Source of the DNA: Niabella drilacis
GTDB taxonomy: Bacteria > Bacteroidota > Bacteroidia > Chitinophagales > Chitinophagaceae
NCBI RefSeq assembly: GCF_900101395.1
Contig: NZ_FMZO01000003.1
Location: 186,001 to 250,000 of the forward strand
Reading direction: 5' to 3'
DNA: 64,000 bases
Shown: positions 1 to 64,000 of the stretch, one piece after another
How the letters are laid out: every line of letters starts with the position of its first letter
Position numbering within the stretch: the first letter of the stretch is position 1
Notes under the pieces: generated by a model
The model's database searches: none
What the model saw: the letters and a program-made list of their open reading frames with translations, nothing else
Told to the model about the DNA's origin: nothing
Made by a program: the position numbers and the translations under genes

Positions 1-179
1 CTCCGGCTCTCATCAATAAGACCCGCCCTATGGCTCCTGGTTAGCGACTCGGAAACCTCCGAAATGCTTAAGAACAGGGATAATGCCAGATCTCTGTACC
101 GCCATTGGGCCTGGTCGAGCGATCGTATTTTTAATAAGACAACAATGTCCTGTGGACGCATGCCATTGTGTGACTTCAT
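1..179 (-). CDS. Partial HTH/MarR-like regulator (N-terminal 59 residues)
   Basis: An open frame runs from ATG at 179 off the left edge of the window. Its first residues are MKSHNGMRPQDIVVLLKI, and further on it carries a helix-turn-helix-like stretch (LFLSISEVSESLTRS). This looks like a winged-helix DNA-binding protein found in many Bacteroidota, but only the N-terminus is present, so the family call is inference. An in-frame ATG also exists at 197 (adding MQLLCI). I prefer 179, because the upstream start would lie 4 bp from a perfect 28-bp palindrome (202-229) and leave no room for a ribosome site. The palindrome may be this gene's operator. Confidence 0.55.
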   Translation of the reverse strand, partial: MKSHNGMRPQDIVVLLKIRSLDQAQWRYRDLALSLFLSISEVSESLTRSHRAGLIDESR

Positions 180-201
180 GATGCAAAGTAACTGCATTTA
201 C

Positions 202-229
202 TTGTTCGCTGTTTGCAAACAGCGAACAA
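202..229. promoter_or_regulatory. Perfect 28-bp palindrome, putative operator
   Basis: The left half-site TTGTTCGCTGTTTG is followed directly by its exact reverse complement, with no spacer. It sits 22 bp upstream of the start of the truncated HTH gene and before an AT-rich stretch (230-300). The core GTTCGC...GCGAAC arms look like a dimeric regulator site; autoregulation by the adjacent HTH protein is inferred. There is no T-run to make it a terminator. Confidence 0.6.
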
Positions 230-457
230 AAGTCATAAAATAATAAAAATAACTTATTTATAGTATATAAAAATAAATAATATTAATTAATATACCTGCC
301 TAATCACAATAATTAGCCCATGTAAAATTACGCTTACGGAGCATAGGAAAACGGGATTATTTGTTTGATCATTAGGATGCATTTGTTCTGTTTGCCCTGT
401 GTTTGGTCCCGGTTTTAAGAAGGGAATCCTTATTTTTAAACAATGAAAACCTAACTC

Positions 458-1150
458 ATGAAATTATTCTTTTCGCTCGCTTGCTTCTTATTGGTGTTAT
501 TTACTGCCTGTAAAAAAGATGATGCTGTTACCGTTAAGATCACCGGGCCCAATCACAATGCGGAACCGCTTACTGTAAGAGTTGTTTATGTAGTGCCATC
601 GGATAAAGCATTAAATGCAGACTATGTAAAAGCCGTTCTGCATTGTGCTGCCGATCTGAAAAACTGGTATGCGGGCAAGTTGAATAACGGCAAAACCTTC
701 CGGTTAAATACACAGGAGGTGGAAACCCTGAAGAGCAGCCACCCGGCCGGCTGGTTTGATCAGCAGAACAGCGGCAGTGGTGATAACCGCGATTTTTATT
801 TTTACACCAATGCAAAAAATGATGTAAAAGCATTATTGGGTGCTTCCTACGATGAAAATAAATACACCTATTTTGTTTATGTGGACGCACAGGGCAAAAC
901 AGGTGCCGGAGCCCTCCGTTTTACAGCTATGCCGGAAAACGACCTTTTGGGACTGACGGGTAAAATGAAAGAGCCGGTTTCCCGGTGGATCGGCGGGGCC
1001 GGTCATGAGCTGGGACACGCGCTGGGGCTTCCGCATCCCGCCAGCCAGGATCCAAATGCGTTAATGTGGACGGGATATACCATTTACCCCAATTGTATAT
1101 TGCCGGCCAGCGATATACAGCTACTAAACGGAAACCCGTTTATACGTTAA
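458..1150 (+). CDS. Putative zinc-dependent metzincin-type lipoprotein protease
   Basis: The 230-residue product begins with a lipoprotein signal peptide (lipobox FTAC at about residue 18, followed by KKDD), so it is probably anchored in a membrane facing the periplasm or surface. Near the C-terminus (about residues 184-194) it has HELGHALGLPH, the HExxHxxGxxH zinc-binding signature of metzincins, in the usual context for a zinc endopeptidase. The remainder does not match a family I can name. A tiny open frame of three codons (ATG AAA ACC stop) lies just upstream at about 443. The gene stands alone, with an ATPase-like remnant convergent downstream. Substrate unknown; the protease call rests on the single motif and signal peptide. 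Confidence 0.75.
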   Translation: MKLFFSLACFLLVLFTACKKDDAVTVKITGPNHNAEPLTVRVVYVVPSDKALNADYVKAVLHCAADLKNWYAGKLNNGKTFRLNTQEVETLKSSHPAGWFDQQNSGSGDNRDFYFYTNAKNDVKALLGASYDENKYTYFVYVDAQGKTGAGALRFTAMPENDLLGLTGKMKEPVSRWIGGAGHELGHALGLPHPASQDPNALMWTGYTIYPNCILPASDIQLLNGNPFIR

Positions 1151-1168
1151 GGATCCCGGACGTTTCTG

Positions 1169-1342
1169 TCAGCGTGCTAACAATTCGTTCATTAACCGTG
1201 GTAGTGGTATTGCCATTACGTCCCGGCCTAATGGAAACTGATCCCTGCCGGCATAAACTACAAACCGTTTATCCGCTTGAATATCATCACAGGCAATATA
1301 AAAACCTTTGGATAGTTTGGGTACGGAGTTGCGCTTGATCAT
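1169..1342 (-). pseudogene. Remnant of an ATPase/DUF4143-like C-terminus
   Basis: A 57-codon open frame on the minus strand reads MIKRNSVPKLSKGFYIACDD, and further on RFVVYAG and PLPRLMNELLAR. The residue composition is protein-like, and the pattern (KGFY, KRFVVYAG, final IPLPRLM) resembles the C-terminal tail of Bacteroidota AAA ATPases with a DUF4143 domain. The rest of such a gene (normally about 380 residues) is absent: upstream the frame runs into AT-rich sequence without any domain. I infer a 5'-deleted relic. A small intact orphan gene is the alternative. Confidence 0.45.
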
Positions 1343-1381
1343 CCTTGTAAATTTAACATGAAATATTAAATTTACAAGGAT
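1341..1381. repeat. 16-bp perfect inverted repeat between convergent genes
   Basis: Arm ATCCTTGTAAATTTAA (1341-1356) is exactly complementary to 1366-1381, separated by a 9-nt loop. It lies between the convergent metzincin gene and the MMPL fusion gene and overlaps the start of the ATPase-like remnant. The arms are AT-rich and no clean T-run follows, so a bidirectional terminator is possible but not certain; a remnant of an element end or a regulator site are alternatives. Confidence 0.55.
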
Positions 1382-1442
1382 AAATATAATTGAATTGAAA
1401 CGATTTTTATTATTTTATTGATTAGCAATTAATTGTATTTTT

Positions 1443-4400
1443 TTATTTCCGCAACACCCAGATCACATTCGATGTATACTTCGTATGATCGACCCGTTCA
1501 AAAGAAAGCCCATGTTTATCTGCCAGATCTTTGATCATTTGCCCGGAAAGAAAATGCAGCCCGTTCACTGTTTTGTTAAAGGAGAATACTTTGGTAGAGA
1601 AAAACTCGGTCAGTCTGGTGCCTTTGTGTTTTTCCTTCAGATCCCTGTCCCCGTCGCGGATCACCAGGATACCACCCGGTAACAGGCTCTGAATGGCGTT
1701 TTCTATAACGGCTACCTGCTGCTCCGGTTGCAGGTAATGCAGCACATCACTGATCACGATGCCGTCATACTGCTCAAAAACAAAACGGCTGATGTCGGCA
1801 TGAATAAACTGCAGGTCATCCGTTTTGCTAAAGCAATGGCTGGCCGTTTCGATCTTATCCTCATCGTAATCCACGCCCGTAATCCTGCGTTTTTCCTGGC
1901 TGCTCCAGTATAAAATATAACACATAAACCCGTAACCGCAGCCCAGGTCCAGGATGCGCCCATCCGCGGGCATCAGTTCATGAAATTGCTGGTAATAGTT
2001 TTCCAGCCGCAGTTTTATTTTTAAATACCATTCCAGTACCGGGCCCTTATAGATGTAGTTAAAGAACAAATGTTCCTTAAAATATTTAGGCTGTTCCAGT
2101 TCTTTCGTCAGCTGGGTATGCTGCGCTTTAAAATAGTTGGAAACGGATTTGGTCCGTTCCTGGTAATTGACGCCCCAGCTTGTATCATCTGCCTTGATCC
2201 TTGGCAGGTATTGTGCGGTGATGGGGCCGTTCTTTAACAGGTAATCACCCTTGGTCATGGTATAACCCAGGCCATGCAACAGCACCGGCACAATATCCAG
2301 CTGCAGTTTTTCTGCCAGGTAAAAAGCGCCTTTATGAAAGCGTTTCATGGGCGGGCGGGTACTACGGGTCCCTTCGGGGAATACGACAATGGAGTAGCCT
2401 TTGTCGGTAAGCGTTTTCAACAATGGCACACTGTTCTCAATACCGTTGGCCACCGGGTAAAAATCGGCCATACGGATGGCCCAGCCAAATACCGGCGATT
2501 TCCATACCCACCGGTTGGTTAACAGGATCAGGCGGGGGTTGAGCATTGCCATTTTTAAGATATCCAGAAAAGACTGGTGGTTCGCGATCACTACTGCCGG
2601 TGTTTTAAAGGTTTCGCGCAGGGGATTGTTGATCTTTTTACGGAAATTGCCCATAATGTACAGTACCGACATGCAGAAGTTGGACAACAATACATGATAG
2701 CTGTATTTCCCTTTTTCCTTGTTAAAAGGGTTGAGCCGCACCAGGAAAAGGCCAACGATGGTCAGCAGCACACTGGTAGAAGCGAAATAAACAAAGGAAA
2801 AGGACGACCGGTGCCAGCTCCACAGGGTCCAGGGATGGAACTGTTTTTTTACCCGGCTTTTTATAAAAAGATGGAACAGGAAGGGAATTAAGATCTGTGA
2901 CATCAATACCACGCAAACAATGCCGGTTACGGATATAAAGGCAATGGACTGCAGGGCGGGATGTTTGGCAAATACCAGCACACCCAGCCCGGCAATAGTG
3001 GTGATGGCGGAGATCAGGATCGATGATTTATACGAGCCCAGTAATTTTCTGCCGGTCCTGTATTCTGATAGCAGCCCGTCCATCACAAACAAGCTGTAAT
3101 CATCACCCAGTCCAAAGATAAGGGTCGATACAATGATGTTTACGATATTGAATTTGATACCTGCCAATCCCATAATGCCCAGGATCCACACCCAGCTGAT
3201 GAACATGGGGATAAAGGCCATCAACATCAACTCCACCCGCCCGAAGGTTAGGAAGAGCACCACCGCCACGAGTATGGAAACGATCCAGGCAATGCGGTTA
3301 AAATCCTGGTTCACCATTTGTGTTAAACGGCTGGTCAGGTACTGGCGGTCCAGTATGGTAGCATCATTGCCGGCTTCGAGGCTGTCTACAACGGCTTGCC
3401 GGAACGCCTGGGGCACTTTGAGCACCGTAACCACAGAAGCGCGGCCGGGCGTTTCGGTAATATAATCGTCCAGGTAACTTTTACGGATACCCGAAAGCTG
3501 TGCAGGATCCAGGGTTTCAAAGGAGGTGGCAAGCAGCTGTTCAAAATGCTGAAAGGCACCGGGTTTAAAGCCCAGGGCGAATCCCTGGGTCTTAATGTCG
3601 GATAGCAGCTGCGCTTTTTTATCTGCTGTCCAGTAAACATTCCATCGGGCGATGCGTGCGCGTTGCAGGGAGTCAGACATAAAAAGGGATGATACGCCTC
3701 CCGCGCTGCTGATCTTTCCTTCGGCCCGGAATCTGTCAATGTCTGTTTGCAGGCGCTCGCTTTTTACCAGGGCTTCATCCAGGTTGCCGCCTTCGGTCAC
3801 CAGGTATACCGACTTTAGCGCGGCCCCGCTGATGGCATTCAGCTTTTGCTCTGCCTGTTTCAGCTCCTTCGACATATAATTCAGCTGCATCATGTCCGGC
3901 TCAAACTGTACCTTACCGGCGAAGAACGCAAATACTATGGTGAGCAGCATGATCAATCCCACCAGCCATTTGTTCGATTCCAGGCGAACGGATGCGATCC
4001 GGTCGATCCAGGAGTGTTTTTGTGCAGGGCCTGCTGCTGTACCACCAATAAAATGCGGTAAAAAAACAAGAGAGCACAATACTGCTCCGATCAGGCTTAG
4101 TCCGGCAAATAATCCCAGGTCTTTTAGCATATCCGAGGTGGCGAACTGCAGCGTCAGGAAGCCGGCAATGGTGGTAAAGCTGCCGATGGTGAGCGGGAAG
4201 GCAAGGTCTTTGATCACCTGGCGCATATCGCCGGTATGGCGGTAATGGTTGAACACGTGCAATGAATAGTTAACCACAATGCCCAGCACGATAGAGCCGG
4301 TCCCCAATGCAATAATGGAAATACTGCCTTTGATCAGCGCGATGAAGCCCAGCGCAAACGCTGCTCCATAGACCACGGGTACCAGGATCAGCACCGGGGC

Positions 4401-5279
4401 CCGTTTCTTCTTAAAATAGATGCTGATAAAAAATATCAGGAACAGGATGGTGATGCTCAGCGTTAACTGCGTATCCTTTTTTAGCTGTGCCGCGTTCCCT
4501 TCGGAAACCAGGGCGCCCCCAAAATAAAGGGTCCGGATCTGCGGGTGGTTTTTGCCGAGGGAATCAATGCCCCGGTTCAGTGCTTCAAACAACAGTTTGT
4601 TCCTGCCGGTATTGCCTGCGGTAAAATTGGGCGTAATGAACAGCAGGAGGGTCTTTTGATCTTTGGTAATGATATGACTATCGTACAATTCAAAATTATC
4701 ATCTACCTGCAGCTCCTGCAGTTTTTTTAAAGCGATAAAGGAAATGCCGCTGGGGTCCCTGCTGATGACCTCATTGATGGCAAAACTACCGGGACTGCTC
4801 AGTAATTTTATATCATTTTCAAGTGTGGTCTTTAAAACCGCAGGCTGGATAAGGGTGTCGATCTTCGCATAATCTTTTTCCGAAAGAAAAACGGGAAGAT
4901 GCTCCTGTATGGTCTGGAACAGTTCCAGGGTAAAATCGTCTTCGATCCGGTAACGGATGTTTTTTATATAAGGCGCCGCAGATTGTTCCAGGGCCGCACC
5001 CAATGCATCGCCATAGGCCACCAGGCTGTCGGGGGCTGTTTGTGTGGTGTCCTTTAAAGACACCATCACCGCCAGCTTGTCGGCAAATTTTGAATTGCCA
5101 AAGACCTCGGCAACCTTTTCTGTTTTTTGATCCTTTGGAATGATGGCGTATACGTCTTCAACAAATCTTATCCGGCCGGCCAATAGCAGGAACAAACCAA
5201 GCGTACCTGCGAAAAGGAGATACAGCAGCGGTTTGCGTGTAAGAAAATACTGGTATATCGTAAGAAAGACTTTCTGCAT
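1443..5279 (-). CDS. Trifunctional MMPL transporter / lysophospholipid acyltransferase / SAM methyltransferase
   Basis: This 1278-residue protein fuses three parts. Residues about 1-830 form an MMPL/RND-type inner membrane exporter: one N-terminal membrane helix, a large extracytoplasmic domain and a helix cluster, repeated twice (clusters near 265-420 and 690-830). Residues about 880-1060 are a PlsC-type acyltransferase with NHQSFLD (HX4D, near 899) and FPEGTRS (near 970). Residues about 1090-1278 are a class I methyltransferase with the SAM-binding motif ILDLGCGYGF near 1110. Such fusions occur in Bacteroidota flexirubin/aryl-polyene lipid clusters, where the product is thought to acylate and export the pigment lipid. 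The glycosyltransferase gene lies 62 bp upstream in the same direction. No ketosynthase, dialkylresorcinol or halogenase genes are in view, so the pathway is inferred. Confidence 0.88.
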   Translation of the reverse strand: MQKVFLTIYQYFLTRKPLLYLLFAGTLGLFLLLAGRIRFVEDVYAIIPKDQKTEKVAEVFGNSKFADKLAVMVSLKDTTQTAPDSLVAYGDALGAALEQSAAPYIKNIRYRIEDDFTLELFQTIQEHLPVFLSEKDYAKIDTLIQPAVLKTTLENDIKLLSSPGSFAINEVISRDPSGISFIALKKLQELQVDDNFELYDSHIITKDQKTLLLFITPNFTAGNTGRNKLLFEALNRGIDSLGKNHPQIRTLYFGGALVSEGNAAQLKKDTQLTLSITILFLIFFISIYFKKKRAPVLILVPVVYGAAFALGFIALIKGSISIIALGTGSIVLGIVVNYSLHVFNHYRHTGDMRQVIKDLAFPLTIGSFTTIAGFLTLQFATSDMLKDLGLFAGLSLIGAVLCSLVFLPHFIGGTAAGPAQKHSWIDRIASVRLESNKWLVGLIMLLTIVFAFFAGKVQFEPDMMQLNYMSKELKQAEQKLNAISGAALKSVYLVTEGGNLDEALVKSERLQTDIDRFRAEGKISSAGGVSSLFMSDSLQRARIARWNVYWTADKKAQLLSDIKTQGFALGFKPGAFQHFEQLLATSFETLDPAQLSGIRKSYLDDYITETPGRASVVTVLKVPQAFRQAVVDSLEAGNDATILDRQYLTSRLTQMVNQDFNRIAWIVSILVAVVLFLTFGRVELMLMAFIPMFISWVWILGIMGLAGIKFNIVNIIVSTLIFGLGDDYSLFVMDGLLSEYRTGRKLLGSYKSSILISAITTIAGLGVLVFAKHPALQSIAFISVTGIVCVVLMSQILIPFLFHLFIKSRVKKQFHPWTLWSWHRSSFSFVYFASTSVLLTIVGLFLVRLNPFNKEKGKYSYHVLLSNFCMSVLYIMGNFRKKINNPLRETFKTPAVVIANHQSFLDILKMAMLNPRLILLTNRWVWKSPVFGWAIRMADFYPVANGIENSVPLLKTLTDKGYSIVVFPEGTRSTRPPMKRFHKGAFYLAEKLQLDIVPVLLHGLGYTMTKGDYLLKNGPITAQYLPRIKADDTSWGVNYQERTKSVSNYFKAQHTQLTKELEQPKYFKEHLFFNYIYKGPVLEWYLKIKLRLENYYQQFHELMPADGRILDLGCGYGFMCYILYWSSQEKRRITGVDYDEDKIETASHCFSKTDDLQFIHADISRFVFEQYDGIVISDVLHYLQPEQQVAVIENAIQSLLPGGILVIRDGDRDLKEKHKGTRLTEFFSTKVFSFNKTVNGLHFLSGQMIKDLADKHGLSFERVDHTKYTSNVIWVLRK

Positions 5280-5289
5280 ATCTAGCCGG

Positions 5290-5297
5290 CAAAGATA
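5290..5297 (-). promoter_or_regulatory. -7 box (TATCTTTG) upstream of the MMPL fusion gene
   Basis: On the minus strand TATCTTTG matches the Bacteroidota TAnnTTTG -7 element and lies 10 bp from the ATG. No TTG is found 19-21 bp further upstream, so only half of the promoter is supported. If used, the mRNA would have almost no leader. Confidence 0.4.
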
Positions 5298-5341
5298 ACT
5301 GAAGAATGCGTGCCGGTTGCGGTTCCGGTGTTATGCGGCGT

Positions 5342-6544
5342 TCACCTTTTCTGTTTTAGGGGGATTTTCAGCAGTAAAAAAGTGAGCAGCCAGAAAAGAA
5401 TAGCTGCAACAATGGCCAGTGTAATGCTTCCGTACAGGTATTGTTCCAGGTTCTGACCCATATATTTTAAAGTGAGCTGTTTGCTGAATGAGATATCCAC
5501 TGCGCGGCTGCCCATCCAGGGTTTCCCCATTTTATAACTAAGGAAAATGATCAGGGGGATCATGGGGGGGATGCTGATATTGGCTGCCAGGATAAAAAGG
5601 GCCTTGTTCAGCCGCATCCAGTGCGCCGCGGGAATACCCACCAGCAGCTGGAATCCCCAGATGGGTACAATGCCCATAAAGGCTCCAAAAGCCATGGAAT
5701 TAGCCTTGGTAACCGTGGTTTCACCAGGATTCAGCAGGAGCCGCTTCAGCTCCTGCTGCCAGTTTTTTTTTGTAAACCGCCGGAAAAAATTGCGGGGCTT
5801 TATATATAAGAAGGTGATCAGTACCAATACCGTATTCAGTACGCTGATGCGGCTGAAATCTTTAAAAGGCCGGAAATGCGTGATGCGCTCTTCTTTTGGA
5901 GGATAATAAACGGTAATGGGAACGGAGGTTACCGGTACACCAGTCCAGGCCAGGCGCACGATCACCTCAATTTCCAGTTCGTATTTCCGGGTAAACAGCT
6001 GCATCCTGCTGATGGGCTCAAGGGGGTAAAGCCGGTAGCCTGTCTGGGTATCCGGGCAGTCGATCCCGGTTTCTACCCTGAACCAGAAATTGGAGAATTT
6101 ATGCCCGAAGCTGCTTTTGCCAGGCACATTGTCTGCAGTGGCCATGTTCCGGCTGCCCATGATCAATGCGGGTCCCCCGGTTTCCAGTGCATCGAGGAAG
6201 AGCGGCAGGTCTTTTGCAAAATGCTGCCCGTCCGAGTCGATGGTGATGGCATACCGGTAGCCCAGCTCCATGGCTTTTTTAAATCCGGTGCGCAGGGCCA
6301 TACCCTTTCCCTTATTGGGAGAATAGGCTGCCACCGTTACCTGCGGAAATTTTTCCAGGATCGCCGGTGTGGCATCTGTAGAGCCATCATTGATAACGAT
6401 CACCTGCCCGGTATAACGAAGCACATCAGTGATCACCTGTTCAATGCTGGCGGCATTATTATAAGTAGGGATCAGCACACATACACCCAGTATGGAAAAG
6501 CGCTCTGAAATATCAGCAGGTATAATTGAATGATCCAATTTCAC
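5342..6544 (-). CDS. Family 2 glycosyltransferase with C-terminal DUF2062 domain
   Basis: The 400-residue protein has an N-terminal GT-A fold typical of DPM1-like family 2 glycosyltransferases: LIPTYNNAASIEQV near residue 25, VINDGSTDATP near 50 and the metal-binding DSDGQH near 103. The C-terminal 130 residues are hydrophobic with several membrane segments and match DUF2062 (GAFMGIVPIWGFQ), so the enzyme is membrane bound. It precedes the MMPL/acyltransferase/methyltransferase fusion by 62 bp, and this pair recurs in flexirubin-type lipid clusters. A role in adding or transferring a sugar during lipid tailoring is inference. A TACTTTTG -7-like box sits 8 bp upstream of the start (6552-6559). 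Confidence 0.85.
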   Translation of the reverse strand: MKLDHSIIPADISERFSILGVCVLIPTYNNAASIEQVITDVLRYTGQVIVINDGSTDATPAILEKFPQVTVAAYSPNKGKGMALRTGFKKAMELGYRYAITIDSDGQHFAKDLPLFLDALETGGPALIMGSRNMATADNVPGKSSFGHKFSNFWFRVETGIDCPDTQTGYRLYPLEPISRMQLFTRKYELEIEVIVRLAWTGVPVTSVPITVYYPPKEERITHFRPFKDFSRISVLNTVLVLITFLYIKPRNFFRRFTKKNWQQELKRLLLNPGETTVTKANSMAFGAFMGIVPIWGFQLLVGIPAAHWMRLNKALFILAANISIPPMIPLIIFLSYKMGKPWMGSRAVDISFSKQLTLKYMGQNLEQYLYGSITLAIVAAILFWLLTFLLLKIPLKQKR

Positions 6545-6565
6545 GAAGGGGCAAAAGTAAAACTT

Positions 6566-7045
6566 CTATTGTATTTCGGTAGCTAATAAATTTTGGTAAT
6601 TGTATTTTTTATACGCGCTGATCATGTTTTTTTCCCGGGTTATTTCAAACAGTTCATTCTTTATCTCTATCCGCAGCCAGTATTCCGGCTCCGTATGTGA
6701 AAAAGAACTCAGCTTGAGCAGCACATCTGTATTTAGCCGGCGTTCTCCTGTCAGATATTTATGCAAGTTACTGTCCTGCATTTCAAACAGGTTCGCCAGC
6801 TTTTTTTGCGTGATTTCGAACACTGCCAGGTACATTTTTACAAAATCGAGGATCTTTATGTTTTTATCTGTACTTCTATCTTCAATATAATCCTCAATCT
6901 GGTATTGTATAGCTAGCAGTTCATTTTTCAGCCTTCTCTCTTTGCTTTGCCTTTCTGAATGTGAAAGAATAAAGTCCTTCAGCGCATTTGTTTTTTCCTT
7001 GTTCCAGACATGAGTCATTTCAATTTCGTTTCTTTCCTTGCTCAT
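6566..7045 (-). CDS. HTH (XRE/HigA-like) antitoxin-type regulator
   Basis: 159 residues. The centre has a helix-turn-helix of the HigA/XRE kind (ITQKKLANLFEMQDSNLHKY, then LTGERRLN), followed by LLKLSSFSHTEPEYWL, the usual 'promote expression by binding DNA' tail. The N-terminal 60 residues are charged and helical. The gene overlaps the 3' end of the upstream GNAT-like gene by 26 bp if ATG 7045 is used; an alternative ATG at 7018 is preceded by AAGGAAAG and would give a non-overlapping start. Overlap, order and the operator-like palindrome upstream of the pair (7586-7610) point to a toxin-antitoxin operon in which this is the antitoxin and repressor. That role is inferred. Confidence 0.7.
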   Translation of the reverse strand: MSKERNEIEMTHVWNKEKTNALKDFILSHSERQSKERRLKNELLAIQYQIEDYIEDRSTDKNIKILDFVKMYLAVFEITQKKLANLFEMQDSNLHKYLTGERRLNTDVLLKLSSFSHTEPEYWLRIEIKNELFEITREKNMISAYKKYNYQNLLATEIQ

Positions 7046-7577
7046 GATTTATATTTTTTAAGTATTTGTTTATGAGATGTTCCCCTGCCTCGGGAGAAAT
7101 TAACATGGTAGTATCACCAAACTTTACAGCTCCATATTTTTTGCAGTACACAGCCATAAGCTTTATTTCATCCTCTTTGTTCTCCTCGAATACATCAAAA
7201 GCCAGCCAGCCTTTATAAGCTCCGGCACCATGTATAAAACTAAGGCGACAGGCAAAAGCAATGAGGCATCCCGCTACCTGTTCGTAACGCTTATGGCGTC
7301 CTTTATTATGCGGCGCTATTTCTACGTAGGCCATGTAAGGCTCAATGGTATCTTTCATTTTAAAGCTAAGGCACCCTTCAATAATATCGGGCGTTTCCTC
7401 GCAGATCAGTACAAAAGTTTGTAATTTTTCCTTAAGTGTATTTTTTTTAAAATTAAACCGCCAGCCTTCATTTAATGAGGTCAAAGCGAGATGCGATGGC
7501 GATTCGATACGTGCATTTACCCATCTTTTATCTTCAATCCTGATAATGGAAACCCGCATAAGGTTTAATTGCCTCAA
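7020..7577 (-). CDS. GNAT-like protein, putative toxin of a toxin-antitoxin pair
   Basis: The 185-residue product has features of a GNAT acetyltransferase fold: paired strands near 80-90 (GCLSFKM, EPYMAYVEIAPHNKG), where the chain turns into the helix 'GRHKRYEQVAGCLIAFAC' in the position of the acetyl-CoA pyrophosphate loop, and a C-terminal beta strand (AVKFGDTTMLISPE). The classical Q/RxxGxG/A loop is degenerate (NKGRHKRYEQVAG). It is the first gene of a two-gene operon with an HTH protein, and a perfect inverted repeat lies 9 bp upstream. GNAT toxins paired with ribbon-helix-helix antitoxins are known; pairing with an XRE-type partner is less usual. Acetylation target unknown. An in-frame ATG at residue 7 is an alternative start. 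Confidence 0.55.
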   Translation of the reverse strand: MRQLNLMRVSIIRIEDKRWVNARIESPSHLALTSLNEGWRFNFKKNTLKEKLQTFVLICEETPDIIEGCLSFKMKDTIEPYMAYVEIAPHNKGRHKRYEQVAGCLIAFACRLSFIHGAGAYKGWLAFDVFEENKEDEIKLMAVYCKKYGAVKFGDTTMLISPEAGEHLINKYLKNINHEQGKKRN

Positions 7578-7585
7578 AGATACAA

Positions 7586-7610
7586 AAAATTATACAAATT
7601 GTATAATTTT
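7586..7610. promoter_or_regulatory. Operator-like inverted repeat before the GNAT/HTH operon
   Basis: Arms AAAATTATACAA (7586-7597) and its exact reverse complement (7599-7610) flank a single A. It lies 9 bp upstream of the first gene and overlaps the only AT-rich promoter-like sequence there, so an HTH protein bound here would block transcription. This is what an autoregulated toxin-antitoxin operator looks like; binding is inferred. Confidence 0.6.
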
Positions 7611-7687
7611 AAAAGATAAAATCAGGCGGCCGTACTGCCGGAGGGAGACGAACAGTCATAAATGGGAGCCGGTGCCAGGGACCGTGC

Positions 7688-8305
7688 TTACCGGCGGGGT
7701 CCAAAAGTGTACCGTACTGCCAGGGCGATATTCAGCAGCTCTACTTCACCATCAAATTGACGGTTGACGTTTAAAAACGCCGGCCGGTGGTCGAGGGTAA
7801 TGTTGACCGGGGCCTTCGGAGATTTGAAATCGAAACCGCCTACCGGCCCCAATCCCAGGGAAGCCTGCGTTTTGGCATTTTCAAACGTTTTTGTATAAGG
7901 ATCATTAGGTGGCGGAGCCGTACCCGGGTAATTGGGAAGATCATCTTTCAGGAACCGGACATGCCCCTCCGCTCCGATGATGAAACTGAGCCCTCCTTTC
8001 ATGGGAATGTGCAGCTGGTAGGAGAGGGCGCCGAAAAATGGCTGGTAAACCTGCACCCCCTCAAAGTTTTCCTGCTCATTTCTTAAGACATATTCTTCAT
8101 AGGAAATACCCGCGTTTAGTTCAATAGCCGAACGGGGCGAAAAAAACAGTTTGTAAGATCCCGAAAGAAAGTCATAGGCTTTTGTTCCCAGCACATTGGC
8201 CCTTACGCCTAAAGCCTGCCGGTAAGGGACCGTTCTTTTCGTGGTTTGAGCAATGGTCATGTTAGCAACGGCCAATAAGATAAAGAGGCATATTTGTTTT
8301 TGCAT
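7688..8305 (-). CDS. Outer membrane beta-barrel-type protein, paralogue 1
   Basis: 205 residues with a Sec signal peptide (MQKQICLFILLAVANMTIAQ) and alternating short strands rich in aromatic residues ending in RYTFGPRR, the type of C-terminal strand seen in small Bacteroidota outer membrane proteins. It shares its architecture with the two proteins at 9926-10447 and 10624-11139: an 'A-G-R' start after the signal, SYKFYxSxxxAIELxAGxxY, a GxxFxxGxxxY/F centre and an N-L-S-DxRP-L tail. No enzymatic motif was seen. Function unknown; a porin- or adhesin-like surface role is inference. The gene follows the small lipoprotein gene by 11 bp. Confidence 0.6.
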   Translation of the reverse strand: MQKQICLFILLAVANMTIAQTTKRTVPYRQALGVRANVLGTKAYDFLSGSYKLFFSPRSAIELNAGISYEEYVLRNEQENFEGVQVYQPFFGALSYQLHIPMKGGLSFIIGAEGHVRFLKDDLPNYPGTAPPPNDPYTKTFENAKTQASLGLGPVGGFDFKSPKAPVNITLDHRPAFLNVNRQFDGEVELLNIALAVRYTFGPRR

Positions 8306-8316
8306 AGCAGGTGTAT

Positions 8317-8799
8317 TTATTGCAGGGGACCCCTTTTAAAATCGGATGTAAACGTTTCCCTGTCCGCCTCCGGGTTGTTGGATGCCGGCGATGTGGATTG
8401 TGAAATGGTCAGCTGCTGGCTGGTAAGCGTTAGCACATTTGCTTCGGAATGTTCCCCGTTTTCTATATCCTCCATGATAAGGGCTCCTGTGTCCGGCAGG
8501 TACCGGCAGGTACCCTTTGCCTGTTCGGTGATCACCCACCTGCCATCTTCCCGGTTGCGCTCATAGGTTTCAAAAGTTCCGTTTTTATAAAACAGGATGG
8601 TGATCTCTTTGTCCTCACTGGCGGCTTCGGTATATTCTTCAATAATTGCTGATCCTTTATAGGCCTTGTAATGAAAGGAGGTCTGTGTCCACAGACCGAT
8701 TATTTGATCCGGCAGATGGGTCTCCTGTCTGTCCTTATAACAGCTGGGCAGGGTAGTGGCAAGTACTGTAAGGGTCAACAGGTAAGTGATTTTTTTCAT
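8317..8799 (-). CDS. Small lipoprotein, lipocalin-like
   Basis: 160 residues from MKKITYLL at 8799, with a lipobox (TLPSC, Cys at about residue 21) and then YKDRQET. The rest has the pattern of a Bacteroidota lipocalin-like/DUF4923-type domain: IIGLWTQTSF at the start, repeated short strands (ITILFYKNGTFETYE, GRWVITE, GTCRYLPDTGALIM) and a polar tail. The longer frame to 8925 starts inside the direct-repeat region and has no signal peptide at its start, so the internal ATG is chosen. Its tail ends 12 bp from the downstream barrel gene, so both are likely one transcript. The direct repeats at 8903-8968 lie about 100 bp upstream. Ligand unknown. Confidence 0.65.
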   Translation of the reverse strand: MKKITYLLTLTVLATTLPSCYKDRQETHLPDQIIGLWTQTSFHYKAYKGSAIIEEYTEAASEDKEITILFYKNGTFETYERNREDGRWVITEQAKGTCRYLPDTGALIMEDIENGEHSEANVLTLTSQQLTISQSTSPASNNPEADRETFTSDFKRGPLQ

Positions 8800-8902
8800 G
8801 TTTTCATTCTTAAGGTTTGTAAACGTGCCGGTTCCTGACCGGCTGATGGCTTTGCAATAATAGGATAGAAAATGAGGGATCTGCTGTTTTGTGCATGGAT
8901 AA

Positions 8903-8968
8903 CAAGGGCTTGTGACAGATAACAAGGAATGGTGACCAGCCGCAAGGTCAATGTGACGAATTTCAAGG
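8903..8968. promoter_or_regulatory. Tandem direct repeats CAAGG-N4/5-GTGAC, 20-21 bp period
   Basis: CAAGG occurs at 8903, 8923, 8943 and 8964, followed by GTGAC at 8912, 8932 and 8953, giving three full units plus one half unit spaced 20, 20 and 21 bp. That spacing is two helical turns, so all units face the same side of the DNA. The array lies between the divergent lipoprotein and membrane LytTR genes. LytTR proteins typically bind paired direct repeats, so this may be the LytTR protein's own target; that assignment is inferred. Confidence 0.7.
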
Positions 8969-9034
8969 GTGTTTTGAAAGGCAGGGGCATCTCCCGTTAT
9001 AAAAAATATTATTTTCGTTGGTAAACAGCTTTTT

Positions 9035-9919
9035 TTGAACCGGCTGATCCATACGTTAAAACAACCACACCCGGGATACGGAAACCTGCGTATTTATTTT
9101 CGCACGGTGCTGGGCATCGTATTGATCGTTTTTCTCATATTAAGTATTTTACAGCCCTTTAAGATCGGGGAACGGAATATTGCAGGAAATCCTTATATCA
9201 CTGCTGCCGTATATGCCGGGGGGGCTTTTTTAACGATGAGTCTGAATGCAGTGTGGCTGCTGGTATTTCATAACTGGTTCCGGCCGGATAAATGGACATT
9301 AGGTAAGGAGCTTATCGTAATGGCCTACCAGTTTTTCAGCATCGGGCTTACGATCTGGCTGATCAACCATCTGCGGGGAACGCTCCGGCCTGAAGATGCA
9401 AGTTTTGGCAACTCTTTTTTCCTGGCCATTGCCATTGGTATCTTACCTTATATTATTGCCACTTTCGGGAGGCACAATTATTTGCTGAAGCATCATTTGA
9501 AGGAGGTGGCGGCGTTTAATGAACAGCTGAAAGCGCTGCAGGCTCAAAGCAACGGGCAGGTGGTGGCACAAACGGCGGCGGGATATTTAAGTATTCCCAA
9601 ACTGGATCATTCTATAGCCATAGATGATTTCCTGTTTGCGGAATCAAAGGGCAATAACCTGGTGCTGCAGGTGTGCCTGAACAACCGGCTGCAACAATAT
9701 ACCCTGCGCAGTACCCTGAATGATTTTGCACAGGCCAATGCACATATCAGCCCGTTGTTTCGCTGCCACCGGTCATTCATCATCAACCTGGATAAAGTAA
9801 CACAGGTGCAGGGCAATGCTGCCGGCTACCAGGTCCTATTGCATCCCGGCCTGGGCCCGGTTGTGGTGGCGCGGTCCAGTGTGCCGGCCTTTAAAAAAAT
9901 ACTTGCCGGAAGGAGCTGA
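9035..9919 (+). CDS. Membrane-anchored LytTR DNA-binding regulator
   Basis: 294 residues. Residues about 25-155 contain four membrane helices (LGIVLIVFLILSIL, AAVYAGGAFLTMSL, FSIGLTIWLINHL, FFLAIAIGILPYI), followed by a linker coil and a LytTR domain at about 195-290 (LFAESKGNNLVLQV, FRCHRSFIINLDKV). This is a one-component sensor: the helices sense something in the membrane and the LytTR domain binds DNA. The start is a TTG (9035), supported because the frame upstream is short; no better ATG begins the conserved part. The direct-repeat array ends 66 bp upstream, which suggests autoregulation and control of the divergent lipoprotein/barrel genes. Signal unknown. Confidence 0.82.
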   Translation: MNRLIHTLKQPHPGYGNLRIYFRTVLGIVLIVFLILSILQPFKIGERNIAGNPYITAAVYAGGAFLTMSLNAVWLLVFHNWFRPDKWTLGKELIVMAYQFFSIGLTIWLINHLRGTLRPEDASFGNSFFLAIAIGILPYIIATFGRHNYLLKHHLKEVAAFNEQLKALQAQSNGQVVAQTAAGYLSIPKLDHSIAIDDFLFAESKGNNLVLQVCLNNRLQQYTLRSTLNDFAQANAHISPLFRCHRSFIINLDKVTQVQGNAAGYQVLLHPGLGPVVVARSSVPAFKKILAGRS

Positions 9920-9925
9920 GTTACT

Positions 9926-10447
9926 TTAGAAATTGTATCGTGCTGCGATCCCAAAAGTATGCGCATGCAGGGTGCCAAAGCCGGAAGGCGCGGCAATATG
10001 CAGTACCGGCCGGAAATCTGCAGATAGATTTAAGGGAATGTTGCTGAACTGGTAATCCGCCCCCCCGGTTGCAAAGAGCCCGGCACCAAAGCCATCGTAG
10101 TAGCGCTGTTTGGAAAAGGAGTTGAATACGAGCAATCCTCCGCCGAGGAACCATTTGAGCCCTTCAACGCTGCTGATCTTAAAATGATGCTGGTAGGCAC
10201 CGGAAAGACTGACCCCTGTTGTGTTCCAGTATTTACCATCATAGATGGAATAACGGTTCCTTTGTCCAAATCCCGCATCGAGTTCAATAGCACCCGGTTC
10301 AGAGATATAAAATTTGTAGGAGACCGCCAGCGTGGCATAGTCTACATGGGAGCTGATCCTCAGGCCGATAGCTTTGCCGCTTTTGTCCTGGGCATGGAGC
10401 GAAGTTATAACTGTAAATACTGCAATACAGAGAAAGAGTTGTTTCAT
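9926..10447 (-). CDS. Outer membrane beta-barrel-type protein, paralogue 2
   Basis: 173 residues from MKQLFLCIAVFTVITSLHAQ at 10447 (signal peptide, cleavage after HAQ). After the signal it runs KAIGLRISSHVDYATLAVSYKF, with alternating strands, a central Gly-rich hairpin (FLGGGLLVFNSFSK) and the end FGIAARYNF typical of an outer membrane barrel. It is a clear paralogue of the gene at 10624-11139 (same length, same end FGIAARYNF/VGIAARYTF) and more distantly of 7688-8305. Convergent with the LytTR gene, whose stop lies 6 bp away. The frame upstream of 10447 adds 13 residues before the signal peptide, so 10447 is chosen. Function unknown. Confidence 0.6.
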   Translation of the reverse strand: MKQLFLCIAVFTVITSLHAQDKSGKAIGLRISSHVDYATLAVSYKFYISEPGAIELDAGFGQRNRYSIYDGKYWNTTGVSLSGAYQHHFKISSVEGLKWFLGGGLLVFNSFSKQRYYDGFGAGLFATGGADYQFSNIPLNLSADFRPVLHIAAPSGFGTLHAHTFGIAARYNF

Positions 10448-10623
10448 GAGAACTGGGTTTAGAAGTATACTGCCAGAGGAATACAAAGGTACTTTTTTTT
10501 AGAAAAGAGCTCCCGGATATTGCATCCTTCCGCTTATTCAATGGATAATATACAGGAGCATCAAAAAAACAGTCATGCAGGAGTGCAGAAAGGGCGGTCA
10601 GTCCCTTAAAATTTCATCCCGTT

Positions 10624-11139
10624 TTAGAACGTATAACGGGCTGCGATTCCCACATCATGCCCGTGGAATGTATTGTAGGCATCCGGAGCCGTAATGTGAA
10701 GGGTAGGGCGGAAGTCAGCCGAAAGATTCAGGGGGATCTTTGCAAACTTGTAATCGACCCCTCCTGTTGGATAAATGCCTACACCAAAGCCGTCATAGCG
10801 GTCCAGCTTGGAGCTGGTATTAAAAAATACCATACCGCCTCCGATGAACCATTTCAACCCCGGAACCGGCCTGATAGGGAAATGGTGCTGGTAAGTGCCT
10901 GAAAAACTAACACTGGGGGCATTCTTTCGCTCGTTATAATACCAGTAACGCTGATCGCCGAAGCCCAGGTTCAGTTCGATGGCCCCGGGTCTGGAAACAA
11001 AGAATTTATAAGAAGCGGCAAAGGCTTCATATTCAGTATGGGTACTCACGCGGGCACCAATAGCCTGCCGGTAACCGGATTGTGCGTGTGTAACGGTTAC
11101 GGCAGCAATGACCGCGGCCAGAATGCATATTTTTTTCAT
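10624..11139 (-). CDS. Outer membrane beta-barrel-type protein, paralogue 3
   Basis: 171 residues from MKKICILAAVIAAVTVTHAQ at 11139. It has the same layout as the neighbour at 9926-10447: RQAIGARVSTHTEYEAFAAS, KFFVSRPGAIELNLGFGDQ, a Gly-rich hairpin (WFIGGGMVFFNTSSK) and the end VGIAARYTF. Tandem orientation and about 180 bp spacing suggest gene duplication. An extra 13 upstream codons (to 11178) lack signal features and were left out. No catalytic or binding motif is visible. Confidence 0.6.
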   Translation of the reverse strand: MKKICILAAVIAAVTVTHAQSGYRQAIGARVSTHTEYEAFAASYKFFVSRPGAIELNLGFGDQRYWYYNERKNAPSVSFSGTYQHHFPIRPVPGLKWFIGGGMVFFNTSSKLDRYDGFGVGIYPTGGVDYKFAKIPLNLSADFRPTLHITAPDAYNTFHGHDVGIAARYTF

Positions 11140-11221
11140 TTGTACGAGATTTAACAGGAACGAGTTATCAATAAACATACCAAAGCAGTTTATTGACGGC
11201 CTGTTTTTACAAAACGAAAAA

Positions 11222-14149
11222 TCAGAGGTTGGGAATCAGTTCCCTGTATAAAGTGTCCAGTATATCCCTGCGGATGCTTAACCGGCTGAGACCCGGACTG
11301 TTGCGTGTGGGGTATACCCGGTTGGAGAGAAATATGTACACCATATTGTATTTGGGATCTACCCATACACAGGTGCCGGTAAATCCTGTATGACCATAGG
11401 TTTGCGGGGATGCGTATTTTGCGGGGTAAGGGTCGCTGCTGGTGGCATTATCTTTTTCGGGCTTGTCAAACCCATAACCTCTGCGGCTGATGGAACTGTG
11501 ATAGCCAATAAAGTACTGGATGGTTTCCCATTTGAGAAAGCGCCGTCCGTTTAGTTCGCCGCCGTTCAGCAGCATCTGATAGAGTTTTCCCAGGTCGTAG
11601 GCATCAGAAAACAACCCCGCATGTCCGGCCACACCACCGCCCAGTGCAGCGCCTTCATCATGTACCGTGCCCTGTATAAGCTGGTTGCGAAAACCGGTTT
11701 CCTTTTCGGTGGGCATAATGCGGTCCAGCGGAAAACGCTCCAGCGGGTGGTAGCCGGTGGTGGTCATGTGCAACGGCTCGTAGAACGTTTTTTGCACATA
11801 TACTTCCAGGGGCATTTTTGTAATGGCTTCTACTATTTTACCCAGGAACCAGAAATCATTATCGCTGTATACATATTTTTTGCCGGGCGGTACTACCGGG
11901 CTTTCCAGGATCGTTTTCCAGATGGTGTCCCTGTAGTCGTTCCGGATATATAGGTCCCGGGCTACCTGGGTGGTAAAGCCTTCCGTTGATGAGCTCCGGT
12001 ACAGCTCCGGCCGCACGGTTCCATCGGGGTTTAGCGTTGCTTTATAAAAGGGGATAAAAGGGACCATTCCTGCCTGGTGCAGGATGATATCTTCCAGCGT
12101 AAGCTTTGCTTTATCGGTCTTTTTCGTCCAGGGAAGGTAATCGGCCAGTTTTTTTTTGAGATCGATCTTTCCTTCTTCATACAGCTTCATAACAGAGACG
12201 GTGGTGGCCGAAATTTTTGTAACGGAGGCCAGGTCAAAAATACTGTTAAGGGCCGTGGGGTGTGTGGGATCGTACTCGTAGTTCCCAAAGGCTTTGTGGT
12301 AAACGATCTGCCCGTCTTTGGCGGCTAAAACCACGCAGCCTGGATAGGCCTTTTTTTTAATGCCTTCCTCTGCGATGGAATCGATGGCTGCAAACCGTGC
12401 ATCCCCGATGGGCTGCATATAGCTTACCTCGGTGCCTTTCTGGATAATGCCGGTCCCATATTTCCAGGTGCAAACAGTAACGGGTAAGGTGCCTGCCGCA
12501 TTGAATCTGGAGGCCAGCCAGTCTGCCGCCACATCCTGGAAAACGGCATCGTCTTCATAGGCCGCCACCAGGGATTTAGCCATGCAAAAATTTCCTAACG
12601 AAAGGGGATTTCCGAAAACAAGGGTTACCGCATTGTTCTGGTTCAGGCGCTGCCAGTTCTGAAGGGCATTTTGCGAAATGCCGTAGTTGCTGCCGCCTTT
12701 GCGCAGTGCCACATCATGAAAGCCGAGGATCACCGCATCATATTTGCCCTCTAACACTTTTTTAACAACAGTACCTCCCTTTCCTACTGCATCCTTGTAC
12801 CGGATATAATACACATCGGCATTAAAATCCTGCTTCAGCCGTTGCGCAAGCACCGTAGAGCCATCATTGTTAAATCCTATATAAGCGACCCGCTTACCGG
12901 TAAGCGGCCGTCCGAAGAACTCGTTCCTGAAACCATCGGGGTTAACCAGCTGTACTACAGTGAGGGCCTGGCGTGCTATTTTTTCACGTACCTCGTTGGT
13001 TGCAGCATTGAGGTCCTCTGTAAGGTTGCCGGTGCTTATGGGCGACAACTTGTTAAGACCCAATCGATATTTTGCCAGCAACACTTTTTTTACTTTCATT
13101 TCAATATCGTTCCAGCTCAGCCGTTTCTTTTTGATAGCCTCATTAACAGCCTTAATGGTACCGGGAACACTTTCGGGAAGGCAAAGCATATCATTGCCGG
13201 CTATCAGGGCTTCCACGGCAATAGTGCCCCCGGGAAAATATTTGGCAACGCCCTGCATTTCCAGTGCATCAGTAAAAGTAAGTCCTTTAAAACCGAGCTG
13301 ATTCCGCAATAGACCGGTAACCGCGTTCTTTGAGATGGAGGTGGCCCGGTGCGGAGTATTATCAATAGAGGGAACAAACAGGTGTCCGACCATCACACTT
13401 TGCACCCCGGCTTTGATGAGTTCTTTAAAAGGATATAGTTCCAGTTCCTGCAGCTGGTCTACGGTCTTATTGATCACCGGGAGGTCCAGGTGCGAGTCTA
13501 CTGCTACATCCCCGTGCCCCGGAAAATGTTTGGCGCTGGCCATGATGCCGGCATCCTGCATGCCCCGCATATAGGCCACACCCATACGGGCTACCTTATA
13601 CTTGTCTTCCCCGAAAGAGCGGAACCCGATCACGGGGTTATTGGGATTGTTGTTGATGTCAACCACCGGCGCATAGTTCACATGTACTCCCAAACGCTTA
13701 TGCTGCCGGCCAACGGCCAGTCCCATTTCATAAGCCAGCGCTGTATCGTTTACGGCACCTACGGTCATTTGATAGGGAAATTTGATCACACTGTCTAAAC
13801 GCATGCCCAGCCCGTATTCACCGTCAATGGTGATCATAACGGGGGTTTTGGCCAGCTGCTGGTAATAGTTGGTAAGGTTTGCCTGCCGGATGGGACCACC
13901 CTGGAAAAAACAAAGTGCTCCAACATTGTAGTTTTTAACATCATTGGCTACCGCAGCCACATGATCGGCTCCCTTATTGGAATGGGCTCTTACAATGATC
14001 AGCTGGGCAATGCGCTGGTCTTTGCTGAGGCTTTTATAAACGCTGTCTACCCATTTGTCTGCAGGAAGATTGCTGTTGTATTGGGCGTTGATAGATTGGC
14101 ATGTGAAAAGGATCAGGATCCATAATGCATACAATCTTTTATTTTTCAT
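11222..14149 (-). CDS. Fused NagZ-type GH3 glycosidase and beta-lactamase-family serine hydrolase
   Basis: A 975-residue secreted or periplasmic protein (signal to about residue 23). Residues about 35-370 are glycoside hydrolase family 3: KHFPGHGDVAVDSH near 210 is the NagZ-type catalytic loop and the nucleophile region TDALEMQGV lies near 293. Residues about 370-590 form the GH3 C-terminal domain. Residues about 600-975 are a class C beta-lactamase/penicillin-binding-like domain with SVTK (SxxK) near 640, YSDN (YxN) near 763 and HTG near 920. NagZ cuts GlcNAc-anhydroMurNAc from peptidoglycan turnover fragments; pairing with a DD-peptidase-like domain suggests combined muropeptide recycling or wall trimming. 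This fusion is known in Bacteroidota; the combined substrate is inferred. Confidence 0.88.
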   Translation of the reverse strand: MKNKRLYALWILILFTCQSINAQYNSNLPADKWVDSVYKSLSKDQRIAQLIIVRAHSNKGADHVAAVANDVKNYNVGALCFFQGGPIRQANLTNYYQQLAKTPVMITIDGEYGLGMRLDSVIKFPYQMTVGAVNDTALAYEMGLAVGRQHKRLGVHVNYAPVVDINNNPNNPVIGFRSFGEDKYKVARMGVAYMRGMQDAGIMASAKHFPGHGDVAVDSHLDLPVINKTVDQLQELELYPFKELIKAGVQSVMVGHLFVPSIDNTPHRATSISKNAVTGLLRNQLGFKGLTFTDALEMQGVAKYFPGGTIAVEALIAGNDMLCLPESVPGTIKAVNEAIKKKRLSWNDIEMKVKKVLLAKYRLGLNKLSPISTGNLTEDLNAATNEVREKIARQALTVVQLVNPDGFRNEFFGRPLTGKRVAYIGFNNDGSTVLAQRLKQDFNADVYYIRYKDAVGKGGTVVKKVLEGKYDAVILGFHDVALRKGGSNYGISQNALQNWQRLNQNNAVTLVFGNPLSLGNFCMAKSLVAAYEDDAVFQDVAADWLASRFNAAGTLPVTVCTWKYGTGIIQKGTEVSYMQPIGDARFAAIDSIAEEGIKKKAYPGCVVLAAKDGQIVYHKAFGNYEYDPTHPTALNSIFDLASVTKISATTVSVMKLYEEGKIDLKKKLADYLPWTKKTDKAKLTLEDIILHQAGMVPFIPFYKATLNPDGTVRPELYRSSSTEGFTTQVARDLYIRNDYRDTIWKTILESPVVPPGKKYVYSDNDFWFLGKIVEAITKMPLEVYVQKTFYEPLHMTTTGYHPLERFPLDRIMPTEKETGFRNQLIQGTVHDEGAALGGGVAGHAGLFSDAYDLGKLYQMLLNGGELNGRRFLKWETIQYFIGYHSSISRRGYGFDKPEKDNATSSDPYPAKYASPQTYGHTGFTGTCVWVDPKYNMVYIFLSNRVYPTRNSPGLSRLSIRRDILDTLYRELIPNL

Positions 14150-14271
14150 GCGTTGCTATTTTTCAGTTACAGATGGTTGCAAATTTAGGATAATTGGGCA
14201 TGCAAAGGGGGAAATTTGAAGCTGGGACTGTATTTGCGGGTTTTTGCGGGGCGCCTGTCCGTAAGAATTGC

Positions 14272-16677
14272 TTATTGTACATGCAGTAATTTTTGCCCGA
14301 AGATCAGGCCTCCCCCGGCGGTTATTCCCTGAACGGTGATCAGGTAGGAACCCTTCAGGTCGGCCGTAAAAAAGGAAAACTCCAGTTTCCCGGCCGCGTC
14401 TGTATACAACAGCGGCTTCCAGTAAATGGTACTCATCATTTCTTCTGTGTCCTGTTTCAGAAGGGTGCTGTCCATACCATAGAATTCGCGGGCCTGGTAA
14501 ATCAGATAATCCGTATTGATAACGGGGCCGTCTTTACAGCCGTTGTATACAACATTAAGGTTGATGCCGTTTGCATTGGTAGGGTAGGTGTTCCCGACTA
14601 CCGGCTTTTTAAAGGGATAAGGGTGGTTGATGCAGTTCAGAATGCCGTACTGACAAACATAGTCGCCACATTCATTACTGCCCTCGGCCTGAAATTTATT
14701 CCGGGAATTTACAACGACCGTTTCCAGGGTCTTGCCTGTTTCCTGTTTATTCATATCCTCCAGAAGGTCGTCGTGTTCTGATTGGCTCTTAATGACAGGG
14801 AAACCAAAATCCCGGTTGCGGGCTGCGTCAGCGGTGATCTTCACCAGACTATCGGTAATCTGGTACTGGAAGTCGTCTTTGTTTTCGCCCGTTACCTTTA
14901 TAAATAGTTTCCTTCCGTCTTTGACCAGCAGATCGCGTTCGTTCAGCAGGAAAACACCTTCCGCATCGGCATCGCCCAAACCCAGTTTGCCGTCCTTGAT
15001 GAGTACCAGCTGCTCCGGTTTTTTTACTTTTTTTTCAAACCGGGAGAGCCGGCCCTTTACTTCGGTCCTTACAATTTTTGCCGTATCCCTGCCGGTGTTT
15101 TGCAGCTGCTGCCATTTATAACGCCGCCAGCCTTTCAGCAAAAGCATTTCTTCCAGCAAGGGCTTATTCTCCATCAGCCGCCCTTGTTGATTATAAAGGG
15201 AAATATCATCCAGTTCGTTCTCTAAATAGTAAACGCTTTCAAGATCTTTTCGCATGCCGGCGGCGATCCTGTTTACGGCCACACAGCTGACCGTTACCGC
15301 GGAGGGCACCGGTTGATTGCCGGGACCGGTGATCTGCAGCCTGGCATGCACACTGTCACGGGTGCTGAAGCGCTCTTTGTTAAGGAACAGGTCTGCTTTG
15401 TTTTTCTGATCGTACCGGGCAAAGATCAGCCGTTCCGCCAGCGGACGGGCTTTATCATCGAGTATTGTGATGGAATAAATGCCCCTCATTTCTTTTATCG
15501 GGATCAGGATATTGGAAACGTTTTTTATTGCAATTTCCGGGGTGCCAATGACAATGGCGGCATTGTGCATAGTAATGGAGATATTGCGCGGCATATTGCT
15601 TTGTACTTCCATTTGTATAGAATCATTGACCACGGCGGCGGGTATTTTTATAACGACACCATCATTCAATATACCGGGGAGATCAAAAGTATCGGTTTTG
15701 TTTTTCCAGGAGGCTTGCAGGGAATAGTGGGAGCCCTTTTTGGGCCGGAGGATAAAATCGCCTTTTCCATCAGCGTTGATGAACACGGGCCGGAGCGGAT
15801 TCCCATCCTGCAGGAGCGTGGAAGAAACGGGTACCGGACTGCCGGCAGCCCGGGCTTCGCATACCACGCGGCTTTCCAGGCCATATACCAGGTCGCCCCC
15901 TTCCGGATAGAATCGGATAGAAAGCGTGTCCTCGCTTTTTTGCGTTGCCGGCAGCTTTATATTTGCCGCGTATTCTTCAGCATTAAAATGAGTGGTGGTG
16001 TACAGCGTATTATTTCCCGGGCGGATCCCTTTTTTATCAATGTAGATCATGCCCTTGCCTAATTTGTTTAATTCGATGCGTTTCGGTTTTTGTCCGTTCA
16101 GCCGGTAGGTGAATTTTGCACCCGGCATCAGCTGTTTATAAACGGTGGGAATTAAGGCAATGCTTACGCCGATTTTGTCTCCTGTATTCAAACTGTCGGA
16201 TAATGTAAGTGCCGTAGTATAGTTCAGTGCTAAGTTGGTCTTAACAGAAACCGGCAGGCTGTATTCCCCTATGGGCTTGTTGTGGTGCAGCAGGTTCGTA
16301 CTGAAAATAACATGATGCGCACCGGGCAGGGTACTGTCAGGAACCAGGAAGTTGCCGCTTGAAAATTCGTTTTGGATGGGGAATTTCTTTTGCAGCAGCA
16401 CCTTATTGGTTACATCGTCTACCCAGGTGGCGATCAGCACTGAAGCCGTATCTTTTATAAGCCCGGGATTTGAAAAAATATAGCTGGCAAACCAAAGCAT
16501 TTCATTTTTGGCATATACATTCTTGTCCGTAACAACAACCAGTGTCTGGCGGGGATTTCCGGTATTGCAGGCATCCAGCTTGTTTTGAAGTAATGCCGCA
16601 ACATCCGGTGGTGCCTGGGCGGATGCATTCAGGACCGGAAGTAAAAGAAAAAGCAGTATCGTGGCAAAACGGAGCAT
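14272..16677 (-). CDS. Secreted MG2-like (macroglobulin-type) surface protein
   Basis: 801 residues with a Sec signal ending NASAQ. The start after the signal, TLVVVTDKNVYAKNEMLWF, is the typical MG2 strand (TDKxxYxxGExxW) of alpha-2-macroglobulin-like proteins, and beta-sandwich repeats follow. At about 650 there is a TonB-plug-like piece (KTLETVVVNSRNKF) and then a Cys-containing loop (CGDYVCQYGILNC). No enzyme motif seen. The gene follows the OmpR-type response regulator by 16 bp in the same direction, so it is probably in the gldH/kinase/regulator transcript. A role in cell-surface or TonB-linked transport is inference. Confidence 0.6.
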   Translation of the reverse strand: MLRFATILLFLLLPVLNASAQAPPDVAALLQNKLDACNTGNPRQTLVVVTDKNVYAKNEMLWFASYIFSNPGLIKDTASVLIATWVDDVTNKVLLQKKFPIQNEFSSGNFLVPDSTLPGAHHVIFSTNLLHHNKPIGEYSLPVSVKTNLALNYTTALTLSDSLNTGDKIGVSIALIPTVYKQLMPGAKFTYRLNGQKPKRIELNKLGKGMIYIDKKGIRPGNNTLYTTTHFNAEEYAANIKLPATQKSEDTLSIRFYPEGGDLVYGLESRVVCEARAAGSPVPVSSTLLQDGNPLRPVFINADGKGDFILRPKKGSHYSLQASWKNKTDTFDLPGILNDGVVIKIPAAVVNDSIQMEVQSNMPRNISITMHNAAIVIGTPEIAIKNVSNILIPIKEMRGIYSITILDDKARPLAERLIFARYDQKNKADLFLNKERFSTRDSVHARLQITGPGNQPVPSAVTVSCVAVNRIAAGMRKDLESVYYLENELDDISLYNQQGRLMENKPLLEEMLLLKGWRRYKWQQLQNTGRDTAKIVRTEVKGRLSRFEKKVKKPEQLVLIKDGKLGLGDADAEGVFLLNERDLLVKDGRKLFIKVTGENKDDFQYQITDSLVKITADAARNRDFGFPVIKSQSEHDDLLEDMNKQETGKTLETVVVNSRNKFQAEGSNECGDYVCQYGILNCINHPYPFKKPVVGNTYPTNANGINLNVVYNGCKDGPVINTDYLIYQAREFYGMDSTLLKQDTEEMMSTIYWKPLLYTDAAGKLEFSFFTADLKGSYLITVQGITAGGGLIFGQKLLHVQ

Positions 16678-16693
16678 ACCACAATATAAAAAA

Positions 16694-17401
16694 CTATTCC
16701 GTATACTTATACCCCACCCCTCTTACCGAATGAAAAAATTTGGGATTGCGGCTGTCCTTTTCAAAATATTTTCTGAAATTAAGGATGAAATTGTCGATCG
16801 TGCGGGTGGTAGGATAAACATTATAACCCCATACTGCCTGCAGGATCTTTTCACGGGGTACTACCTCGTTCTTATTTTCGATAAGAAGTTTTAAGAGCAT
16901 GGCTTCCTTCTTGCTCAGCTGGATCTTGCCGGCATATTTGGTCAAAGCTTCCTGGGCTTTAAAGTCAATGATATTATCGCCAAAGGTATAGGAGTTCCCG
17001 ACAGTGCTTTTATCCTGCAGTTTCTGGTTTTTGTTGATGAGTTTTTGTATCCGGAGCAATAGTTCTTCCAGGTTAAAGGGTTTGGTGAGATAGTCATCCG
17101 CTCCTTTTTTCAGGCCCAGTACTTTGTCGTTACTGGTATTCTTGGCGCTCAGCATCAGGATCGGCACTTCATTGTTGCCCAGGCGAATGGTTTCCGCAAC
17201 GGCAATCCCGTCCATTTCCGGCAGCATAATGTCTAATATGACCAGGTCGAAATATTCATTCTTTATCGCTTCTATTGCCTGCACCCCGTCAAAAGCCGAA
17301 GTGACCGCATAACCCTCCAGTTCAAGATTTAGTTTTAATGCTTCGTGAAGATTTTCTTCGTCTTCTACCAGTAATATAGTAGCCGTTTTGTCTCCGTTCA
17401 T
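16694..17401 (-). CDS. OmpR-family response regulator
   Basis: 235 residues: receiver domain with acidic pocket (VEDEE) and the phospho-acceptor Asp57 in LVILDIMLPEMDG, Lys near 105 (KPFNLEELL), then a winged-helix Trans_reg_C domain (VVPREKILQAVWGYNVYPTT, and RGVGYKYTE at the end). It lies 24 bp after the sensor kinase and 16 bp before the MG2-like gene. It is the output of the two-component pair. Targets unknown; the downstream surface protein gene is in the same operon. Confidence 0.92.
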   Translation of the reverse strand: MNGDKTATILLVEDEENLHEALKLNLELEGYAVTSAFDGVQAIEAIKNEYFDLVILDIMLPEMDGIAVAETIRLGNNEVPILMLSAKNTSNDKVLGLKKGADDYLTKPFNLEELLLRIQKLINKNQKLQDKSTVGNSYTFGDNIIDFKAQEALTKYAGKIQLSKKEAMLLKLLIENKNEVVPREKILQAVWGYNVYPTTRTIDNFILNFRKYFEKDSRNPKFFHSVRGVGYKYTE

Positions 17402-17425
17402 AGTTTGTTGTCTTTTATCGAACTA

Positions 17426-18415
17426 CTAAGTGTGAAATTTAACCGCAAAAGTACTTCCGTTCGGGTCATGATTTGTCACTGAAATGTCTGCATTGTGATC
17501 TTTGGCGATTTTATCACATAAGTAAAGTCCCAGTCCGGTGCCCTGCTTTTTACGGGTGGCTTCGTTGCCGATGCGATAAAACTTCGTAAAGATCTTCTTC
17601 TTTTCATCATCGGGAATGCCTGGTCCTTCGTCGGTTACGGAAACAACAACCTGTTGCGGCTGTTTGTTCAGACGGATCGAAATGGAGCCTTCTTTGGGGC
17701 TGTATTTTAGTGCATTTTCTATAAGGTTATTGATCAGTATCTGTAGCAGCAGGGGGTCTCCTTTTATGTCGGCCTCTGGCTCGATCCACGCTTCAAAGTG
17801 ACGATCCTGGAACCGTTTTTCGAATTCAGCAACGCGATCGGTAAGCAGGTTGGAGAGGTTCAGCTCCTCTTTATTGATCTTGGAGCCCTGGCCTTCCAGC
17901 TGTGCGGATACCAGTATATTGCTGGTAAGGAAATGAAGCCGTGCTGTTTCTTCAAGTGTCATTGCGATCAGTTTCCGCCGCTTTCCTTCATCCAGGTTGT
18001 GTTTTAACAGGGTCTCCAGGTTAAGGGTTGCTACTGCAATAGGGGTTTTTAACTCATGGGTCACCGCCATGGTAAAGTTCTGCTGCTGTTGCTGCAACCG
18101 GGTCTGCTGGGTAATATACCGGTAAATAAACAGCGCGCCTACAAGGATCAGCCCGAGGAACACGATCCCTTCGCCGGCATATTTTACACGGTTTCTCCGG
18201 TACTCATCCTTAATGCGGAAGAACTGGTCTTTGTAGCGGGTGGTGGTAGTGTCCGGAACGGCAACTTTCAGGTGTTCAATCTTTGACCGGTGAAGCCGGT
18301 TGTTCTGCTGTTCCAGCGAAATGAACCACCATACCAGCGCTGCCAGTATATAAACGACCAGCAAATAAAAAATAACCGTTGCTTTTTTTGAATGCCGCTT
18401 CCGCTTTCGTTCCAT
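17426..18415 (-). CDS. Membrane sensor histidine kinase
   Basis: 329 residues from ATG 18415. N-terminal basic stretch, one membrane helix (VIFYLLVVYILAALVWWFI), a short periplasmic segment, a second helix (GIVFLGLILVGALFIYRYI), then HisKA with MAVTHELKTPIAVATLNLE (His near residue 119) and a HATPase domain (INNLIENALKYSPKEGS, DEGPGIPDDEKKKIF, GTGLGLYLC). The start at 18415 gives a 1-bp gap from gldH; the longer frame to 18460 would overlap gldH by 44 bp. Co-transcribed with the response regulator downstream. Signal unknown. Confidence 0.9.
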   Translation of the reverse strand: MERKRKRHSKKATVIFYLLVVYILAALVWWFISLEQQNNRLHRSKIEHLKVAVPDTTTTRYKDQFFRIKDEYRRNRVKYAGEGIVFLGLILVGALFIYRYITQQTRLQQQQQNFTMAVTHELKTPIAVATLNLETLLKHNLDEGKRRKLIAMTLEETARLHFLTSNILVSAQLEGQGSKINKEELNLSNLLTDRVAEFEKRFQDRHFEAWIEPEADIKGDPLLLQILINNLIENALKYSPKEGSISIRLNKQPQQVVVSVTDEGPGIPDDEKKKIFTKFYRIGNEATRKKQGTGLGLYLCDKIAKDHNADISVTNHDPNGSTFAVKFHT

Positions 18416-18416
18416 A

Positions 18417-18893
18417 TTACGGTTGCTTTTCTGTGATTTTTTGAAGGCCGATACCCGCATTCAGGATAAAAGGCAGGGGATCGTCTTTCATGAGCTGACT
18501 GATGGAAAACCGGTACCGGTTCTTTTTTAGTGCAACACGGGTATGTAAACGGATCCGGTGGTCGTACAGATCGTCAATAGTATTGCCCGCCCATTTTCCG
18601 GAGGCCGTTACAAGCGATGCATTTACTTTAAAGGAAGCCAAAGTATGGCTGGCTGTATCCTGGATGGCGACCCTTGCAACAAGATTGTTATACCGGTACT
18701 GCTGCGTGTGCCGTACCAGCAGGTATAACTCGTAAGTGGCGGTATCTGTTATATCCATTTCCACTACCGCCGGTGTTTTTTTGCTCCACTCATGCCGGGG
18801 AATATCGGCAACCCGCTCCGTTACCTCAATATGCCGGCAGGACAAAACGATGCTGACCAAAATCAAAAGTAAAACATAAACGAACCGATTCAT
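18417..18893 (-). CDS. gldH: Gliding motility lipoprotein GldH
   Basis: 158 residues from MNRFVYVLLLILVSIVLSC at 18893, with lipobox Cys at residue 19. Body with RVADIPRHEWSKKTPAVVEM, YELYLLVRHTQQYRYNNL and YRFSISQLMKDDPLPFI, which match the GldH lipoprotein family (gliding and type IX secretion accessory in Bacteroidota). A TACATTTG -7 box at 18909-18916 supports ATG 18893 over the upstream ATG at 18911. It is the first gene of the apparent operon with the two-component system. No other gld gene is in the window, and the function is known only through the family. Confidence 0.8.
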   Translation of the reverse strand: MNRFVYVLLLILVSIVLSCRHIEVTERVADIPRHEWSKKTPAVVEMDITDTATYELYLLVRHTQQYRYNNLVARVAIQDTASHTLASFKVNASLVTASGKWAGNTIDDLYDHRIRLHTRVALKKNRYRFSISQLMKDDPLPFILNAGIGLQKITEKQP

Positions 18894-18908
18894 CTGGGCA
18901 CATTTTTG

Positions 18909-18916
18909 CAAATGTA
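18909..18916 (-). promoter_or_regulatory. -7 box (TACATTTG) for gldH
   Basis: On the minus strand TACATTTG fits TAnnTTTG and lies 15 bp from ATG 18893. No TTG at -33 was found, so this is a partial promoter call. It decides the start, since the longer reading frame would begin inside the box. Confidence 0.45.
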
Positions 18917-19032
18917 CTATTAATACGGTTCATACATTGCCGCCGGAACGCGGAAGAGGAAATTAGACCCGGCCCCCGGGGCGCAGGAAGGCTTCAGGCA
19001 CGAAGGAACGTTAAAGAAATGGATAAGAGCGG

Positions 19033-19908
19033 CTACAGGACATTCAGCACCTGTTCCTTTGCTTTTTCCAGCTCATCTTTCATCATTACCACCAGTTTCT
19101 GAATAGAAGCATGATAAGCCTTTGAACCGGTGGTATTGATCTCCCTTCCTACCTCCTGGAGGATAAAGGAAAGTTTTTTTCCCTTACTATCGGCTTCTTC
19201 CCGGGCGGTTTGCTTAAAGTATTCGCAGTGGTTTTTAAGCCGCACCAGTTCTTCGGTAATATCAATTTTTTCGATATAATAGATCAGTTCCTGTTCGAGA
19301 CGGTTCGTGTCAAAATTCTCCTTTCCTACTTTTTCTTCGAGCAACTTCACAATATTTTCCCGGATCATAGCTTTGCGGGAAGGATCGAGTTTCTCCACTT
19401 CGGTCTGAAGTTTTTCAATATTGCGGATGCGCCCGGTCAGTTCCTCTTCCAGGATACGGCCTTCATTAAGCCGGTGCTGGTTGAGGTCGGCAATGGCCTC
19501 TTTTAACAGGGCTGTAAAAGTAGCCGCATCTTCATCTGACAAAGTCTCACTGGTAGGCGTGATCACTTCCGGCAATTTGATCAGCGCGCTCAGGATATTG
19601 GACGCGTCGATATCCAGTTCCCGGGAAAGGGTAGCCAGCGAATGATAATAGGCTTTGGCAAGATCGGTATTGATGGTAACCGGTTTTGCATCTCCCGTAT
19701 CCTTTAAACTGATGCTGCATTCCACACTGCCGCGGCTCAGTCCCTCCGCCAGTGTTTTGCGTATATTAAACTCCTGCGATTTCAGGAGCGCCGGCAATCT
19801 CAATGACAGGTCAAATTGTTTTCCGTTTAAAGATTTTATATCTACCAGGAAGGTTTTATTACCGATTGTTTTTTCTGCGCGGCCAAAGCCTGTCATTGAT
19901 TTGAACAT
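19033..19908 (-). CDS. yicC: YicC-family protein
   Basis: 291 residues, the usual length. Opening MFKSMTGFGRAEKTIGNKTF and the closing motif HASIQKLVVMMKDELEKAKEQVLNVL (read in two parts in the chain) match YicC/YloC, and KLEKLD-type helices with GREINTTGSKA lie in the second half. YicC proteins are linked to RNA turnover (endoribonuclease activity reported for the family). Upstream (19909-20456) is a 548-bp gap. A TATCTTTA box lies close to the start (about 19920-19927), without a clear -33 element. Confidence 0.9.
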   Translation of the reverse strand: MFKSMTGFGRAEKTIGNKTFLVDIKSLNGKQFDLSLRLPALLKSQEFNIRKTLAEGLSRGSVECSISLKDTGDAKPVTINTDLAKAYYHSLATLSRELDIDASNILSALIKLPEVITPTSETLSDEDAATFTALLKEAIADLNQHRLNEGRILEEELTGRIRNIEKLQTEVEKLDPSRKAMIRENIVKLLEEKVGKENFDTNRLEQELIYYIEKIDITEELVRLKNHCEYFKQTAREEADSKGKKLSFILQEVGREINTTGSKAYHASIQKLVVMMKDELEKAKEQVLNVL

Positions 19909-19993
19909 AAAGTGATTTTTGTAAAGATAAATATTCGTTGCATCTCTTCTGAAATAAAAAGAGGGGAGAAGGGCAGCGGAGCGGTACCGCGTA

Positions 19994-20022
19994 TAAAAAA
20001 ATCCCTCCGAAAAGAAGGGATT
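19994..20022 (-). terminator. Intrinsic terminator on minus strand
   Basis: Stem AATCCCT / AGGGATT (20000-20006 with 20016-20022) around a 9-nt loop, followed on the minus strand by a run of seven T (19994-20000). No annotated gene on the minus strand ends here: yicC starts below it and nothing clear lies upstream, so it hints at an unannotated transcript. Confidence 0.6.
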
Positions 20023-20412
20023 ATTTTATAAAGATGGGTTAGTAAGTATGGGAAATAAAATTTCCCACCACAATATTAATTATTATTTTGTCGATATAAA
20101 AATTATTTACTACAAATTTTATTCACATTTTAAAATGGCTTGTGGATATGTAGGGCGCAGCTTACAGCAGATCCTGCCGGCTGCCAACACACCGTTAAGC
20201 AGATGCACCATCATAAGTGTATATAACGAATCGCTGAAATATTGATGGATACAGGGTTTCGCGGGATCCTCTTTTATATAAAAGGAGATGTGCCGGTTTT
20301 GAAAATTGCTTTCTTCAGTCGTTACGCGAAGCTTCAAAACAGCGTTGTTATCCCCGGATCTTTTTACAAAATGCTTCCCCGGAAATTAGGGAATGTGAAA
20401 AACTTTGATGTT

Positions 20413-20445
20413 TTGAACTTCAACAACCAGTTACGCCTACCTTTG
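20413..20445 (+). promoter_or_regulatory. Promoter of the lpxD-like gene
   Basis: TTG at 20413-20415, 22-bp spacer, TACCTTTG (20438-20445) fitting TAnnTTTG, then ATG at 20457. The spacing is slightly wide, and the mRNA leader would be only a few nucleotides. Confidence 0.5.
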
Positions 20446-20456
20446 AAAAAAAAGAT

Positions 20457-21401
20457 ATGCGATTTGAAAATCCTGTTCCGCTTTCAGAAATAGCTGCGCT
20501 TATTGAAGCAAGAGTTGTAGGCGATTCCACGGCTTTTGCTACAGGTATTAATGAGATCCACCAGGTAGAAAACGGCGATCTTGTTTTTGTAGATCATCCC
20601 AAATATTATGATACCAGCATTCATTCTGCGGCCAGCTTTATCATCATCAATGCGGAGCACGAAGTACCGGAGGGTAAAGCATTGCTGATTGTTGAGGAAC
20701 CGTTTGAAGCCTACCTGAAGATCGTATCTTCTTTCCGCCCGTTTCAACCTTCGATGGATGCTGTTTCGGCTACGGCAAAAACAGGGGCCGGTACGGTTGT
20801 GATGCCCAATGTGTATTTGGGGAACTATGTTACCATCGGCGCCAACTGTGTTATTTATCCCAACGTAACGATCATGGATTATTGTACCATCGGCGACAAT
20901 GTGATCATCCAGAGCGGCACGGTTATTGGCAGCGATGCATTTTATTATAACAAGAAAACCAACCGGCAGGCACATTATAAAAAGATGACCAGCTGCGGCA
21001 CGGTGGTCATTGAAGCCGATGTTGAAATTGGTGCGGGTTGTACCATCGACCGGGGGGTTACCGGCGTTACCCGGATCGGTGCCGGAACCAAAATGGACAA
21101 CCTGGTGCACATCGGGCATGATACCCTGGTGGGCAAAAACTGTTTGTTTGCTGCCCAGGTGGGGATCGCCGGGGCATCTGTGATCGAGGATGAGGTGATC
21201 TTATGGGGACAGGTAGGCGTAAGCAAAACGCTCACCATCGGCAGGGGGGCAGTGATCAACGCGCAAAGCGGAGTGCGCTCTTCCCTGAAAGGAGGAGCGT
21301 CTTATTTTGGAAGCCCCGCCGTTCCCGCCCGGGAAAAGATGAAGGAGCTGGTTTGGATAAAACGGATCCCCCAGATATGGGAACGGTTAAACAAAAGCTA
21401 A
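20457..21401 (+). CDS. lpxD: LpxD-type UDP-3-O-acylglucosamine N-acyltransferase
   Basis: 314 residues. N-terminal LpxD domain (PLSEIAALIEARVVGDSTAF) and about seven left-handed beta-helix hexapeptide repeats (VVMPNVYLGNYVTIGANCVI, CTIDRGVTGVTRIGAG), with the active-site-like histidine segment VHIGHDTLVGKN near residue 210. LpxD adds the third acyl chain in lipid A synthesis using acyl-ACP. It lies 66 bp before the helicase gene and stands outside a typical lpx cluster. The shorter C-terminus (ends IWERLNKS) suggests either LpxD or a close hexapeptide relative; LpxD is preferred. Membrane periphery, cytoplasmic side. Confidence 0.8.
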   Translation: MRFENPVPLSEIAALIEARVVGDSTAFATGINEIHQVENGDLVFVDHPKYYDTSIHSAASFIIINAEHEVPEGKALLIVEEPFEAYLKIVSSFRPFQPSMDAVSATAKTGAGTVVMPNVYLGNYVTIGANCVIYPNVTIMDYCTIGDNVIIQSGTVIGSDAFYYNKKTNRQAHYKKMTSCGTVVIEADVEIGAGCTIDRGVTGVTRIGAGTKMDNLVHIGHDTLVGKNCLFAAQVGIAGASVIEDEVILWGQVGVSKTLTIGRGAVINAQSGVRSSLKGGASYFGSPAVPAREKMKELVWIKRIPQIWERLNKS

Positions 21402-21467
21402 TCATTCTGTTAGCAAAAAAGAACCGGAATCTTTTTAAACCAGCGTTCTGCTTCGTACCTTGCGGCC

Positions 21468-23825
21468 ATGCAGGACTATTTAGTTGGATTGAATGAACGG
21501 CAGAAAGAAGCCGTATTACATATTGATGGCCCATTGATGATTATTGCGGGGGCGGGAAGCGGAAAAACCAAAGTGCTCACCACACGTATTGCTCACCTGA
21601 TGGCAAAGGGCGTTGATGCCTTTAACATACTGGCGCTAACCTTCACCAATAAGGCCGCCCGGGAAATGAAGGAGCGTATTGAGCGGATACTCGGGAACAA
21701 TGAAGCCCGGAATTTATACATCGGAACTTTTCACAGCGTTTTTGCAAGGATCCTCCGTTCGGAGGCGCACCGCCTGGGATATCCTAACAGTTTTACGATC
21801 TATGATACGGATGATGCCAAAAGTGTGGTGAAGACGGTGATCAATGAAATGCACCTGGATGATAAATTGTATAAGCCGGCAACGGTTTATAACCGGATCT
21901 CCTCGGCAAAGAACTCGCTGGTAAGCCCCATGGATTACGCAACCGATTATCATATACAGCAGGAAGATCTGCGTGCCAACCGGCCGGCTATCGCAAAGAT
22001 CTACGATGCCTACTGCAAGCGGTGTTTTAAGAACGGTGCCATGGATTTTGACGATCTGCTGCTGAAGTTCTACGAGCTGTTAAGAAGTTTTCCGGAAGTG
22101 CTGAGCAAGTACCAGCATAAATTCCGGTATATCATGATTGATGAGTACCAGGATACAAACCCCGCCCAGTACGAGATTGTAAAATTACTGGGTGCCATGC
22201 ACGAGAATGTTTGCGTGGTGGGGGATGATGCCCAGAGTATTTATAGTTTCCGCGGAGCTACCATCCAGAACATCCTGCAATTTCAAAAGGACTATGATGA
22301 TGTTAAAGTGGTGAAGCTGGAACAAAATTACAGGAGTACACAAACCATTATTCACGCGGCCAATGAAGTGATCCGCAATAATAAAGCGCAGATCCCCAAG
22401 GTATTGTTTACTGAGAATGTCAGCGGCGAAAAGATCCGGATCGTCCGTACGATGACGGATAATGATGAAGGCAAGTTTGTGGCCGATACGATCCAGGAGC
22501 AAAAGCTGCGTAATCATTTTTCAAACAGGGACTTTGCCATTTTATACCGGACCAATGCCCAGAGCCGGGCATTTGAGGAATCGCTGCGCCGCATGAGTAT
22601 TCCCTATACGATGTACGGCGGCATCAGCTTTTACCAGCGCAAAGAGATCAAGGACTTTGTGGCCTATCTGCGGCTGATCGTGAACAGCCGGGATGAAGAA
22701 GCCCTGAAGCGGATCATCAATTACCCGGTAAGAGGCATCGGAAAAACTACTATTGACAAAGTGTTGCTGCTGGCCAATACACATCAGCTTACTATGTGGG
22801 AGGTGCTGGAACGGGCCGACCAGATGGGATTCCGGGCCGGGACCCTCAGCGTGATCCAGGAGTTTGTAACGATGATCAGGAGCTTTTCAAGCATGCTGCA
22901 GAAGCAGAACGCCTATGATGTAGCCTTCCATGTAGGAAAGCAAACGAACCTGGTGAAGGAGCTTTTTAACGATAAAAGTACAGAAGGACTGCAACGTTAT
23001 GAAAACATCCAGGAATTACTGAACTCCATCAAAGAATGGGTGGAAAGCCCCGATAATGATGAGGGAGAGGTTATTGATAAGAGCCTGGGCGCTTACCTGC
23101 AACAGATCACCTTGCTGACAGATGCAGACAACAAGGACCCGGATGCGGATACCGTTAAACTGATGACGATTCACGCTGCCAAAGGCCTGGAATTCTCCTG
23201 CGTGTTTGCAGCCGGCCTGGAAGAGCAGTTGTTTCCCAATGCCATGGCCATTAATACAAGGGAAGAGCTGGAAGAGGAGCGGAGGCTGTTTTATGTGGTG
23301 GTAACCCGTGCCAAGGATAAGTTATGGATCACCTATGCAAACACCCGCTATAAATTCGGTTCACTGGTACAAAATGAACCCAGCCGTTTTATTGAAGAGT
23401 TGCCCCAGGATCATATTGACAATACCTATGCGGGCGGAGGTACCAGAATGCAGAGCTCCTTTGGCTATGGAAGTACCGGTTCTGCCTATGAGCGTATGAG
23501 CGGCGGCTGGGGCAACGGCGGAAAGAACGCTGCAGCCGCAGAGAAAAGATATGGCCCGCCACCGACCAAGAAAACCACCCCGGAATACCTGGGGCCCAAA
23601 CCGGAGGCCAAGAAGGTTGTTGAACATACGCCATCCGCAGACTTTCAGGCCAGCGATATCAATGATATTGCAGTGGGCCAGAGAGTGGAACATCAGAAAT
23701 TCGGATTTGGTGAAGTGCTGAAACTGGAAGGAAGCCAGCATAACAGGATGGCACAGATCCGGTTTGACGCCAACGGAGAAAAAAAGATCCTGCTGAATTA
23801 CGCCCGTTTAAAAATTTTATCCTGA
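21468..23825 (+). CDS. pcrA: ATP-dependent 3'-5' DNA helicase (UvrD/PcrA/Rep type)
   Basis: 785 residues with the superfamily I motifs: Walker A GAGSGKTKVLT near 28, GTFHSVFARIL (Ia), MIDEYQDTN (II) near 222, QSIYSFRGA (III), LEQNYRST (IV), LMTIHAAKGLEF (V) and VVVTRAKDKLWITYA (VI). The tail (about 700-785) has a Gly/Pro-rich linker and a Tudor-like end (GQRVEHQKFGFGEVLKLEG), as in PcrA. It unwinds DNA in repair and replication restart. Starts MQDYLVGLNERQKEAV, the usual beginning. No SOS-box-like motif was recognised. Confidence 0.92.
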   Translation: MQDYLVGLNERQKEAVLHIDGPLMIIAGAGSGKTKVLTTRIAHLMAKGVDAFNILALTFTNKAAREMKERIERILGNNEARNLYIGTFHSVFARILRSEAHRLGYPNSFTIYDTDDAKSVVKTVINEMHLDDKLYKPATVYNRISSAKNSLVSPMDYATDYHIQQEDLRANRPAIAKIYDAYCKRCFKNGAMDFDDLLLKFYELLRSFPEVLSKYQHKFRYIMIDEYQDTNPAQYEIVKLLGAMHENVCVVGDDAQSIYSFRGATIQNILQFQKDYDDVKVVKLEQNYRSTQTIIHAANEVIRNNKAQIPKVLFTENVSGEKIRIVRTMTDNDEGKFVADTIQEQKLRNHFSNRDFAILYRTNAQSRAFEESLRRMSIPYTMYGGISFYQRKEIKDFVAYLRLIVNSRDEEALKRIINYPVRGIGKTTIDKVLLLANTHQLTMWEVLERADQMGFRAGTLSVIQEFVTMIRSFSSMLQKQNAYDVAFHVGKQTNLVKELFNDKSTEGLQRYENIQELLNSIKEWVESPDNDEGEVIDKSLGAYLQQITLLTDADNKDPDADTVKLMTIHAAKGLEFSCVFAAGLEEQLFPNAMAINTREELEEERRLFYVVVTRAKDKLWITYANTRYKFGSLVQNEPSRFIEELPQDHIDNTYAGGGTRMQSSFGYGSTGSAYERMSGGWGNGGKNAAAAEKRYGPPPTKKTTPEYLGPKPEAKKVVEHTPSADFQASDINDIAVGQRVEHQKFGFGEVLKLEGSQHNRMAQIRFDANGEKKILLNYARLKILS

Positions 23826-23999
23826 TTTTTTTTATAATATTAAAAAAAAGTTCTATTCTTACTCCTTGATTATTAAGTAAATAAAATCAAACCGATAACA
23901 TCCGTGTTTTAAAGCCGTAAAATTTGAAGATTATTTAAAATAATTGGAACAAGTTTTGCCCTCATTAAAACATTAACATTTAGTGAACATTCCACCGGA

Positions 24000-24671
24000 A
24001 TGGACATGGATGTGGTTGAATCAAGTATTCGGATAATAGTCATGGATAATGAGCGGGTTATATCATTTGATGATCACGGCTGTTACTTTTTAACACTGGA
24101 AACCGTTGACCTTACTGATATCTTTATCAGGCCGGTGTACAAACAGATCATTGTGCACACACTGAATCATTATATCAGCAGCAAAGGGTTGATCGTGTAT
24201 GGGTGGTGCCTGATGCCCAATAAACTGCACCTTATCTGCCAGGTGCAAAAAAATGTATCCTTTAAGGAGCTCAGAAAAGCCTTTAAGCAATTTACTACGG
24301 AAAAGATAATAGAAGCCGTTTATAACGAGCCGGAAGAGCGGCGGCAATGGCTGATTGAGCATTTCCAGAAAAACTACGGTTTCCTGGGTGCGCAAAAAAA
24401 ACTGGAGGTTTGGAAGCGGGTGAAAGAGATGCTTTCGATAGACCTGGCACGGCCGGAGATCATGGCAGAGCACCTGGAACTGTTGCACAATATACCTGTG
24501 CAGGAACGGATTGTCCGGTATGCATCTGATTTTATTTACAGCTCTGCTGCTGATTATGAAACAGGAGCAGGAGGATTGGTGAATATAACGCGGCTCAATG
24601 CTGTGGAGCTGGCGCTGGATGATATTGAGAACCGGAAAAGCGTATTTAAGACAAAATTTAACAGGCGGTAG
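24000..24671 (+). CDS. Degenerate REP-associated (Y1/HUH) transposase homologue
   Basis: 223 residues matching the RAYT/TnpA-REP pattern: YFLTLETVDLTDIF, then KQIIVHTLNHYISSKGL, VYGWCLMPNKLHLICQV and a C-terminal IVRYASDFIYSSAADYETG. In active members the HUH site reads (M/S)PNHxHL, with two histidines. Here it is PNKLHL (first His replaced by Lys75, second retained at 77), and the catalytic tyrosine motif is not clear in the expected region (KLEVWKRVKEML). It is probably inactive or domesticated. No palindromic REP repeats are adjacent. It is followed 30 bp downstream by a terminator. Confidence 0.75.
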   Translation: MDMDVVESSIRIIVMDNERVISFDDHGCYFLTLETVDLTDIFIRPVYKQIIVHTLNHYISSKGLIVYGWCLMPNKLHLICQVQKNVSFKELRKAFKQFTTEKIIEAVYNEPEERRQWLIEHFQKNYGFLGAQKKLEVWKRVKEMLSIDLARPEIMAEHLELLHNIPVQERIVRYASDFIYSSAADYETGAGGLVNITRLNAVELALDDIENRKSVFKTKFNRR

Positions 24672-24693
24672 AAAGATATCAGCCTTAATCAAA

Positions 24694-24729
24694 TAATTTT
24701 GCCGGGTCCGTCTTTGGACCCGGTTTTTT
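24694..24729 (+). terminator. Terminator hairpin abutting the lysozyme start
   Basis: Stem CCGGGTCC (24702-24709) with GGACCCGG (24716-24723), loop of 6, then TTTTTT (24724-24729), and the ATG of the lysozyme gene directly at 24730. A TAATTTTG -7-like box (24694-24701) precedes the hairpin. It ends the transposase transcript and may instead be a hairpin in the 5' leader of the lysozyme mRNA. Confidence 0.65.
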
Positions 24730-25521
24730 ATGGCAGTCAGGAAAAAACGAAGAAGGAAAAAGAAAAAAATAACTTATCAGTGGAGACTCATAGGGTCTTT
24801 GCTTGCCCTGGCTGTATTGATCGGCGTATGGTTTGTGCTGGACTGGAACGGGAAGTTTGAACTTGAAGTAAAGCGGTACCCCGAGTTTGGTATCGAGATC
24901 CCTGTTGCCTACTCCCTCCATGGTATTGACGTATCCCGTTATCAGAAAAAGATAGACTGGAAAGAAGTGAATGCCATGAAGATCGGAAATATAGGTATCG
25001 GTTTTGCCTTTATTAAGGCTACCGAAGGTGAAAAAGATCTGGATGTGCAGTTCCGGCGCAACTGGAAACAGGCCGCAAAGAACGGAGTGCCACGCGGGGC
25101 GTACCATTTTTTTATTCCTTCAAAGGATCCGGCAAAACAGGCGGTCAATTTTATCAGGAATGTTTCGTTGCTGCCGGGCGATCTTCCGCCGGTGCTGGAC
25201 GTGGAGCAAACCAATAACCTTCCGGCGTCTGTGATCCAGGCCCGTTCCAAAATATGGCTGCAGCTTGTTGAGCAGCATTACGGCGTAAAGCCGGTGATCT
25301 ATACCAACGCTGATTTTTATAATCAATACCTCGGAAAGACCTTTGATCATTATCCCTTATGGGTAGCGCACTATTATGAAAAACGGAAGCCGCGCATTAA
25401 GCGGGACTGGACCCTGTGGCAACATAATGATGCCGGGCATGTGAATGGGATCGACGCGAATGTGGACTTTAATGTTTTTAACGGCGATTCTGCCGCGTTC
25501 CGCTCATTTTTGATAAAATAG
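24730..25521 (+). CDS. Membrane-anchored GH25 lysozyme
   Basis: 263 residues. Lys/Arg-rich N-terminus (MAVRKKRRRKKKK) then a membrane helix (LIGSLLALAVLIGVWFVL), then a GH25 domain (1,4-beta-N-acetylmuramidase): HGIDVSRYQKKIDW, GFAFIKATEGEKD, GVPRGAYHFF, PPVLDVEQT (catalytic Asp and Glu of the DxE pair), PLWVAHYYEK and LWQHNDAGHVNGIDANVDFN. It cuts the peptidoglycan sugar backbone and is held at the cytoplasmic membrane facing out. Start directly after the terminator U-tract. Convergent with the cytochrome gene. Confidence 0.9.
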   Translation: MAVRKKRRRKKKKITYQWRLIGSLLALAVLIGVWFVLDWNGKFELEVKRYPEFGIEIPVAYSLHGIDVSRYQKKIDWKEVNAMKIGNIGIGFAFIKATEGEKDLDVQFRRNWKQAAKNGVPRGAYHFFIPSKDPAKQAVNFIRNVSLLPGDLPPVLDVEQTNNLPASVIQARSKIWLQLVEQHYGVKPVIYTNADFYNQYLGKTFDHYPLWVAHYYEKRKPRIKRDWTLWQHNDAGHVNGIDANVDFNVFNGDSAAFRSFLIK

Positions 25522-25714
25522 CATCTCGTTCGGGGCTGGCCGGATCACCGTTTGCAAACAGGGACCCTACAAAGGCTCATTCTTTTGGTTCCCTGCCGGC
25601 CAGGCAGAAGTGTACCGATAGCAACATACCTGCGCCCCCGATAGTTACCGGCCACATAACCGCAATGGTCTTTCAGCCTCTCTTACCGGGGGTGATGCGG
25701 CGCTTCAGGCAACC

Positions 25715-26044
25715 CTATTTTTTTGCATGCGCATTTACATATTGTGTTACCTGCGATATCTGCAGATCGTTGAGTTTTGCCTTTTTCACCATTGAGTTCA
25801 GGATCGGCTTCCACTCATCCTGTGTCCAGTCTGTCACATTTTTTGCTTTATGGCATTTGGTACATTTGATCTCGTAGATCGCTTTTCCGGCAACAAGCGG
25901 ATTGCTGGAGTTAAAGTCGGCAGTGTCCGCCTTATTGCCGGCAACCGGTGCAATAGGTCTGTCTGGGATAGTAGGGGCTGCTTTACGGGTACAGCCAAAA
26001 ATGATAACCATGGACGCAAAAATTAAACCTGCTGCTTTCTTCAT
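25715..26044 (-). CDS. Monohaem c-type cytochrome lipoprotein 1
   Basis: 109 residues with lipobox (VIIFGC, Cys near 18) and the haem attachment site CTKCH at about 62-66, followed by the distal stretch WKPILNSMVKKAKLNDLQISQVTQYVNAHAKK with the Met axial ligand in the usual place (M in NSMVKKA). The gene lies near a similar one at 26143-26460, so this is a tandem pair. Probably an electron carrier in the periplasm. Function and partners unknown. Convergent with the lysozyme gene across a 193-bp gap (25522-25714) in which I recognise nothing. Confidence 0.82.
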   Translation of the reverse strand: MKKAAGLIFASMVIIFGCTRKAAPTIPDRPIAPVAGNKADTADFNSSNPLVAGKAIYEIKCTKCHKAKNVTDWTQDEWKPILNSMVKKAKLNDLQISQVTQYVNAHAKK

Positions 26045-26091
26045 ATTTTCTGAAATGCTTTCTGCAATATTAACTATAAGCCATTAAAAAA

Positions 26092-26118
26092 TAAAAAAAC
26101 CTCCTGTTAAAAGGAGGT
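26092..26118 (-). terminator. Intrinsic terminator after cytochrome gene 2
   Basis: Stem ACCTCCT / AGGAGGT (26099-26105 with 26112-26118), loop of 6, and seven T on the minus strand (26092-26098). It lies 24 bp past the stop of the downstream-reading cytochrome gene (26143-26460) and insulates the upstream start of the next one. Confidence 0.75.
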
Positions 26119-26142
26119 GCGGTATGAATAAAATTTTATCCT

Positions 26143-26460
26143 TTATTTTTTAGCATTGGCATACACATAGGCAGAAACCTGCTGGATCTCTTCCTTGCTC
26201 AGCTTTGCTTTTTTTGACATAGAAGCAAGGACCGGCCTTAAGTCTTCATAGGATTTGGATGCAACGGCTTTGTCTTTTGCCCCATGACACTTGGTACATT
26301 TTGTGGTAAAGATCGTATGACCGGCATCGATGGTAGCCTGGTCACTGCTAACACTGGCTGCCTCCGGAATGACAGCATCTGTAGAGGATGGAGATGCTTT
26401 GGGGGTACAGGCAACAGCTGCTGCCAGGGTGATGTATGCGCAAAGAATTATTTTTTTCAT
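26143..26460 (-). CDS. Monohaem c-type cytochrome lipoprotein 2
   Basis: 105 residues from MKKIILCAYITLAAAVACTP at 26460 (lipobox Cys near 18). It carries the haem site CTKCH (TTKCTKCHGAKDKAVASKS) and the same C-terminal pattern as its neighbour (LRPVLASMSKKAKLSKEEIQ, QVSAYVYANAKK). The two are clear paralogues. Role in electron transfer is inferred; neither is part of a recognisable respiratory operon here. An upstream frame to 26535 without a signal peptide was rejected. Confidence 0.82.
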   Translation of the reverse strand: MKKIILCAYITLAAAVACTPKASPSSTDAVIPEAASVSSDQATIDAGHTIFTTKCTKCHGAKDKAVASKSYEDLRPVLASMSKKAKLSKEEIQQVSAYVYANAKK

Positions 26461-26694
26461 AAAACGATTGTTTCTATAAAAATAACAATAAATAAGCCAA
26501 CTTACAATTCTATGACAATTATTTTTATATTTCATGAAGTGTATTTAAAATACCGGAAACCGGCATGCCCTGGAATGTATGTAAATACGATCCTGGGATC
26601 TGAACGGAAATGCAGAGCGGTCATGTTGCGAACGATCATTTTCCTGCGTTTTGAACAATAACCTAAAACCCGAACCCCGTTTATGTTATTATTT

Positions 26695-27486
26695 ATGAAG
26701 AAACAACTGTTGACCTCTTGTCTGCTTGTTATTGCCAGTTGCTGTTTCAGCCAGGACCGGATTGTTACATTGGGAAAGGATACTATTGATGCCATCATTA
26801 TAAAAAGCAGGCAGCATGCGGTTGTATATCGTTTGCCCGGCGACAGCAGCGGACACCGGTACCGGATGAGCAAACGGCAGGTCCGAAGCATTATTAAACA
26901 AACGGAAGCAGGGGACCCGCCCCTGAAATCGTTCAGGGAACGCGTTCATATAAGGATGCTGCGTCCTCCTTTTGAGGAAGGTAGCAACCTGCTGGCGGTT
27001 GGTCTTAAAAGATTTGGTATGAACGATGGAATTACAGCGGCCTATATAAGCTATGAAAGACGCTTCTTCTTTAACCGGCTCAGCGCTGTTATTGCCCCGC
27101 AGATCGCCCTGGGCGGGACCCTGGCCGGTGGTGCGGTTGGGGTCCGTTATACCCCGGCCCCGCATGCACGTGTCAATTTTTTTATCGGGAATGATCTGCT
27201 GATCTGGAGGGAGGATCAGCGGTACTACAACATGGAGCGCCTTCCGGATAAGACCTATATTACCCGCACTGTTACACAGAAGGTGAATCGCGGGGGGCTG
27301 CTGATCACTACGGGCTGTAAAATCAATACCGGTAAAAACTGGGTCATCATACCAGCAGTGGGCTGGGGCTTGCCGCTTTGGAAAGGTGCAGCAGCCGTTT
27401 GGAAGGATGGTTTGTCCTATCAGAGCGAGCGAATGCTGATGGAAACGGTTTGGCAGGCCCAGCTAGGAGTCGGCTACCGGTTTTAA
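26695..27486 (+). CDS. Secreted protein of unknown function
   Basis: 263 residues from MKKQLLTSCLLVIASCCFSQ at 26695 (the ATG at 26683 merely adds MLLF). After the signal it starts DRIVTLGKDTIDAIIIKSRQ, then VYRLPGDSSGHRYRMSKRQV, which is a common Bacteroidota beta-sandwich opening. Gly-rich beta strands follow (IALGGTLAGGAVGVRYTPAP, GLLITTGCKINTG, VGWGLPLWKG) and the end is QLGVGYRF, a barrel-like C-terminal strand. Probably outer-membrane or periplasmic. No domain name is recognised. Confidence 0.6.
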   Translation: MKKQLLTSCLLVIASCCFSQDRIVTLGKDTIDAIIIKSRQHAVVYRLPGDSSGHRYRMSKRQVRSIIKQTEAGDPPLKSFRERVHIRMLRPPFEEGSNLLAVGLKRFGMNDGITAAYISYERRFFFNRLSAVIAPQIALGGTLAGGAVGVRYTPAPHARVNFFIGNDLLIWREDQRYYNMERLPDKTYITRTVTQKVNRGGLLITTGCKINTGKNWVIIPAVGWGLPLWKGAAAVWKDGLSYQSERMLMETVWQAQLGVGYRF

Positions 27487-27507
27487 GGAGGCACTCTGGC
27501 TGCGCAA

Positions 27508-28479
27508 TCACCCGGATCGCAACAACTGATCAATAATACTTTTTACCCGGATCTCCCGTTCGGGATAACTGCCACTGATTTTGATATAAGGAAGCTGCCG
27601 CTCCTGCAAGGCCTGCTCAAACAACAGCAGCATTTCTTCTCTGCGGTGCCCCTGGTCCCTTAGCGGATCAGCCACCCAGGGGGTATCAATATCCAGTAGT
27701 AAATGGAGATCATACCGGGTACGTTTTTCCAGTTCATAGATCTCCGGCGGAACATGGTTCAGATACAGGCGGGAGTAAATGGCGGTGGTAACAGCATCGG
27801 TGTCACAAAACAGGAGCCGGCTGGCCTTTTGGGATTGTTCCTGTATATACTGATGCTGAAGCTGGCCGATGGCCACAATGTCCGCGGCAGAAAATTCGTT
27901 GGAGGCCAACAGGTCCCTGGCGGCTTCGGGCACATATACGGTATGGTAATGCCGGGCCATTTTTATGGCAAGGGTTGTTTTTCCCGTACTTTCCGGCCCG
28001 TACAAACAGATCTTTTTGATAAAATAAGGTTGAATGATCCGGGGAATAAAATCCCAGTTGGTTAATGGCCGGTTTCGTATGGCCGTAGCGGAAACCGGTA
28101 CCTGGCCCCTGGCAAGGTCGAAGCAGATATGTTGTGCATTCATATGCCGGGCAAAGGGCGCACCATAGGGTTCTGAACTGATGAGTACCTGGATGGGGGG
28201 ATAGACCGCTTTCATTTTTTGAGCCCATATCCGGGTCCGGTCTTCCAACGGTAAGGTTTCATCATCAAAATCGTCTTTGATAATATGTGGCTTTATTTTC
28301 GGATCTGCACTGAATTGCTCAAGGATCCATGAAAAACGAAGGGTACCGTCAATGGGATCATTATCCGAATAGCTCATGGAAACGATCAGCTCGTCGCAAT
28401 GCCAGGCTGCAAATTTAATCAGTGCTATATGTCCCTTATGCAGGGGCATGAACTTTCCTATGACCAATCCGCGCGTCAT
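27508..28479 (-). CDS. nadR: Bifunctional NMN adenylyltransferase / nicotinamide riboside kinase NadR
   Basis: 323 residues from MTRGLVIGKFMPLHKGHIAL at 28479. The first 160 residues form the nucleotidyltransferase domain with HKGH, ISSEPYG and SATAIRNRPL; the second half is the kinase with Walker A GPESTGKTTLA near 170, CDTDAVTTAIYS and DIDTPWVADPLRDQG. It makes NMN and then NAD from nicotinamide riboside. Its start overlaps the stop of pnuC by 4 bp (ATGA), so both are one operon: uptake then phosphorylation of nicotinamide riboside. The frame upstream (to 28749) lies within pnuC in another frame and is not coding. No HTH domain at the N-terminus, unlike enterobacterial NadR. Confidence 0.92.
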   Translation of the reverse strand: MTRGLVIGKFMPLHKGHIALIKFAAWHCDELIVSMSYSDNDPIDGTLRFSWILEQFSADPKIKPHIIKDDFDDETLPLEDRTRIWAQKMKAVYPPIQVLISSEPYGAPFARHMNAQHICFDLARGQVPVSATAIRNRPLTNWDFIPRIIQPYFIKKICLYGPESTGKTTLAIKMARHYHTVYVPEAARDLLASNEFSAADIVAIGQLQHQYIQEQSQKASRLLFCDTDAVTTAIYSRLYLNHVPPEIYELEKRTRYDLHLLLDIDTPWVADPLRDQGHRREEMLLLFEQALQERQLPYIKISGSYPEREIRVKSIIDQLLRSG

Positions 28480-29090
28480 GCCTGTTGTGATGAATAGGAC
28501 CGGTATTCCTTTACCCAATGCAGAAAGCCCATAAGTACGATACCGGTAAACACAAGGTATTCCAGGCTGTAAAACCGGATGCCTTTCACATAGTAAAGCA
28601 CCGTAGCGGTAAGATCTACCAGCATCCAGATGATCCAGCATTCGATCTTTTTCTGGATCATATAAAAGGTGGCCAGGATGCTCATTACCATAATGAAAGA
28701 GTCTGCAAAGGGGAAGGAGCTGGGGGCAGAAAAAACGGCGGGGAACCATTCATGCAGGCGTCCGGCAAAATTGCCCAGCAGGAAGGTTCCGGCTCCGGCT
28801 ATCAGGATGGTGCGCGTTAGCTGTGCAGGTTTCATAAAGCTGACCTTTAGCTGCTTTTTGGTATCGGCCTCACCTGGTTTGGGGTTTGCCCAGCGCCACC
28901 AGCCCAGGAGATTGGTAATAAAGAAAAAGACCTGGAGCAGCATATCCGGGTACAAATGTACCTGGTAATACAGCCAGAAGGAAAGCAGCACGTTTATGAT
29001 GCCTACCGGCCAGCTGATGATATGGGCCCGGGCCGAAAGCCAGGTGGCGGCTAGCCCGGTGAGTACGCCAAAAAATTCAAGGTAACTCAT
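28476..29090 (-). CDS. pnuC: PnuC-type nicotinamide riboside transporter
   Basis: 204 residues from MSYLEFFGVL at 29090. About seven membrane helices (INVLLSFWLYYQVHL, VFFFITNLLGWWRW, IIWMLVDLTATVLYYV) with the WRWAN and LVDL-type motifs of PnuC. It moves nicotinamide riboside into the cell, where the NadR kinase encoded just downstream traps it. The start is uncertain: conserved-looking residues (IFDIQTEFFNVLGYS) lie upstream with non-ATG options, and the frame is open to 29219, but that region is the end of the Fic gene. A TATTTTTG -7 box (29129-29136) supports a start near 29090. Confidence 0.88.
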   Translation of the reverse strand: MSYLEFFGVLTGLAATWLSARAHIISWPVGIINVLLSFWLYYQVHLYPDMLLQVFFFITNLLGWWRWANPKPGEADTKKQLKVSFMKPAQLTRTILIAGAGTFLLGNFAGRLHEWFPAVFSAPSSFPFADSFIMVMSILATFYMIQKKIECWIIWMLVDLTATVLYYVKGIRFYSLEYLVFTGIVLMGFLHWVKEYRSYSSQQA

Positions 29091-29178
29091 GGAGTATCCC
29101 AGCACATTAAAAAACTCGGTCTGTATGTCAAAAATATTTTTCAGCGCAATTATTTTTATTATTGTTCCTTGCCGAAGC

Positions 29179-29772
29179 TCAGGATCTTGCAAATAAAAGC
29201 AAGGGGTAAATGTTGCCAAGGTCCGCGGCCTTTAATGCCTGAAGATAGTGTATTCTTACATCCTGTTGGGAAGTTGTTGCCGCTCCCCAGCTAAAAACGG
29301 GCCGCCTGAAAATATGTGCTGCAATCACATCGGCCAGCAAGCGGCTGTGCCGGCCATTGCCATTGGCAAAGCAATGAATGCTTACAATACGGTGTTTGAA
29401 CCGGATCGCTATTTCATCCGGTACAAATACTTGATTATGGGTCCAGAACAGGGTATCGTCCAATAGCTTTCTAAGTTCAATGCCGATCTCAAGTTTATCA
29501 ACACCGATGTTTTTATTGGTCTTTCTGAATACCCCGGCCCATGCCCAGGTGTCTGAGAACATTTTCTGGTGCAAATCCTTAATAAAAGTTTCTGTAAAAA
29601 AGATTTCCCGTCTGAATGGCTGCTGCATGGTCCATTGTACGGCGTTTTCAATATTCAGCTGTTCAAATTCGTCCAGTTCTGCTTTTGTTGTAATGGTTTC
29701 AATCAGCAGTCCTTCCTTTTCATCTTCATCTAATGGTGTTTGCCCGGCGGTATAGCGGATCTTTAATCCCAT
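29179..29772 (-). CDS. Mobile mystery protein B (Fic/Doc domain)
   Basis: 197 residues with a Fic domain: FIKDLHQKMFSDTWAWAGVF and the catalytic loop IHCFANGNGRHSRLLADVI (about 140-158), the HxFxxGNGRxxR motif for AMP transfer. Its residues FRRPVFSWGAAT at the end fit the 'mobile mystery protein B' family, found next to protein A in scattered genomes. Fic proteins AMPylate target proteins. It overlaps the upstream HTH protein by 10 bp, so both are translated together. Whether it acts as a toxin with A as antitoxin or as an unrelated mobile module is not established. Confidence 0.88.
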   Translation of the reverse strand: MGLKIRYTAGQTPLDEDEKEGLLIETITTKAELDEFEQLNIENAVQWTMQQPFRREIFFTETFIKDLHQKMFSDTWAWAGVFRKTNKNIGVDKLEIGIELRKLLDDTLFWTHNQVFVPDEIAIRFKHRIVSIHCFANGNGRHSRLLADVIAAHIFRRPVFSWGAATTSQQDVRIHYLQALKAADLGNIYPLLLFARS

Positions 29773-30221
29773 AATATTTTTGGCAATTCAGTTTTAAAGA
29801 TCTGTGCTTTTTCTCCAATGGCTTTTTTGATACGGGCATCTTTATTTTGCTGTCCTTCCAGTTTCATGCTTTGAGAGGTCCGCAGCACAATTTTTGTAGC
29901 GAGCTCCGTCGCCTTCCGGTCGATCAGTTGTTCCAGCGTTATATCTTTAGGAACGAATCCATATATAAGTTCCATGTCCAGCGCTCCGGCTACTTCGCGT
30001 AGGGAGTTCAGGGAAATATTCCCGTCCTTTTCGCGCTGCTCAAGCATGGCAACATTTTGTTTGCTTTTTTGCAACCGGTTGCCCAATTGTTTGAGTGACA
30101 AACCTAATGTAGTCCGGATGGCCTTTAGCCATCCCGTGGAGGGCGCCTTTATGTGTTGTAACGGACCATATAGTTGCATTTTTGCGTCCAGCTGTTGTAT
30201 TTGTAGCAATCTTTTTTGCAT
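29763..30221 (-). CDS. Mobile mystery protein A (HTH)
   Basis: 152 residues with a helix-turn-helix core (LGLSLKQLGNRLQKSKQNVA, MLEQREKDGNISLNSLREVA) and C-terminal LELIYGFVPKD-type sequence (MELIYGFVPKDITLEQLI) that match mobile mystery protein A. It is the first gene of a pair with the Fic protein. Two palindromic sites at 30226-30277 sit immediately upstream, with the proximal one ending 5 bp from the start codon, so it very likely represses its own transcription. The pair occupies the space downstream of serS, consistent with an insertion. Confidence 0.88.
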   Translation of the reverse strand: MQKRLLQIQQLDAKMQLYGPLQHIKAPSTGWLKAIRTTLGLSLKQLGNRLQKSKQNVAMLEQREKDGNISLNSLREVAGALDMELIYGFVPKDITLEQLIDRKATELATKIVLRTSQSMKLEGQQNKDARIKKAIGEKAQIFKTELPKILWD

Positions 30222-30225
30222 AGAA

Positions 30226-30277
30226 TGTCAATGTATACATTGACAAAAATACAGATAAAGTCAATATATACATTGAC
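30226..30277. promoter_or_regulatory. Two palindromic operators before mobile mystery protein A
   Basis: Site 1 (30226-30245) is a perfect 20-bp palindrome of half-site TGTCAATGTA. Site 2 (30260-30277) has GTCAATATA facing TACATTGAC with one mismatch. Both share GTCAA-N8-TTGAC. Their centres are 33 bp apart, three helical turns, allowing cooperative dimers on the same face. Binding by protein A is inferred. Confidence 0.7.
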
Positions 30278-30284
30278 AAAATAT

Positions 30285-30316
30285 AAAAAAAGTCAACTTT
30301 AAAGTTGACTTTTTTT
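30285..30316. terminator. Perfect 32-bp palindromic terminator of serS sharing the operator core
   Basis: AAAAAAAGTCAACTTT is directly followed by its reverse complement, ending in seven T on either strand. It is 26 bp past the serS stop on the minus strand and reads as a terminator in both directions. Its GTCAA-N8-TTGAC core is identical in layout to the two operators next to it and spaced 32 bp from site 2, so it could be a third regulator site. Confidence 0.65.
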
Positions 30317-30342
30317 GGCCCTTTATATTAAACTGTTTATAA

Positions 30343-31635
30343 TCAGTTTGTTGTATGTGTCTGTTTTGTAATAGTCTCTTTTCCAAAATAAGGCACCAAT
30401 ACTTTGGGCAGCATGATCTTGTCGCCCTGCTGGTTGTTCTCCAGGAGGCAGGCCACAATACGGGGCAATGCCAGTGAGCTGCCATTGAGCGAGTGTACCA
30501 GTTGGGTTTTGCCGTTTTCATCTTTAAAACGGATCTTCATCCGGTTGGTCTGGTAGGCTTCGAAGTTGGAGGTAGAGCTTACTTCCAGCCACCGTTCCTG
30601 GGCCGCGCTGTATACCTCAAAGTCGTAAGTAAGTGCCGAGGTAAACGACATATCGCCGCCGCAGAGCCTCAGGATCCGGTAGGGGAGCTCCAGGCTTTGC
30701 AGTAATTTTTCTACATGGGCTACCATCGCTTCCAGGGCCTCGTAGCTCTTATCCGGATGGGTCAGCTGTACGATCTCTACTTTTTCAAACTGGTGTACCC
30801 GGTTAAGACCACGCACATCCTTTCCAAAGCTGCCGGCCTCACGGCGGAAGCAGGGAGAATAAGCCGTCATTTTTACCGGTAATTGCTCCTGTTTTAAGAT
30901 CGTGTCGCGGTAAATATTGGTTACCGGAACCTCCGAGGTTGGGATGAGGTAAAAATTATCCGCGGGCATATAGTACATCTGTCCTTCTTTATCCGGCAGT
31001 TGGCCGGTGCCATAAGCTGAGGCCTCATTTACCATAAAGGGGGGCAGGTATTCGGTATATCCGGCCGCTATATTCTGATCCAGGAAATACTGCACCAGCG
31101 CCCGTTGTAACCGGGCGCCCTGGCCCTTATACAGGGGAAAGCCGCTGCCGGTTATTTTGGCGCCGGTTTCAAAATCAACCAGGTCAAATGTTTTGATCAG
31201 ATCCCAGTGCGGCACGGCATCCGTTGCCAGTACCGGTTTGGTGCCGTTTTCGCGCACTACTTCGTTCTCTTCCGGGCTATTGCCCCGGGGAACCAGGGGC
31301 GAAGGCAGGTTGGGCAGCAGTACCAGTTTTTCCTGCAGTTCTTTTTCTGCCCGGGCCAGTTGTTCGCTGATGGGCTGTAATTTTTGTTTGGCGGCGGCCA
31401 CTGCTGCTTTTTTTGCTTCTGCGGCTTCTTTATCGCCTTTGGCCATTAGCTGACCAATCTCTTTCGAAGCGCTGTTGACGAGGGATTGAGTGGTGTCGAA
31501 CTCAAGCTGCGATCTTTTGCGCTGATCGTCCAGTGCAATGATTGCATCCACCAGCCCGGGTTCCTTAAAGTTCTTTACTGCCAGCCGCTGTTTAACGGCC
31601 TCTGTGTCCTGTCGTAATACCTGTAATTGCAACAT
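30343..31635 (-). CDS. serS: Seryl-tRNA synthetase
   Basis: 430 residues, the usual length. N-terminal coiled-coil arm (about 25-110), then class II core with motif 2 FRREAGSFGKDVRGLNRVHQ and motif 3 EVSSTSNFEAYQTNRM plus LALPRIVACLLENNQQ at the end. It charges tRNA-Ser with serine in the cytoplasm. A TATCTTTG -7 box on the minus strand (31654-31661) lies about 19 bp upstream. Terminated at 30285-30316. Confidence 0.97.
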   Translation of the reverse strand: MLQLQVLRQDTEAVKQRLAVKNFKEPGLVDAIIALDDQRKRSQLEFDTTQSLVNSASKEIGQLMAKGDKEAAEAKKAAVAAAKQKLQPISEQLARAEKELQEKLVLLPNLPSPLVPRGNSPEENEVVRENGTKPVLATDAVPHWDLIKTFDLVDFETGAKITGSGFPLYKGQGARLQRALVQYFLDQNIAAGYTEYLPPFMVNEASAYGTGQLPDKEGQMYYMPADNFYLIPTSEVPVTNIYRDTILKQEQLPVKMTAYSPCFRREAGSFGKDVRGLNRVHQFEKVEIVQLTHPDKSYEALEAMVAHVEKLLQSLELPYRILRLCGGDMSFTSALTYDFEVYSAAQERWLEVSSTSNFEAYQTNRMKIRFKDENGKTQLVHSLNGSSLALPRIVACLLENNQQGDKIMLPKVLVPYFGKETITKQTHTTN

Positions 31636-31653
31636 GCTTCAAAAAAATTTTTG

Positions 31654-31661
31654 CAAAGATA
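31654..31661 (-). promoter_or_regulatory. -7 box (TATCTTTG) of serS
   Basis: Perfect TAnnTTTG match on the minus strand, about 19 bp from the serS start. No TTG at -33 was found. Confidence 0.45.
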
Positions 31662-31801
31662 AACCAGAAACAGGGATCAGCGATCCGCATTTAGCCCGGT
31701 AATACGGAATATCGGGCTCCCGGACACTGAACGCTGATTGCTGAACGCCCGTCTCTGAATTCCCGAATCTCAATTCTCCACCCCCGAACCAAATTATTTA
31801 A

Positions 31802-31809
31802 TACTTTTG
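31802..31809 (+). promoter_or_regulatory. -7 box (TACTTTTG) of heme A synthase gene
   Basis: TACTTTTG fits TAnnTTTG and lies 7 bp before ATG 31816; a longer start (TTG at 31807) would fall inside it. No TTG at -33. Confidence 0.4.
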
Positions 31810-31815
31810 CGCGTT

Positions 31816-32904
31816 ATGCAATTACAAAAGAACAGACCGGTGGCCACCTGGCTATTTATTGGCGCCGGCATGCTGATCATACAGGTTTTATTAGGCGGAC
31901 TGACCCGACTTACCGGTTCCGGGCTTTCCATTACGGAATGGCAGCCGATCCTGGGTGCATTGCCTCCCATGAATGAGCAGGCCTGGAATGAAGCCTTCGA
32001 TAAGTATAAGCAGATCGCACAATTCCGGTACATCCATAACCACTTTACGCTGGCGGATTTTAAGGGCATCTACTTTTGGGAATGGCTGCACCGCGACTGG
32101 GCAAGGCTGATCGGCATTGTATTCCTGATCCCCTTTATCTGGTTTGTTGTAAAGAAGAAGATCGACCGGAGTATGCTGGGCCCCATGATCATTCTCTTTT
32201 TGCTGGGTGGTCTGCAAGGTGCCATCGGCTGGATCATGGTAAGCAGCGGTGTGGGTACCGACCTGGTTTATGTGAGTCATATCCGGCTGGCAATCCATTT
32301 CCTTGCGGCGTTACTGTTGCTGTGTTACGTAGTTTGGTTTGCATTGAAACTGACGGTGAGGAAGGACCAGATCGCCTTAGACAGCGGTACACGCGGTTTT
32401 AATATCCTGCTGCTGGTTGTTATTACGCTTCAGCTTACGTACGGCGCTTTTATGGCCGGAACCCATGCCGGAAAGGCTTCCATTACCTGGCCCACTATCA
32501 ACGGGAGTATGATCCCCTCGGCATCCATGCTGAATGAAGGCGGTTTTTGGAGTGATATCACACACAACCTCATTACCATACAGTTCATTCACCGGGGCCT
32601 GGCCTACCTGATCACTGTGCTGATGGTGTTTTTTACCTTGCGGCTGATAAGACTGCCTAAATCAACCTTGCTGTACAAAATGCGTTTTCTGCCTGTAAGC
32701 CTTGTGCTGGTACAGGTGGTGCTGGGCATACTGGCGCTTGTCCATTACCTCACCCCTGATAAACTGCTGCTGAGCATCCTGCATCAGCTGGTGGGTATGC
32801 TGCTGCTGGTTTGCATGGTGGTTACCCTGTTCCTCGTGAGGAAGGCGGCGGTTGTGCAGGAACGTACAGCAACAAATCCCTCTCTGAGCAAAACTTATTT
32901 ATAA
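31816..32904 (+). CDS. ctaA: Heme A synthase (CtaA/COX15)
   Basis: 362 residues from MQLQKNRPVATWLFIG at 31816. Eight membrane helices in two repeats, with paired histidines typical of the family (IHNHF, WLHRDWARLIG, VSHIRLAIHF, IQFIHRGLAYL and SILHQLVGML) and the GGLTRLTGSGLSITEW opening. It oxidises haem O to haem A in the cytoplasmic membrane for cytochrome c oxidase. The reading frame continues upstream to TTG 31807 but a TACTTTTG -7 box overlaps there, so ATG 31816 is chosen. Ends tail-to-tail, overlapping the zincin gene by 10 bp. Confidence 0.93.
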   Translation: MQLQKNRPVATWLFIGAGMLIIQVLLGGLTRLTGSGLSITEWQPILGALPPMNEQAWNEAFDKYKQIAQFRYIHNHFTLADFKGIYFWEWLHRDWARLIGIVFLIPFIWFVVKKKIDRSMLGPMIILFLLGGLQGAIGWIMVSSGVGTDLVYVSHIRLAIHFLAALLLLCYVVWFALKLTVRKDQIALDSGTRGFNILLLVVITLQLTYGAFMAGTHAGKASITWPTINGSMIPSASMLNEGGFWSDITHNLITIQFIHRGLAYLITVLMVFFTLRLIRLPKSTLLYKMRFLPVSLVLVQVVLGILALVHYLTPDKLLLSILHQLVGMLLLVCMVVTLFLVRKAAVVQERTATNPSLSKTYL

Positions 32905-33992
32905 CAGTAGCTCCTGATCTTCCGGAAATACGCAACAGATGCTTTTGAAAAAGCTGGAGGCTTTGTTTTGTCCATCTTTGCCGCCTTATTGTATAATTCC
33001 ATGAAGACAAGCGGATCTCTGAAATCAGCAAGAAAATAGTTCAATAAGCCGTTTTTCTGTATGACCTCGGCCATATACCGCCCGGGCCAGTGACCTGCCA
33101 GTTTTATGTACCGGGAATGCTCCGCGAAAATGTCTTTATAGGAGATGTTAATGGTTGAATCCGAGTTCAGCGTCTGTAACAAGCGATCCCAGGCCAGGAT
33201 CATTTGCCGGGCGGAATCGGTGTACCCGGTCCCGATATCCGACCATTCACTTTTTAACGGAGAACCGGAAGCGAATATGATCTTTTTATCAATAAGGTCA
33301 GCTACGCCTTCTTCCGTAATAAGGACGAATACATTTAATAGTATCAGCCTGTTATCATGAGGATTGAGATCTTGTTTGATTTTTTCATAGAAGGGGTTAT
33401 AGGCCAGTGCATGATAGGACTCATGAGCGCTTAACACCCCCAAAGCAAACCGGTCAATTTTATAAGAAAGTAAAACATCATTCACGATGACCGCGGGGCC
33501 GGCTGTAGCATCTTCGGCTCCATAAACCACATAGTATTGCAGTCCCAATGCGGAGTCATTACGGGCAGTTTCCGGGATCAGGGGGAACAGGTATTTTTTA
33601 ACCGCCTGCGCAATATTGGCGGACTTCAGATATGCAACATGTTTTTTTAACTCCTGCAGGTGTTGCCGGTATTGCTGGTGATAAGCCAAAGCATCCGGAT
33701 CCACAGCAGCAGGCACATTCTTGTTATATGCCTTCAGCATGGCCGCTTTAAACACCGAAGTGTCCAGGGTACCGCGCTCAACAGGGATCTTATTTGCTTT
33801 ACAGGTAAAGAACCCCGTCCAGAGCGTATCCGGGGGTATTTTACCAGCTGTCAGCAGGTCTGCTATTTCAAAATACCGGTCAATAGCATTGAAGTTCTTC
33901 TGGTCCGGGCTGGCTTTAGTGCTGTTTTGCGCCCGGCAAGCCGGAAAGCATAAAAAAAGCAAAGCTGCTGCTGCCAGGGATCGATATATCAC
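32895..33992 (-). CDS. Putative zinc metallopeptidase (gluzincin-like, DUF5700-type) lipoprotein
   Basis: 365 residues with a signal peptide ending FPAC, so probably a lipoprotein. The centre has LGVLSAHESYHALAYNPF, a HExxH-type zinc site, and downstream EEGVADLID, where the glutamate could be the third ligand, as in gluzincins (HExxH...E). This layout fits DUF5700 in Bacteroidota. The substrate is unknown. It ends by overlapping the heme A synthase gene, which runs in the opposite direction. Peptidase activity is inferred from the motif. Confidence 0.68.
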   Translation of the reverse strand: MIYRSLAAAALLFLCFPACRAQNSTKASPDQKNFNAIDRYFEIADLLTAGKIPPDTLWTGFFTCKANKIPVERGTLDTSVFKAAMLKAYNKNVPAAVDPDALAYHQQYRQHLQELKKHVAYLKSANIAQAVKKYLFPLIPETARNDSALGLQYYVVYGAEDATAGPAVIVNDVLLSYKIDRFALGVLSAHESYHALAYNPFYEKIKQDLNPHDNRLILLNVFVLITEEGVADLIDKKIIFASGSPLKSEWSDIGTGYTDSARQMILAWDRLLQTLNSDSTINISYKDIFAEHSRYIKLAGHWPGRYMAEVIQKNGLLNYFLADFRDPLVFMELYNKAAKMDKTKPPAFSKASVAYFRKIRSYCYK

Positions 33993-34154
33993 AGGTGAAA
34001 AAGTTTACGGCACAAGATAAGGAATAGCCTATTGCCGGGCAAAACCCTGGCATCCGCGCAGTTTCACCGGTTACCGATACGTCCACGCAGCTCGATCAAT
34101 GACAGGATCCTGTGCTTTTTTGCCTGTATTGTATACAAACAGGCGGGTACCCGG

Positions 34155-34787
34155 TTATTTACCGCCTACGAGTTCCTGCTGCAAGGCTTTCAGTTCTTCC
34201 CATTTTTCTGCGGCAGCCAGCTTTGCCTGTTTGGGCCAGCTTTTGGGGTCGTGCATAGCAAATTTGCTGCCTGCTGCGTCCAGAACGCCTTTTAATTTTT
34301 TAATGGTCGCTTTGGAAAGATCCCTGAAGTTCTGAATGCCCTCCTGCTCCAGTAATTTGGTAATGGCGGGGCCGATCCCTTCGATCTTGGTAAGATCGTC
34401 TTTTACCACTTCTGCTACTTTCTTTACAGCTTTGGATACTGTTTTGGCGGCCTTGTCTGCAGTGGCCCTGGTCTTTGTTTTTTTCTCAGCAACCAGCAGC
34501 TCTTCTTCAACGGTGATCACGGAGTTGTCGATCCCAAAGTGTTGTTTGTGCACATAACCCTGGGCTGCCCAGTCATTGACCCAGCGCCCGTCATTCAGTA
34601 AAAAGCGATATTCATAGGTTTGGCCCGGCTCCAGCTTTACTTTTGCCTTCAGGGTTCCGTCCTTGTGTGGTTTCAGGGCGATTGCCTTGTCTATATCCCA
34701 GTTATTAAAGTCTCCCAGTAAAACAGCTGAGATGGCTGTTCCGAGTGCCTCGCCCGGGAGCGAGAATACGACATCTTTCATATTCAA
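34155..34787 (-). CDS. CBM48/AMPK-like glycogen-binding domain fused to helix-hairpin-helix domain
   Basis: 210 residues. Residues 1-95 form a beta-sandwich of the CBM48/isoamylase N type (AVLLGDFNNWDIDKAIALKP, YEYRFLLNDGRWVNDW). A Lys/Ala-rich helix-like linker (about 97-130) follows, then a helix-hairpin-helix motif (DDLTKIEGIGPAITKLLEQE, GIQNFRDLSKATIKKLKGVL) and WPKQAKLAAAEKWEELKAL, the same tail seen in some Bacteroidota ribosomal protein L21 extensions. Carbohydrate-binding domain plus nucleic-acid-binding motif is an odd pairing. No neighbour suggests a role. Confidence 0.65.
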   Translation of the reverse strand: MNMKDVVFSLPGEALGTAISAVLLGDFNNWDIDKAIALKPHKDGTLKAKVKLEPGQTYEYRFLLNDGRWVNDWAAQGYVHKQHFGIDNSVITVEEELLVAEKKTKTRATADKAAKTVSKAVKKVAEVVKDDLTKIEGIGPAITKLLEQEGIQNFRDLSKATIKKLKGVLDAAGSKFAMHDPKSWPKQAKLAAAEKWEELKALQQELVGGK

Positions 34788-34938
34788 TAAAATTTATATA
34801 AAGCGCAAAATTAAAGGATTTCAGGCGTTTTTTTTCCCTGAATTTACATTTCCTGCTAAGATTATGAGTCTTATAGGGTTATATTTAGGTTAAGCGTATT
34901 ATCTTTAAAACCGATTTGGTAACGGATTAAAATTTAAT

Positions 34939-35652
34939 ATGAAAAGAATCGCACTTTTAGGAATGCTGCTGGTAACAGTAACTGCCGTTTGGGCTGCCAA
35001 GCCGAAGGTCCTGGTTTTTTATAAAACAGCCGGCTTTTATCATCAATCAATAGAGGCGGGACTGCCGGCCATATACCGGCTGGGTGTGGAACATGGATTT
35101 ACGGTAGACAGCACAAAAGACTCCGGCGCCTTTACGGATGCCAATCTCAAAAAATATGCAGCTATCGTTTTTCTGAGCACGACCGGCACTTTGTTTGATG
35201 AAGCGCAGCAAAAGGCGCTGCAGAACTATGTGCATAAAGGCGGGGGCATTGTGGGTATCCATGCAGCTACGGATGCAGAGTACGACTGGCCCTGGTACAA
35301 CCGGATGATGGGGGCCTGGTTCCTCAGTCATCCTCAACAGCAGACAGCTACCCTGGATGTGGTCGACCGGGGTCATATCAGTACAAAGCATCTTCCGGCG
35401 CAATGGGTGCGGAAAGATGAGTGGTACAATTTCAAAAATATCAGCAAGGATGTAAAAGTGCTTATTACGATCGACGAAAAGAGCTATGAGGGAGGGAAGA
35501 ACGGTGCATTGCATCCAATGGCCTGGTATCACCAGTTTGAAGGCGGCCGTGTTTTTTATACGGAACTGGGGCATGTAAACGAGTCCTATACCGACCCCTT
35601 ATTCCTGAAGCATATCCTGGGAGGGATCCGGTATGCGCTTGGAAAGAAATAG
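34939..35652 (+). CDS. ThuA domain protein
   Basis: 237 residues with a signal peptide (ends AVWAAK). The ThuA fold is seen in KVLVFYKTAGFYHQSIEAGL, VFLSTTGTLFDEAQQKALQN, GGGIVGIHAATDAEYDWPWY and WYHQFEGGRVFYTELGHVNE. ThuA-like proteins have a class I glutamine-amidotransferase-like fold and are linked to trehalose or sugar use; the family catalytic cysteine is absent in many, and here I see no nucleophile Cys. Secreted. A partial -7 element (TATCTTTA, 34900-34907) lies about 32 bp upstream. Confidence 0.78.
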   Translation: MKRIALLGMLLVTVTAVWAAKPKVLVFYKTAGFYHQSIEAGLPAIYRLGVEHGFTVDSTKDSGAFTDANLKKYAAIVFLSTTGTLFDEAQQKALQNYVHKGGGIVGIHAATDAEYDWPWYNRMMGAWFLSHPQQQTATLDVVDRGHISTKHLPAQWVRKDEWYNFKNISKDVKVLITIDEKSYEGGKNGALHPMAWYHQFEGGRVFYTELGHVNESYTDPLFLKHILGGIRYALGKK

Positions 35653-35702
35653 AACCGGAACGGTTCCTGTGATTTTACACCTGTTATTTAAGATAAACCC
35701 CG

Positions 35703-36293
35703 ATGTTTACGAATCTGATCAACAACCTGGAAGGTTATCTTCATTTTGAGGAAGATGATCTGGCGTTCCTGATCCCCCTTATGGAAATAAGAACCGTAAA
35801 GAAAGGTGAAACGGTGATGCGTGTGGGTGAAGTTGCTAACTACGTTTATTATATCGATAAAGGGTTGATCCGTTTTTATCACGAAGCGGAGGGCAAGGAG
35901 CATACCTACAGGATCTTCCGTGAAAATATGTGGGCGAGCGACTACGCCGCATTTCTTACCCGTTCCAAATCGGGTATGAACATCGGAGCCCTGGAAGATA
36001 CGGTATTGATCCAGCTGCATTACGATCATATGCAAAAGGGCTATGAGCGGGCAAAGGCCTTTGAGCGTTTTGGCCGTAAAATGGCGGAGTCTCTTTTCCT
36101 GGCTACGGTTCAGCGAACGGTAGATATTATGGTAAAATCGCCGGAGATCCGTTACCGGGAGTTATTGGAGAATGATGCGGAAATGATCAACAGGGTGCCG
36201 CTGAAATACATTGCCTCCATGCTGGGTATTGAACCCGAAAGCCTCAGCCGTATCCGGAAACGGACGGCGCGCCTTCCGGTGAAGGAGTCGTAG
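35703..36293 (+). CDS. Crp/Fnr-family transcriptional regulator
   Basis: 196 residues with a cyclic-nucleotide-binding-like domain (GETVMRVGEVANYVYYIDKG, EHTYRIFRENMWASDYAAFL) and a C-terminal helix-turn-helix (YIASMLGIEPESLSRIRKR). Bacteroidota members often lack clear ligand residues; this one has no RxSxxxxL-type arginine pocket that I can identify. Possible target: the neighbouring Hsp20 gene or ThuA gene. Ends convergent with Hsp20 by 13 bp. Confidence 0.8.
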   Translation: MFTNLINNLEGYLHFEEDDLAFLIPLMEIRTVKKGETVMRVGEVANYVYYIDKGLIRFYHEAEGKEHTYRIFRENMWASDYAAFLTRSKSGMNIGALEDTVLIQLHYDHMQKGYERAKAFERFGRKMAESLFLATVQRTVDIMVKSPEIRYRELLENDAEMINRVPLKYIASMLGIEPESLSRIRKRTARLPVKES

Positions 36294-36306
36294 TGGCTGC
36301 CGGCAC

Positions 36307-36672
36307 TTATCCCGGAAGCGCTGCTTCCAGTTGCCGGCGGATATGATGCAGCGTTGTTTCCTGTTTCTTGGGTAAGAATATGGTTAGCACTCCCTCATTG
36401 AACCGGGTGTTGACGCAGGTGGTATCTACCAGGCCGTTCAGGTGCAGGCTGCGTTCAAAACTGTTCACCGGAAATTCCTGCTTGAGAAATTCGGCAAAGA
36501 CATCTTCTTCATCACTGCAACCGGCAATAATAAGGGTATCATTGACGATGCGTGTTTGGATATTGTTTTCCGGAAATCCGGCCACATATGCTGTTAACCG
36601 GTAGCAATCGTCCCGTTCTTCGATATTGATGGGAACATTATTTTTGGGCCTTCGGTATTCCTGTGTGTACAT
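36307..36672 (-). CDS. Hsp20/alpha-crystallin-family chaperone (divergent)
   Basis: 121 residues. VPINIEERDDCYRLTAYVAGF, PENNIQTRIVNDTLII, then RSLHLNGLVDTT, ARFNEGVLTIFLPKKQ: this matches the alpha-crystallin domain strands, with the GVLxI motif as GVLTI. Such proteins hold unfolded polypeptides. It is short and lacks a long N-terminal arm. The I-X-I tail motif is not present. Confidence moderate because the domain is divergent. Confidence 0.7.
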   Translation of the reverse strand: MYTQEYRRPKNNVPINIEERDDCYRLTAYVAGFPENNIQTRIVNDTLIIAGCSDEEDVFAEFLKQEFPVNSFERSLHLNGLVDTTCVNTRFNEGVLTIFLPKKQETTLHHIRRQLEAALPG

Positions 36673-36722
36673 AAAAAGGGTTTATCAATTTGAATTGTTC
36701 GGGCCATCCTGCCCGGTAAATG

Positions 36723-37064
36723 TTATTGTTCTCCGGGAAAACGCCGCCATTGCCCGCAGCGCTGCTTCCATGCTTCCCTGAACTCCTTTCGTTCTTCCTC
36801 GCTCATATTCCTGAACTTTTGGCGGAGCCGGTCTGAGGGCCCCTGGTGATGACGGGGGCCGCCATGTCCGAAACCGAAGATGATCTTTGAAAGGACCAGC
36901 AACCCTACTGCCTGCCAGTAGGTGATCTGTTTTGTTCCCAGCAGGTCGGGCAATACCGCGTTCCATAAGAGCATTACGATACACCCAAACAGCAGAATAG
37001 CCAAAAAGCCCAGCAACACAAATAAAAAAACGCGGGGCCGCCTGCCTCTTTTTTTATAGTTCAT
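36723..37064 (-). CDS. Small membrane protein downstream of the ECF sigma gene
   Basis: 113 residues: basic start (MNYKKRGRRPR), one helix (VFLFVLLGFLAILLFGCIVML), a second hydrophobic segment (YWQAVGLLVLSKIIFGF), then a charged His/Arg-rich tail (RNMSEEERKEFREAWKQRC). It follows the sigma gene by 11 bp in the same direction and is probably cotranscribed. The tail resembles helical periplasmic regulators, and such proteins often follow ECF sigma genes in Bacteroidota. Anti-sigma action is inferred from position only; no classical anti-sigma domain was recognised. Confidence 0.6.
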   Translation of the reverse strand: MNYKKRGRRPRVFLFVLLGFLAILLFGCIVMLLWNAVLPDLLGTKQITYWQAVGLLVLSKIIFGFGHGGPRHHQGPSDRLRQKFRNMSEEERKEFREAWKQRCGQWRRFPGEQ

Positions 37065-37075
37065 AATCCTGTTAT

Positions 37076-37651
37076 TTAATAGTTCATTAATTCATCATAC
37101 AAATACTGCAGCCGGCTGCGCAGATGCAGCACTGCATACCGCTTCCGGCTGATGATCGTTTTGAGGTTTTCCCCGGCCTGGTCTGCAATTTCCTGCAGGG
37201 TCTTTTCTTCCAGCTCATTGAGGATAAAAACGTCCCGCTGGTTTGCAGGCAATTCCTCCAGGGCTGCAAAAAGTTCTTCCCAAAACAGCTTTTTGATGTC
37301 GGCCAGTTCCGGGTCATTATCAAGGGTGAAAAACAGTTCCCTGAACTGCATTTCGCCCTCTTCATTCTCATACTGGTAATCATCAATCAGGTTGTCTTTT
37401 TTCTTCCGGTACCTGTCGGTGATCTTGTTGCGGGCTACCTTAAACAGCCATCCGCTCACCTGCCCGATGGTTTGGGTAGCCGTGGCATTGGCGTATTGGT
37501 ACCATACATCCTGCAAAATATCCTCAGCGTCTGCATCCGTTTTTACATTTTTACGGATAAAACCGAAGAGGCGCTTACCGTAATCCTTTACGGTCTGAAC
37601 AACATTTTGTTTTCTTTCTTCTGCCAATATTGCCAGTTTTTGCTCCTGCAT
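37076..37651 (-). CDS. ECF RNA polymerase sigma-70 factor
   Basis: 191 residues from MQEQKLAILAEERKQNV at 37651. Region 2 (LFGFIRKNVKTDADAEDILQ, DVWYQYAN, SGWLFKVARNKITDRYRKKK) and region 4 (LEELPANQRDVFILNELEEK, TLQEIADQAGENLKTIISRK, YAVLHLR) are clear. It recruits RNA polymerase to stress or envelope genes. It is the first gene of a pair with the small membrane protein. The frame extends to 37702 with non-conserved residues; 37651 is chosen. Confidence 0.9.
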   Translation of the reverse strand: MQEQKLAILAEERKQNVVQTVKDYGKRLFGFIRKNVKTDADAEDILQDVWYQYANATATQTIGQVSGWLFKVARNKITDRYRKKKDNLIDDYQYENEEGEMQFRELFFTLDNDPELADIKKLFWEELFAALEELPANQRDVFILNELEEKTLQEIADQAGENLKTIISRKRYAVLHLRSRLQYLYDELMNY

Positions 37652-37827
37652 CAGAAAGATAAGACGAACGACCGGATAAATTACTTTAAACCGGGGCCGC
37701 ATTTTTTGATTTTTTAGTTGTCTTTGGCCCCTGGCAGTAAAAAACAGCGATTTTTTTTTTGTAAATGATCCAAATCGGGCATTTTTGGGGTAGCTGGTTA
37801 TGCGTGGTAAATTTTAATACAGTTGTA

Positions 37828-38163
37828 ATGAATCAAAGTGATTGTTTTCAGATCGGGAAAGAAATTCCCTGGGAAGATGCAGGGCCGGGTGTGCGGCGGC
37901 AGGTTTATGGTTATGGCGACCAGCTGATGCTGGTTAAGGCAAGGTTTGAGAAAGGAGCGGAAGGCGTTCCGCATCAGCATCCGCATGCCCAGGCAACCTA
38001 TGTGGCAGAGGGCTCTTTTGAAATGACCATCGGTAATGAAAAAAGGATCGTGACGGCCGGCGATGGTTTTTATGTTGCGCCGCAGGTATGGCACGGGTGT
38101 GTTTGCCTGGAAGCCGGTATGCTGGTTGATGCATTCAGTCCCTGCCGGGTAGATTTTCTTTAA
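37828..38163 (+). CDS. Small cupin protein
   Basis: 111 residues from MNQSDCFQIGKEIPWEDAGP at 37828. Single cupin domain: the first motif is GVPHQHPHAQATYVAEGSFE (three His and a Glu, metal ligands) and the second GDGFYVAPQVWHGCVCLEAG. Typical of small Bacteroidota cupins bound to a metal; the substrate is unknown. The upstream in-frame part (MIQIGHFWG...) from 37765 is not conserved-looking and was excluded. Convergent with the LytTR response regulator. Confidence 0.78.
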   Translation: MNQSDCFQIGKEIPWEDAGPGVRRQVYGYGDQLMLVKARFEKGAEGVPHQHPHAQATYVAEGSFEMTIGNEKRIVTAGDGFYVAPQVWHGCVCLEAGMLVDAFSPCRVDFL

Positions 38164-38183
38164 ACAGCCTGGTGAGGCCGGGG

Positions 38184-38933
38184 CTATTTTCTGAGCAGGG
38201 TCTGCCGGATCTGCTCTTTCTTTTGCCGGGAGATGGGGAGCTGCACATCGTTTTCCAGCAGCAGGCTGCCCCCGTCCTCTTTGAGGATACTTTTGATAAA
38301 ATAACGGTTCACCAGGTAGGAGTTATGGCAGCGGATAAAGCCATAGTCTTCCAGCAGCTCATCGTACTCATAAAGTGGTTTGGCAATGACGAGCTTTTCC
38401 CCCGCTGTTAAATAAAAGATCGTGTAATTGTTTTTGGCTTCGCAATAAATAATATCTGCAGGGCTTACAAAGCGGATCTCCTTTGCAGAGGGCAGCGCTA
38501 TTTTATGATCTTTCCGGCTGCTTTTCTGTTGCAGCAGCAGCAACAGGTTTTCCAGCTGGCTGTTCCTGTGTCTGGCGGCTGTTTTTGAAACGGCTTTATC
38601 AACGGCGGCTTTGAGCTCTGCCACAACAATGGGTTTCAGCAGGTAGTCGATGGCCGAAAATTTCACGGCCTGGATGCCGTATTTGTCAAAGCCGGTTACA
38701 AAAATCACCTCAAATCCCGGGGATGGCAGGGATTGCAATAACTCAAACCCGTTTTTGCCGGGCATCTGAATATCCAGGAATACCAGGTCCGGCTGATGCT
38801 GTAAAATAGCCTCCCGGCCTTCATCGGCATTCATAGCCGTGGCAATGATCTGTACGTTGCTGCAATGCTCCTGTAACAGCAGTTCCAGGTTGCGGATATT
38901 GTTGGGCTCGTCGTCAATGATAATGGTTTTCAT
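38184..38933 (-). CDS. LytTR-family response regulator
   Basis: 249 residues: receiver with MKTIIIDDEPNNIRNLELLL, Asp54 phospho-acceptor (LVFLDIQMPGKNGF), Lys near 103, then a LytTR DNA-binding domain (IIYCEAKNNYTIFYLTAGEK, YGFIRCHNSYLVNRYFIKSI, LPISRQKKEQIRQTLLRK). It is the only intact regulator for two LytS-type kinases (38953-40602 and 42023-43597). A second copy of its first 14 codons survives at 41963-42003. Lies 19 bp after the adjacent kinase. Targets unknown. Confidence 0.93.
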   Translation of the reverse strand: MKTIIIDDEPNNIRNLELLLQEHCSNVQIIATAMNADEGREAILQHQPDLVFLDIQMPGKNGFELLQSLPSPGFEVIFVTGFDKYGIQAVKFSAIDYLLKPIVVAELKAAVDKAVSKTAARHRNSQLENLLLLLQQKSSRKDHKIALPSAKEIRFVSPADIIYCEAKNNYTIFYLTAGEKLVIAKPLYEYDELLEDYGFIRCHNSYLVNRYFIKSILKEDGGSLLLENDVQLPISRQKKEQIRQTLLRK

Positions 38934-39567
38934 AAACTGAAATTAAAAGGTATCAGGCCCAGTTCCTGAATTTGAGGCAGACTTTTGTTTCGTTTTTTTG
39001 ATCGGTGGCAAAAGAAAGTTCAACCTGGTAACCGTTTCGCCGGAGCAGGCCGATCCGTTCTTTAACCAGCTTTGTTCCCAGCCCGGTATACAGCTGTGCG
39101 GGTGCAAACCCCGGGCCATTGTCGATGATTGCTATTAGCAGATCGCTTTCCTGTTGCTGTACCCGTATTTCAAGCAGTCCTTTTTCGCGCAGGGAAGAAA
39201 GGCCGTGTTTGATGGCGTTTTCCACCAGCGGCTGCATGAGGAGCGTGGGAACGGGGATGGTATCTGGTGCTATTCCCCTGCCGATGGTGCATTGATACCG
39301 GAAGCCAAAGCGCAGCTGCTCCAGGGCGATGTAGCTGTTCAGCACCTGCAGCTCGCGGGAAAGCGGTATCATTTCGTTTTCGTTATTACTGAGCGAACTG
39401 CGCAGCAGCGCACTGAACTCGGTGAGGTAATGATCGGCTTTCTGCTTTTCGTTATTATGCATCAGGTACTGGACAGAGCCCAGCGCATTGAACATAAAAT
39501 GCGGGTTCAGCTGGCTTTGGATGGCCTGCAGCTCCAGCCGGGTCTTTTGGGCTTTTTGCTGGGCGGC
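38893..39567. repeat. 675-bp near-identical repeat, copy 1
   Basis: Matches 41963-42637 base for base except 7 substitutions (about 99% identity) without indels. It runs from codon 14 of the response regulator, through the intergene, to the catalytic half of the kinase. Sequence outside both ends is diverged. See the matching copy for interpretation. Confidence 0.92.
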
Positions 39568-40602
39568 ACGGAGGCGCCTTCTGTTAATAAAGAGAAATCC
39601 GACGCCGGAAACAACAATGCCTGATAATACCCACCAGATCGGGGAATCCCGCATCCGGGGAAGCACTTCAATTTCGTAAGTAAAAACCGGAGCCTCATCC
39701 ACCGGGTACTTTACCTGGAGCAAATGTTTTCCGGGCTTGAGGTCCTCCAATAAAATGGATGGGGTTGATGCTAACGGTGTAAGACTCCAACCGGAGGTAC
39801 TATCTATGCGATAGAACAGGTTATCCATATAATTCCACCGGTAATAATCAAGAAAATGCTTAAATACAAGAACGAGCTGCTGGCCTTTTTTGATCGTAGC
39901 TTTTTGATGATCCAGTCTTAAACTGTCGTATTTGGGGTACCAGTTGAAACTGGGGTCTTCCCGTTTTTTATTGATGACCAGGGTATCGGTGGCAGCTCCT
40001 TCCAGTTGGGGCTGTGGAAATTGGAATAAGAGTTTAAATGTGATTGCATTTTTATTTTCTTTCTTATCCCATATGAACAGTTCTGACCCATAGAGGAAAG
40101 GATTGTATGCATATAATTTGAAAGCAGCTGTTTGGCGGCCTGTTTTGATGATAAGACTGTCGTAATCCCCACCCATAGCGTCGGGGGCGTTCAGTCCCCC
40201 GGTCATTTTGCCATACCAGCCCGGCCCGTAACGGTCGTTCTCCCTGTATGCAAAGAGTACTTCTTTTGAGGGGGTGTTAATGTAAATCTCGTACAGGCTG
40301 TCGTTGATCTTCCTGCAGGTGTTTTCCAGTTCCCGGCCATTGGCAAACTCTTCATATCCCAGGCTTTTGTTGCTTGTTTTTTTATGGAGAAGAAAAAGAT
40401 TGATGTCTTTAAATTTTATGGAGTCTTTTAACAGCCTGTCCAGGTCCTTTGCGTCCGCAATTTTATTTTTGTATTTTTTTAAACCGTTGGAATTGGATGA
40501 TAAAAACCCGGCCTTTGTTTCTACCGCTCCCCTGAACTCCTGTGCGTAGGATGGGCTGTAAAGAAGCAGGCAGTATAGCAAAAGAATCAGGGATAAACGC
40601 AT
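38953..40602 (-). CDS. LytS-like sensor histidine kinase 1
   Basis: 549 residues from MRLSLILLLYCLLLYSPSYAQ at 40602. Secreted N-terminal sensory region of about 320 residues, one membrane helix (IWWVLSGIVVSGVGFLFI), then a His_kinase/HATPase module: the histidine is in LNPHFMFNALGSVQYLMHNN, followed by VPTLLMQPLVENAIKHGLSS and DNGPGFAPAQLYTGLG. The C-terminal 211 residues are almost identical to kinase 2 (42023-43597), with two substitutions (Ile/Thr in the 'AI-DNGP' motif and Gly/Glu in GR-IAPD). Sensor half is homologous but only partly alike. Next to the LytTR regulator. Confidence 0.92.
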   Translation of the reverse strand: MRLSLILLLYCLLLYSPSYAQEFRGAVETKAGFLSSNSNGLKKYKNKIADAKDLDRLLKDSIKFKDINLFLLHKKTSNKSLGYEEFANGRELENTCRKINDSLYEIYINTPSKEVLFAYRENDRYGPGWYGKMTGGLNAPDAMGGDYDSLIIKTGRQTAAFKLYAYNPFLYGSELFIWDKKENKNAITFKLLFQFPQPQLEGAATDTLVINKKREDPSFNWYPKYDSLRLDHQKATIKKGQQLVLVFKHFLDYYRWNYMDNLFYRIDSTSGWSLTPLASTPSILLEDLKPGKHLLQVKYPVDEAPVFTYEIEVLPRMRDSPIWWVLSGIVVSGVGFLFINRRRLRAAQQKAQKTRLELQAIQSQLNPHFMFNALGSVQYLMHNNEKQKADHYLTEFSALLRSSLSNNENEMIPLSRELQVLNSYIALEQLRFGFRYQCTIGRGIAPDTIPVPTLLMQPLVENAIKHGLSSLREKGLLEIRVQQQESDLLIAIIDNGPGFAPAQLYTGLGTKLVKERIGLLRRNGYQVELSFATDQKNETKVCLKFRNWA

Positions 40603-40661
40603 CATGCTGCTGGTATTGTTGTTGACCCAAAAATATTCGATTAACAATAGAAAGTTGCTTC

Positions 40662-41756
40662 TTATTTTATTAATCCGGATAGCTTTTTTTCCAGTGCCGC
40701 TTTATGGTTAGCGTTGTAACCATCAAATATCTCAATGATAATGCCGTTTCTGTCAATTAAAAAAGATTTGGGGATGGCCCTTATTTTGTATTTAGCCGCC
40801 TCTTCGCTATAAAAGCCTTTTAAATCGGAAATGTTCGTCCAGCTGATACGGTCTTTTTGAGCCGCTTCTTTCCAGTATTCAAAGTCCGTATCAATCGAAA
40901 AGCTAACGATCTCGAAGCCCTTGTCCTTATACCGGTTATATAAATCTGCAAGTTGTTGATTATTGCCCCTACAGGGCCCGCACCAGGCTGCCCAAAAATC
41001 GAGCAGGATTATCTTGTTTTTTAGATCGGATAACCGGGTCTCCTTACCACTTAGCGTTTTACCTTTTATGTCAGCGAATGCCGCTCCCACTTTTAATTGA
41101 TCTGTTGCTAAATACTGTGTAATTATTTTGCCGTATTTGGTTTGCTGAAGGCCGGGAGGAAATTTGTTAAATAGTAGCTGAAGGCTATCTTTTGTCAGAT
41201 CATTCCTGAGGAAGAATAATTCTTTAATGGTAATTAGGGAGGGCGTCAATGTTGCAATGGTATGCAGACGTATGGCTAAAATTTCCTTATCTATTTCCTT
41301 TATGCTTGTTTCAAATGCCGTTGATTTTGAATTATCCTGCAGAAGCTGATCCATTAGCTTGTCTCTTACATTATACAGACCAGATGTTTTGCTGTTCACC
41401 GCCATGAAAATGTCATTCAGCGGTGATCTTTCAAATTGCAAATCACTGAATCGGTCTTTACTTCCCCTGAAGTCGATAACCTGGTTGCTTACCCATAGAG
41501 TGGTGTAAATAAAATCCTTGCTCTCTTTCGGATCGAGGTAGAGTCGGAATGTAGCAGGCTCCGAAACGCGCCCGTTGAATTTTAAAGTTCCGTTCTTTAA
41601 AAAAGCAGAATCTTTTTGGGTGCTTAAATCGAGGTTTAATAAATAAAACTTTGAACCTTCCGGAAAGCCGGTGAGGGTTGCTTTAATGGTGAACCCCTTT
41701 TGCGCAAAAAGGCTGTTTGCTGTAAATACGATAAGTAGGAAAAATGCTTTTGCCAT
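40662..41756 (-). CDS. TlpA-type thioredoxin-like lipid/secreted protein 1
   Basis: 364 residues with a Sec signal (MAKAFFLLIVFTANSLFAQ), a DUF4369-like N-terminal domain (GFTIKATLTGFPEGSKFYLL), and a C-terminal AhpC/TSA-thioredoxin domain (FADIKGKTLSGKETRLSDL, ILLDFWAAWCGPCRGNNQQL with WCGPC, AKYKIRAIPKSFLIDRNG). Probably a periplasmic thiol-disulfide protein of the TlpA group. It sits between kinase 1 and the remnants of the duplication junction and is the first-unit counterpart of the TlpA protein at 43594-44865, but the N-terminal halves differ. Confidence 0.86.
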   Translation of the reverse strand: MAKAFFLLIVFTANSLFAQKGFTIKATLTGFPEGSKFYLLNLDLSTQKDSAFLKNGTLKFNGRVSEPATFRLYLDPKESKDFIYTTLWVSNQVIDFRGSKDRFSDLQFERSPLNDIFMAVNSKTSGLYNVRDKLMDQLLQDNSKSTAFETSIKEIDKEILAIRLHTIATLTPSLITIKELFFLRNDLTKDSLQLLFNKFPPGLQQTKYGKIITQYLATDQLKVGAAFADIKGKTLSGKETRLSDLKNKIILLDFWAAWCGPCRGNNQQLADLYNRYKDKGFEIVSFSIDTDFEYWKEAAQKDRISWTNISDLKGFYSEEAAKYKIRAIPKSFLIDRNGIIIEIFDGYNANHKAALEKKLSGLIK

Positions 41757-41870
41757 TGCGGTCCTGTTTTTTTACAAAACTGGCCAGTTTGAAAGATGTG
41801 TTTCCTGCTAAATGTGTATTTGGTAGGGTAAACTGTGTCAATGTTCCACTTGGGGAGTTGCTATTCTCCC
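41757..41870. other. Short gap before the acyltransferase remnant
   Basis: About 114 bp between TlpA 1 and the decayed acyltransferase end. I recognise no gene or strong promoter; the TlpA 1 promoter probably lies here. Confidence 0.3.
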
Positions 41871-41962
41871 ATTGCGGCTCCTTCTTTCCATTCATGCATT
41901 AATCTGCGGTGGCCCCGATGCATCCGGGCTTACGAATGGATGATTTCCTGGAATGTAACAAA
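41871..41962 (-). pseudogene. Decayed 3' end of a LpxL-type acyltransferase (duplication remnant)
   Basis: On the minus strand the last codons read HEWKEGAAMGE then stop, against HEWKEGDVMGE in the intact gene at 44974-45852, and upstream pieces align with RFVAFLEATIRK and SHRR. Small deletions break the frame. It abuts the 5' fragment of the response regulator at 41962/41963, exactly as expected if a block was tandemly duplicated from the acyltransferase 3' end to the regulator 5' end. Confidence 0.85.
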
Positions 41963-42003
41963 CGGATATTGTTGGGCTCGTCGTCAATGATAATGGTTTT
42001 CAT
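41963..42003 (-). pseudogene. 5' fragment of the LytTR response regulator (14 codons)
   Basis: Reads MKTIIIDDEPNNIR from ATG at 42003, identical to the start of the regulator at 38184-38933, and then switches to decayed acyltransferase sequence. The chimeric frame ends at 41899 (34 codons). It marks the tandem-duplication junction and is part of the 675-bp near-identical block. Confidence 0.88.
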
Positions 42004-42637
42004 AAACTGAAATTAAAGGGTATCAGGCCCAGTTCCTGAATTTGAGGCAGACTTTTGTTTCGTTTTTTTGATCGGTGGCAAAAGAAAGTTCAACCTGGTA
42101 ACCGTTTCGCCGGAGCAGGCCGATCCGTTCTTTAACCAGCTTTGTTCCCAGCCCGGTATACAGCTGTGCGGGTGCAAACCCCGGGCCATTGTCGGTGATT
42201 GCTATTAGCAGATCACTTTCCTGTTGCTGTACCCGTATTTCAAGCAGCCCTTTTTCGCGCAGGGAAGAAAGGCCGTGTTTGATGGCGTTTTCCACCAGCG
42301 GCTGCATGAGGAGCGTGGGAACGGGGATGGTATCTGGTGCTATTTCCCTGCCGATGGTGCATTGATACCGGAAGCCAAAGCGTAGCTGCTCCAGGGCGAT
42401 GTAGCTGTTCAGCACCTGCAGCTCGCGGGAAAGCGGTATCATTTCGTTTTCGTTATTACTGAGCGAACTGCGCAGCAGCGCACTGAACTCGGTGAGGTAA
42501 TGATCGGCTTTCTGCTTTTCGTTATTATGCATCAGGTATTGGACAGAGCCCAGCGCATTGAACATAAAATGCGGGTTCAGCTGGCTTTGGATGGCCTGCA
42601 GCTCCAGCCGGGTCTTTTGGGCTTTTTGCTGGGCGGC
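41963..42637. repeat. 675-bp near-identical repeat, copy 2
   Basis: Copy 2 of the block at 38893-39567: same length, 7 substitutions by direct comparison (at copy-1 positions 38948, 39125, 39145, 39178 and three more near 39275-39530). Period of the duplication is 3070 bp. The left limit is the duplication junction; the right limit lies inside the kinase at the start of the catalytic half, where the copies become dissimilar. Gene conversion between tandem paralogues explains this better than a very recent duplication, because flanking sequence has diverged. Confidence 0.88.
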
Positions 42638-43597
42638 TTTTATCCGTATCCTGTAAATGGTGTAAAAGAGAAGTGCAGACAGTACTACACTGCCCAAAGC
42701 CCACCATAAGATGGAGTGCTTTACAGGGGGCAGGATCTCTAGTTCAAATTTCAGGAGTTTCGCTTTTTCGGCTGAGTACTTTACGTACAGCAGATACTTC
42801 CCCGGCTGCAGATCTTCAAGGAGTAGGGAGGGCGTGTAGGACAGGGCGGTGCTGCTCCAGTCGCTGTTATTTATTTTATATTCCAGTTGATCCAGCTTCT
42901 CTGACCGGGCGTTCCTTAAAAAATGTTCAAATAAGATCAGCACATGGCTTTTGTCCGTTGTAAAGAAGGGGGAAATCGAAACTTTATCTGCTGGTACGGA
43001 TGGGCTGAAATTGTGCCCTGCATTTTTTTTCTTTTTTGCGATCAAAGCCGTGTCAGTAGTAATTAAGATCGGAATTGGCTCAGGAAAGGTATAGCTAAAA
43101 CGGAATTGAGCCAGCCTCTTTTTACTCCGGTTGTCAAATAGACTGTAACTGGTAAAATAGGGGTCAAAGGATAAGGAACGATCGGCGAAGGAATTTGCCT
43201 GGTCATAAGGCCGCCAGCTGATCGTTGCCGGATTGGGGTCCTGGTTGTTAGACACTTCAAAGCTGTAGCCGGCTTCAAAGGAGTTAACCAGAATGATTTT
43301 TTTTGATATATCATTTACATCGATTTGATAGGTGGTGGCATTGAGCTTTTTGATGCCGTTTCTTAATGATGTGTCTGTAAAGCCGTCATAGTATTGCTCC
43401 CGTGCCTGCAAGGGCTTTTGTATAAGAAATATATTGAAAAGCGTGGGAAACGGGGAACCCTCCACGGCTTTTATCATTTTTGTTGAATCAAAGAAGGGTA
43501 TGGGTCCAAGATCAACCACTGGCAGTGCCTTTTGCGCCTGGCAGAGAAGTCCGGATGACAGGAATATAAAGCATACGATGAGGCTACAGGGTTTCAT
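42023..43597 (-). CDS. LytS-like sensor histidine kinase 2
   Basis: 524 residues from MKPCSLIVCFIFLSSGLLCQ at 43597 (signal peptide). Sensor half of about 300 residues is homologous to, but clearly diverged from, kinase 1 (shared: SLLLEDLQPGKYLLYVKY against SILLEDLKPGKHLLQVKY). One membrane helix (ILWWALGSVVLSALLFYTIY), then the catalytic half identical to kinase 1 but for two residues. Downstream, the partner regulator is only a 14-codon fragment, so it must signal to the regulator at 38184-38933 or nowhere. Start overlaps the TlpA 2 stop by 4 bp (ATGA). Confidence 0.92.
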   Translation of the reverse strand: MKPCSLIVCFIFLSSGLLCQAQKALPVVDLGPIPFFDSTKMIKAVEGSPFPTLFNIFLIQKPLQAREQYYDGFTDTSLRNGIKKLNATTYQIDVNDISKKIILVNSFEAGYSFEVSNNQDPNPATISWRPYDQANSFADRSLSFDPYFTSYSLFDNRSKKRLAQFRFSYTFPEPIPILITTDTALIAKKKKNAGHNFSPSVPADKVSISPFFTTDKSHVLILFEHFLRNARSEKLDQLEYKINNSDWSSTALSYTPSLLLEDLQPGKYLLYVKYSAEKAKLLKFELEILPPVKHSILWWALGSVVLSALLFYTIYRIRIKAAQQKAQKTRLELQAIQSQLNPHFMFNALGSVQYLMHNNEKQKADHYLTEFSALLRSSLSNNENEMIPLSRELQVLNSYIALEQLRFGFRYQCTIGREIAPDTIPVPTLLMQPLVENAIKHGLSSLREKGLLEIRVQQQESDLLIAITDNGPGFAPAQLYTGLGTKLVKERIGLLRRNGYQVELSFATDQKNETKVCLKFRNWA

Positions 43598-44865
43598 TTA
43601 AGCAGGTCATTTTCTTTGAAAAAAGCACTAAGACTGTCTATTGAAATGTCTTTGGCTATGATAATATTATTTTTGCCGATCAGCACATTGGCAGGCAGGG
43701 CCTGGATGTTGTATTTTTTCTCTATCCCGCTATCGGGTACTATATTAGGATAGCTGAGTTGAAACCGGTTGATGGTTGCTTCCAGATCCTTTTCCGGGCT
43801 ATCGACCCCAACACCTATGAATTGAATTTTTGATGTGTCGGCTAATTGATAGCAGGCTTGAATGGCGGGCAGCTGTGCAAGGCATGGTTTGCACCAGGTG
43901 GCCCAAAAGTCGATAAAAAGATACTTTCCGCGCATGTCGGCTATGTTCATCAAATGATTGTTCACAACCTTGTTCCCTCTGAACGATGGTGCCTGGTAGC
44001 CGATTTGATCGGAATATATAGGATCATTTTCTGGTATTTTTTTTAACCGGATATGCTGTGTCAGGATATCTACTCCCAGGAACTGGTATGGTTGGCTTTT
44101 TATCACTAGGAATTGGCCCTGTTGCAGGATCTGGTCTAACGGGGTTTTATCGGTTGCCGAACGGTTTGCTCCAAAGACCAGGTCGCTGTTCACGTAGGAC
44201 AGGCTCATGAAATACCGGGGGCTTATGTAAAAATGATAGCCGTTCCAGACAGCGCTGCCGAATTGTGAGAAATTGAACATGATGGTTCCTGCAGCATTCA
44301 TCGACACCAGAACACGGGCTTTTTCCGTAATAGTGTTTTTGCCATTGTATCTTTCGAATGTTATGGGAATGGTTGCGCGTTCCATCATCCGCGTGTCTTT
44401 AAGACTACCCGGGCCTGCCGGTGTGAAGGTGGTGTCATCGCTGAAATCATCATTATGGTTTTGGTCAATGACGACTTCTGTTCTGCCTGTTTTTTTATTG
44501 ATGCCGGCGGCGATATTTAAAAAACAGTTTATACCCTTTTCTGTAAGCCTTTCTTTGGCTGCCTTTTCTGCCCAGTTGTATGACTGTGTACCAGGCTGCG
44601 CTTCTTTGGTCCCGGCCGTAAATAGGTTTTGATACTGATATTGATGTGGGATAATTGTAATAACCTTCAATTGAACGCTGTCGAGGTTTGAAGGAACTCC
44701 TTTTAAAGGCGGCTTGTTACCGGGGCTTTTATCTGCACTTATGGTGCTGATCGTTCTGTAAAAGGGCCCGTAGCCGTCTTGCAGGGTAAAAGGAATCCGT
44801 ATTTCCTGTGCGGGACCTTTGTACCCCAGGAGCAGCACAGTGCATGAAAAGATGAATTTTTTCAT
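43594..44865 (-). CDS. TlpA-type thioredoxin-like secreted protein 2
   Basis: 423 residues from MKKFIFSCTVLLLGYKGPAQ at 44865 (signal peptide). N-terminal 270 residues do not match a family I know (EKARVLVSMNAAGTIMFNFS, RYFMSLSYVNSDLVFGANRS), and the C-terminal AhpC/TSA/thioredoxin domain holds KYLFIDFWATWCKPCLAQLP (WCKPC, a CxxC) and IQALPANVLIGKNNIIIAKD. It is the second-unit counterpart of TlpA 1 and lies in the operon between acyltransferase and kinase 2. Redox role in the periplasm is inferred. Confidence 0.85.
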   Translation of the reverse strand: MKKFIFSCTVLLLGYKGPAQEIRIPFTLQDGYGPFYRTISTISADKSPGNKPPLKGVPSNLDSVQLKVITIIPHQYQYQNLFTAGTKEAQPGTQSYNWAEKAAKERLTEKGINCFLNIAAGINKKTGRTEVVIDQNHNDDFSDDTTFTPAGPGSLKDTRMMERATIPITFERYNGKNTITEKARVLVSMNAAGTIMFNFSQFGSAVWNGYHFYISPRYFMSLSYVNSDLVFGANRSATDKTPLDQILQQGQFLVIKSQPYQFLGVDILTQHIRLKKIPENDPIYSDQIGYQAPSFRGNKVVNNHLMNIADMRGKYLFIDFWATWCKPCLAQLPAIQACYQLADTSKIQFIGVGVDSPEKDLEATINRFQLSYPNIVPDSGIEKKYNIQALPANVLIGKNNIIIAKDISIDSLSAFFKENDLLK

Positions 44866-44973
44866 TGGGCGAAGGTTTGGGTAATTGTCTTTTGAAATAA
44901 CAAAAGTACCCGGCAGGGGCAAACCGGAACGCTGATACTGTGTATTTGACAACCCTCTATGTGTAAACGGGCA

Positions 44974-45852
44974 TCATTCCCCCATCACATCCCCCTCTTT
45001 CCACTCATGCTTCCACCTGCGGTGGCTCCAGAGCCACATATCCGGGTTTTTGCGGATGGTGGCTTCCAGGAAGGCAACAAAGCGCTGCGTAAGCTGTGCT
45101 TCGGTACTGTTGTTCTTTGGATTTTCCTCAGCAAGCGTGAATGTTACATGATAATACCCTCTTTTTTTTCGCTCAATAGCAGCAAAAAGCACCACGGCAT
45201 TGTTGGTGACGGCGCTTTTGGCCGGACCAATCGTAAAAGCTGTTTTCCGGTTAAAGAAAGTGAACCATTTTGCTTTGTGCAGGCGGCCGGGGCTCTGGTC
45301 GGCCACCAGCCCCAGGCAATACATGCTGTGACGATAAGGAATGAATTCCCGGGTAAGATTGCCGGCACTTAACAGGACCGCCCCGCTGCGGGAGCGCAGT
45401 TTTTTAAAGACCCGGTTCAGGGGTTTACTGCTGATGGGCATGTATACACCCAAAAAAGTATGTTTGATCTTTCGTACCACCTGCACATTGCCCCACTCCC
45501 AGTTGAAGGTATGCCCGAGGTGAAGCTGTACGCTGCGGCCTTCATCATAATAGCGGTTGATCATCTCCCAGTTGCCGGTGAAGCGTTTTTCAAAAAAGAG
45601 ATCCGGGGCAGAAAGCAGCTTAACGGTTTCTACAAACGAATCGATGAATTTATGATAAAAATCCTTGGCAATGCGTTCCCGTTCTTCCATTGTTTTCTCC
45701 GGAAAGGCGATGGCCAGGTTGTTCATCACTACTTTTTTGCGGTAACCGATGAGGTAGTACACTACTGCATAGAAAAAATCAGACAGCAGGTATAGCACCG
45801 GCAGTGGAAGCAGGGAGCATAAATATAAAAAACCGTAAACAATATAATACAC
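44974..45852 (-). CDS. LpxL/HtrB-type lysophospholipid/lipid A acyltransferase
   Basis: 292 residues with an N-terminal membrane helix (VYGFLYLCSLLPLPVLYLL), then HLGHTFNWEWGNVQ (HX4E-type acyltransferase site), LVADQSPGRLHKAKWFTFFN, and RKNPDMWLWSHRRWKHEW at the end. Matches the lipid A late acyltransferase superfamily. Head of the operon acyltransferase-TlpA 2-kinase 2. A decayed copy of its last 90 bp lies at 41871-41962. Cytoplasmic membrane. Confidence 0.88.
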   Translation of the reverse strand: MYYIVYGFLYLCSLLPLPVLYLLSDFFYAVVYYLIGYRKKVVMNNLAIAFPEKTMEERERIAKDFYHKFIDSFVETVKLLSAPDLFFEKRFTGNWEMINRYYDEGRSVQLHLGHTFNWEWGNVQVVRKIKHTFLGVYMPISSKPLNRVFKKLRSRSGAVLLSAGNLTREFIPYRHSMYCLGLVADQSPGRLHKAKWFTFFNRKTAFTIGPAKSAVTNNAVVLFAAIERKKRGYYHVTFTLAEENPKNNSTEAQLTQRFVAFLEATIRKNPDMWLWSHRRWKHEWKEGDVMGE

Positions 45853-45928
45853 GGCAATATGTTTAAAATTTAATGTTCGGCGGACCGCATAACCTCAAAC
45901 ATTAAATGTAGAACCTTGAACTTTTTAA

Positions 45929-47545
45929 TTACAGCACTACGTTCTGAACCAGCGCGCTCTTTTCCGGGTAGTCGGTATTGTAATTAAGCCCGCGGCTTTC
46001 TTTACGGAAGATGGCGCCTTTTACGATCAGGTAACCGATGGTGATCAGGTTGCGCAGCTCCAGCAATTGCGGAGATACCTTGCTGGACCGGTACAGCTGC
46101 TCCGTTTCCTCCCATAAAAGGTCCAGGCGTTTGGAGGCCCGCTCCAGGCGTATGTTATTGCGTACAATGCCTACGTAGTCGGACATCACCTGCCGCAGTT
46201 CCTTCAGGCTTTGGGTAATAAGGATCATTTCCCTGGGCTGCATGGTGCCTTTGGCGTTCCATTCGGGAATCGCTCCTTTATAATGGTGCTCATTCAGCTC
46301 ACCACTTAAGGCCTTTTTGGACACCTGCTCAAAACAGCGGTGCGCAAATACCATGGCTTCCAGTAGCGAATTGCTGGCCAGGCGGTTGGCTCCGTGCAAA
46401 CCGGTGCTGCTGCATTCACCTACGGCATACAGGTTCCGTATGGATGTTTGCCCCCATGCATCTACTTTAATACCCCCGCAGCTGTAATGGGCGGCCGGAG
46501 CCACCGGTATCATATGTTGTGTGATATCGATGCCAATGCTTTTACACTTTTCATAAATATTGGGAAAATGTTCCAGGAATTTTTCCAGCTCAAAATGCCG
46601 GCAATCCAGCCAGACGTGCTCCGTACCGGTACGTTTCATTTCGCTGTCGATGGCGCGCGCTACAATATCACGGGGAGCCAGGTCTTTGCGTGCATCGTAT
46701 CTTTCCATGAATGCTTCCCCGTCCTTATTGCGCAGGATGCCGCCATCGCCGCGTACCGCTTCGGTAATTAAAAAAGCCTGGCCGGTGAGCCCGGCTTCAA
46801 AAAGGGCGGTAGGATGAAACTGTATGAATTCCATATTTTCAATACGGCCTTTGGCCCGGTATACCATGGCCACTCCATCACCGGTTGCAATCCCGGGATT
46901 GGTGGTGGTACGGTACACCTGTCCATTGCCCCCGGAAGCGAGGTAGGTGCTGCCGGACAGTATGGTTTCTATTTCATTGGTGCGCAGGTTGAGCACGTAT
47001 ACGCCATAGCATTCAATATCCGGCGTAGCTTTGGTAACCAGGTAGCCCAGGTGGTGCTGGGTGATAAGATCGATGACAAAACAATGTTTGATCAGCTCAA
47101 TATTGGGGCAGGTAGCTACGGCTTCCAGCAGGGCCCGCTCCATTTCCCACCCGGTAACATCTTTATGATGCAGGATGCGGAACTCACTGTGCCCGCCCTC
47201 TTTTCCGCGTTTATAATCGCCATCAGCTTCCTTATCAAAATTAGTGCCCAGGGCAATCATTTCGTCGATACGGTCCGGCCCCTCGGTAACCACGATCTCC
47301 ACGATCTTTTTACTGCAAAGACCATCGCCGGCAATGAGCGTGTCTTCTATATGTTTTTCAAAGCTGTCGTGCTCCGGATCATTTACCACGGCCACTCCCC
47401 CCTGCGCGTATTTGGTATTGGTTTCGTCCGCCGCCGCCTTGGTCAGTACCAGTATTTTTTTTTCCGGGAACCGGTGTGCCATTTTATAAGCGTAGGTAAG
47501 CCCTGCAATACCAGTCCCTATTACCAGAAAATCTACCTGCTGCAT
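45929..47545 (-). CDS. nadB: L-aspartate oxidase
   Basis: 538 residues. FAD-binding motif VIGTGIAGLTYAYKMAHRFP at the N-terminus, then HHKDVTGWEMERALLEAVAT, ASGGNGQVYRTTTNPGIATG, FIQFHPTALFEAG, PAAHYSCGGIKVDAWGQTSI and GLHGANRLASNSLLEAMVFA: a full-length NadB. It oxidises aspartate to iminoaspartate for quinolinate and then NAD. Neighbouring nadA and nadC are not in the window. A TATTTTTA-like box lies just upstream of the start, not a perfect match. Confidence 0.95.
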   Translation of the reverse strand: MQQVDFLVIGTGIAGLTYAYKMAHRFPEKKILVLTKAAADETNTKYAQGGVAVVNDPEHDSFEKHIEDTLIAGDGLCSKKIVEIVVTEGPDRIDEMIALGTNFDKEADGDYKRGKEGGHSEFRILHHKDVTGWEMERALLEAVATCPNIELIKHCFVIDLITQHHLGYLVTKATPDIECYGVYVLNLRTNEIETILSGSTYLASGGNGQVYRTTTNPGIATGDGVAMVYRAKGRIENMEFIQFHPTALFEAGLTGQAFLITEAVRGDGGILRNKDGEAFMERYDARKDLAPRDIVARAIDSEMKRTGTEHVWLDCRHFELEKFLEHFPNIYEKCKSIGIDITQHMIPVAPAAHYSCGGIKVDAWGQTSIRNLYAVGECSSTGLHGANRLASNSLLEAMVFAHRCFEQVSKKALSGELNEHHYKGAIPEWNAKGTMQPREMILITQSLKELRQVMSDYVGIVRNNIRLERASKRLDLLWEETEQLYRSSKVSPQLLELRNLITIGYLIVKGAIFRKESRGLNYNTDYPEKSALVQNVVL

Positions 47546-48017
47546 GTATTTTATTTAAACAGTAAAAATAGGATTTATTTGGGTTTTGGAGTAAGCCATA
47601 GCAGGCAGCGGGGGAAATCCGTGTTCTCCATCTATGTTTTTTGATGGCCGCAGAACGAAACAACTCCGTGTTGCCGGGCTCTGCGCAGTACAGGTCCGCC
47701 GGATAGGGATACCTGGAATGGGGCAGGGTACGATGATTTGCAACGCTCCGGCAAAAGAATTAATTTTAATCATGTGTAAATGTGTCCCGGGGGGAGGAAG
47801 GAATGGCGGGTTCAGGCCCTTTAAGCTGTTTAATGTTTGGAAAAGTATACCATTGAAGCGTTGATCCGCTTTGTTGCGGAGCATACCGGGTGTCTGCCTG
47901 GCGATTATTTGGTATACCTGTGCCTGACTCCCGGGCTGAATAATGGGCAGATGGTTGCCTTCCGGAAGCGGATTCCCTTATCTTCGTCGCTAAAAGGTAC
48001 TTATAAAAGGAATGGAA
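47546..48017. other. 472-bp gap with promoter for the phosphodiesterase gene
   Basis: No protein with a recognised pattern was found in six frames. It contains a promoter-like TTG (47955-47957), 21-bp spacer and TATCTTCG (47979-47986, one mismatch from TAnnTTTG) about 31 bp before the start of the next gene. A minus-strand nadB promoter is expected at the left end. Confidence 0.45.
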
Positions 48018-48911
48018 ATGGACAGAATACGTAAAACGATTATTGCATTGATGCTCTTATGGCTGCCGTTTGCTGTAACGGCGCAACCCTCAAAAGTAAA
48101 GCATGTGATCCTGATCGGGTGCGACGGATTTGGCGCCTATGCGCTGCCGCAGGCGGAAATGCCCCAGTTGAAAAGGCTGATGCAGGAAGGGGCCTGGTCC
48201 TTAACTGCCCGCTCGGTATTGCCTTCTTCCAGTGCGGTGAACTGGGCTTCATTATTGATGGGTGCCGGTCCCACCGTACATGGTTACACAGAATGGAATA
48301 GTGCAGTACCTGAGATCCCGTCTGCAGATACCAGCCGGTTTGGCTTATTCCCTTCTGTATTTTCATTGTTGAAGGAACAACGGCCGGAGGCGGTGTCGGC
48401 ATTAATCTACAGCTGGCAGGGCATTGGCCCGCTGCTGGAAAAAGCTGCAACCACTATACGGGTAGCCGGCAAGGATAATGATGATTTTTGTGTGGACACG
48501 GCTGTGGCGATCATTAAATCGGTAAAACCGGTGCTTACCTTTGTGCACCTCGATGAGCCGGATGGGGTAGGACATAATATCGGCCACCGTACACCGGAAT
48601 ATTATAAAGAACTGCAAAAAGTAGATGCCCGTATCGGCAGGATCGTGAAAGCGGTGGAAGACGCCGGTATTGCCAATGAATCGGTGATCCTTGTAACGGC
48701 AGATCATGGAGGCAAGGGAAAAGGGCACGGCGGAAAATCACTGGATGAAGTACAGATCCCCTGGGTGGTATATGGCCGGGGTGTGCAAAAGGGACGTGCA
48801 TTAACGCAGCCTGTCATTACGTATGATACAGCGGCTACGATCGCCTGGCTGTTGCGATTGAAGATGCCCGAAAGCTGGCGGGGCATGCCGGTGAAAGAAG
48901 CTTTCCGGTAA
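48018..48911 (+). CDS. Alkaline-phosphatase-superfamily phosphodiesterase/nucleotide pyrophosphatase-type enzyme
   Basis: 297 residues from MDRIRKTIIALMLLWLPFAV at 48018 (the in-frame ATG at 48012 adds two residues). Signal peptide, then VKHVILIGCDGFGAYALPQ, LPSSSAVNWASLLMGAGPTV (nucleophile Ser/Thr region), VHLDEPDGVGHNIGHR and VTADHGGKGKGHGGKSL (metal-binding Asp and His). It fits the type I phosphodiesterase/nucleotide pyrophosphatase family, with two-metal chemistry. Periplasmic or secreted. Substrate unknown. Confidence 0.83.
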   Translation: MDRIRKTIIALMLLWLPFAVTAQPSKVKHVILIGCDGFGAYALPQAEMPQLKRLMQEGAWSLTARSVLPSSSAVNWASLLMGAGPTVHGYTEWNSAVPEIPSADTSRFGLFPSVFSLLKEQRPEAVSALIYSWQGIGPLLEKAATTIRVAGKDNDDFCVDTAVAIIKSVKPVLTFVHLDEPDGVGHNIGHRTPEYYKELQKVDARIGRIVKAVEDAGIANESVILVTADHGGKGKGHGGKSLDEVQIPWVVYGRGVQKGRALTQPVITYDTAATIAWLLRLKMPESWRGMPVKEAFR

Positions 48912-48914
48912 CCG

Positions 48915-49322
48915 TTACCGGATCTGTTTTTTAAGCCGCTGCCTGTATTCGTCGATGACGGCAGCCTTATTCTTTTTTATTTTCTTCCCCAGCTCCCTGC
49001 GCGGACAAAGATCGTTATACCGGGCTCCCCAATCCATCAGTTCAATGATGATGGGCAGCAGGTCGGCACCTTTTTGTGTAAGATGGTATATGAATTTCGA
49101 CCGGTTTTCAGGCGCTACTTCTTTTGAAAGGATCTCTGCCTCCTCCAGCAGCGCAAGGCGGCTGGTAAGGATATTGGTGGCGATCTTTTCCTCCGATTTC
49201 AAAAACTCGCTATACGAACATTTACCGCGCAACATCACATCGCGGATGATCAAAAGCGACCATTTGTCGCCAAAAATATCCAGCGAACAGCTGATGGGAC
49301 AGTTGGATCTTTGCCTGCTCAT
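48915..49322 (-). CDS. HxlR-family transcriptional regulator
   Basis: 135 residues with the HxlR winged-helix pattern: CSLDIFGDKWSLLIIRDVML, FLKSEEKIATNILTSRLALL, RSKFIYHLTQKGADLLPIII. The cysteine in 'CPISCS' is in the place of redox- or aldehyde-sensing cysteines in some members. Divergent from the SnoaL-like gene at 49424; paired repeat sites at 49335-49381 lie between the two genes. Likely represses both. Confidence 0.88.
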   Translation of the reverse strand: MSRQRSNCPISCSLDIFGDKWSLLIIRDVMLRGKCSYSEFLKSEEKIATNILTSRLALLEEAEILSKEVAPENRSKFIYHLTQKGADLLPIIIELMDWGARYNDLCPRRELGKKIKKNKAAVIDEYRQRLKKQIR

Positions 49323-49334
49323 TTTTTTTAAGTG

Positions 49335-49381
49335 CTTGCAATTTGCAATAACTTTGTTACTTTAGTACTTGCAAAATGCAA
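49335..49381. promoter_or_regulatory. Two CTTGCAA-type repeats between divergent HxlR and SnoaL genes
   Basis: CTTGCAATTTGCAA (49335-49348) and CTTGCAAAATGCAA (49368-49381) are 33 bp apart (three helical turns); each is itself close to a TTGCAA inverted repeat. A TAACTTTG -7-like box (49349-49356) lies between. This fits an HxlR operator controlling the divergent pair. Confidence 0.55.
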
Positions 49382-49423
49382 GGACAAAGATACGGATTGC
49401 CTAAAACTTAAAAATAACAGATC

Positions 49424-49804
49424 ATGGAAAATGCAGCTACCACAACAGCACTTCTGGAACATTACTACAGCGGCTTTGCGCAAAAGGAGGGATGGGAAAC
49501 CGTGCTTGCGGAGGATTTTATATTCACCGGAGGTGATATGACCCACCCGGAGCCGCTTACAGGTAAAGCCGCTTACCGTCAGGTCATCGACCGGTTCTCC
49601 CGGGTATTTACCACTATGCGGGTTAAGGAAATGATCGTAGATGGGGATAAGGCCTGTGTAATTGGCACCTACGATTACGCATTTCCCAACGGGGTAAAGA
49701 CAACCGGCAATGTAGCAGAGATCTGGGAAGCGCGGAATGGGAAATTGCAGGCCCTTACGATATTTTTCGACACACTGACGTTTCAGAGGAACACCCCTGC
49801 CTAA
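49424..49804 (+). CDS. SnoaL-like (NTF2-fold) protein
   Basis: 126 residues with an NTF2-like fold: TTTALLEHYYSGFAQKEGWE, FTGGDMTHPEPLTGKAAYRQ, VIDRFSRVFTTMRVKEMIVD, IWEARNGKLQALTIFFDTLT. Such proteins bind small molecules or act as isomerases/cyclases; the substrate cannot be named. Its divergent HxlR regulator suggests that it answers a small chemical. A TfoX-N protein follows 11 bp downstream in the same direction. Confidence 0.75.
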   Translation: MENAATTTALLEHYYSGFAQKEGWETVLAEDFIFTGGDMTHPEPLTGKAAYRQVIDRFSRVFTTMRVKEMIVDGDKACVIGTYDYAFPNGVKTTGNVAEIWEARNGKLQALTIFFDTLTFQRNTPA

Positions 49805-49815
49805 ACCCTGTTCGT

Positions 49816-50160
49816 ATGGCATATAGCGAATCCCTTGCACAGCGTATGCGGCAGGCGCTGTCGGCGCTGCCCGGTGTTACCGAAAAGAAGATGTTTGGCG
49901 GACTGGCTTTTATGGTCAACGGGAAAATGTGTCTTACCGCTGGTCCCGGCAGGATCATGTGCCGGGTGAATCCCGAAGCACATGATACTCTTACTGCCAG
50001 GGATGGGTGTGAAACGGTGGTTATGGGGGGACGCGTTTACAGGGGATATGTTCATGTAAACGAGGATCAGCTACAAACCCCGGAAGCGCTTGCTTACTGG
50101 GTTAACCTGGCCCTGGAATTTAACAGCGTAATAACGGGAACCGGCAAAGCAAAGGAATGA
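49816..50160 (+). CDS. TfoX N-terminal domain protein
   Basis: 114 residues, LAQRMRQALSALPGVTEKKM, FGGLAFMVNGKMCLTAGPGR, MCRVNPEAHDTLTARDGCET, RGYVHVNEDQLQTPEALAYW. This matches the TfoX N-terminal domain (unknown biochemical function; TfoX itself is a competence regulator in gamma-proteobacteria). Short stand-alone copies are common in Bacteroidota. Translated with the SnoaL-like gene, probably under HxlR control. Confidence 0.82.
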   Translation: MAYSESLAQRMRQALSALPGVTEKKMFGGLAFMVNGKMCLTAGPGRIMCRVNPEAHDTLTARDGCETVVMGGRVYRGYVHVNEDQLQTPEALAYWVNLALEFNSVITGTGKAKE

Positions 50161-50238
50161 CTAAAATATCCTGATATGCTTTAACAGGATTGTTACATCG
50201 TTCCGGTCTTCGGGAGCTGTTTTTGTGGTAGTAGCACA

Positions 50239-50387
50239 TATGTAGACCTTGCTAACGCAGGTGCCGATTGGGTAGATGAGGAAGTGGTGGTGGATGCCGG
50301 CCTGGTCACCAGCCGCACACCCAAAGATCTGCCTTCGTTTAACAAAAAATGGTGGAGGGGATCATGGAAGGCATGCCTGCCGGGTAA
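50239..50387 (+). pseudogene. 3' relic of a PfpI/DJ-1-family protein, frameshifted
   Basis: Translation from 50239 reads [20 protein letters not shown], then [15 protein letters not shown], the conserved C-terminal part of PfpI/YajL-type proteins, and the reading frame then shifts at a run of six A. In the next frame it continues [13 protein letters not shown] and stops at 50387. The N-terminal 130 or so residues of the domain, with the nucleophile Cys, are missing. A 5'-deleted, frameshifted remnant is inferred. Confidence 0.72.
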
Positions 50388-50434
50388 ATTATTTTGCGTG
50401 CGAATGCGCGCCCGGTGCGGGTTGTATTTTAAAA

Positions 50435-50953
50435 TCAATTACCCGGCAACGCCCGGATATCGCTGATATGGATGCCGGTGAAGCAATCGTCCTGGCAGCC
50501 CTTTGGTACAAAACCACAGGAGGAAATCATACCACGGTTCTGCACTTCAAAGTAGATCATATTTTTATCCCGGTTTACCTTTAACCACTCGCTCCCTGCC
50601 TTTGTATATACCTGGTCCAATGTAAGGGCAGGCTCATAATTATGGTGCGTGTTTAAGCTGGCGGCATCCTCTGTCCAGGATGTTTGAGGAGCTGGTTGGT
50701 GCGCCCCGGCATTCAACTCATAGCCTTTATATTCCTGTTGTACAACCTGCCCTTTTTTTACGATGACCGTATACTCCGACCGGCTGCCGGTCCAGGAGGT
50801 GAAGGTCTTTGTATATTGATAATGGTTGTTACTGCTGTCTCTGAACCCGATCCAGGTCCGGTAACTTTGTTGATAATCGTTTTCTAATGCGGTCTTTTTA
50901 CAAGACAGGCAGGCAGTGAGCAGGGTGGCAATAAACAGGAGCTGATATTTCAT
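50435..50953 (-). CDS. Lipoprotein of unknown function
   Basis: 172 residues with a lipobox ([15 protein letters not shown]; Cys at about 15 or 18). The rest has short strands and a Cys-containing tail ([20 protein letters not shown]). No known domain recognised. A 7-bp inverted repeat (ATAAGAC, 50952-50958, with its complement at 50974-50980) lies over the start codon and leader. Convergent with the PfpI relic. Confidence is for the reading frame, not for function. Confidence 0.6.
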
Positions 50954-51140
50954 AAGACTGTTTTTTAAGAGTCGTCTTATTCCTCAAAACGTAAAAGGAA
51001 TGAAAAGCGCAACAGGGTGGTATGGGGTTGGTCTTTTTTGTGTAGAGCAGGCCTCGCCGGGAGATGAAATATTGCGCAACTCCTGTGATGCTTAAGAGAG
51101 CGGGAAACGCAAATGCAGTATCTTCCATCAAAATTGCGTC

Positions 51141-51530
51141 ATGAACCCTGATATCACCGCTTATAACAAGACCCAGACAAAAACGGATGAGGCGATCTGT
51201 AATTTGCTGGCACAGGAAATCAACATCCATCTTCCACAGGCGGAAAATAAGATCTGGCACCGCCACCCGGTGTGGTTCCTTGATGGGAATCCTGTTGTGG
51301 GGTATAGTAAACTGAAGGATAGTGTCCGTTTATTGTTTTGGAGCGGTCAGTCGTTCGGGGAACCGGGCCTGTTGCCAGAGGGCAGCTTTAAAGCCGCAGA
51401 AGCCCGCTACATTCATGAAAGCGAGGTGAACAAAAAGGACCTGAAGCGATGGCTTAAGAAAGCGGCGCGCATCCAATGGGATTATAAAAATATTGTAAAG
51501 CGCAGGGGTGTGCTGGAAAGATTAAAATGA
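51141..51530 (+). CDS. DUF1801-domain protein
   Basis: 129 residues matching DUF1801: QTKTDEAICNLLAQEINIHL, PQAENKIWHRHPVWFLDGNP, VVGYSKLKDSVRLLFWSGQS, with tail KKAARIQWDYKNIVKRRGVL. Family members are small proteins related to frataxin-like or YdhG-type folds, with no agreed function. It starts after a 187-bp gap without a clear promoter. The next open frame overlaps its stop by 4 bp. Confidence 0.83.
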   Translation: MNPDITAYNKTQTKTDEAICNLLAQEINIHLPQAENKIWHRHPVWFLDGNPVVGYSKLKDSVRLLFWSGQSFGEPGLLPEGSFKAAEARYIHESEVNKKDLKRWLKKAARIQWDYKNIVKRRGVLERLK

Positions 51531-51787
51531 TACAGGGGCTGAGGCGGGAGCGACCGTGCCCGTATGAGAAAGCGCCTTTCCCCTGGCGTTGGAGCGCGTC
51601 AAAAATGTTTTGGAATACGGTCAGGCATGAAGAACCCCCTGGTGGATACACCTATCTGTTAAAAAAAAACGGTAGGGGCGGATGGACCTATGCCGGGATA
51701 CAGGAAAAAACAAAAGAGGAGGCCGGTGATCCTGCAGCACTGGTCTTATATAAAAATGACACACTGTTAAGGATCCCTTCCGGATGA
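51527..51787 (+). CDS. Short hypothetical open frame after the DUF1801 gene
   Basis: 86 residues starting with ATG overlapping the DUF1801 stop (ATGA), Arg/Pro-rich at first (RRERPCPYEKAPFPWRW), then YTYLLKKNGRGGWTYAGIQE. No domain recognised. The start overlap suggests translational coupling, but the composition is not strongly protein-like, so a chance open frame or a remnant is possible. Confidence 0.3.
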   Translation: MIQGLRRERPCPYEKAPFPWRWSASKMFWNTVRHEEPPGGYTYLLKKNGRGGWTYAGIQEKTKEEAGDPAALVLYKNDTLLRIPSG

Positions 51788-52105
51788 GCCAAATGTTACC
51801 CGGCTCCTGCAAATTCCCGCGGCCGTTGATGAACCGGGTTTATACACCTAACACAGCGGCGGCAGGGGTGGAGCGGATCTTTTAGTAGCTAACCGGTTGA
51901 TTCCGGGCCCTGCCTTCCAGTGCTGTTGATGCGCCGGCGGGAAACGTTATCGTTTTCCCAAAAAAACACCTACGATTTTTTAATACGAATTTTGTCGTAT
52001 ATTTTCGCCCGGCACTTTCTTCATTTTATACCATTGTTTTGCCGTTTGGTCACAGGGTGTAAACAGAGGTTGTGTTTTTCAATAACCTTGCTTAAAAGAA
52101 TGCTC
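51788..52105. other. 318-bp gap before the barrel gene
   Basis: No gene seen. It holds an AT-rich stretch (51960-52010) with TACGA/TCGTA repeat pieces (TACGA at 51971 and 51984; TCGTA at 51995) around TATATTTT (51998-52005), a weak -7-like box for the TonB-type gene. The 5' leader would be about 90 bp. Confidence 0.35.
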
Positions 52106-54910
52106 ATGAAGAAAACAGGAATGATTGCCATCCTGCTGATTGCTGCCCTGTGGGTGCAGGCACAGGGCGGAATTACCGGAACGTTGCTGGATACACAAAC
52201 CAAAAAAGGGCTTTACCTGGCCACGGTTACCGTATACAAGGCCGCGGATACAAGTATTATCACCTACCGGTTATCTGCCGCAGACGGCGCGTTTAAAGTG
52301 CCGGGCCTGCCGCTGCATACACCATTACGGGTCATCGCTACTTTTACCGGCTATAAGGTAATGCGAAAGGATTTTACGCTAACTTCCGGGACCCTCAACC
52401 TGGATACGCTCTGGATGGCTCCGGACAGTACCTCACTGGATGAAGTACTGGTAGTGGCGGAGCGTCCGCCGATGGCGGTGCGCAGGGATACCATCGAGTT
52501 TAATGCTGCAGCGTTTAAAACGTTGCCCAACGCGTTGGTGGAAGACCTTCTGAAAAAACTGCCGGGGGTGCAGGTAGACCGGGATGGGAATATTACGGTA
52601 AATGGCAAGCCCGTCAACCGTATTACGGTAGATGGCAAGGCCTTTTTTGGCGATGATCCGAAAATGGCCACGCGCAACCTTCCCTCTAACGTGATCGATA
52701 AGGTGCAGGTGACCGATGATAAGGAAGAGTTGCTGCGAAGAGGCGACGACAATATCAACAATGTGGGTAAGGTTATCAATCTTACTTTTAAAAAGGGTGT
52801 CAAAAAGGGAATGTTTGGGAAGGCTTATGCGGGAGCCGGTACCGCAGATACGTATGAAGCGGGGGCGATCGCCAATGTATTCAGGGATACCCTGCAGGTA
52901 AGTGCGCTGGGTTATACCAATAACCTCAACCGTCCGGGATTCAGCTTTTCCGAACTGATGCAGACCGGGGGAATACAACGCAATTCCGATGTAAACAGCA
53001 ACCGCAGTATCAGCATCTGGCGTAATGCCAGCGGGGGAACGGGTATCCGGATCAACAATATCAATTTTGGGGGCATTACAGAGTACGGAGGCATCAGCAC
53101 CAGCTCCGGACTGGGATTAAATATCAATCATTCGCCCAATAGCAAACAATCGATCTTCGGGCAGTATTTTTACGGGAACGTAAAAGTGGATGTCAGCAAT
53201 GATGGTTATACCGAATATAATAATGGGGATACTATTTTAAAAAGAACGGAAGACGAAAAGGCTAAAGTATTGATCAACGCTCATAATGTTGGTTTGGGTG
53301 CAAAGTTCCGGCCGGATTCCCTTACCAGCATCCTGGCGGGGATCAACTATATGGCGGGGAATACAGCAGACGACCGTTATACGCTTGTAAAAAATACCAG
53401 CTCCGTGCTGGGGAACTTAAGTGATGGCCGCGTAGACCTGGACCGGGCCGATATCAGCCGGAATTACCGGCACTATCTTAATTATAACAGGCTTTCCGGG
53501 GTAAAAAAGGGAAGAAAATTTAATTTGAACCACCAGCTGATCTGGCAGTTGCGGGATAATGAAGCCAGAACGCACGCTGCTATCCAATACAGGTACCCGC
53601 AGGTTAAGGACAGTTTGTTTGATCAGCTGCGGAATGAAAAAGTGCCCACGTTGAATGCCAGTATTTATGGCAATTATAGTGAGCCGGTCATTAAAGATCT
53701 TTCTGTACGGGTGGATGCCCGGTACGAATATGAGCAGCTGAGCAATACCATTCATACTTATGGTCTTGACGGATCGGGGCAGTTTACCCGCCTGAACGAT
53801 GCTCTCAGCAACCGGTTTGAACGTACCAGTAACAGCTTTTCAACAGCTGCGGGGTTGGAATATAAATATAAAAAGCTGAGCATAACGCCAAGGCTTCGCT
53901 ACCAGGCGCAACGTTTTGTAAACCGGCTGGTGTCGATGCCGGAAGATGTGGTGCAGCGGCTGAACACCTTTTTGCCGGAGCTGGGCATTGTTTACGGGAA
54001 GCTTAATATTGATTACCGGAAGGAGATTATACTTCCGAACTATCGTTACCTGATCCCTGTTTTTGACAATACCAATCCTTATGTAATAAATAAAGGGAAC
54101 CCGGATCTGCTGCCGGCTATCCGTCACAGCGTACAACTCAATATGTATGCAAATGACCCTAAACTGGGACTGAATGTATGGGGTTGGGCCAGGGCAGCCA
54201 CGATTAAAAACGATGTTATTCAGAATGTGGTGTTACAGGACAATGGTACGCAGCTCATCCTGCCGGTAAACGCTGATGGAGGAAAGAGCATAGCGGGCAA
54301 TGGAGGTATCAATAAACAGAATAAATTTTCGCAGCGGTTTACCGTAAATTCCAATATCGGGTTCTATTATGAATATAATGAGAACTTTTTCAGCTATAAT
54401 TATCAGCAGAGCAGGCAATACCGGAATAATGTAAATTTATGGGGCGGCATCGGCCTTAACTGGAATGATGTGTTTGAATGGAATAACAATATCAACTATG
54501 GCGGCCAAAAAGTGCGGAATTCGAATACGGCATTGTTCCAGTCTTATAATGTTACCAACTATGAGATCAGTTCGGAGCAGATATTGCGCTGGCCCAAACA
54601 TATCATCCTGGAGAACAACATCGCCTTTATACAGAACAGCGCTATCGTAGATCCTTCCCTGCGCCGGTTTGTACGCTGGAATGCGGCACTGAACATCACC
54701 ATGATGAAAAATGAAGCGGGTGTATTGCGACTGGGAGTATACGATATCTTACGGAAAATGAATAATACAGATGTTGTGCTGTCGCAGAACATGCTCAGGT
54801 ACAGCCGGGGTAATGTGCTGGGCAACTATTACATGGCTACATTTACCTATAACATACGTCCGACCGGGGCCAAGAAAAAAGTAGGAGGCCAGTCGCTGCT
54901 GCTGTTCTGA
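52106..54910 (+). CDS. TonB-dependent-receptor-like outer membrane beta-barrel protein
   Basis: 934 residues from MKKTGMIAILLIAALWVQAQ at 52106. N-terminal carboxypeptidase-like regulatory domain (GGITGTLLDTQTKKGLYLAT), plug-like region (ALVEDLLKKLPGVQVDRDGN, ITVNGKPVNRITVDGKAFFG, DPKMATRNLPSNVIDKVQVT), then a barrel of repeated aromatic strands (YRHYLNYNRLSGVKKGRKFN, QQSRQYRNNVNLWGGIGLNW). Matches the outer membrane beta-barrel family related to TonB receptors. The usual SusD partner gene is absent, so it may be an orphan receptor. The longer frame to 51920 adds a non-conserved leader and was rejected. Confidence 0.83.
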   Translation: MKKTGMIAILLIAALWVQAQGGITGTLLDTQTKKGLYLATVTVYKAADTSIITYRLSAADGAFKVPGLPLHTPLRVIATFTGYKVMRKDFTLTSGTLNLDTLWMAPDSTSLDEVLVVAERPPMAVRRDTIEFNAAAFKTLPNALVEDLLKKLPGVQVDRDGNITVNGKPVNRITVDGKAFFGDDPKMATRNLPSNVIDKVQVTDDKEELLRRGDDNINNVGKVINLTFKKGVKKGMFGKAYAGAGTADTYEAGAIANVFRDTLQVSALGYTNNLNRPGFSFSELMQTGGIQRNSDVNSNRSISIWRNASGGTGIRINNINFGGITEYGGISTSSGLGLNINHSPNSKQSIFGQYFYGNVKVDVSNDGYTEYNNGDTILKRTEDEKAKVLINAHNVGLGAKFRPDSLTSILAGINYMAGNTADDRYTLVKNTSSVLGNLSDGRVDLDRADISRNYRHYLNYNRLSGVKKGRKFNLNHQLIWQLRDNEARTHAAIQYRYPQVKDSLFDQLRNEKVPTLNASIYGNYSEPVIKDLSVRVDARYEYEQLSNTIHTYGLDGSGQFTRLNDALSNRFERTSNSFSTAAGLEYKYKKLSITPRLRYQAQRFVNRLVSMPEDVVQRLNTFLPELGIVYGKLNIDYRKEIILPNYRYLIPVFDNTNPYVINKGNPDLLPAIRHSVQLNMYANDPKLGLNVWGWARAATIKNDVIQNVVLQDNGTQLILPVNADGGKSIAGNGGINKQNKFSQRFTVNSNIGFYYEYNENFFSYNYQQSRQYRNNVNLWGGIGLNWNDVFEWNNNINYGGQKVRNSNTALFQSYNVTNYEISSEQILRWPKHIILENNIAFIQNSAIVDPSLRRFVRWNAALNITMMKNEAGVLRLGVYDILRKMNNTDVVLSQNMLRYSRGNVLGNYYMATFTYNIRPTGAKKKVGGQSLLLF

Positions 54911-55011
54911 GCTATGGGCTTCGTTCCGGAAGCCCTGATCCACATTTTAAAGGACTCATTCCTGTTTATGGAAAATTGGCATATAGGGGGTCTCCGCTGT
55001 AAAAATATAAA

Positions 55012-55623
55012 GTGATTTTACATGCTTATGCCAGGGCAGGCATTGTTTGCTTCCTGCTTTCTTGTTGTCTGCTACAGACGTCCGGGCAGCTCAAATTGGA
55101 TACTACCAAGATGAAAGGCGGTCCTGTTACAGATACAACTGATAGGGTGTTTTATGCAGCGGATGACGGCCTGCCGCCGCTGGCAGGATCTGAGCATTAT
55201 ATTGAAATAAGAATGCATGTGGGGTATCTGCCAATGGGAGGCGGGCAGGTTTTTGTACTGTCTTTTGATGGCCGCAAATGGTCTTCCAGGGTAGTGGTTA
55301 CGGATCCTCATTTATTCGATATCTCAAAAAAGGAAAAGACAATAAAGCAGTACCCCGTTTTTCCGCTGAAGCCTTACGAGGAAATCTTTTCAGACCTGGT
55401 GGAGGCGGGGCTGTTCAGCCTGCCCTCACAGGCTGAACTAAAAACAGGGAGGTATGTCGACGACGGCACATACTATCTTATCGCCTGTAAAGTAGGAAGC
55501 AGGTTCAGGATGATCAAATTTAATAACCCCAATGAATACCATGAATTGTTCCCTAAAATAAAGATATTTAAACAGTATATTGATCTTGTCGCTGTTTTCT
55601 CAAAGCAGTTTTACAGGAACTGA
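55012..55623 (+). CDS. Secreted protein of unknown function
   Basis: 203 residues from a GTG at 55012, with a signal-like helix (IVCFLLSCCLLQTSGQL). The body (DRVFYAADDGLPPLAGSEHY, IEIRMHVGYLPMGGGQVFVL, FPLKPYEEIFSDLVEAGLFS) has beta-strand character but no recognised domain. Follows the barrel gene by about 100 bp in the same direction and might be cotranscribed. No motif suggests function. Confidence 0.5.
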   Translation: MILHAYARAGIVCFLLSCCLLQTSGQLKLDTTKMKGGPVTDTTDRVFYAADDGLPPLAGSEHYIEIRMHVGYLPMGGGQVFVLSFDGRKWSSRVVVTDPHLFDISKKEKTIKQYPVFPLKPYEEIFSDLVEAGLFSLPSQAELKTGRYVDDGTYYLIACKVGSRFRMIKFNNPNEYHELFPKIKIFKQYIDLVAVFSKQFYRN

Positions 55624-55861
55624 TCAGGCGTTTGTTTCATTGCTGCCAAAGGAAAACCTGTAGCGTGTATTTGTTGAACGGGTTGTTATCATTGTTTAAA
55701 GAACGGTCCTGCTGTTGCTTTTTTGTGTCTGCAGGTATCCGGACGACCGGGAAGGCTGGTTTACGGCAGAGAACTTTATATTTGGATGGCCACTCTGCCT
55801 GCCGCATTGCGGGTAGCTGAAGACTGATTGCTAAAAGCTCACCGCTGTCAGCAGGCTTCCG
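55624..55861. other. 238-bp gap between convergent genes
   Basis: No gene, hairpin terminator with T-run or promoter was recognised between the secreted protein (plus) and ispG (minus). Confidence 0.3.
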
Positions 55862-57889
55862 CTAAGGCTCGATCCACACTTCGTTCTCCTTTAACAGGTC
55901 AATGAGCGCCTCCACCGCAATATCGCTGTTGACATTGCGTTTTACCACATCCTTGCCTTTGTAAAGCGTAATCTTTCCCGGGCCGCTGCCCACATATCCG
56001 AAATCGGCATCCGCCATTTCGCCCGGTCCGTTAACGATACAACCCATAATGGCAATTTTTACGCCTTTGAGATGGTTGGTAACCGAGCGGATCTTTGTAG
56101 TGGTTTCCTGCAGGTCAAACAATGTGCGTCCGCAGGAGGGACAGGAGATGTACTCTGTTTTTGAAATGCGGGTACGGGTAGCCTGTAAAATGCTGAAGGC
56201 CGTGTTGTTCATGAACTGCTCGGCCGCACCTGTATCTGTTGCGGAGGTGTAGCGGCGTCCGCTCAGTTGCGCGTCGTTAAAATGATCGTGCGCAGCGGCA
56301 CCCATGCCCAGGCAAATACCGTTGCCATACCCATCCAGGAACAGCGCGCCGGTTTCTGTGGCAAAATGGATCAGGTGCTCATCGGCGGTGCTCCAGTTGC
56401 TGTCTGTAATAAAAACCAGCGGGTGCCGGATACCGCGTTCCGCTAACCCGATACACATCCGGCGCATGGATTGCATTGCATTTCTGCGGTTGCTGCTCAG
56501 GCAAAGCACGATGTCGGATCTGCCGGCTAACGCATCCAGTTGCTGAAAGTCGCCGGCATCCAGCATTACAAAATTCAGCATATTACCCGTTGCCGCTGTG
56601 TTGATAAATGTACCGGCCTCATATAGGGGAAAATATTTTGTCTGATCGGTAGCCCTGCTCCAGTGGTCCGGGGTGGTGATCACTTTTAACATACCCGGCA
56701 GGGGGAAATCCAGTTCCGCCTTAGCGGTATAAATATAATCGGCCGCCGCATCGGCAATATGCCATTTATCATTGCCGGCATCATAAGTGTACCCAACAGC
56801 TTTTAGTGATGCCGGAGTTATGGCCGGCAGTTTGCTGAGATCCGCTATTACCACAGGTACCTGGTCTCCGCCGATATTTCCAATGCTGGTGGTTCTATGT
56901 TTTTGCGATTGGAAGGGGTTGTATCCTGCCGTAGACATATTGATGGGCCGATGCACTGATAGCGGATCCGTTAGCCCCTTGTTATCCTGCATTCCTGTTG
57001 GCTTTTCCCCTTCATACCGCTTCACAATGTCGCGGCATACCGGTATCTCCAGTTCCGGGTCTTCGGTCAGGGATACGCGAATGGTATCGCCAATGCCATC
57101 TTCCATCAGGGTGCCGATGCCGATCGCAGACTTGATGCGGCCGTCCTCACCATCGCCCGCCTCAGTAACACCCAGGTGCAGCGGATAGATCTCGCCAAAT
57201 TCATCATCCATGGTTTTGATCAGCAGCCGGTAGGCCTGCACCATTACGATCGGGTTACTGGCCTTCATGCTGAGGACGATCTGGTGATAGCTTTCATCCC
57301 GCGCAATGCGCAGGAACTCCATTGCGCTTTCCACCATGCCCATCGGGGTATCACCATAACGGCTCATGATGCGGTCGCTAAGGCTGCCGTGGTTGGTACC
57401 AATGCGCATGGCTGTTCCGTATTCCTTACACACTTTGATCAGCGGCGTAAAACGGTCGCGGATCCGGTCGATCTCTTCTGCATATTCCGCGTCTGTATAT
57501 TCGATCTGTTCGAATTTCTTTTTATCGACATAGTTGCCCGGGTTCACCCGTACTTTCTCCACGATGCGCGCTGCTATTTCAGCAGCATTGGGCGTAAAAT
57601 GAATATCGGCCACCAGGGGGGTATGATATCCTCTTTTGTGCAGCTCATTTTTTATATTCAGCAGGTTCTCCGCTTCTTTTTTAGAAGGGGCTGTTATCCG
57701 CACCAGTTCCGCACCGGCTTCAATGCAACGGATGGATTGTTCCACTGTACCCAGGGTATCCATGGTATCGGTGGTGGTCATGGTCTGCACCCGGATGGGA
57801 TGGTGGTTGCCCAGTAACAGGGATCCGATCTTTACCTCTTTGGTTAACAATCTTTTATATGAGTTGAGCGATGCTGCGTATAATTCCAT
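55862..57889 (-). CDS. ispG: 4-hydroxy-3-methylbut-2-enyl diphosphate synthase, large two-part form
   Basis: 675 residues from MELYAASLNSYKRLLTKEVK at 57889; enterobacterial IspG is about 370, and the extra middle domain is usual in Bacteroidota and Chlamydiae. N-terminal TIM barrel (IGSLLLGNHHPIRVQTMTTT, VADIHFTPNAAEIAARIVEK, TAMRIGTNHGSLSDRIMSRY, GVTEAGDGEDGRIKSAIGIG), an insert at about 365-580, and a C-terminal [4Fe-4S] domain with YISCPSCGRTLFDLQET and GCIVNGPGEMADADFGYVGS. It makes HMBPP in the MEP isoprenoid pathway. Longer frame to 58126 rejected: a full promoter (57894-57924) lies just before 57889. Confidence 0.95.
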   Translation of the reverse strand: MELYAASLNSYKRLLTKEVKIGSLLLGNHHPIRVQTMTTTDTMDTLGTVEQSIRCIEAGAELVRITAPSKKEAENLLNIKNELHKRGYHTPLVADIHFTPNAAEIAARIVEKVRVNPGNYVDKKKFEQIEYTDAEYAEEIDRIRDRFTPLIKVCKEYGTAMRIGTNHGSLSDRIMSRYGDTPMGMVESAMEFLRIARDESYHQIVLSMKASNPIVMVQAYRLLIKTMDDEFGEIYPLHLGVTEAGDGEDGRIKSAIGIGTLMEDGIGDTIRVSLTEDPELEIPVCRDIVKRYEGEKPTGMQDNKGLTDPLSVHRPINMSTAGYNPFQSQKHRTTSIGNIGGDQVPVVIADLSKLPAITPASLKAVGYTYDAGNDKWHIADAAADYIYTAKAELDFPLPGMLKVITTPDHWSRATDQTKYFPLYEAGTFINTAATGNMLNFVMLDAGDFQQLDALAGRSDIVLCLSSNRRNAMQSMRRMCIGLAERGIRHPLVFITDSNWSTADEHLIHFATETGALFLDGYGNGICLGMGAAAHDHFNDAQLSGRRYTSATDTGAAEQFMNNTAFSILQATRTRISKTEYISCPSCGRTLFDLQETTTKIRSVTNHLKGVKIAIMGCIVNGPGEMADADFGYVGSGPGKITLYKGKDVVKRNVNSDIAVEALIDLLKENEVWIEP

Positions 57890-57893
57890 GCTG

Positions 57894-57924
57894 CAAAGAT
57901 AACCAATGTTTAAGTGTGCTTCAA
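57894..57924 (-). promoter_or_regulatory. Promoter of ispG (TTG-N20-TATCTTTG)
   Basis: On the minus strand TTG (57922-57924), 20-bp spacer and TATCTTTG (57894-57901) match the Bacteroidota consensus exactly, 4 bp from the ATG. This is the clearest promoter in the window; it implies a leaderless or nearly leaderless mRNA. Confidence 0.75.
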
Positions 57925-58027
57925 TTATGGACCCCGACAGCTGCGTTTTTATCTGCAGGTGGTTTTCTTCCACTGATTTGCGCCGGTATTTTCTGCGTTG
58001 GATCTGTGCATGCGCGGCAATAGCGCA

Positions 58028-58058
58028 TTGATTTTTCTGCGTTTTCTGTTTATCTTTC
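58028..58058 (+). promoter_or_regulatory. Promoter of the galactonate operon
   Basis: TTG (58028-58030), 20-bp spacer, TATCTTTC (58051-58058, one mismatch from TAnnTTTG), 40 bp before the first gene. No operator-like repeat was recognised between it and the start. Confidence 0.6.
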
Positions 58059-58098
58059 GCTCTCATTAACGATCCCGCATTAAAATAACAGGAACGAT

Positions 58099-58722
58099 AT
58101 GACCGTCTATCAACAAATAACCACACACAAACTCATTGCTATTTTAAGAGGCGCTGATCCTTTGGATGTGGTGCGTATTGCCACTGCTTTATATGAAGGG
58201 GGCATCCGGCTGCTGGAAATAACCATGAATTCGGAAGCACCCTTGCAGGCTATTGAGCAGGTGACCCATAAACTGGGTGATAATATGGTTATCGGGGCCG
58301 GAACCGTACTAAGTGCGGCAATGGCTGCGGATGCGGTTAGCGCCGGAGCCCGTTTTATCCTGTCTCCTGTAGTGGATGAGCGCGTGATCCTGGCCGCAAA
58401 AAAACTGGGAGCTGTCAGCATCCCCGGGGCTTATACCGCTACAGAAATTTATACAGCCCATCGCGCAGGCGGGGATATTATAAAGGTATTTCCCTCCGGT
58501 TCCCCCGCATATATAAAAGATCTCAGGGCTCCGTTGCCGCATATTCCCTTATTGCCTACCGGAGGTATTACACCGGAGAATATTGGAGCGTATCTGAAGA
58601 CCGGAGCTGTGGGGTTTGGTATTGGCAGTGCCTTGGTGAATACCAAAGAGCAAATTACCGATGCCTACCTGGAAACGCTGAAGGAAAATGCCCGGAAGTT
58701 TATCCGGGCGATGCAACCCTAA
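58099..58722 (+). CDS. dgoA: 2-dehydro-3-deoxy-6-phosphogalactonate/gluconate aldolase
   Basis: 207 residues of the KDPG/KDPGal aldolase family: [40 protein letters not shown] with the Glu in [27 protein letters not shown], and the Schiff-base Lys in [20 protein letters not shown]. It splits 2-keto-3-deoxy-6-phosphogalactonate into pyruvate and glyceraldehyde 3-phosphate. First gene of a four-gene operon (next start 10 bp away) with galactonate dehydratase, a transporter and the kinase, so the galactonate role is strongly inferred; on sequence alone an Eda-type enzyme cannot be excluded. Confidence 0.9.
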
Positions 58723-58732
58723 ACAGGAAATC

Positions 58733-59881
58733 ATGAAAATAAAAAATTATGAATTGTTCCAGGTGCCGCCGCGCTGGCTCTTTTTAAAGATCGATACGGA
58801 TGAAGGCATTACGGGTTGGGGCGAGCCGGTGATCGAGGGAAGAGCGGCTACGGTAAAAGCCGCGGTGGATGAACTGATGGAATACCTGGAGGGTAAAGAC
58901 CCGCTGAATATCGAGGATCATTGGAACACGATGTACCGCGCAGGATTTTACCGTGGAGGTCCCATCCTGATGAGTGCTATTGCCGGTATCGACCAGGCAC
59001 TCTGGGATATTAAAGGAAAATATTACAATGCGCCGGTACACCAGTTGCTGGGAGGCAGGGCGCATGATTCAATGAAAGTCTATTCCTGGATCGGTGGTGA
59101 CCGGCCGGCAGAGGTAGGCGCTGCTGCCCGGCAGATGGTTGGCCAGGGATTTCAGGCGGTCAAAATGAATGCAACAGAGGAGCTGCAATATGTAGACAGT
59201 TATGATAAAATTGACCAGGCGGTAGCACGCATCGCTGCCGTACGGGAGGCTGCCGGCCCCGATTTCGGTATCGGTATCGATTTTCATGGCCGGGTGCACA
59301 AACCCATGGCGAAGATCCTGGCAAAGGAACTGGAGCCTTTCCGGCCGATGTTTATTGAAGAGCCGGTGTTGCCGGAAAACAATGAAGCCCTGCGGGAGAT
59401 CGCCAACCATGTGGCCATTCCGATCGCCACCGGGGAGCGGATGTTTTCCCGGTGGCAGTTCAAAACCCTGCTTACAGAAGGGTATGCGGATATCATTCAG
59501 CCGGATGTATCCCATGCAGGAGGCATTACAGAGTGTAAAAAGATCTTTTCGATGGCCGAAGCTTTTGATGTGGCCGCTGCCCCGCACTGCCCGCTGGGTC
59601 CCATTGCGCTGGCGGCCTGTTTGCAGGTAGATGCTACCTGTCACAACGCTTTTATACAGGAGCAAAGCCTGGGTATCCATTACAACCAGGGCAGCGACCT
59701 GTTGGATTATCTCAATGATAAAACGGTGTTTGAATACAGGGATGGGTATGTAAAGATACCCGACCAGCCTGGTTTAGGTATTGCTATCAATGAAACGCAT
59801 GTGCGTAAAATGGCTGCTGAAGGCCATCACTGGCGCAACCCCGTATGGCGGCACCGCGATGGCAGTATCGCAGAATGGTAA
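58733..59881 (+). CDS. dgoD: D-galactonate dehydratase
   Basis: 382 residues from [20 protein letters not shown] at 58733, the length of E. coli DgoD. Mandelate-racemase/enolase family: [100 protein letters not shown], and the catalytic His near the end ([20 protein letters not shown]). It removes water from D-galactonate to give 2-keto-3-deoxygalactonate. Follows the aldolase gene by 10 bp. Start decided by the known family N-terminus, not by the longer frame from 58688. Confidence 0.95.
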
Positions 59882-59891
59882 AATAAAAAAT

Positions 59892-61202
59892 ATGAACGCA
59901 AACAGCCCGGCTGCAAGGCCTACGCGGATCCGGTACCAGGTATTGTTCCTCATATTTGTGAATGTGGTCATTAACTATATGGACCGCAGTAACCTCGCTG
60001 TGGCGGCCTCGGATATCGGTAAAGAGTTCCGGTTCTCTTCCGTGCAGATGGGGCTCATTTTTTCCGCATTCAGCTGGACCTACCTGTTGTTCCAGGTCCC
60101 CGGCGGTATCCTGGTAAAACGCTTTGCACCAAGGGCGCTGTATGCCGCAAGCCTGATCAGCTGGTCGCTGGCCACCGTATTGCAGGGCTTTGCAAAAGGA
60201 TTTGCCTCCCTGTTTGGATTGCGGATGATGACGGGGGCACTGGAAGCGCCTGCTTTCCCGATCAATAACCGGGTGGTCAGCAGCTGGTTCCCCATCCAGG
60301 AGCGGGCTTCGGCCATTGCCGTGTATACCTCCGGACAGTTCCTGGGACTGGCCTTCCTGATGCCGGTGCTGTCGGGGATCCAGCTCCGGGCAGGATGGAA
60401 AGGGTTGTTTGTGATCACCGGGCTGATCGGTGTGGTATGGGGATTGGTATGGTACGTTTTTTACCGGGACCCCTTACAACACCGAAAGACCAATAAGGCG
60501 GAACTGGCCCATATAGAAAAGGGGGGCGGGATATTGGACCGCCGGCAGGATGGCGGGGGCAAACGTTCCTTTCAGTGGAGCGATCTCCGGGAAGTATTAG
60601 CACACCGGAAATTATGGGGCATTTACCTGGGACAGTTTGCAGTAAACGGTGCATTGTGGTTTTTTTTAACCTGGTTTCCCAAATACCTGGTCGATTACCG
60701 GGGCCTGGATTTTATTCAATCGGGCTACTGGGCTTCTGTTCCATACCTGGCTGCATTTGTGGGCGTGCTGGGTTCCGGCTTTCTTTCTGATTACCTGGTA
60801 CGCAGGGGAGTACCGCCTGCCCGGGCCCGTAAGTGGCCGATTATTGCCGGGCTGTTGTTATCCGTATGCATCGTAGGCGCTAATTATGTACACACGCCGG
60901 GTTGGATCATCCTGTTTATGTCGCTTTCTTTTTTTGGTGTGGGCTTTGCGTCCATTACCTGGATCTTTGTATCCACGCTGGCCCCCAAACACCTCATTGA
61001 TATTACCGGTGGCGTCTTTAATTTTATCGGCCAGCTCTCGGGTATTATTGTACCAATTGTGATCGGCGTTCTGGCCAGCGGCGGCAATTTTGCGCCGGCA
61101 CTTATTTTTATCGCGGTACTGGGTGCGCTGGGGGCCTGTTCCTATATCTTCCTGGTGGGGAACGTGGAACGGGTGACTGTGGAAAAAACACCGGATCAAT
61201 AA
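59892..61202 (+). CDS. dgoT: MFS sugar-acid (galactonate) transporter
   Basis: 436 residues from MNANSPAARPTRIRYQVLFL at 59892, twelve membrane helices, and the motif NYMDRSNLAVAASDIGKEFR of the anion:cation symporter (ACS) group within MFS (GudP, DgoT), with VPGGILVKRFAPRALYAASL. It imports the sugar acid. It follows dgoD by 10 bp and precedes the kinase by 2 bp, so galactonate is its likely substrate. Substrate assignment is from operon context. Confidence 0.9.
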   Translation: MNANSPAARPTRIRYQVLFLIFVNVVINYMDRSNLAVAASDIGKEFRFSSVQMGLIFSAFSWTYLLFQVPGGILVKRFAPRALYAASLISWSLATVLQGFAKGFASLFGLRMMTGALEAPAFPINNRVVSSWFPIQERASAIAVYTSGQFLGLAFLMPVLSGIQLRAGWKGLFVITGLIGVVWGLVWYVFYRDPLQHRKTNKAELAHIEKGGGILDRRQDGGGKRSFQWSDLREVLAHRKLWGIYLGQFAVNGALWFFLTWFPKYLVDYRGLDFIQSGYWASVPYLAAFVGVLGSGFLSDYLVRRGVPPARARKWPIIAGLLLSVCIVGANYVHTPGWIILFMSLSFFGVGFASITWIFVSTLAPKHLIDITGGVFNFIGQLSGIIVPIVIGVLASGGNFAPALIFIAVLGALGACSYIFLVGNVERVTVEKTPDQ

Positions 61203-61204
61203 CC

Positions 61205-62173
61205 ATGAATCGTATGGATACGTTTTTGAGTTGCGATTGGGGAACGAGTACCTTCCGGCTACGGCTGGTAGGGGCATCCGACCTGGTTATGCAGGCTGCT
61301 ATACAGCACCAGCAAGGTATTGCCCGGGTGGCGGCAGACTGGGAGCAAACAGGTGCAGCTATCAGCAGGCAGGTCTATTATACCACTTTTTTGAATGCAC
61401 AGGTCCATGTTTTGGAACAGCAGCTGGGATATTCACTGGCCGGGGTTCCCCTTGTTTTATCGGGAATGGCTTCTTCATCCATCGGGTTAATGGAGCTGCC
61501 CTATAAAACGCTGCCGTTTTTTACCAATGGCGCTGACCTGGTATTGCGGGCCATTTCCAATGACCGCAATCCCATACTGCTGGTTTCCGGCGCCTGTACC
61601 TCGTCGGATGTTATGCGGGGAGAGGAAACGAAGATCGTTGGAGTTGCGGATGTATTGCCGGTTGCGGAGCAGGAACTGTTATTACTGTTGCCCGGAACGC
61701 ATCCCAAGCATGTGCAGGTCCGTGGCCGTAGGGTCACCGGTTTTCAAACCTTTATGACCGGGGAGGTTTTTTCCCTGCTGGCGGAACAGAGTATCCTTGC
61801 CGGTTCGGTGATCCGCAATAGTGACCTGGGTAGTGCGGCCAGCCGGGAGTATTTTATACGTGGTGTACATCTTAGCCGGCAGCACTCTTTCTTACATCAT
61901 GTGTTTGGTGTGCGTACCAACCAGTTGTTAAAAGAGATACAACCGGAGCAAAATTATCATTACCTCAGCGGGCTGCTCATTGGTGAAGAGCTGAAGACAT
62001 TGCCCCCAAATCAGCGGGTATACCTGCTGGGGAGCACCACCCATGTGCAGGCCTATGTACTGGCCTGCGAAGCCCTGGGGATCCGGGTATCCGTATTGCC
62101 GGATGCAGACCAGGCGCTGGTAAGGGGGCAACAGCAGCTCCTGCAAAATTACCGGGCATCCGGGGCTGAATAA
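61205..62173 (+). CDS. dgoK: 2-dehydro-3-deoxygalactonokinase
   Basis: 322 residues (ATG 61205 or 61214). The DgoK pattern: LSCDWGTSTFRLRLVGASDL (phosphate loop), VLSGMASSSIGLMELPYKTL, VSGACTSSDVMRGEETKIVG, LLPGTHPKHVQVRGRRVTGF, VFGVRTNQLLKEIQPEQNYH. It phosphorylates 2-keto-3-deoxygalactonate with ATP, giving the aldolase substrate. Fourth gene of the operon, completing a phosphorylating De Ley-Doudoroff-type galactonate route together with the aldolase and dehydratase. Confidence 0.93.
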   Translation: MNRMDTFLSCDWGTSTFRLRLVGASDLVMQAAIQHQQGIARVAADWEQTGAAISRQVYYTTFLNAQVHVLEQQLGYSLAGVPLVLSGMASSSIGLMELPYKTLPFFTNGADLVLRAISNDRNPILLVSGACTSSDVMRGEETKIVGVADVLPVAEQELLLLLPGTHPKHVQVRGRRVTGFQTFMTGEVFSLLAEQSILAGSVIRNSDLGSAASREYFIRGVHLSRQHSFLHHVFGVRTNQLLKEIQPEQNYHYLSGLLIGEELKTLPPNQRVYLLGSTTHVQAYVLACEALGIRVSVLPDADQALVRGQQQLLQNYRASGAE

Positions 62174-62298
62174 CAATTCCTGTTTTGATATGCTTTGGTT
62201 GGGCAGGTGCCGGGGAAGACCCGTTCCCCGTATTTATAAAACCGGTTGCGGCACTTATTTCCCGTTGCTATTACCGGATTTCTTATTTTTAAATTAAA

Positions 62299-62997
62299 AT
62301 GAAAACAGCCTGGAAGCTTATTTTTATTGGCGTGCTGCTCCTGTATTTTGCCGGAATGGCCCTCCATAATGATGCCCTGCAGTTTTTCTTAAAACCCCTG
62401 CTGGTAAGCACGCTGCTGGGGATTTTTATTTCAGAAACCGCCGGTATCGCTTCACCGTTTAAAAAGTGGATCATTGGGGCATTGGTATTCTCAGTTGGCG
62501 GAGATACACTGTTGCTGTTTGCCAATAACAATGAACTATACTTTATCCTGGGATTGGTTTCCTTTCTGATGGCTCATGTTTGTTATATCCTGTGTTTTCA
62601 TTTTATAAAAGTGAAGGAATCCGTTTCCGGCAAATGGCATACGGCCATTATTGTGGGGGTATATTATTTTTTTATTATGAGCTTTTTAATTCCTCACCTG
62701 GGAGCATTGAAAATACCGGTGCTGATCTATGGGATGGTTATCAGCTTCATGCTATTACTTGCAATGCATTTATACGATCTTACAGATCATACCACTGCCC
62801 GTACTATTTTGACCGGCGCCATTCTTTTTGTGGTTTCAGATTCAGTACTGGCCGTAAATAAATTTTACCGTCCTGCGCCCTGGGGCGGCTGGGCCATTAT
62901 GGTTACGTATATGGGAGCGCAATGGCTGCTTGTAAAGGGCCTGATCCGTTATATCAAGCATCGCCGGTCTTCAGACAGTACTGCGGTGGTTCCTTAA
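62299..62997 (+). CDS. YhhN-family membrane protein (lysoplasmalogenase-like)
   Basis: 232 residues with about eight membrane helices, LYFAGMALHNDALQFFLKPL, LVFSVGGDTLLLFANNNELY, GLVSFLMAHVCYILCFHFIK, LFVVSDSVLAVNKFY. YhhN/TMEM86 family: mammalian members hydrolyse lysoplasmalogen, and bacterial roles are less defined. The start ATG 62299 follows a 125-bp gap after dgoK; a separate promoter is likely. Confidence 0.85.
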   Translation: MKTAWKLIFIGVLLLYFAGMALHNDALQFFLKPLLVSTLLGIFISETAGIASPFKKWIIGALVFSVGGDTLLLFANNNELYFILGLVSFLMAHVCYILCFHFIKVKESVSGKWHTAIIVGVYYFFIMSFLIPHLGALKIPVLIYGMVISFMLLLAMHLYDLTDHTTARTILTGAILFVVSDSVLAVNKFYRPAPWGGWAIMVTYMGAQWLLVKGLIRYIKHRRSSDSTAVVP

Positions 62998-63037
62998 CTT
63001 TAAGGGATCGGGGAACGGGGTGTTGCATAAACCTGCC

Positions 63038-63727
63038 TTATACACCCGTAAGGGCTGCCCGGAGCGTATTTTGCATTTTCCTGAGGCCATTGTCGAGCCA
63101 CAATTCGTACCAGTCCAGGAAAGATATTTTTCCCGTGTTGCCCAGTTCTACAGAGGGATAGATACCTCCGTCATTGATCCGGTCATCCGTCCACATATTT
63201 CCTTTTTCTTTGCCGTTCACGATCAGGCTTACCTGTACTCCACAGCCATAGTCGGCCAGGTAAAGCCGTCCCTGGTCATGTTCCGTTCCACTGATCAGGT
63301 CCCATTTCTTTTCAAAAAGCTGTTCTTCCAGCTGCTCGTTTCCAGCCTCACAGGCAGCATCCAATTGTGCATCCACGGCTTCCAGCTCTGCCTCCATATT
63401 CCATTTTTCCGTATGTGGAAACGGATGGGCCAGGTCAAAATACTGGTGATCTTCCAGGCCGGTATGATCAAAAAAACAGATGCGGGTCATTTCCAGCTGA
63501 CGTAAACCGTAAAAGGGACCCGCTCCGCCATCACCGATGGAGGTAAGGAATGCTGCATATCCTTCCGGCAATTGCACCTGGTGTGCTTTTTCAAATTCCC
63601 GGACCTGTGCCGGCCGTAGCACGGGGTTAAGCCGGTATTGATGGGTACCGGCCCCGAATAGTTCCCGTTTGATATCGGTATTACTGAGTTGCTCGAGTTT
63701 TACCCGAATTCTTTTTAATTGTTGCAT
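63038..63727 (-). CDS. SMI1/KNR4 (SUKH)-family protein
   Basis: 229 residues from MQQLKRIRVKLEQLSNTDIK at 63727. SUKH-type core: NPVLRPAQVREFEKAHQVQL, PEGYAAFLTSIGDGGAGPFY, GLRQLEMTRICFFDHTGLED. SUKH proteins often act as immunity proteins against polymorphic toxins, but many stand alone. No toxin gene is visible in the adjacent 258 bp, so immunity is speculative. An in-frame GTG and TTG upstream (63739-63742) are alternative starts. Confidence 0.85.
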   Translation of the reverse strand: MQQLKRIRVKLEQLSNTDIKRELFGAGTHQYRLNPVLRPAQVREFEKAHQVQLPEGYAAFLTSIGDGGAGPFYGLRQLEMTRICFFDHTGLEDHQYFDLAHPFPHTEKWNMEAELEAVDAQLDAACEAGNEQLEEQLFEKKWDLISGTEHDQGRLYLADYGCGVQVSLIVNGKEKGNMWTDDRINDGGIYPSVELGNTGKISFLDWYELWLDNGLRKMQNTLRAALTGV

Positions 63728-64000
63728 GTGTTTATTCACCAAATATTTAGGGTGAGGGCTATGATAATACCAACAATAACCAAGCCATTATTCTGCAATT
63801 AAGAGCGGCTTTGTGATACTGCAACGGCATAGGGAATGCCGGGAAGGGCCTCCTGCTTCAACACAAGATATTGCCTTTTATGTCAAAAAAAAGAGCGGGA
63901 CCTTTACAACAGGCCCCATCCCGGAGGATTATTTTGGCAAATTTTTAAGAAACGGTGGGGGATGGTTTTTTTAAACGATCTTTTTCGTACCTTTACGGTA
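63728..64000. other. Right-end intergenic region
   Basis: 273 bp without a recognisable gene. A TACCTTTA box near the right edge (about 63988) could be a -7 element for a plus-strand gene beginning beyond the window. Nothing else seen. Confidence 0.3.

Follow-up and report, generated by a model that had tools for sequence, protein, structure and literature searches.

In Niabella drilacis we have found a tandem array in which two TlpA-kinase units stand before one intact LytTR regulator. It lies in a window (the whole stretch of DNA that was analysed) of 64,000 nucleotides. The kinase transmitter and the first 41 bases of the regulator are near-identical in both units. We propose, with a probability of about 0.6, that this is a mosaic array, formed by insertion of a sensor cassette and copying of the transmitter, so that the transmitter and the LytTR regulator are shared. 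The gene order given in the original prediction is confirmed, from the acyltransferase gene (AT) at 45852 to the regulator (Reg) at 38184, on the minus strand: AT, TlpA2, K2, a regulator fragment joined to an AT remnant, TlpA1, K1 and Reg. The features are as follows:

44974..45852, minus strand: AT, intact, lipid A acyltransferase-type, upstream neighbour of the array (PF03279, E 5.9e-37)
43594..44952, minus strand: TlpA2, thioredoxin-fold, WCKPC motif (PF00578, E 6.6e-15); judged by eye, the start is likely ATG 44865, after a signal peptide
42023..43597, minus strand: K2, whole kinase
42638..43597, minus strand: K2 sensor part, codons 1-320 (71% identical to G002, 29% to G003)
42023..42637, minus strand: K2 transmitter, His_kinase and HATPase_c (PF06580, PF02518)
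41963..42637, minus strand: repeat copy 2, transmitter, spacer and 41 regulator bases (668/675 against copy 1)
41861..42003, minus strand: regulator fragment and AT remnant
41899..42003, minus strand: chimeric reading frame of 34 codons, from the regulator start through the AT remnant to a stop; probably a relic
41861..41962, minus strand: AT remnant, decayed AT 3' end
40662..41756, minus strand: TlpA1, DUF4369 and thioredoxin fold, WCGPC motif (PF00578, E 3.4e-20; PF14289, E 5.9e-12)
38953..40647, minus strand: K1, whole kinase; start likely ATG 40605, judged by eye
39568..40647, minus strand: K1 sensor part
38953..39567, minus strand: K1 transmitter (PF06580, PF02518)
38893..39567, minus strand: repeat copy 1, transmitter, spacer and 41 regulator bases
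38184..38933, minus strand: Reg, LytTR response regulator, the only intact one in the array (PF00072, E 2.9e-21; PF04397, E 3.7e-19)

The TlpA and sensor modules have a GC content of 0.40–0.45, as against 0.53 in the transmitter, 0.49 in the regulator and in AT, and 0.52 in NadB, which favours a mosaic origin. Promoter and terminator scans of 41600-42100 gave no hit, which does not prove that such signals are absent; a crude Bacteroidota promoter motif has minus-strand matches only at 57924 and 62176, which proves absence just as little.

When the whole window is compared with itself by blastn (E <= 0.01), the units match each other directly in just two places: 38893-39567 with 41963-42637, and the AT remnant. 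The first is a repeat of 675 bp with 98.96% identity, sharp at both ends. The original prediction placed the first 14 regulator codons at the junction: the regulator start is there, but the part common to both copies is shorter, 13 codons and two bases. Codon 14 still encodes Arg, by way of a silent difference. The segment that was thought to be duplicated does stretch from the 3' end of an AT to the regulator's 5' end, but the TlpA and sensor genes in it have no match in the comparison. The sensor parts of K1 and K2 are 29% identical over 280 residues, TlpA1 and TlpA2 25% over 121 residues. Tandem duplication of the whole operon followed by rapid divergence of TlpA and sensors, as originally proposed, accounts for the junction of AT end and regulator start; it is hardly tenable with such values next to a 99% repeat, since its parts should be equally similar.

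At E <= 0.001 the only Pfam families found in K1 and K2 are PF06580 and PF02518. With a limit of E <= 1 the K1 sensor has no Pfam match and the K2 sensor has only DUF3311, below the cut-off. The AlphaFold2 model of the K2 sensor has a mean pLDDT of 47.

Each unit has single-copy relatives elsewhere; the two units belong to separate TlpA-sensor lineages and are not copies of one operon. We fetched 15 of the 16 other congeners (G011 gave no match). AT is present at the site in 15 of 15, and at none of these sites is there a chimeric fragment without a second kinase. The congener G002 carries a single-copy relative of TlpA2 and the K2 sensor at the same site: TlpA2 is 69% identical, the K2 sensor 71% and the transmitter 57%. 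At the nucleotide level the K2 and G002 transmitters are 61% identical, those of K1 and K2 99%. In a second congener, G003, the pattern is the reverse (sensor 29% and transmitter 81% identical to K2); it has a third type, a transglutaminase-like protein with another sensor. Three sensor types are thus found at one site in three congeners, with a constant output module save for the G002 transmitter. The single-copy relatives of TlpA1 and the K1 sensor are in two other members of the family, L080 and L077, where TlpA1 is 31–32% and the sensor 41–42% identical.

Wider searches were carried out in two samples drawn from a larger group. As a protein query the K1 sensor matches 3 of 294 family genomes at E <= 1e-8. 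A profile of five sensors matches 15 of 394 genomes at E <= 1e-6, mostly over the sensor end only; G003, whose sensor is in the profile, is not among the matches listed and was presumably not drawn. Resemblance along most of the K1 sensor is limited to L077/L080 and G248. The sensor end gives the impression of being Y_Y_Y-like.

The trees of the two kinase halves are in conflict. In the transmitter tree K1 and K2 group together (99/98) and are joined by G003 (95/98), while K2 with G002 is rejected (p 9e-5); this tree has long branches and four of its nine inner branches are open. In the sensor tree K2 groups with G002 (100/100) and K1 with L080/L077 (99/98); K1 with K2 is rejected at p 5e-10, which together with the single-copy relatives also speaks against plain duplication, and K2 with G003 at p 1e-16. 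The affinity of K2 switches at nt 965, and the repeat starts at nt 961. These comparisons show K2 to be a chimera relative to its congeners, with its affinity changing at the repeat start, and they show the two TlpA-sensor units as separate old lineages. It may be G002, instead of the window, that has exchanged its transmitter.

Such a switch would also be expected if a TlpA1-type operon had been tandemly duplicated, from AT end to regulator start, and the upstream front had later been replaced by AT, TlpA2 and K2 sensor of a G002-like allele. A single step would then yield both junction and repeat, and the TlpA2-K2 sensor is indeed G002-like. We consider this course unlikely because the AT remnant should be about as old as the repeat. 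At 41963/41962 a decayed AT 3' end adjoins the regulator start, and it is a true AT end as predicted: a profile of eight congener ATs, with the own AT excluded, finds it by nhmmer with E = 1.2e-12, and a profile of all 15 congeners with E = 1.3e-8, so that it does not come from an unrelated acyltransferase. It shares 77 of 98 aligned bases with the own AT, with 3–5 indels depending on the alignment. This divergence (21/98) far exceeds that of the repeat (7/675; Fisher p 1e-14), a mismatch of ages which disappears only if replacement also took in the end of the own AT. The 1% divergence of the repeat therefore gives no date for the junction, and the remnant was not copied from the present AT when the repeat was formed. 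Judged by its divergence, it is older or foreign. The claim that the order of events could be read without outside data does not hold, given this divergence and the separate lineages of the two units.

Another explanation would be an artefact of assembly, in which sequences that lie apart were linked through the 675-bp repeat. The genome is a draft of 45 contigs, and repeats of 99% identity can mislead short-read assemblers. Nevertheless the copies differ at seven places, and the presence of a remnant of AT, the neighbouring gene, points to a local origin; nowhere else in the genome do the flanks have a long match, which leaves an excised circle as the only alternative layout. We regard an artefact as very improbable.

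In the mosaic array that we favour, the two kinases have unrelated sensors of periplasmic type, and each follows a TlpA-like protein of its own. An allelic cassette (AT 3' end, TlpA1 and K1 sensor) from a related bacterium would have landed beside TlpA2-K2, with codon 14 of the regulator on one side and the transmitter on the other. Its transmitter side would have been joined through homology, its AT end by an illegitimate event. The insertion would have left a doubled transmitter, and gene conversion would since have held the copies alike. In the samples of 294 and 394 genomes no donor of this cassette was found, L077/L080 and G248 being too distant. At the seven repeat differences copy 1 is G003-like in four cases, copy 2 in one and neither in two, and no direction of conversion can be read from them. 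Judging from gene content, both kinases would phosphorylate one regulator (two inputs, one output), and K1 and K2 may form mixed dimers.

The same insertion might have occurred without conversion, in which case the 1% repeat divergence would date it. Structures of this sort do arise by homology-facilitated illegitimate recombination (PMC5361080, section 13), and no microhomology is visible at the junction when the own AT is taken in place of the donor. This version appears improbable, more so than duplication with replacement: it requires a donor whose AT end was already decayed, and conversion in other arrays becomes a coincidence.

Such conversion is apparent in an independent array pair (L166) of another genus, by a similar conflict of trees. 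The G116 A and B transmitters group together (97/97), the orthologue clades being rejected at p 0.024 and 0.0037, while the sensors pair by orthology (100/100). Paralogous domains of the same genome are closer here than orthologues, which is the mark of concerted evolution. Against the proposal, the tandem kinase pairs in L160 and L146 are not homogenised. Pair L167 (transmitters 78% and sensors 59% identical in nucleotides) was rejected as a case of homogenisation, being readable as ordinary constraint, and L168 (transmitters 70%) was set aside: its first kinase runs to the contig start. The survey is incomplete, since a number of kinases escaped detection by motif, among them one in L162 and L134 3049-5952.

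The usual expectation for duplicated kinases is that their transmitters diverge and so avoid cross-talk. Here it is the sensors that differ or are swapped, while the transmitters stay alike. We tentatively suggest that Bacteroidota have a system of 'many ears, one mouth': arrays in which the sensor halves of LytS-type kinases might be exchanged as cassettes together with an accessory periplasmic protein, the transmitters would be held alike by conversion, and all kinases would feed one LytTR regulator, perhaps after heterodimerising. Three sensor types are joined to a single transmitter lineage close to one and the same codon. If the pattern is general, it would offer naturally occurring points for fusing sensor and transmitter in chimeric kinases and a bacterial system for measuring gene conversion of a single protein domain. 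The near-identical repeat with its neat junction mimicked a simple duplication; only the relatives revealed otherwise.

The kind of process, domain swapping and gene conversion, is known; no report of the present variant was found in the literature searched. LytS/YehU-type kinases with a LytTR regulator have the same His_kinase (PF06580) and LytTR domains, and the regulator adjoins the kinase; the sensors of the window differ in matching no Pfam family over the cut-off. The Pfam search found in K1 and K2 neither the LytS-type 5TM sensor domain nor Reg_prop or Y_Y_Y of the propeller-type (HTCS-like) sensor kinases.

The ComQXPA quorum-sensing locus of Bacillus subtilis, with polymorphic sensor and constant output (PMC4408185), likewise has a variable accessory gene and sensor half before a constant transmitter and regulator at one site. 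It has ComX and ComQ; the window has no such genes, and its accessory proteins are TlpA- or transglutaminase-like. Here, moreover, the variation is seen between species (one genome per species) and two tandem units stand on one regulator. The immunity arrays of the Vibrio cholerae T6SS (PMC5361080) resemble our proposal: there too a cassette is anchored through homology at one end and joined illegitimately at the other, and a tandem array with the remnant of a gene results. They concern toxin and immunity; the present array is sensory, keeps both kinases complete and has the common transmitter doubled. Conversion of the tuf type (PMC5520373) also holds paralogues of one genome alike; here just one domain is homogenised, which leaves the sensor half able to vary. 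Finally, shuffling of histidine kinase domains, called rare in PMC4603909, also places a new sensor on an existing transmitter; in the present case a single site brings one transmitter lineage together with three sensor types.

The window comes from contig C21 of a draft genome (6.1 Mb, 45 contigs). Its minus strand holds a lipid A acyltransferase-type gene (AT), the thioredoxin-fold gene TlpA2, sensor kinase K2, a LytTR regulator fragment running into a decayed AT 3' end (the remnant), TlpA1, sensor kinase K1 and the intact regulator. Both this gene order and the junction at 41963/41962 stand as originally predicted. The array thus has one intact regulator and two intact kinases, which differ in their sensors and share their transmitter. 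The main features are:

41963-42637, minus strand, repeat at K2: transmitter, spacer and 41 regulator bases
41861-41962, minus strand, AT remnant
38893-39567, minus strand, repeat at K1: the same content

Comparison of the window with itself gives 668 identical positions out of 675 bp (98.96%) between the two copies of the repeat. Six differences are in coding sequence: four silent, or 2.8% of 145 silent sites, and two residue-changing. Beyond the repeat and the AT remnant the two units have no other DNA match (E <= 0.01). The sensors of K1 and K2 are only 29% identical over 280 residues, TlpA1 and TlpA2 25% over 121. Unlike sequence gives way to identical sequence at K2 codon 320/321, just past a hydrophobic helix placed at residues 296-319 by a low-confidence structure model. 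Thus the tandem duplication of a whole AT-TlpA-kinase-regulator operon, as originally predicted, is not upheld: near-identity is confined to the repeat. The same self-comparison found a direct repeat of 206 bp with 67% identity (10008-10213 / 10706-10911) and a perfect 32-nt palindrome (30285-30316).

The remnant was detected with a profile of eight congeners which left out the window's own AT (E = 1.2e-12). It shares 77 of 98 positions with the intact AT, with 3 to 5 indels depending on the alignment. Its 21 differences in 98 compare with 7 in 675 for the repeat (Fisher p 1e-14), and the excess remains when the repeat's silent rate is used instead (Poisson p 1e-12). Over its final 107 bases, AT in the window is 82-86% identical to that of the eight nearer congeners. 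An old junction, or an AT end that is foreign and somewhat decayed, would therefore fit these sequences better than copying of the remnant together with the repeat. None of the congeners compared has a closer match to the remnant than the window's own AT.

A search of the genus matched 16 of 17 genomes, our own included, and the AT region was taken from the 15 others. Transmitter and regulator genes occur at this site in G002 and G003 alone; the AT stretches fetched from the other 13 have none (tblastn, E <= 1e-4). In G009 and G012 a convergent cupin gene follows within about 70 bp of AT: the site is empty. G002 has a single copy of TlpA2-K2-regulator, and two loci in other members of the family (L080, L077) a single copy of TlpA1-K1-regulator, with a K1 sensor of 41-42% identity. 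Each TlpA-sensor unit therefore forms a separate lineage. In G003 the site encodes a transglutaminase-like protein (PF01841, E 2e-6) and a third sensor, together with a transmitter and a regulator 81% and 79% identical to those of the window. Neither the K1 nor the K2 sensor reaches the cut-off of any Pfam family.

Sensors and transmitters have different histories. In the sensor tree K2 joins G002 (100/100) and K1 joins L080/L077 (99/98); trees that force K1 and K2 together are rejected (p 5e-10). In the transmitter tree, where two outside branches are very long and four of nine inner branches are open, K1 joins K2 (99/98) and then G003 (95/98); trees that force K2 and G002 together are rejected (p 9e-5). 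At nt 965 the affinity of K2 shifts from G002 to G003; the repeat starts at nt 961. The shift has p 0.0005, the lowest value that 2000 shuffles can give. Fast evolution of the sensors alone cannot explain why K2 is nearer to G002 in its sensor (71%) than in its transmitter (57%). The regulator is also mixed: G003-like at 18 of its first 20 informative sites, G002-like at 79% of the last 38 (p 0.001). Judging from these sequences, the transmitter exchanged may be that of the window or that of G002.

We found same-strand pairs of such kinases less than 4.5 kb apart in 8 of 86 loci (17 pairs); this gives no frequency, because most loci were picked for their resemblance to the window kinase. The window, L138 of Aquimarina (three kinases), L134 of Tenacibaculum (three of four) and L164 have transmitters that are much closer to each other than their sensors are. 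L164 (1950-7400, contig C40) is a second tandem pair in our own genome, with kinases of 495 and 1050 aa and one regulator; its transmitters are 78% identical in DNA (82% over 606 bp), its sensors 25% in amino acids. Transmitters are not homogenised in L160 (50% nt, with 46-50% also for its relatives from G001, G009 and G012) or L146 (46% nt). With regulators in between they are not much closer than the sensors in L141, nor between L138 7287-8636 and its array (57-59%), and are intermediate in L096 (71%). In L138 the kinases at 7287-8636 and 12935-14182 share 70% in the sensor and 47% in the transmitter: an independent chimera, with a sensor set on another array's transmitter. Between the first array kinase of L138 and its L141 orthologue, DNA identity is 91.5% for the sensor and 87.3% for the transmitter; the paralogous transmitters of L138 are 87-88% identical to one another.

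Related arrangements were also seen. L057 (3122-8887, contig C34 of our own genome) has a related kinase-regulator pair, with genes on both sides that look TlpA-like by eye. A relative of these kinases in G248 (L056, 5237-6952) is interrupted by one TGA between sensor and transmitter. In Pedobacter (L096, 7411-7989) the C-terminal half of a regulator is fused to another N-terminus, and two kinase-regulator pairs lie next to it.

The clearest test of the wider pattern comes from genus g2, where L165 and L166 each have one regulator and kinases A, B and C. All three sensors pair with their orthologues (100/100). In G116 the transmitter DNA of A groups with that of B (97/97). The two are 89% identical in nt, whereas each against its orthologue gives 79% and 71%; orthologue clades are rejected for A (p 0.024) and B (p 0.0037). 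In G017, A and B reach 93-100% identity over a stretch in which orthologues have 70-88%. This A-B pattern is what gene conversion of transmitters would predict. Homogenisation is partial, since kinase C keeps its orthologue (100/99).

A mosaic kinase array, in which different sensors are joined to one homogenised output module, is probably the better description of the locus. Both kinases would pass phosphate to the single regulator, so that two periplasmic conditions might set one response, each perhaps tied to its own TlpA-like partner. The identical dimerisation domains would permit mixed K1/K2 dimers. In the accessible parts of the literature on kinase gene conversion, concerted evolution and domain shuffling (PMC4603909, PMC5520373, PMC4408185) we found no account of tandem kinases whose transmitters are homogenised, which is weak evidence of novelty because the search reached few subscription papers. 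Among the papers covered, the nearest published mechanism is that of PMC5361080.
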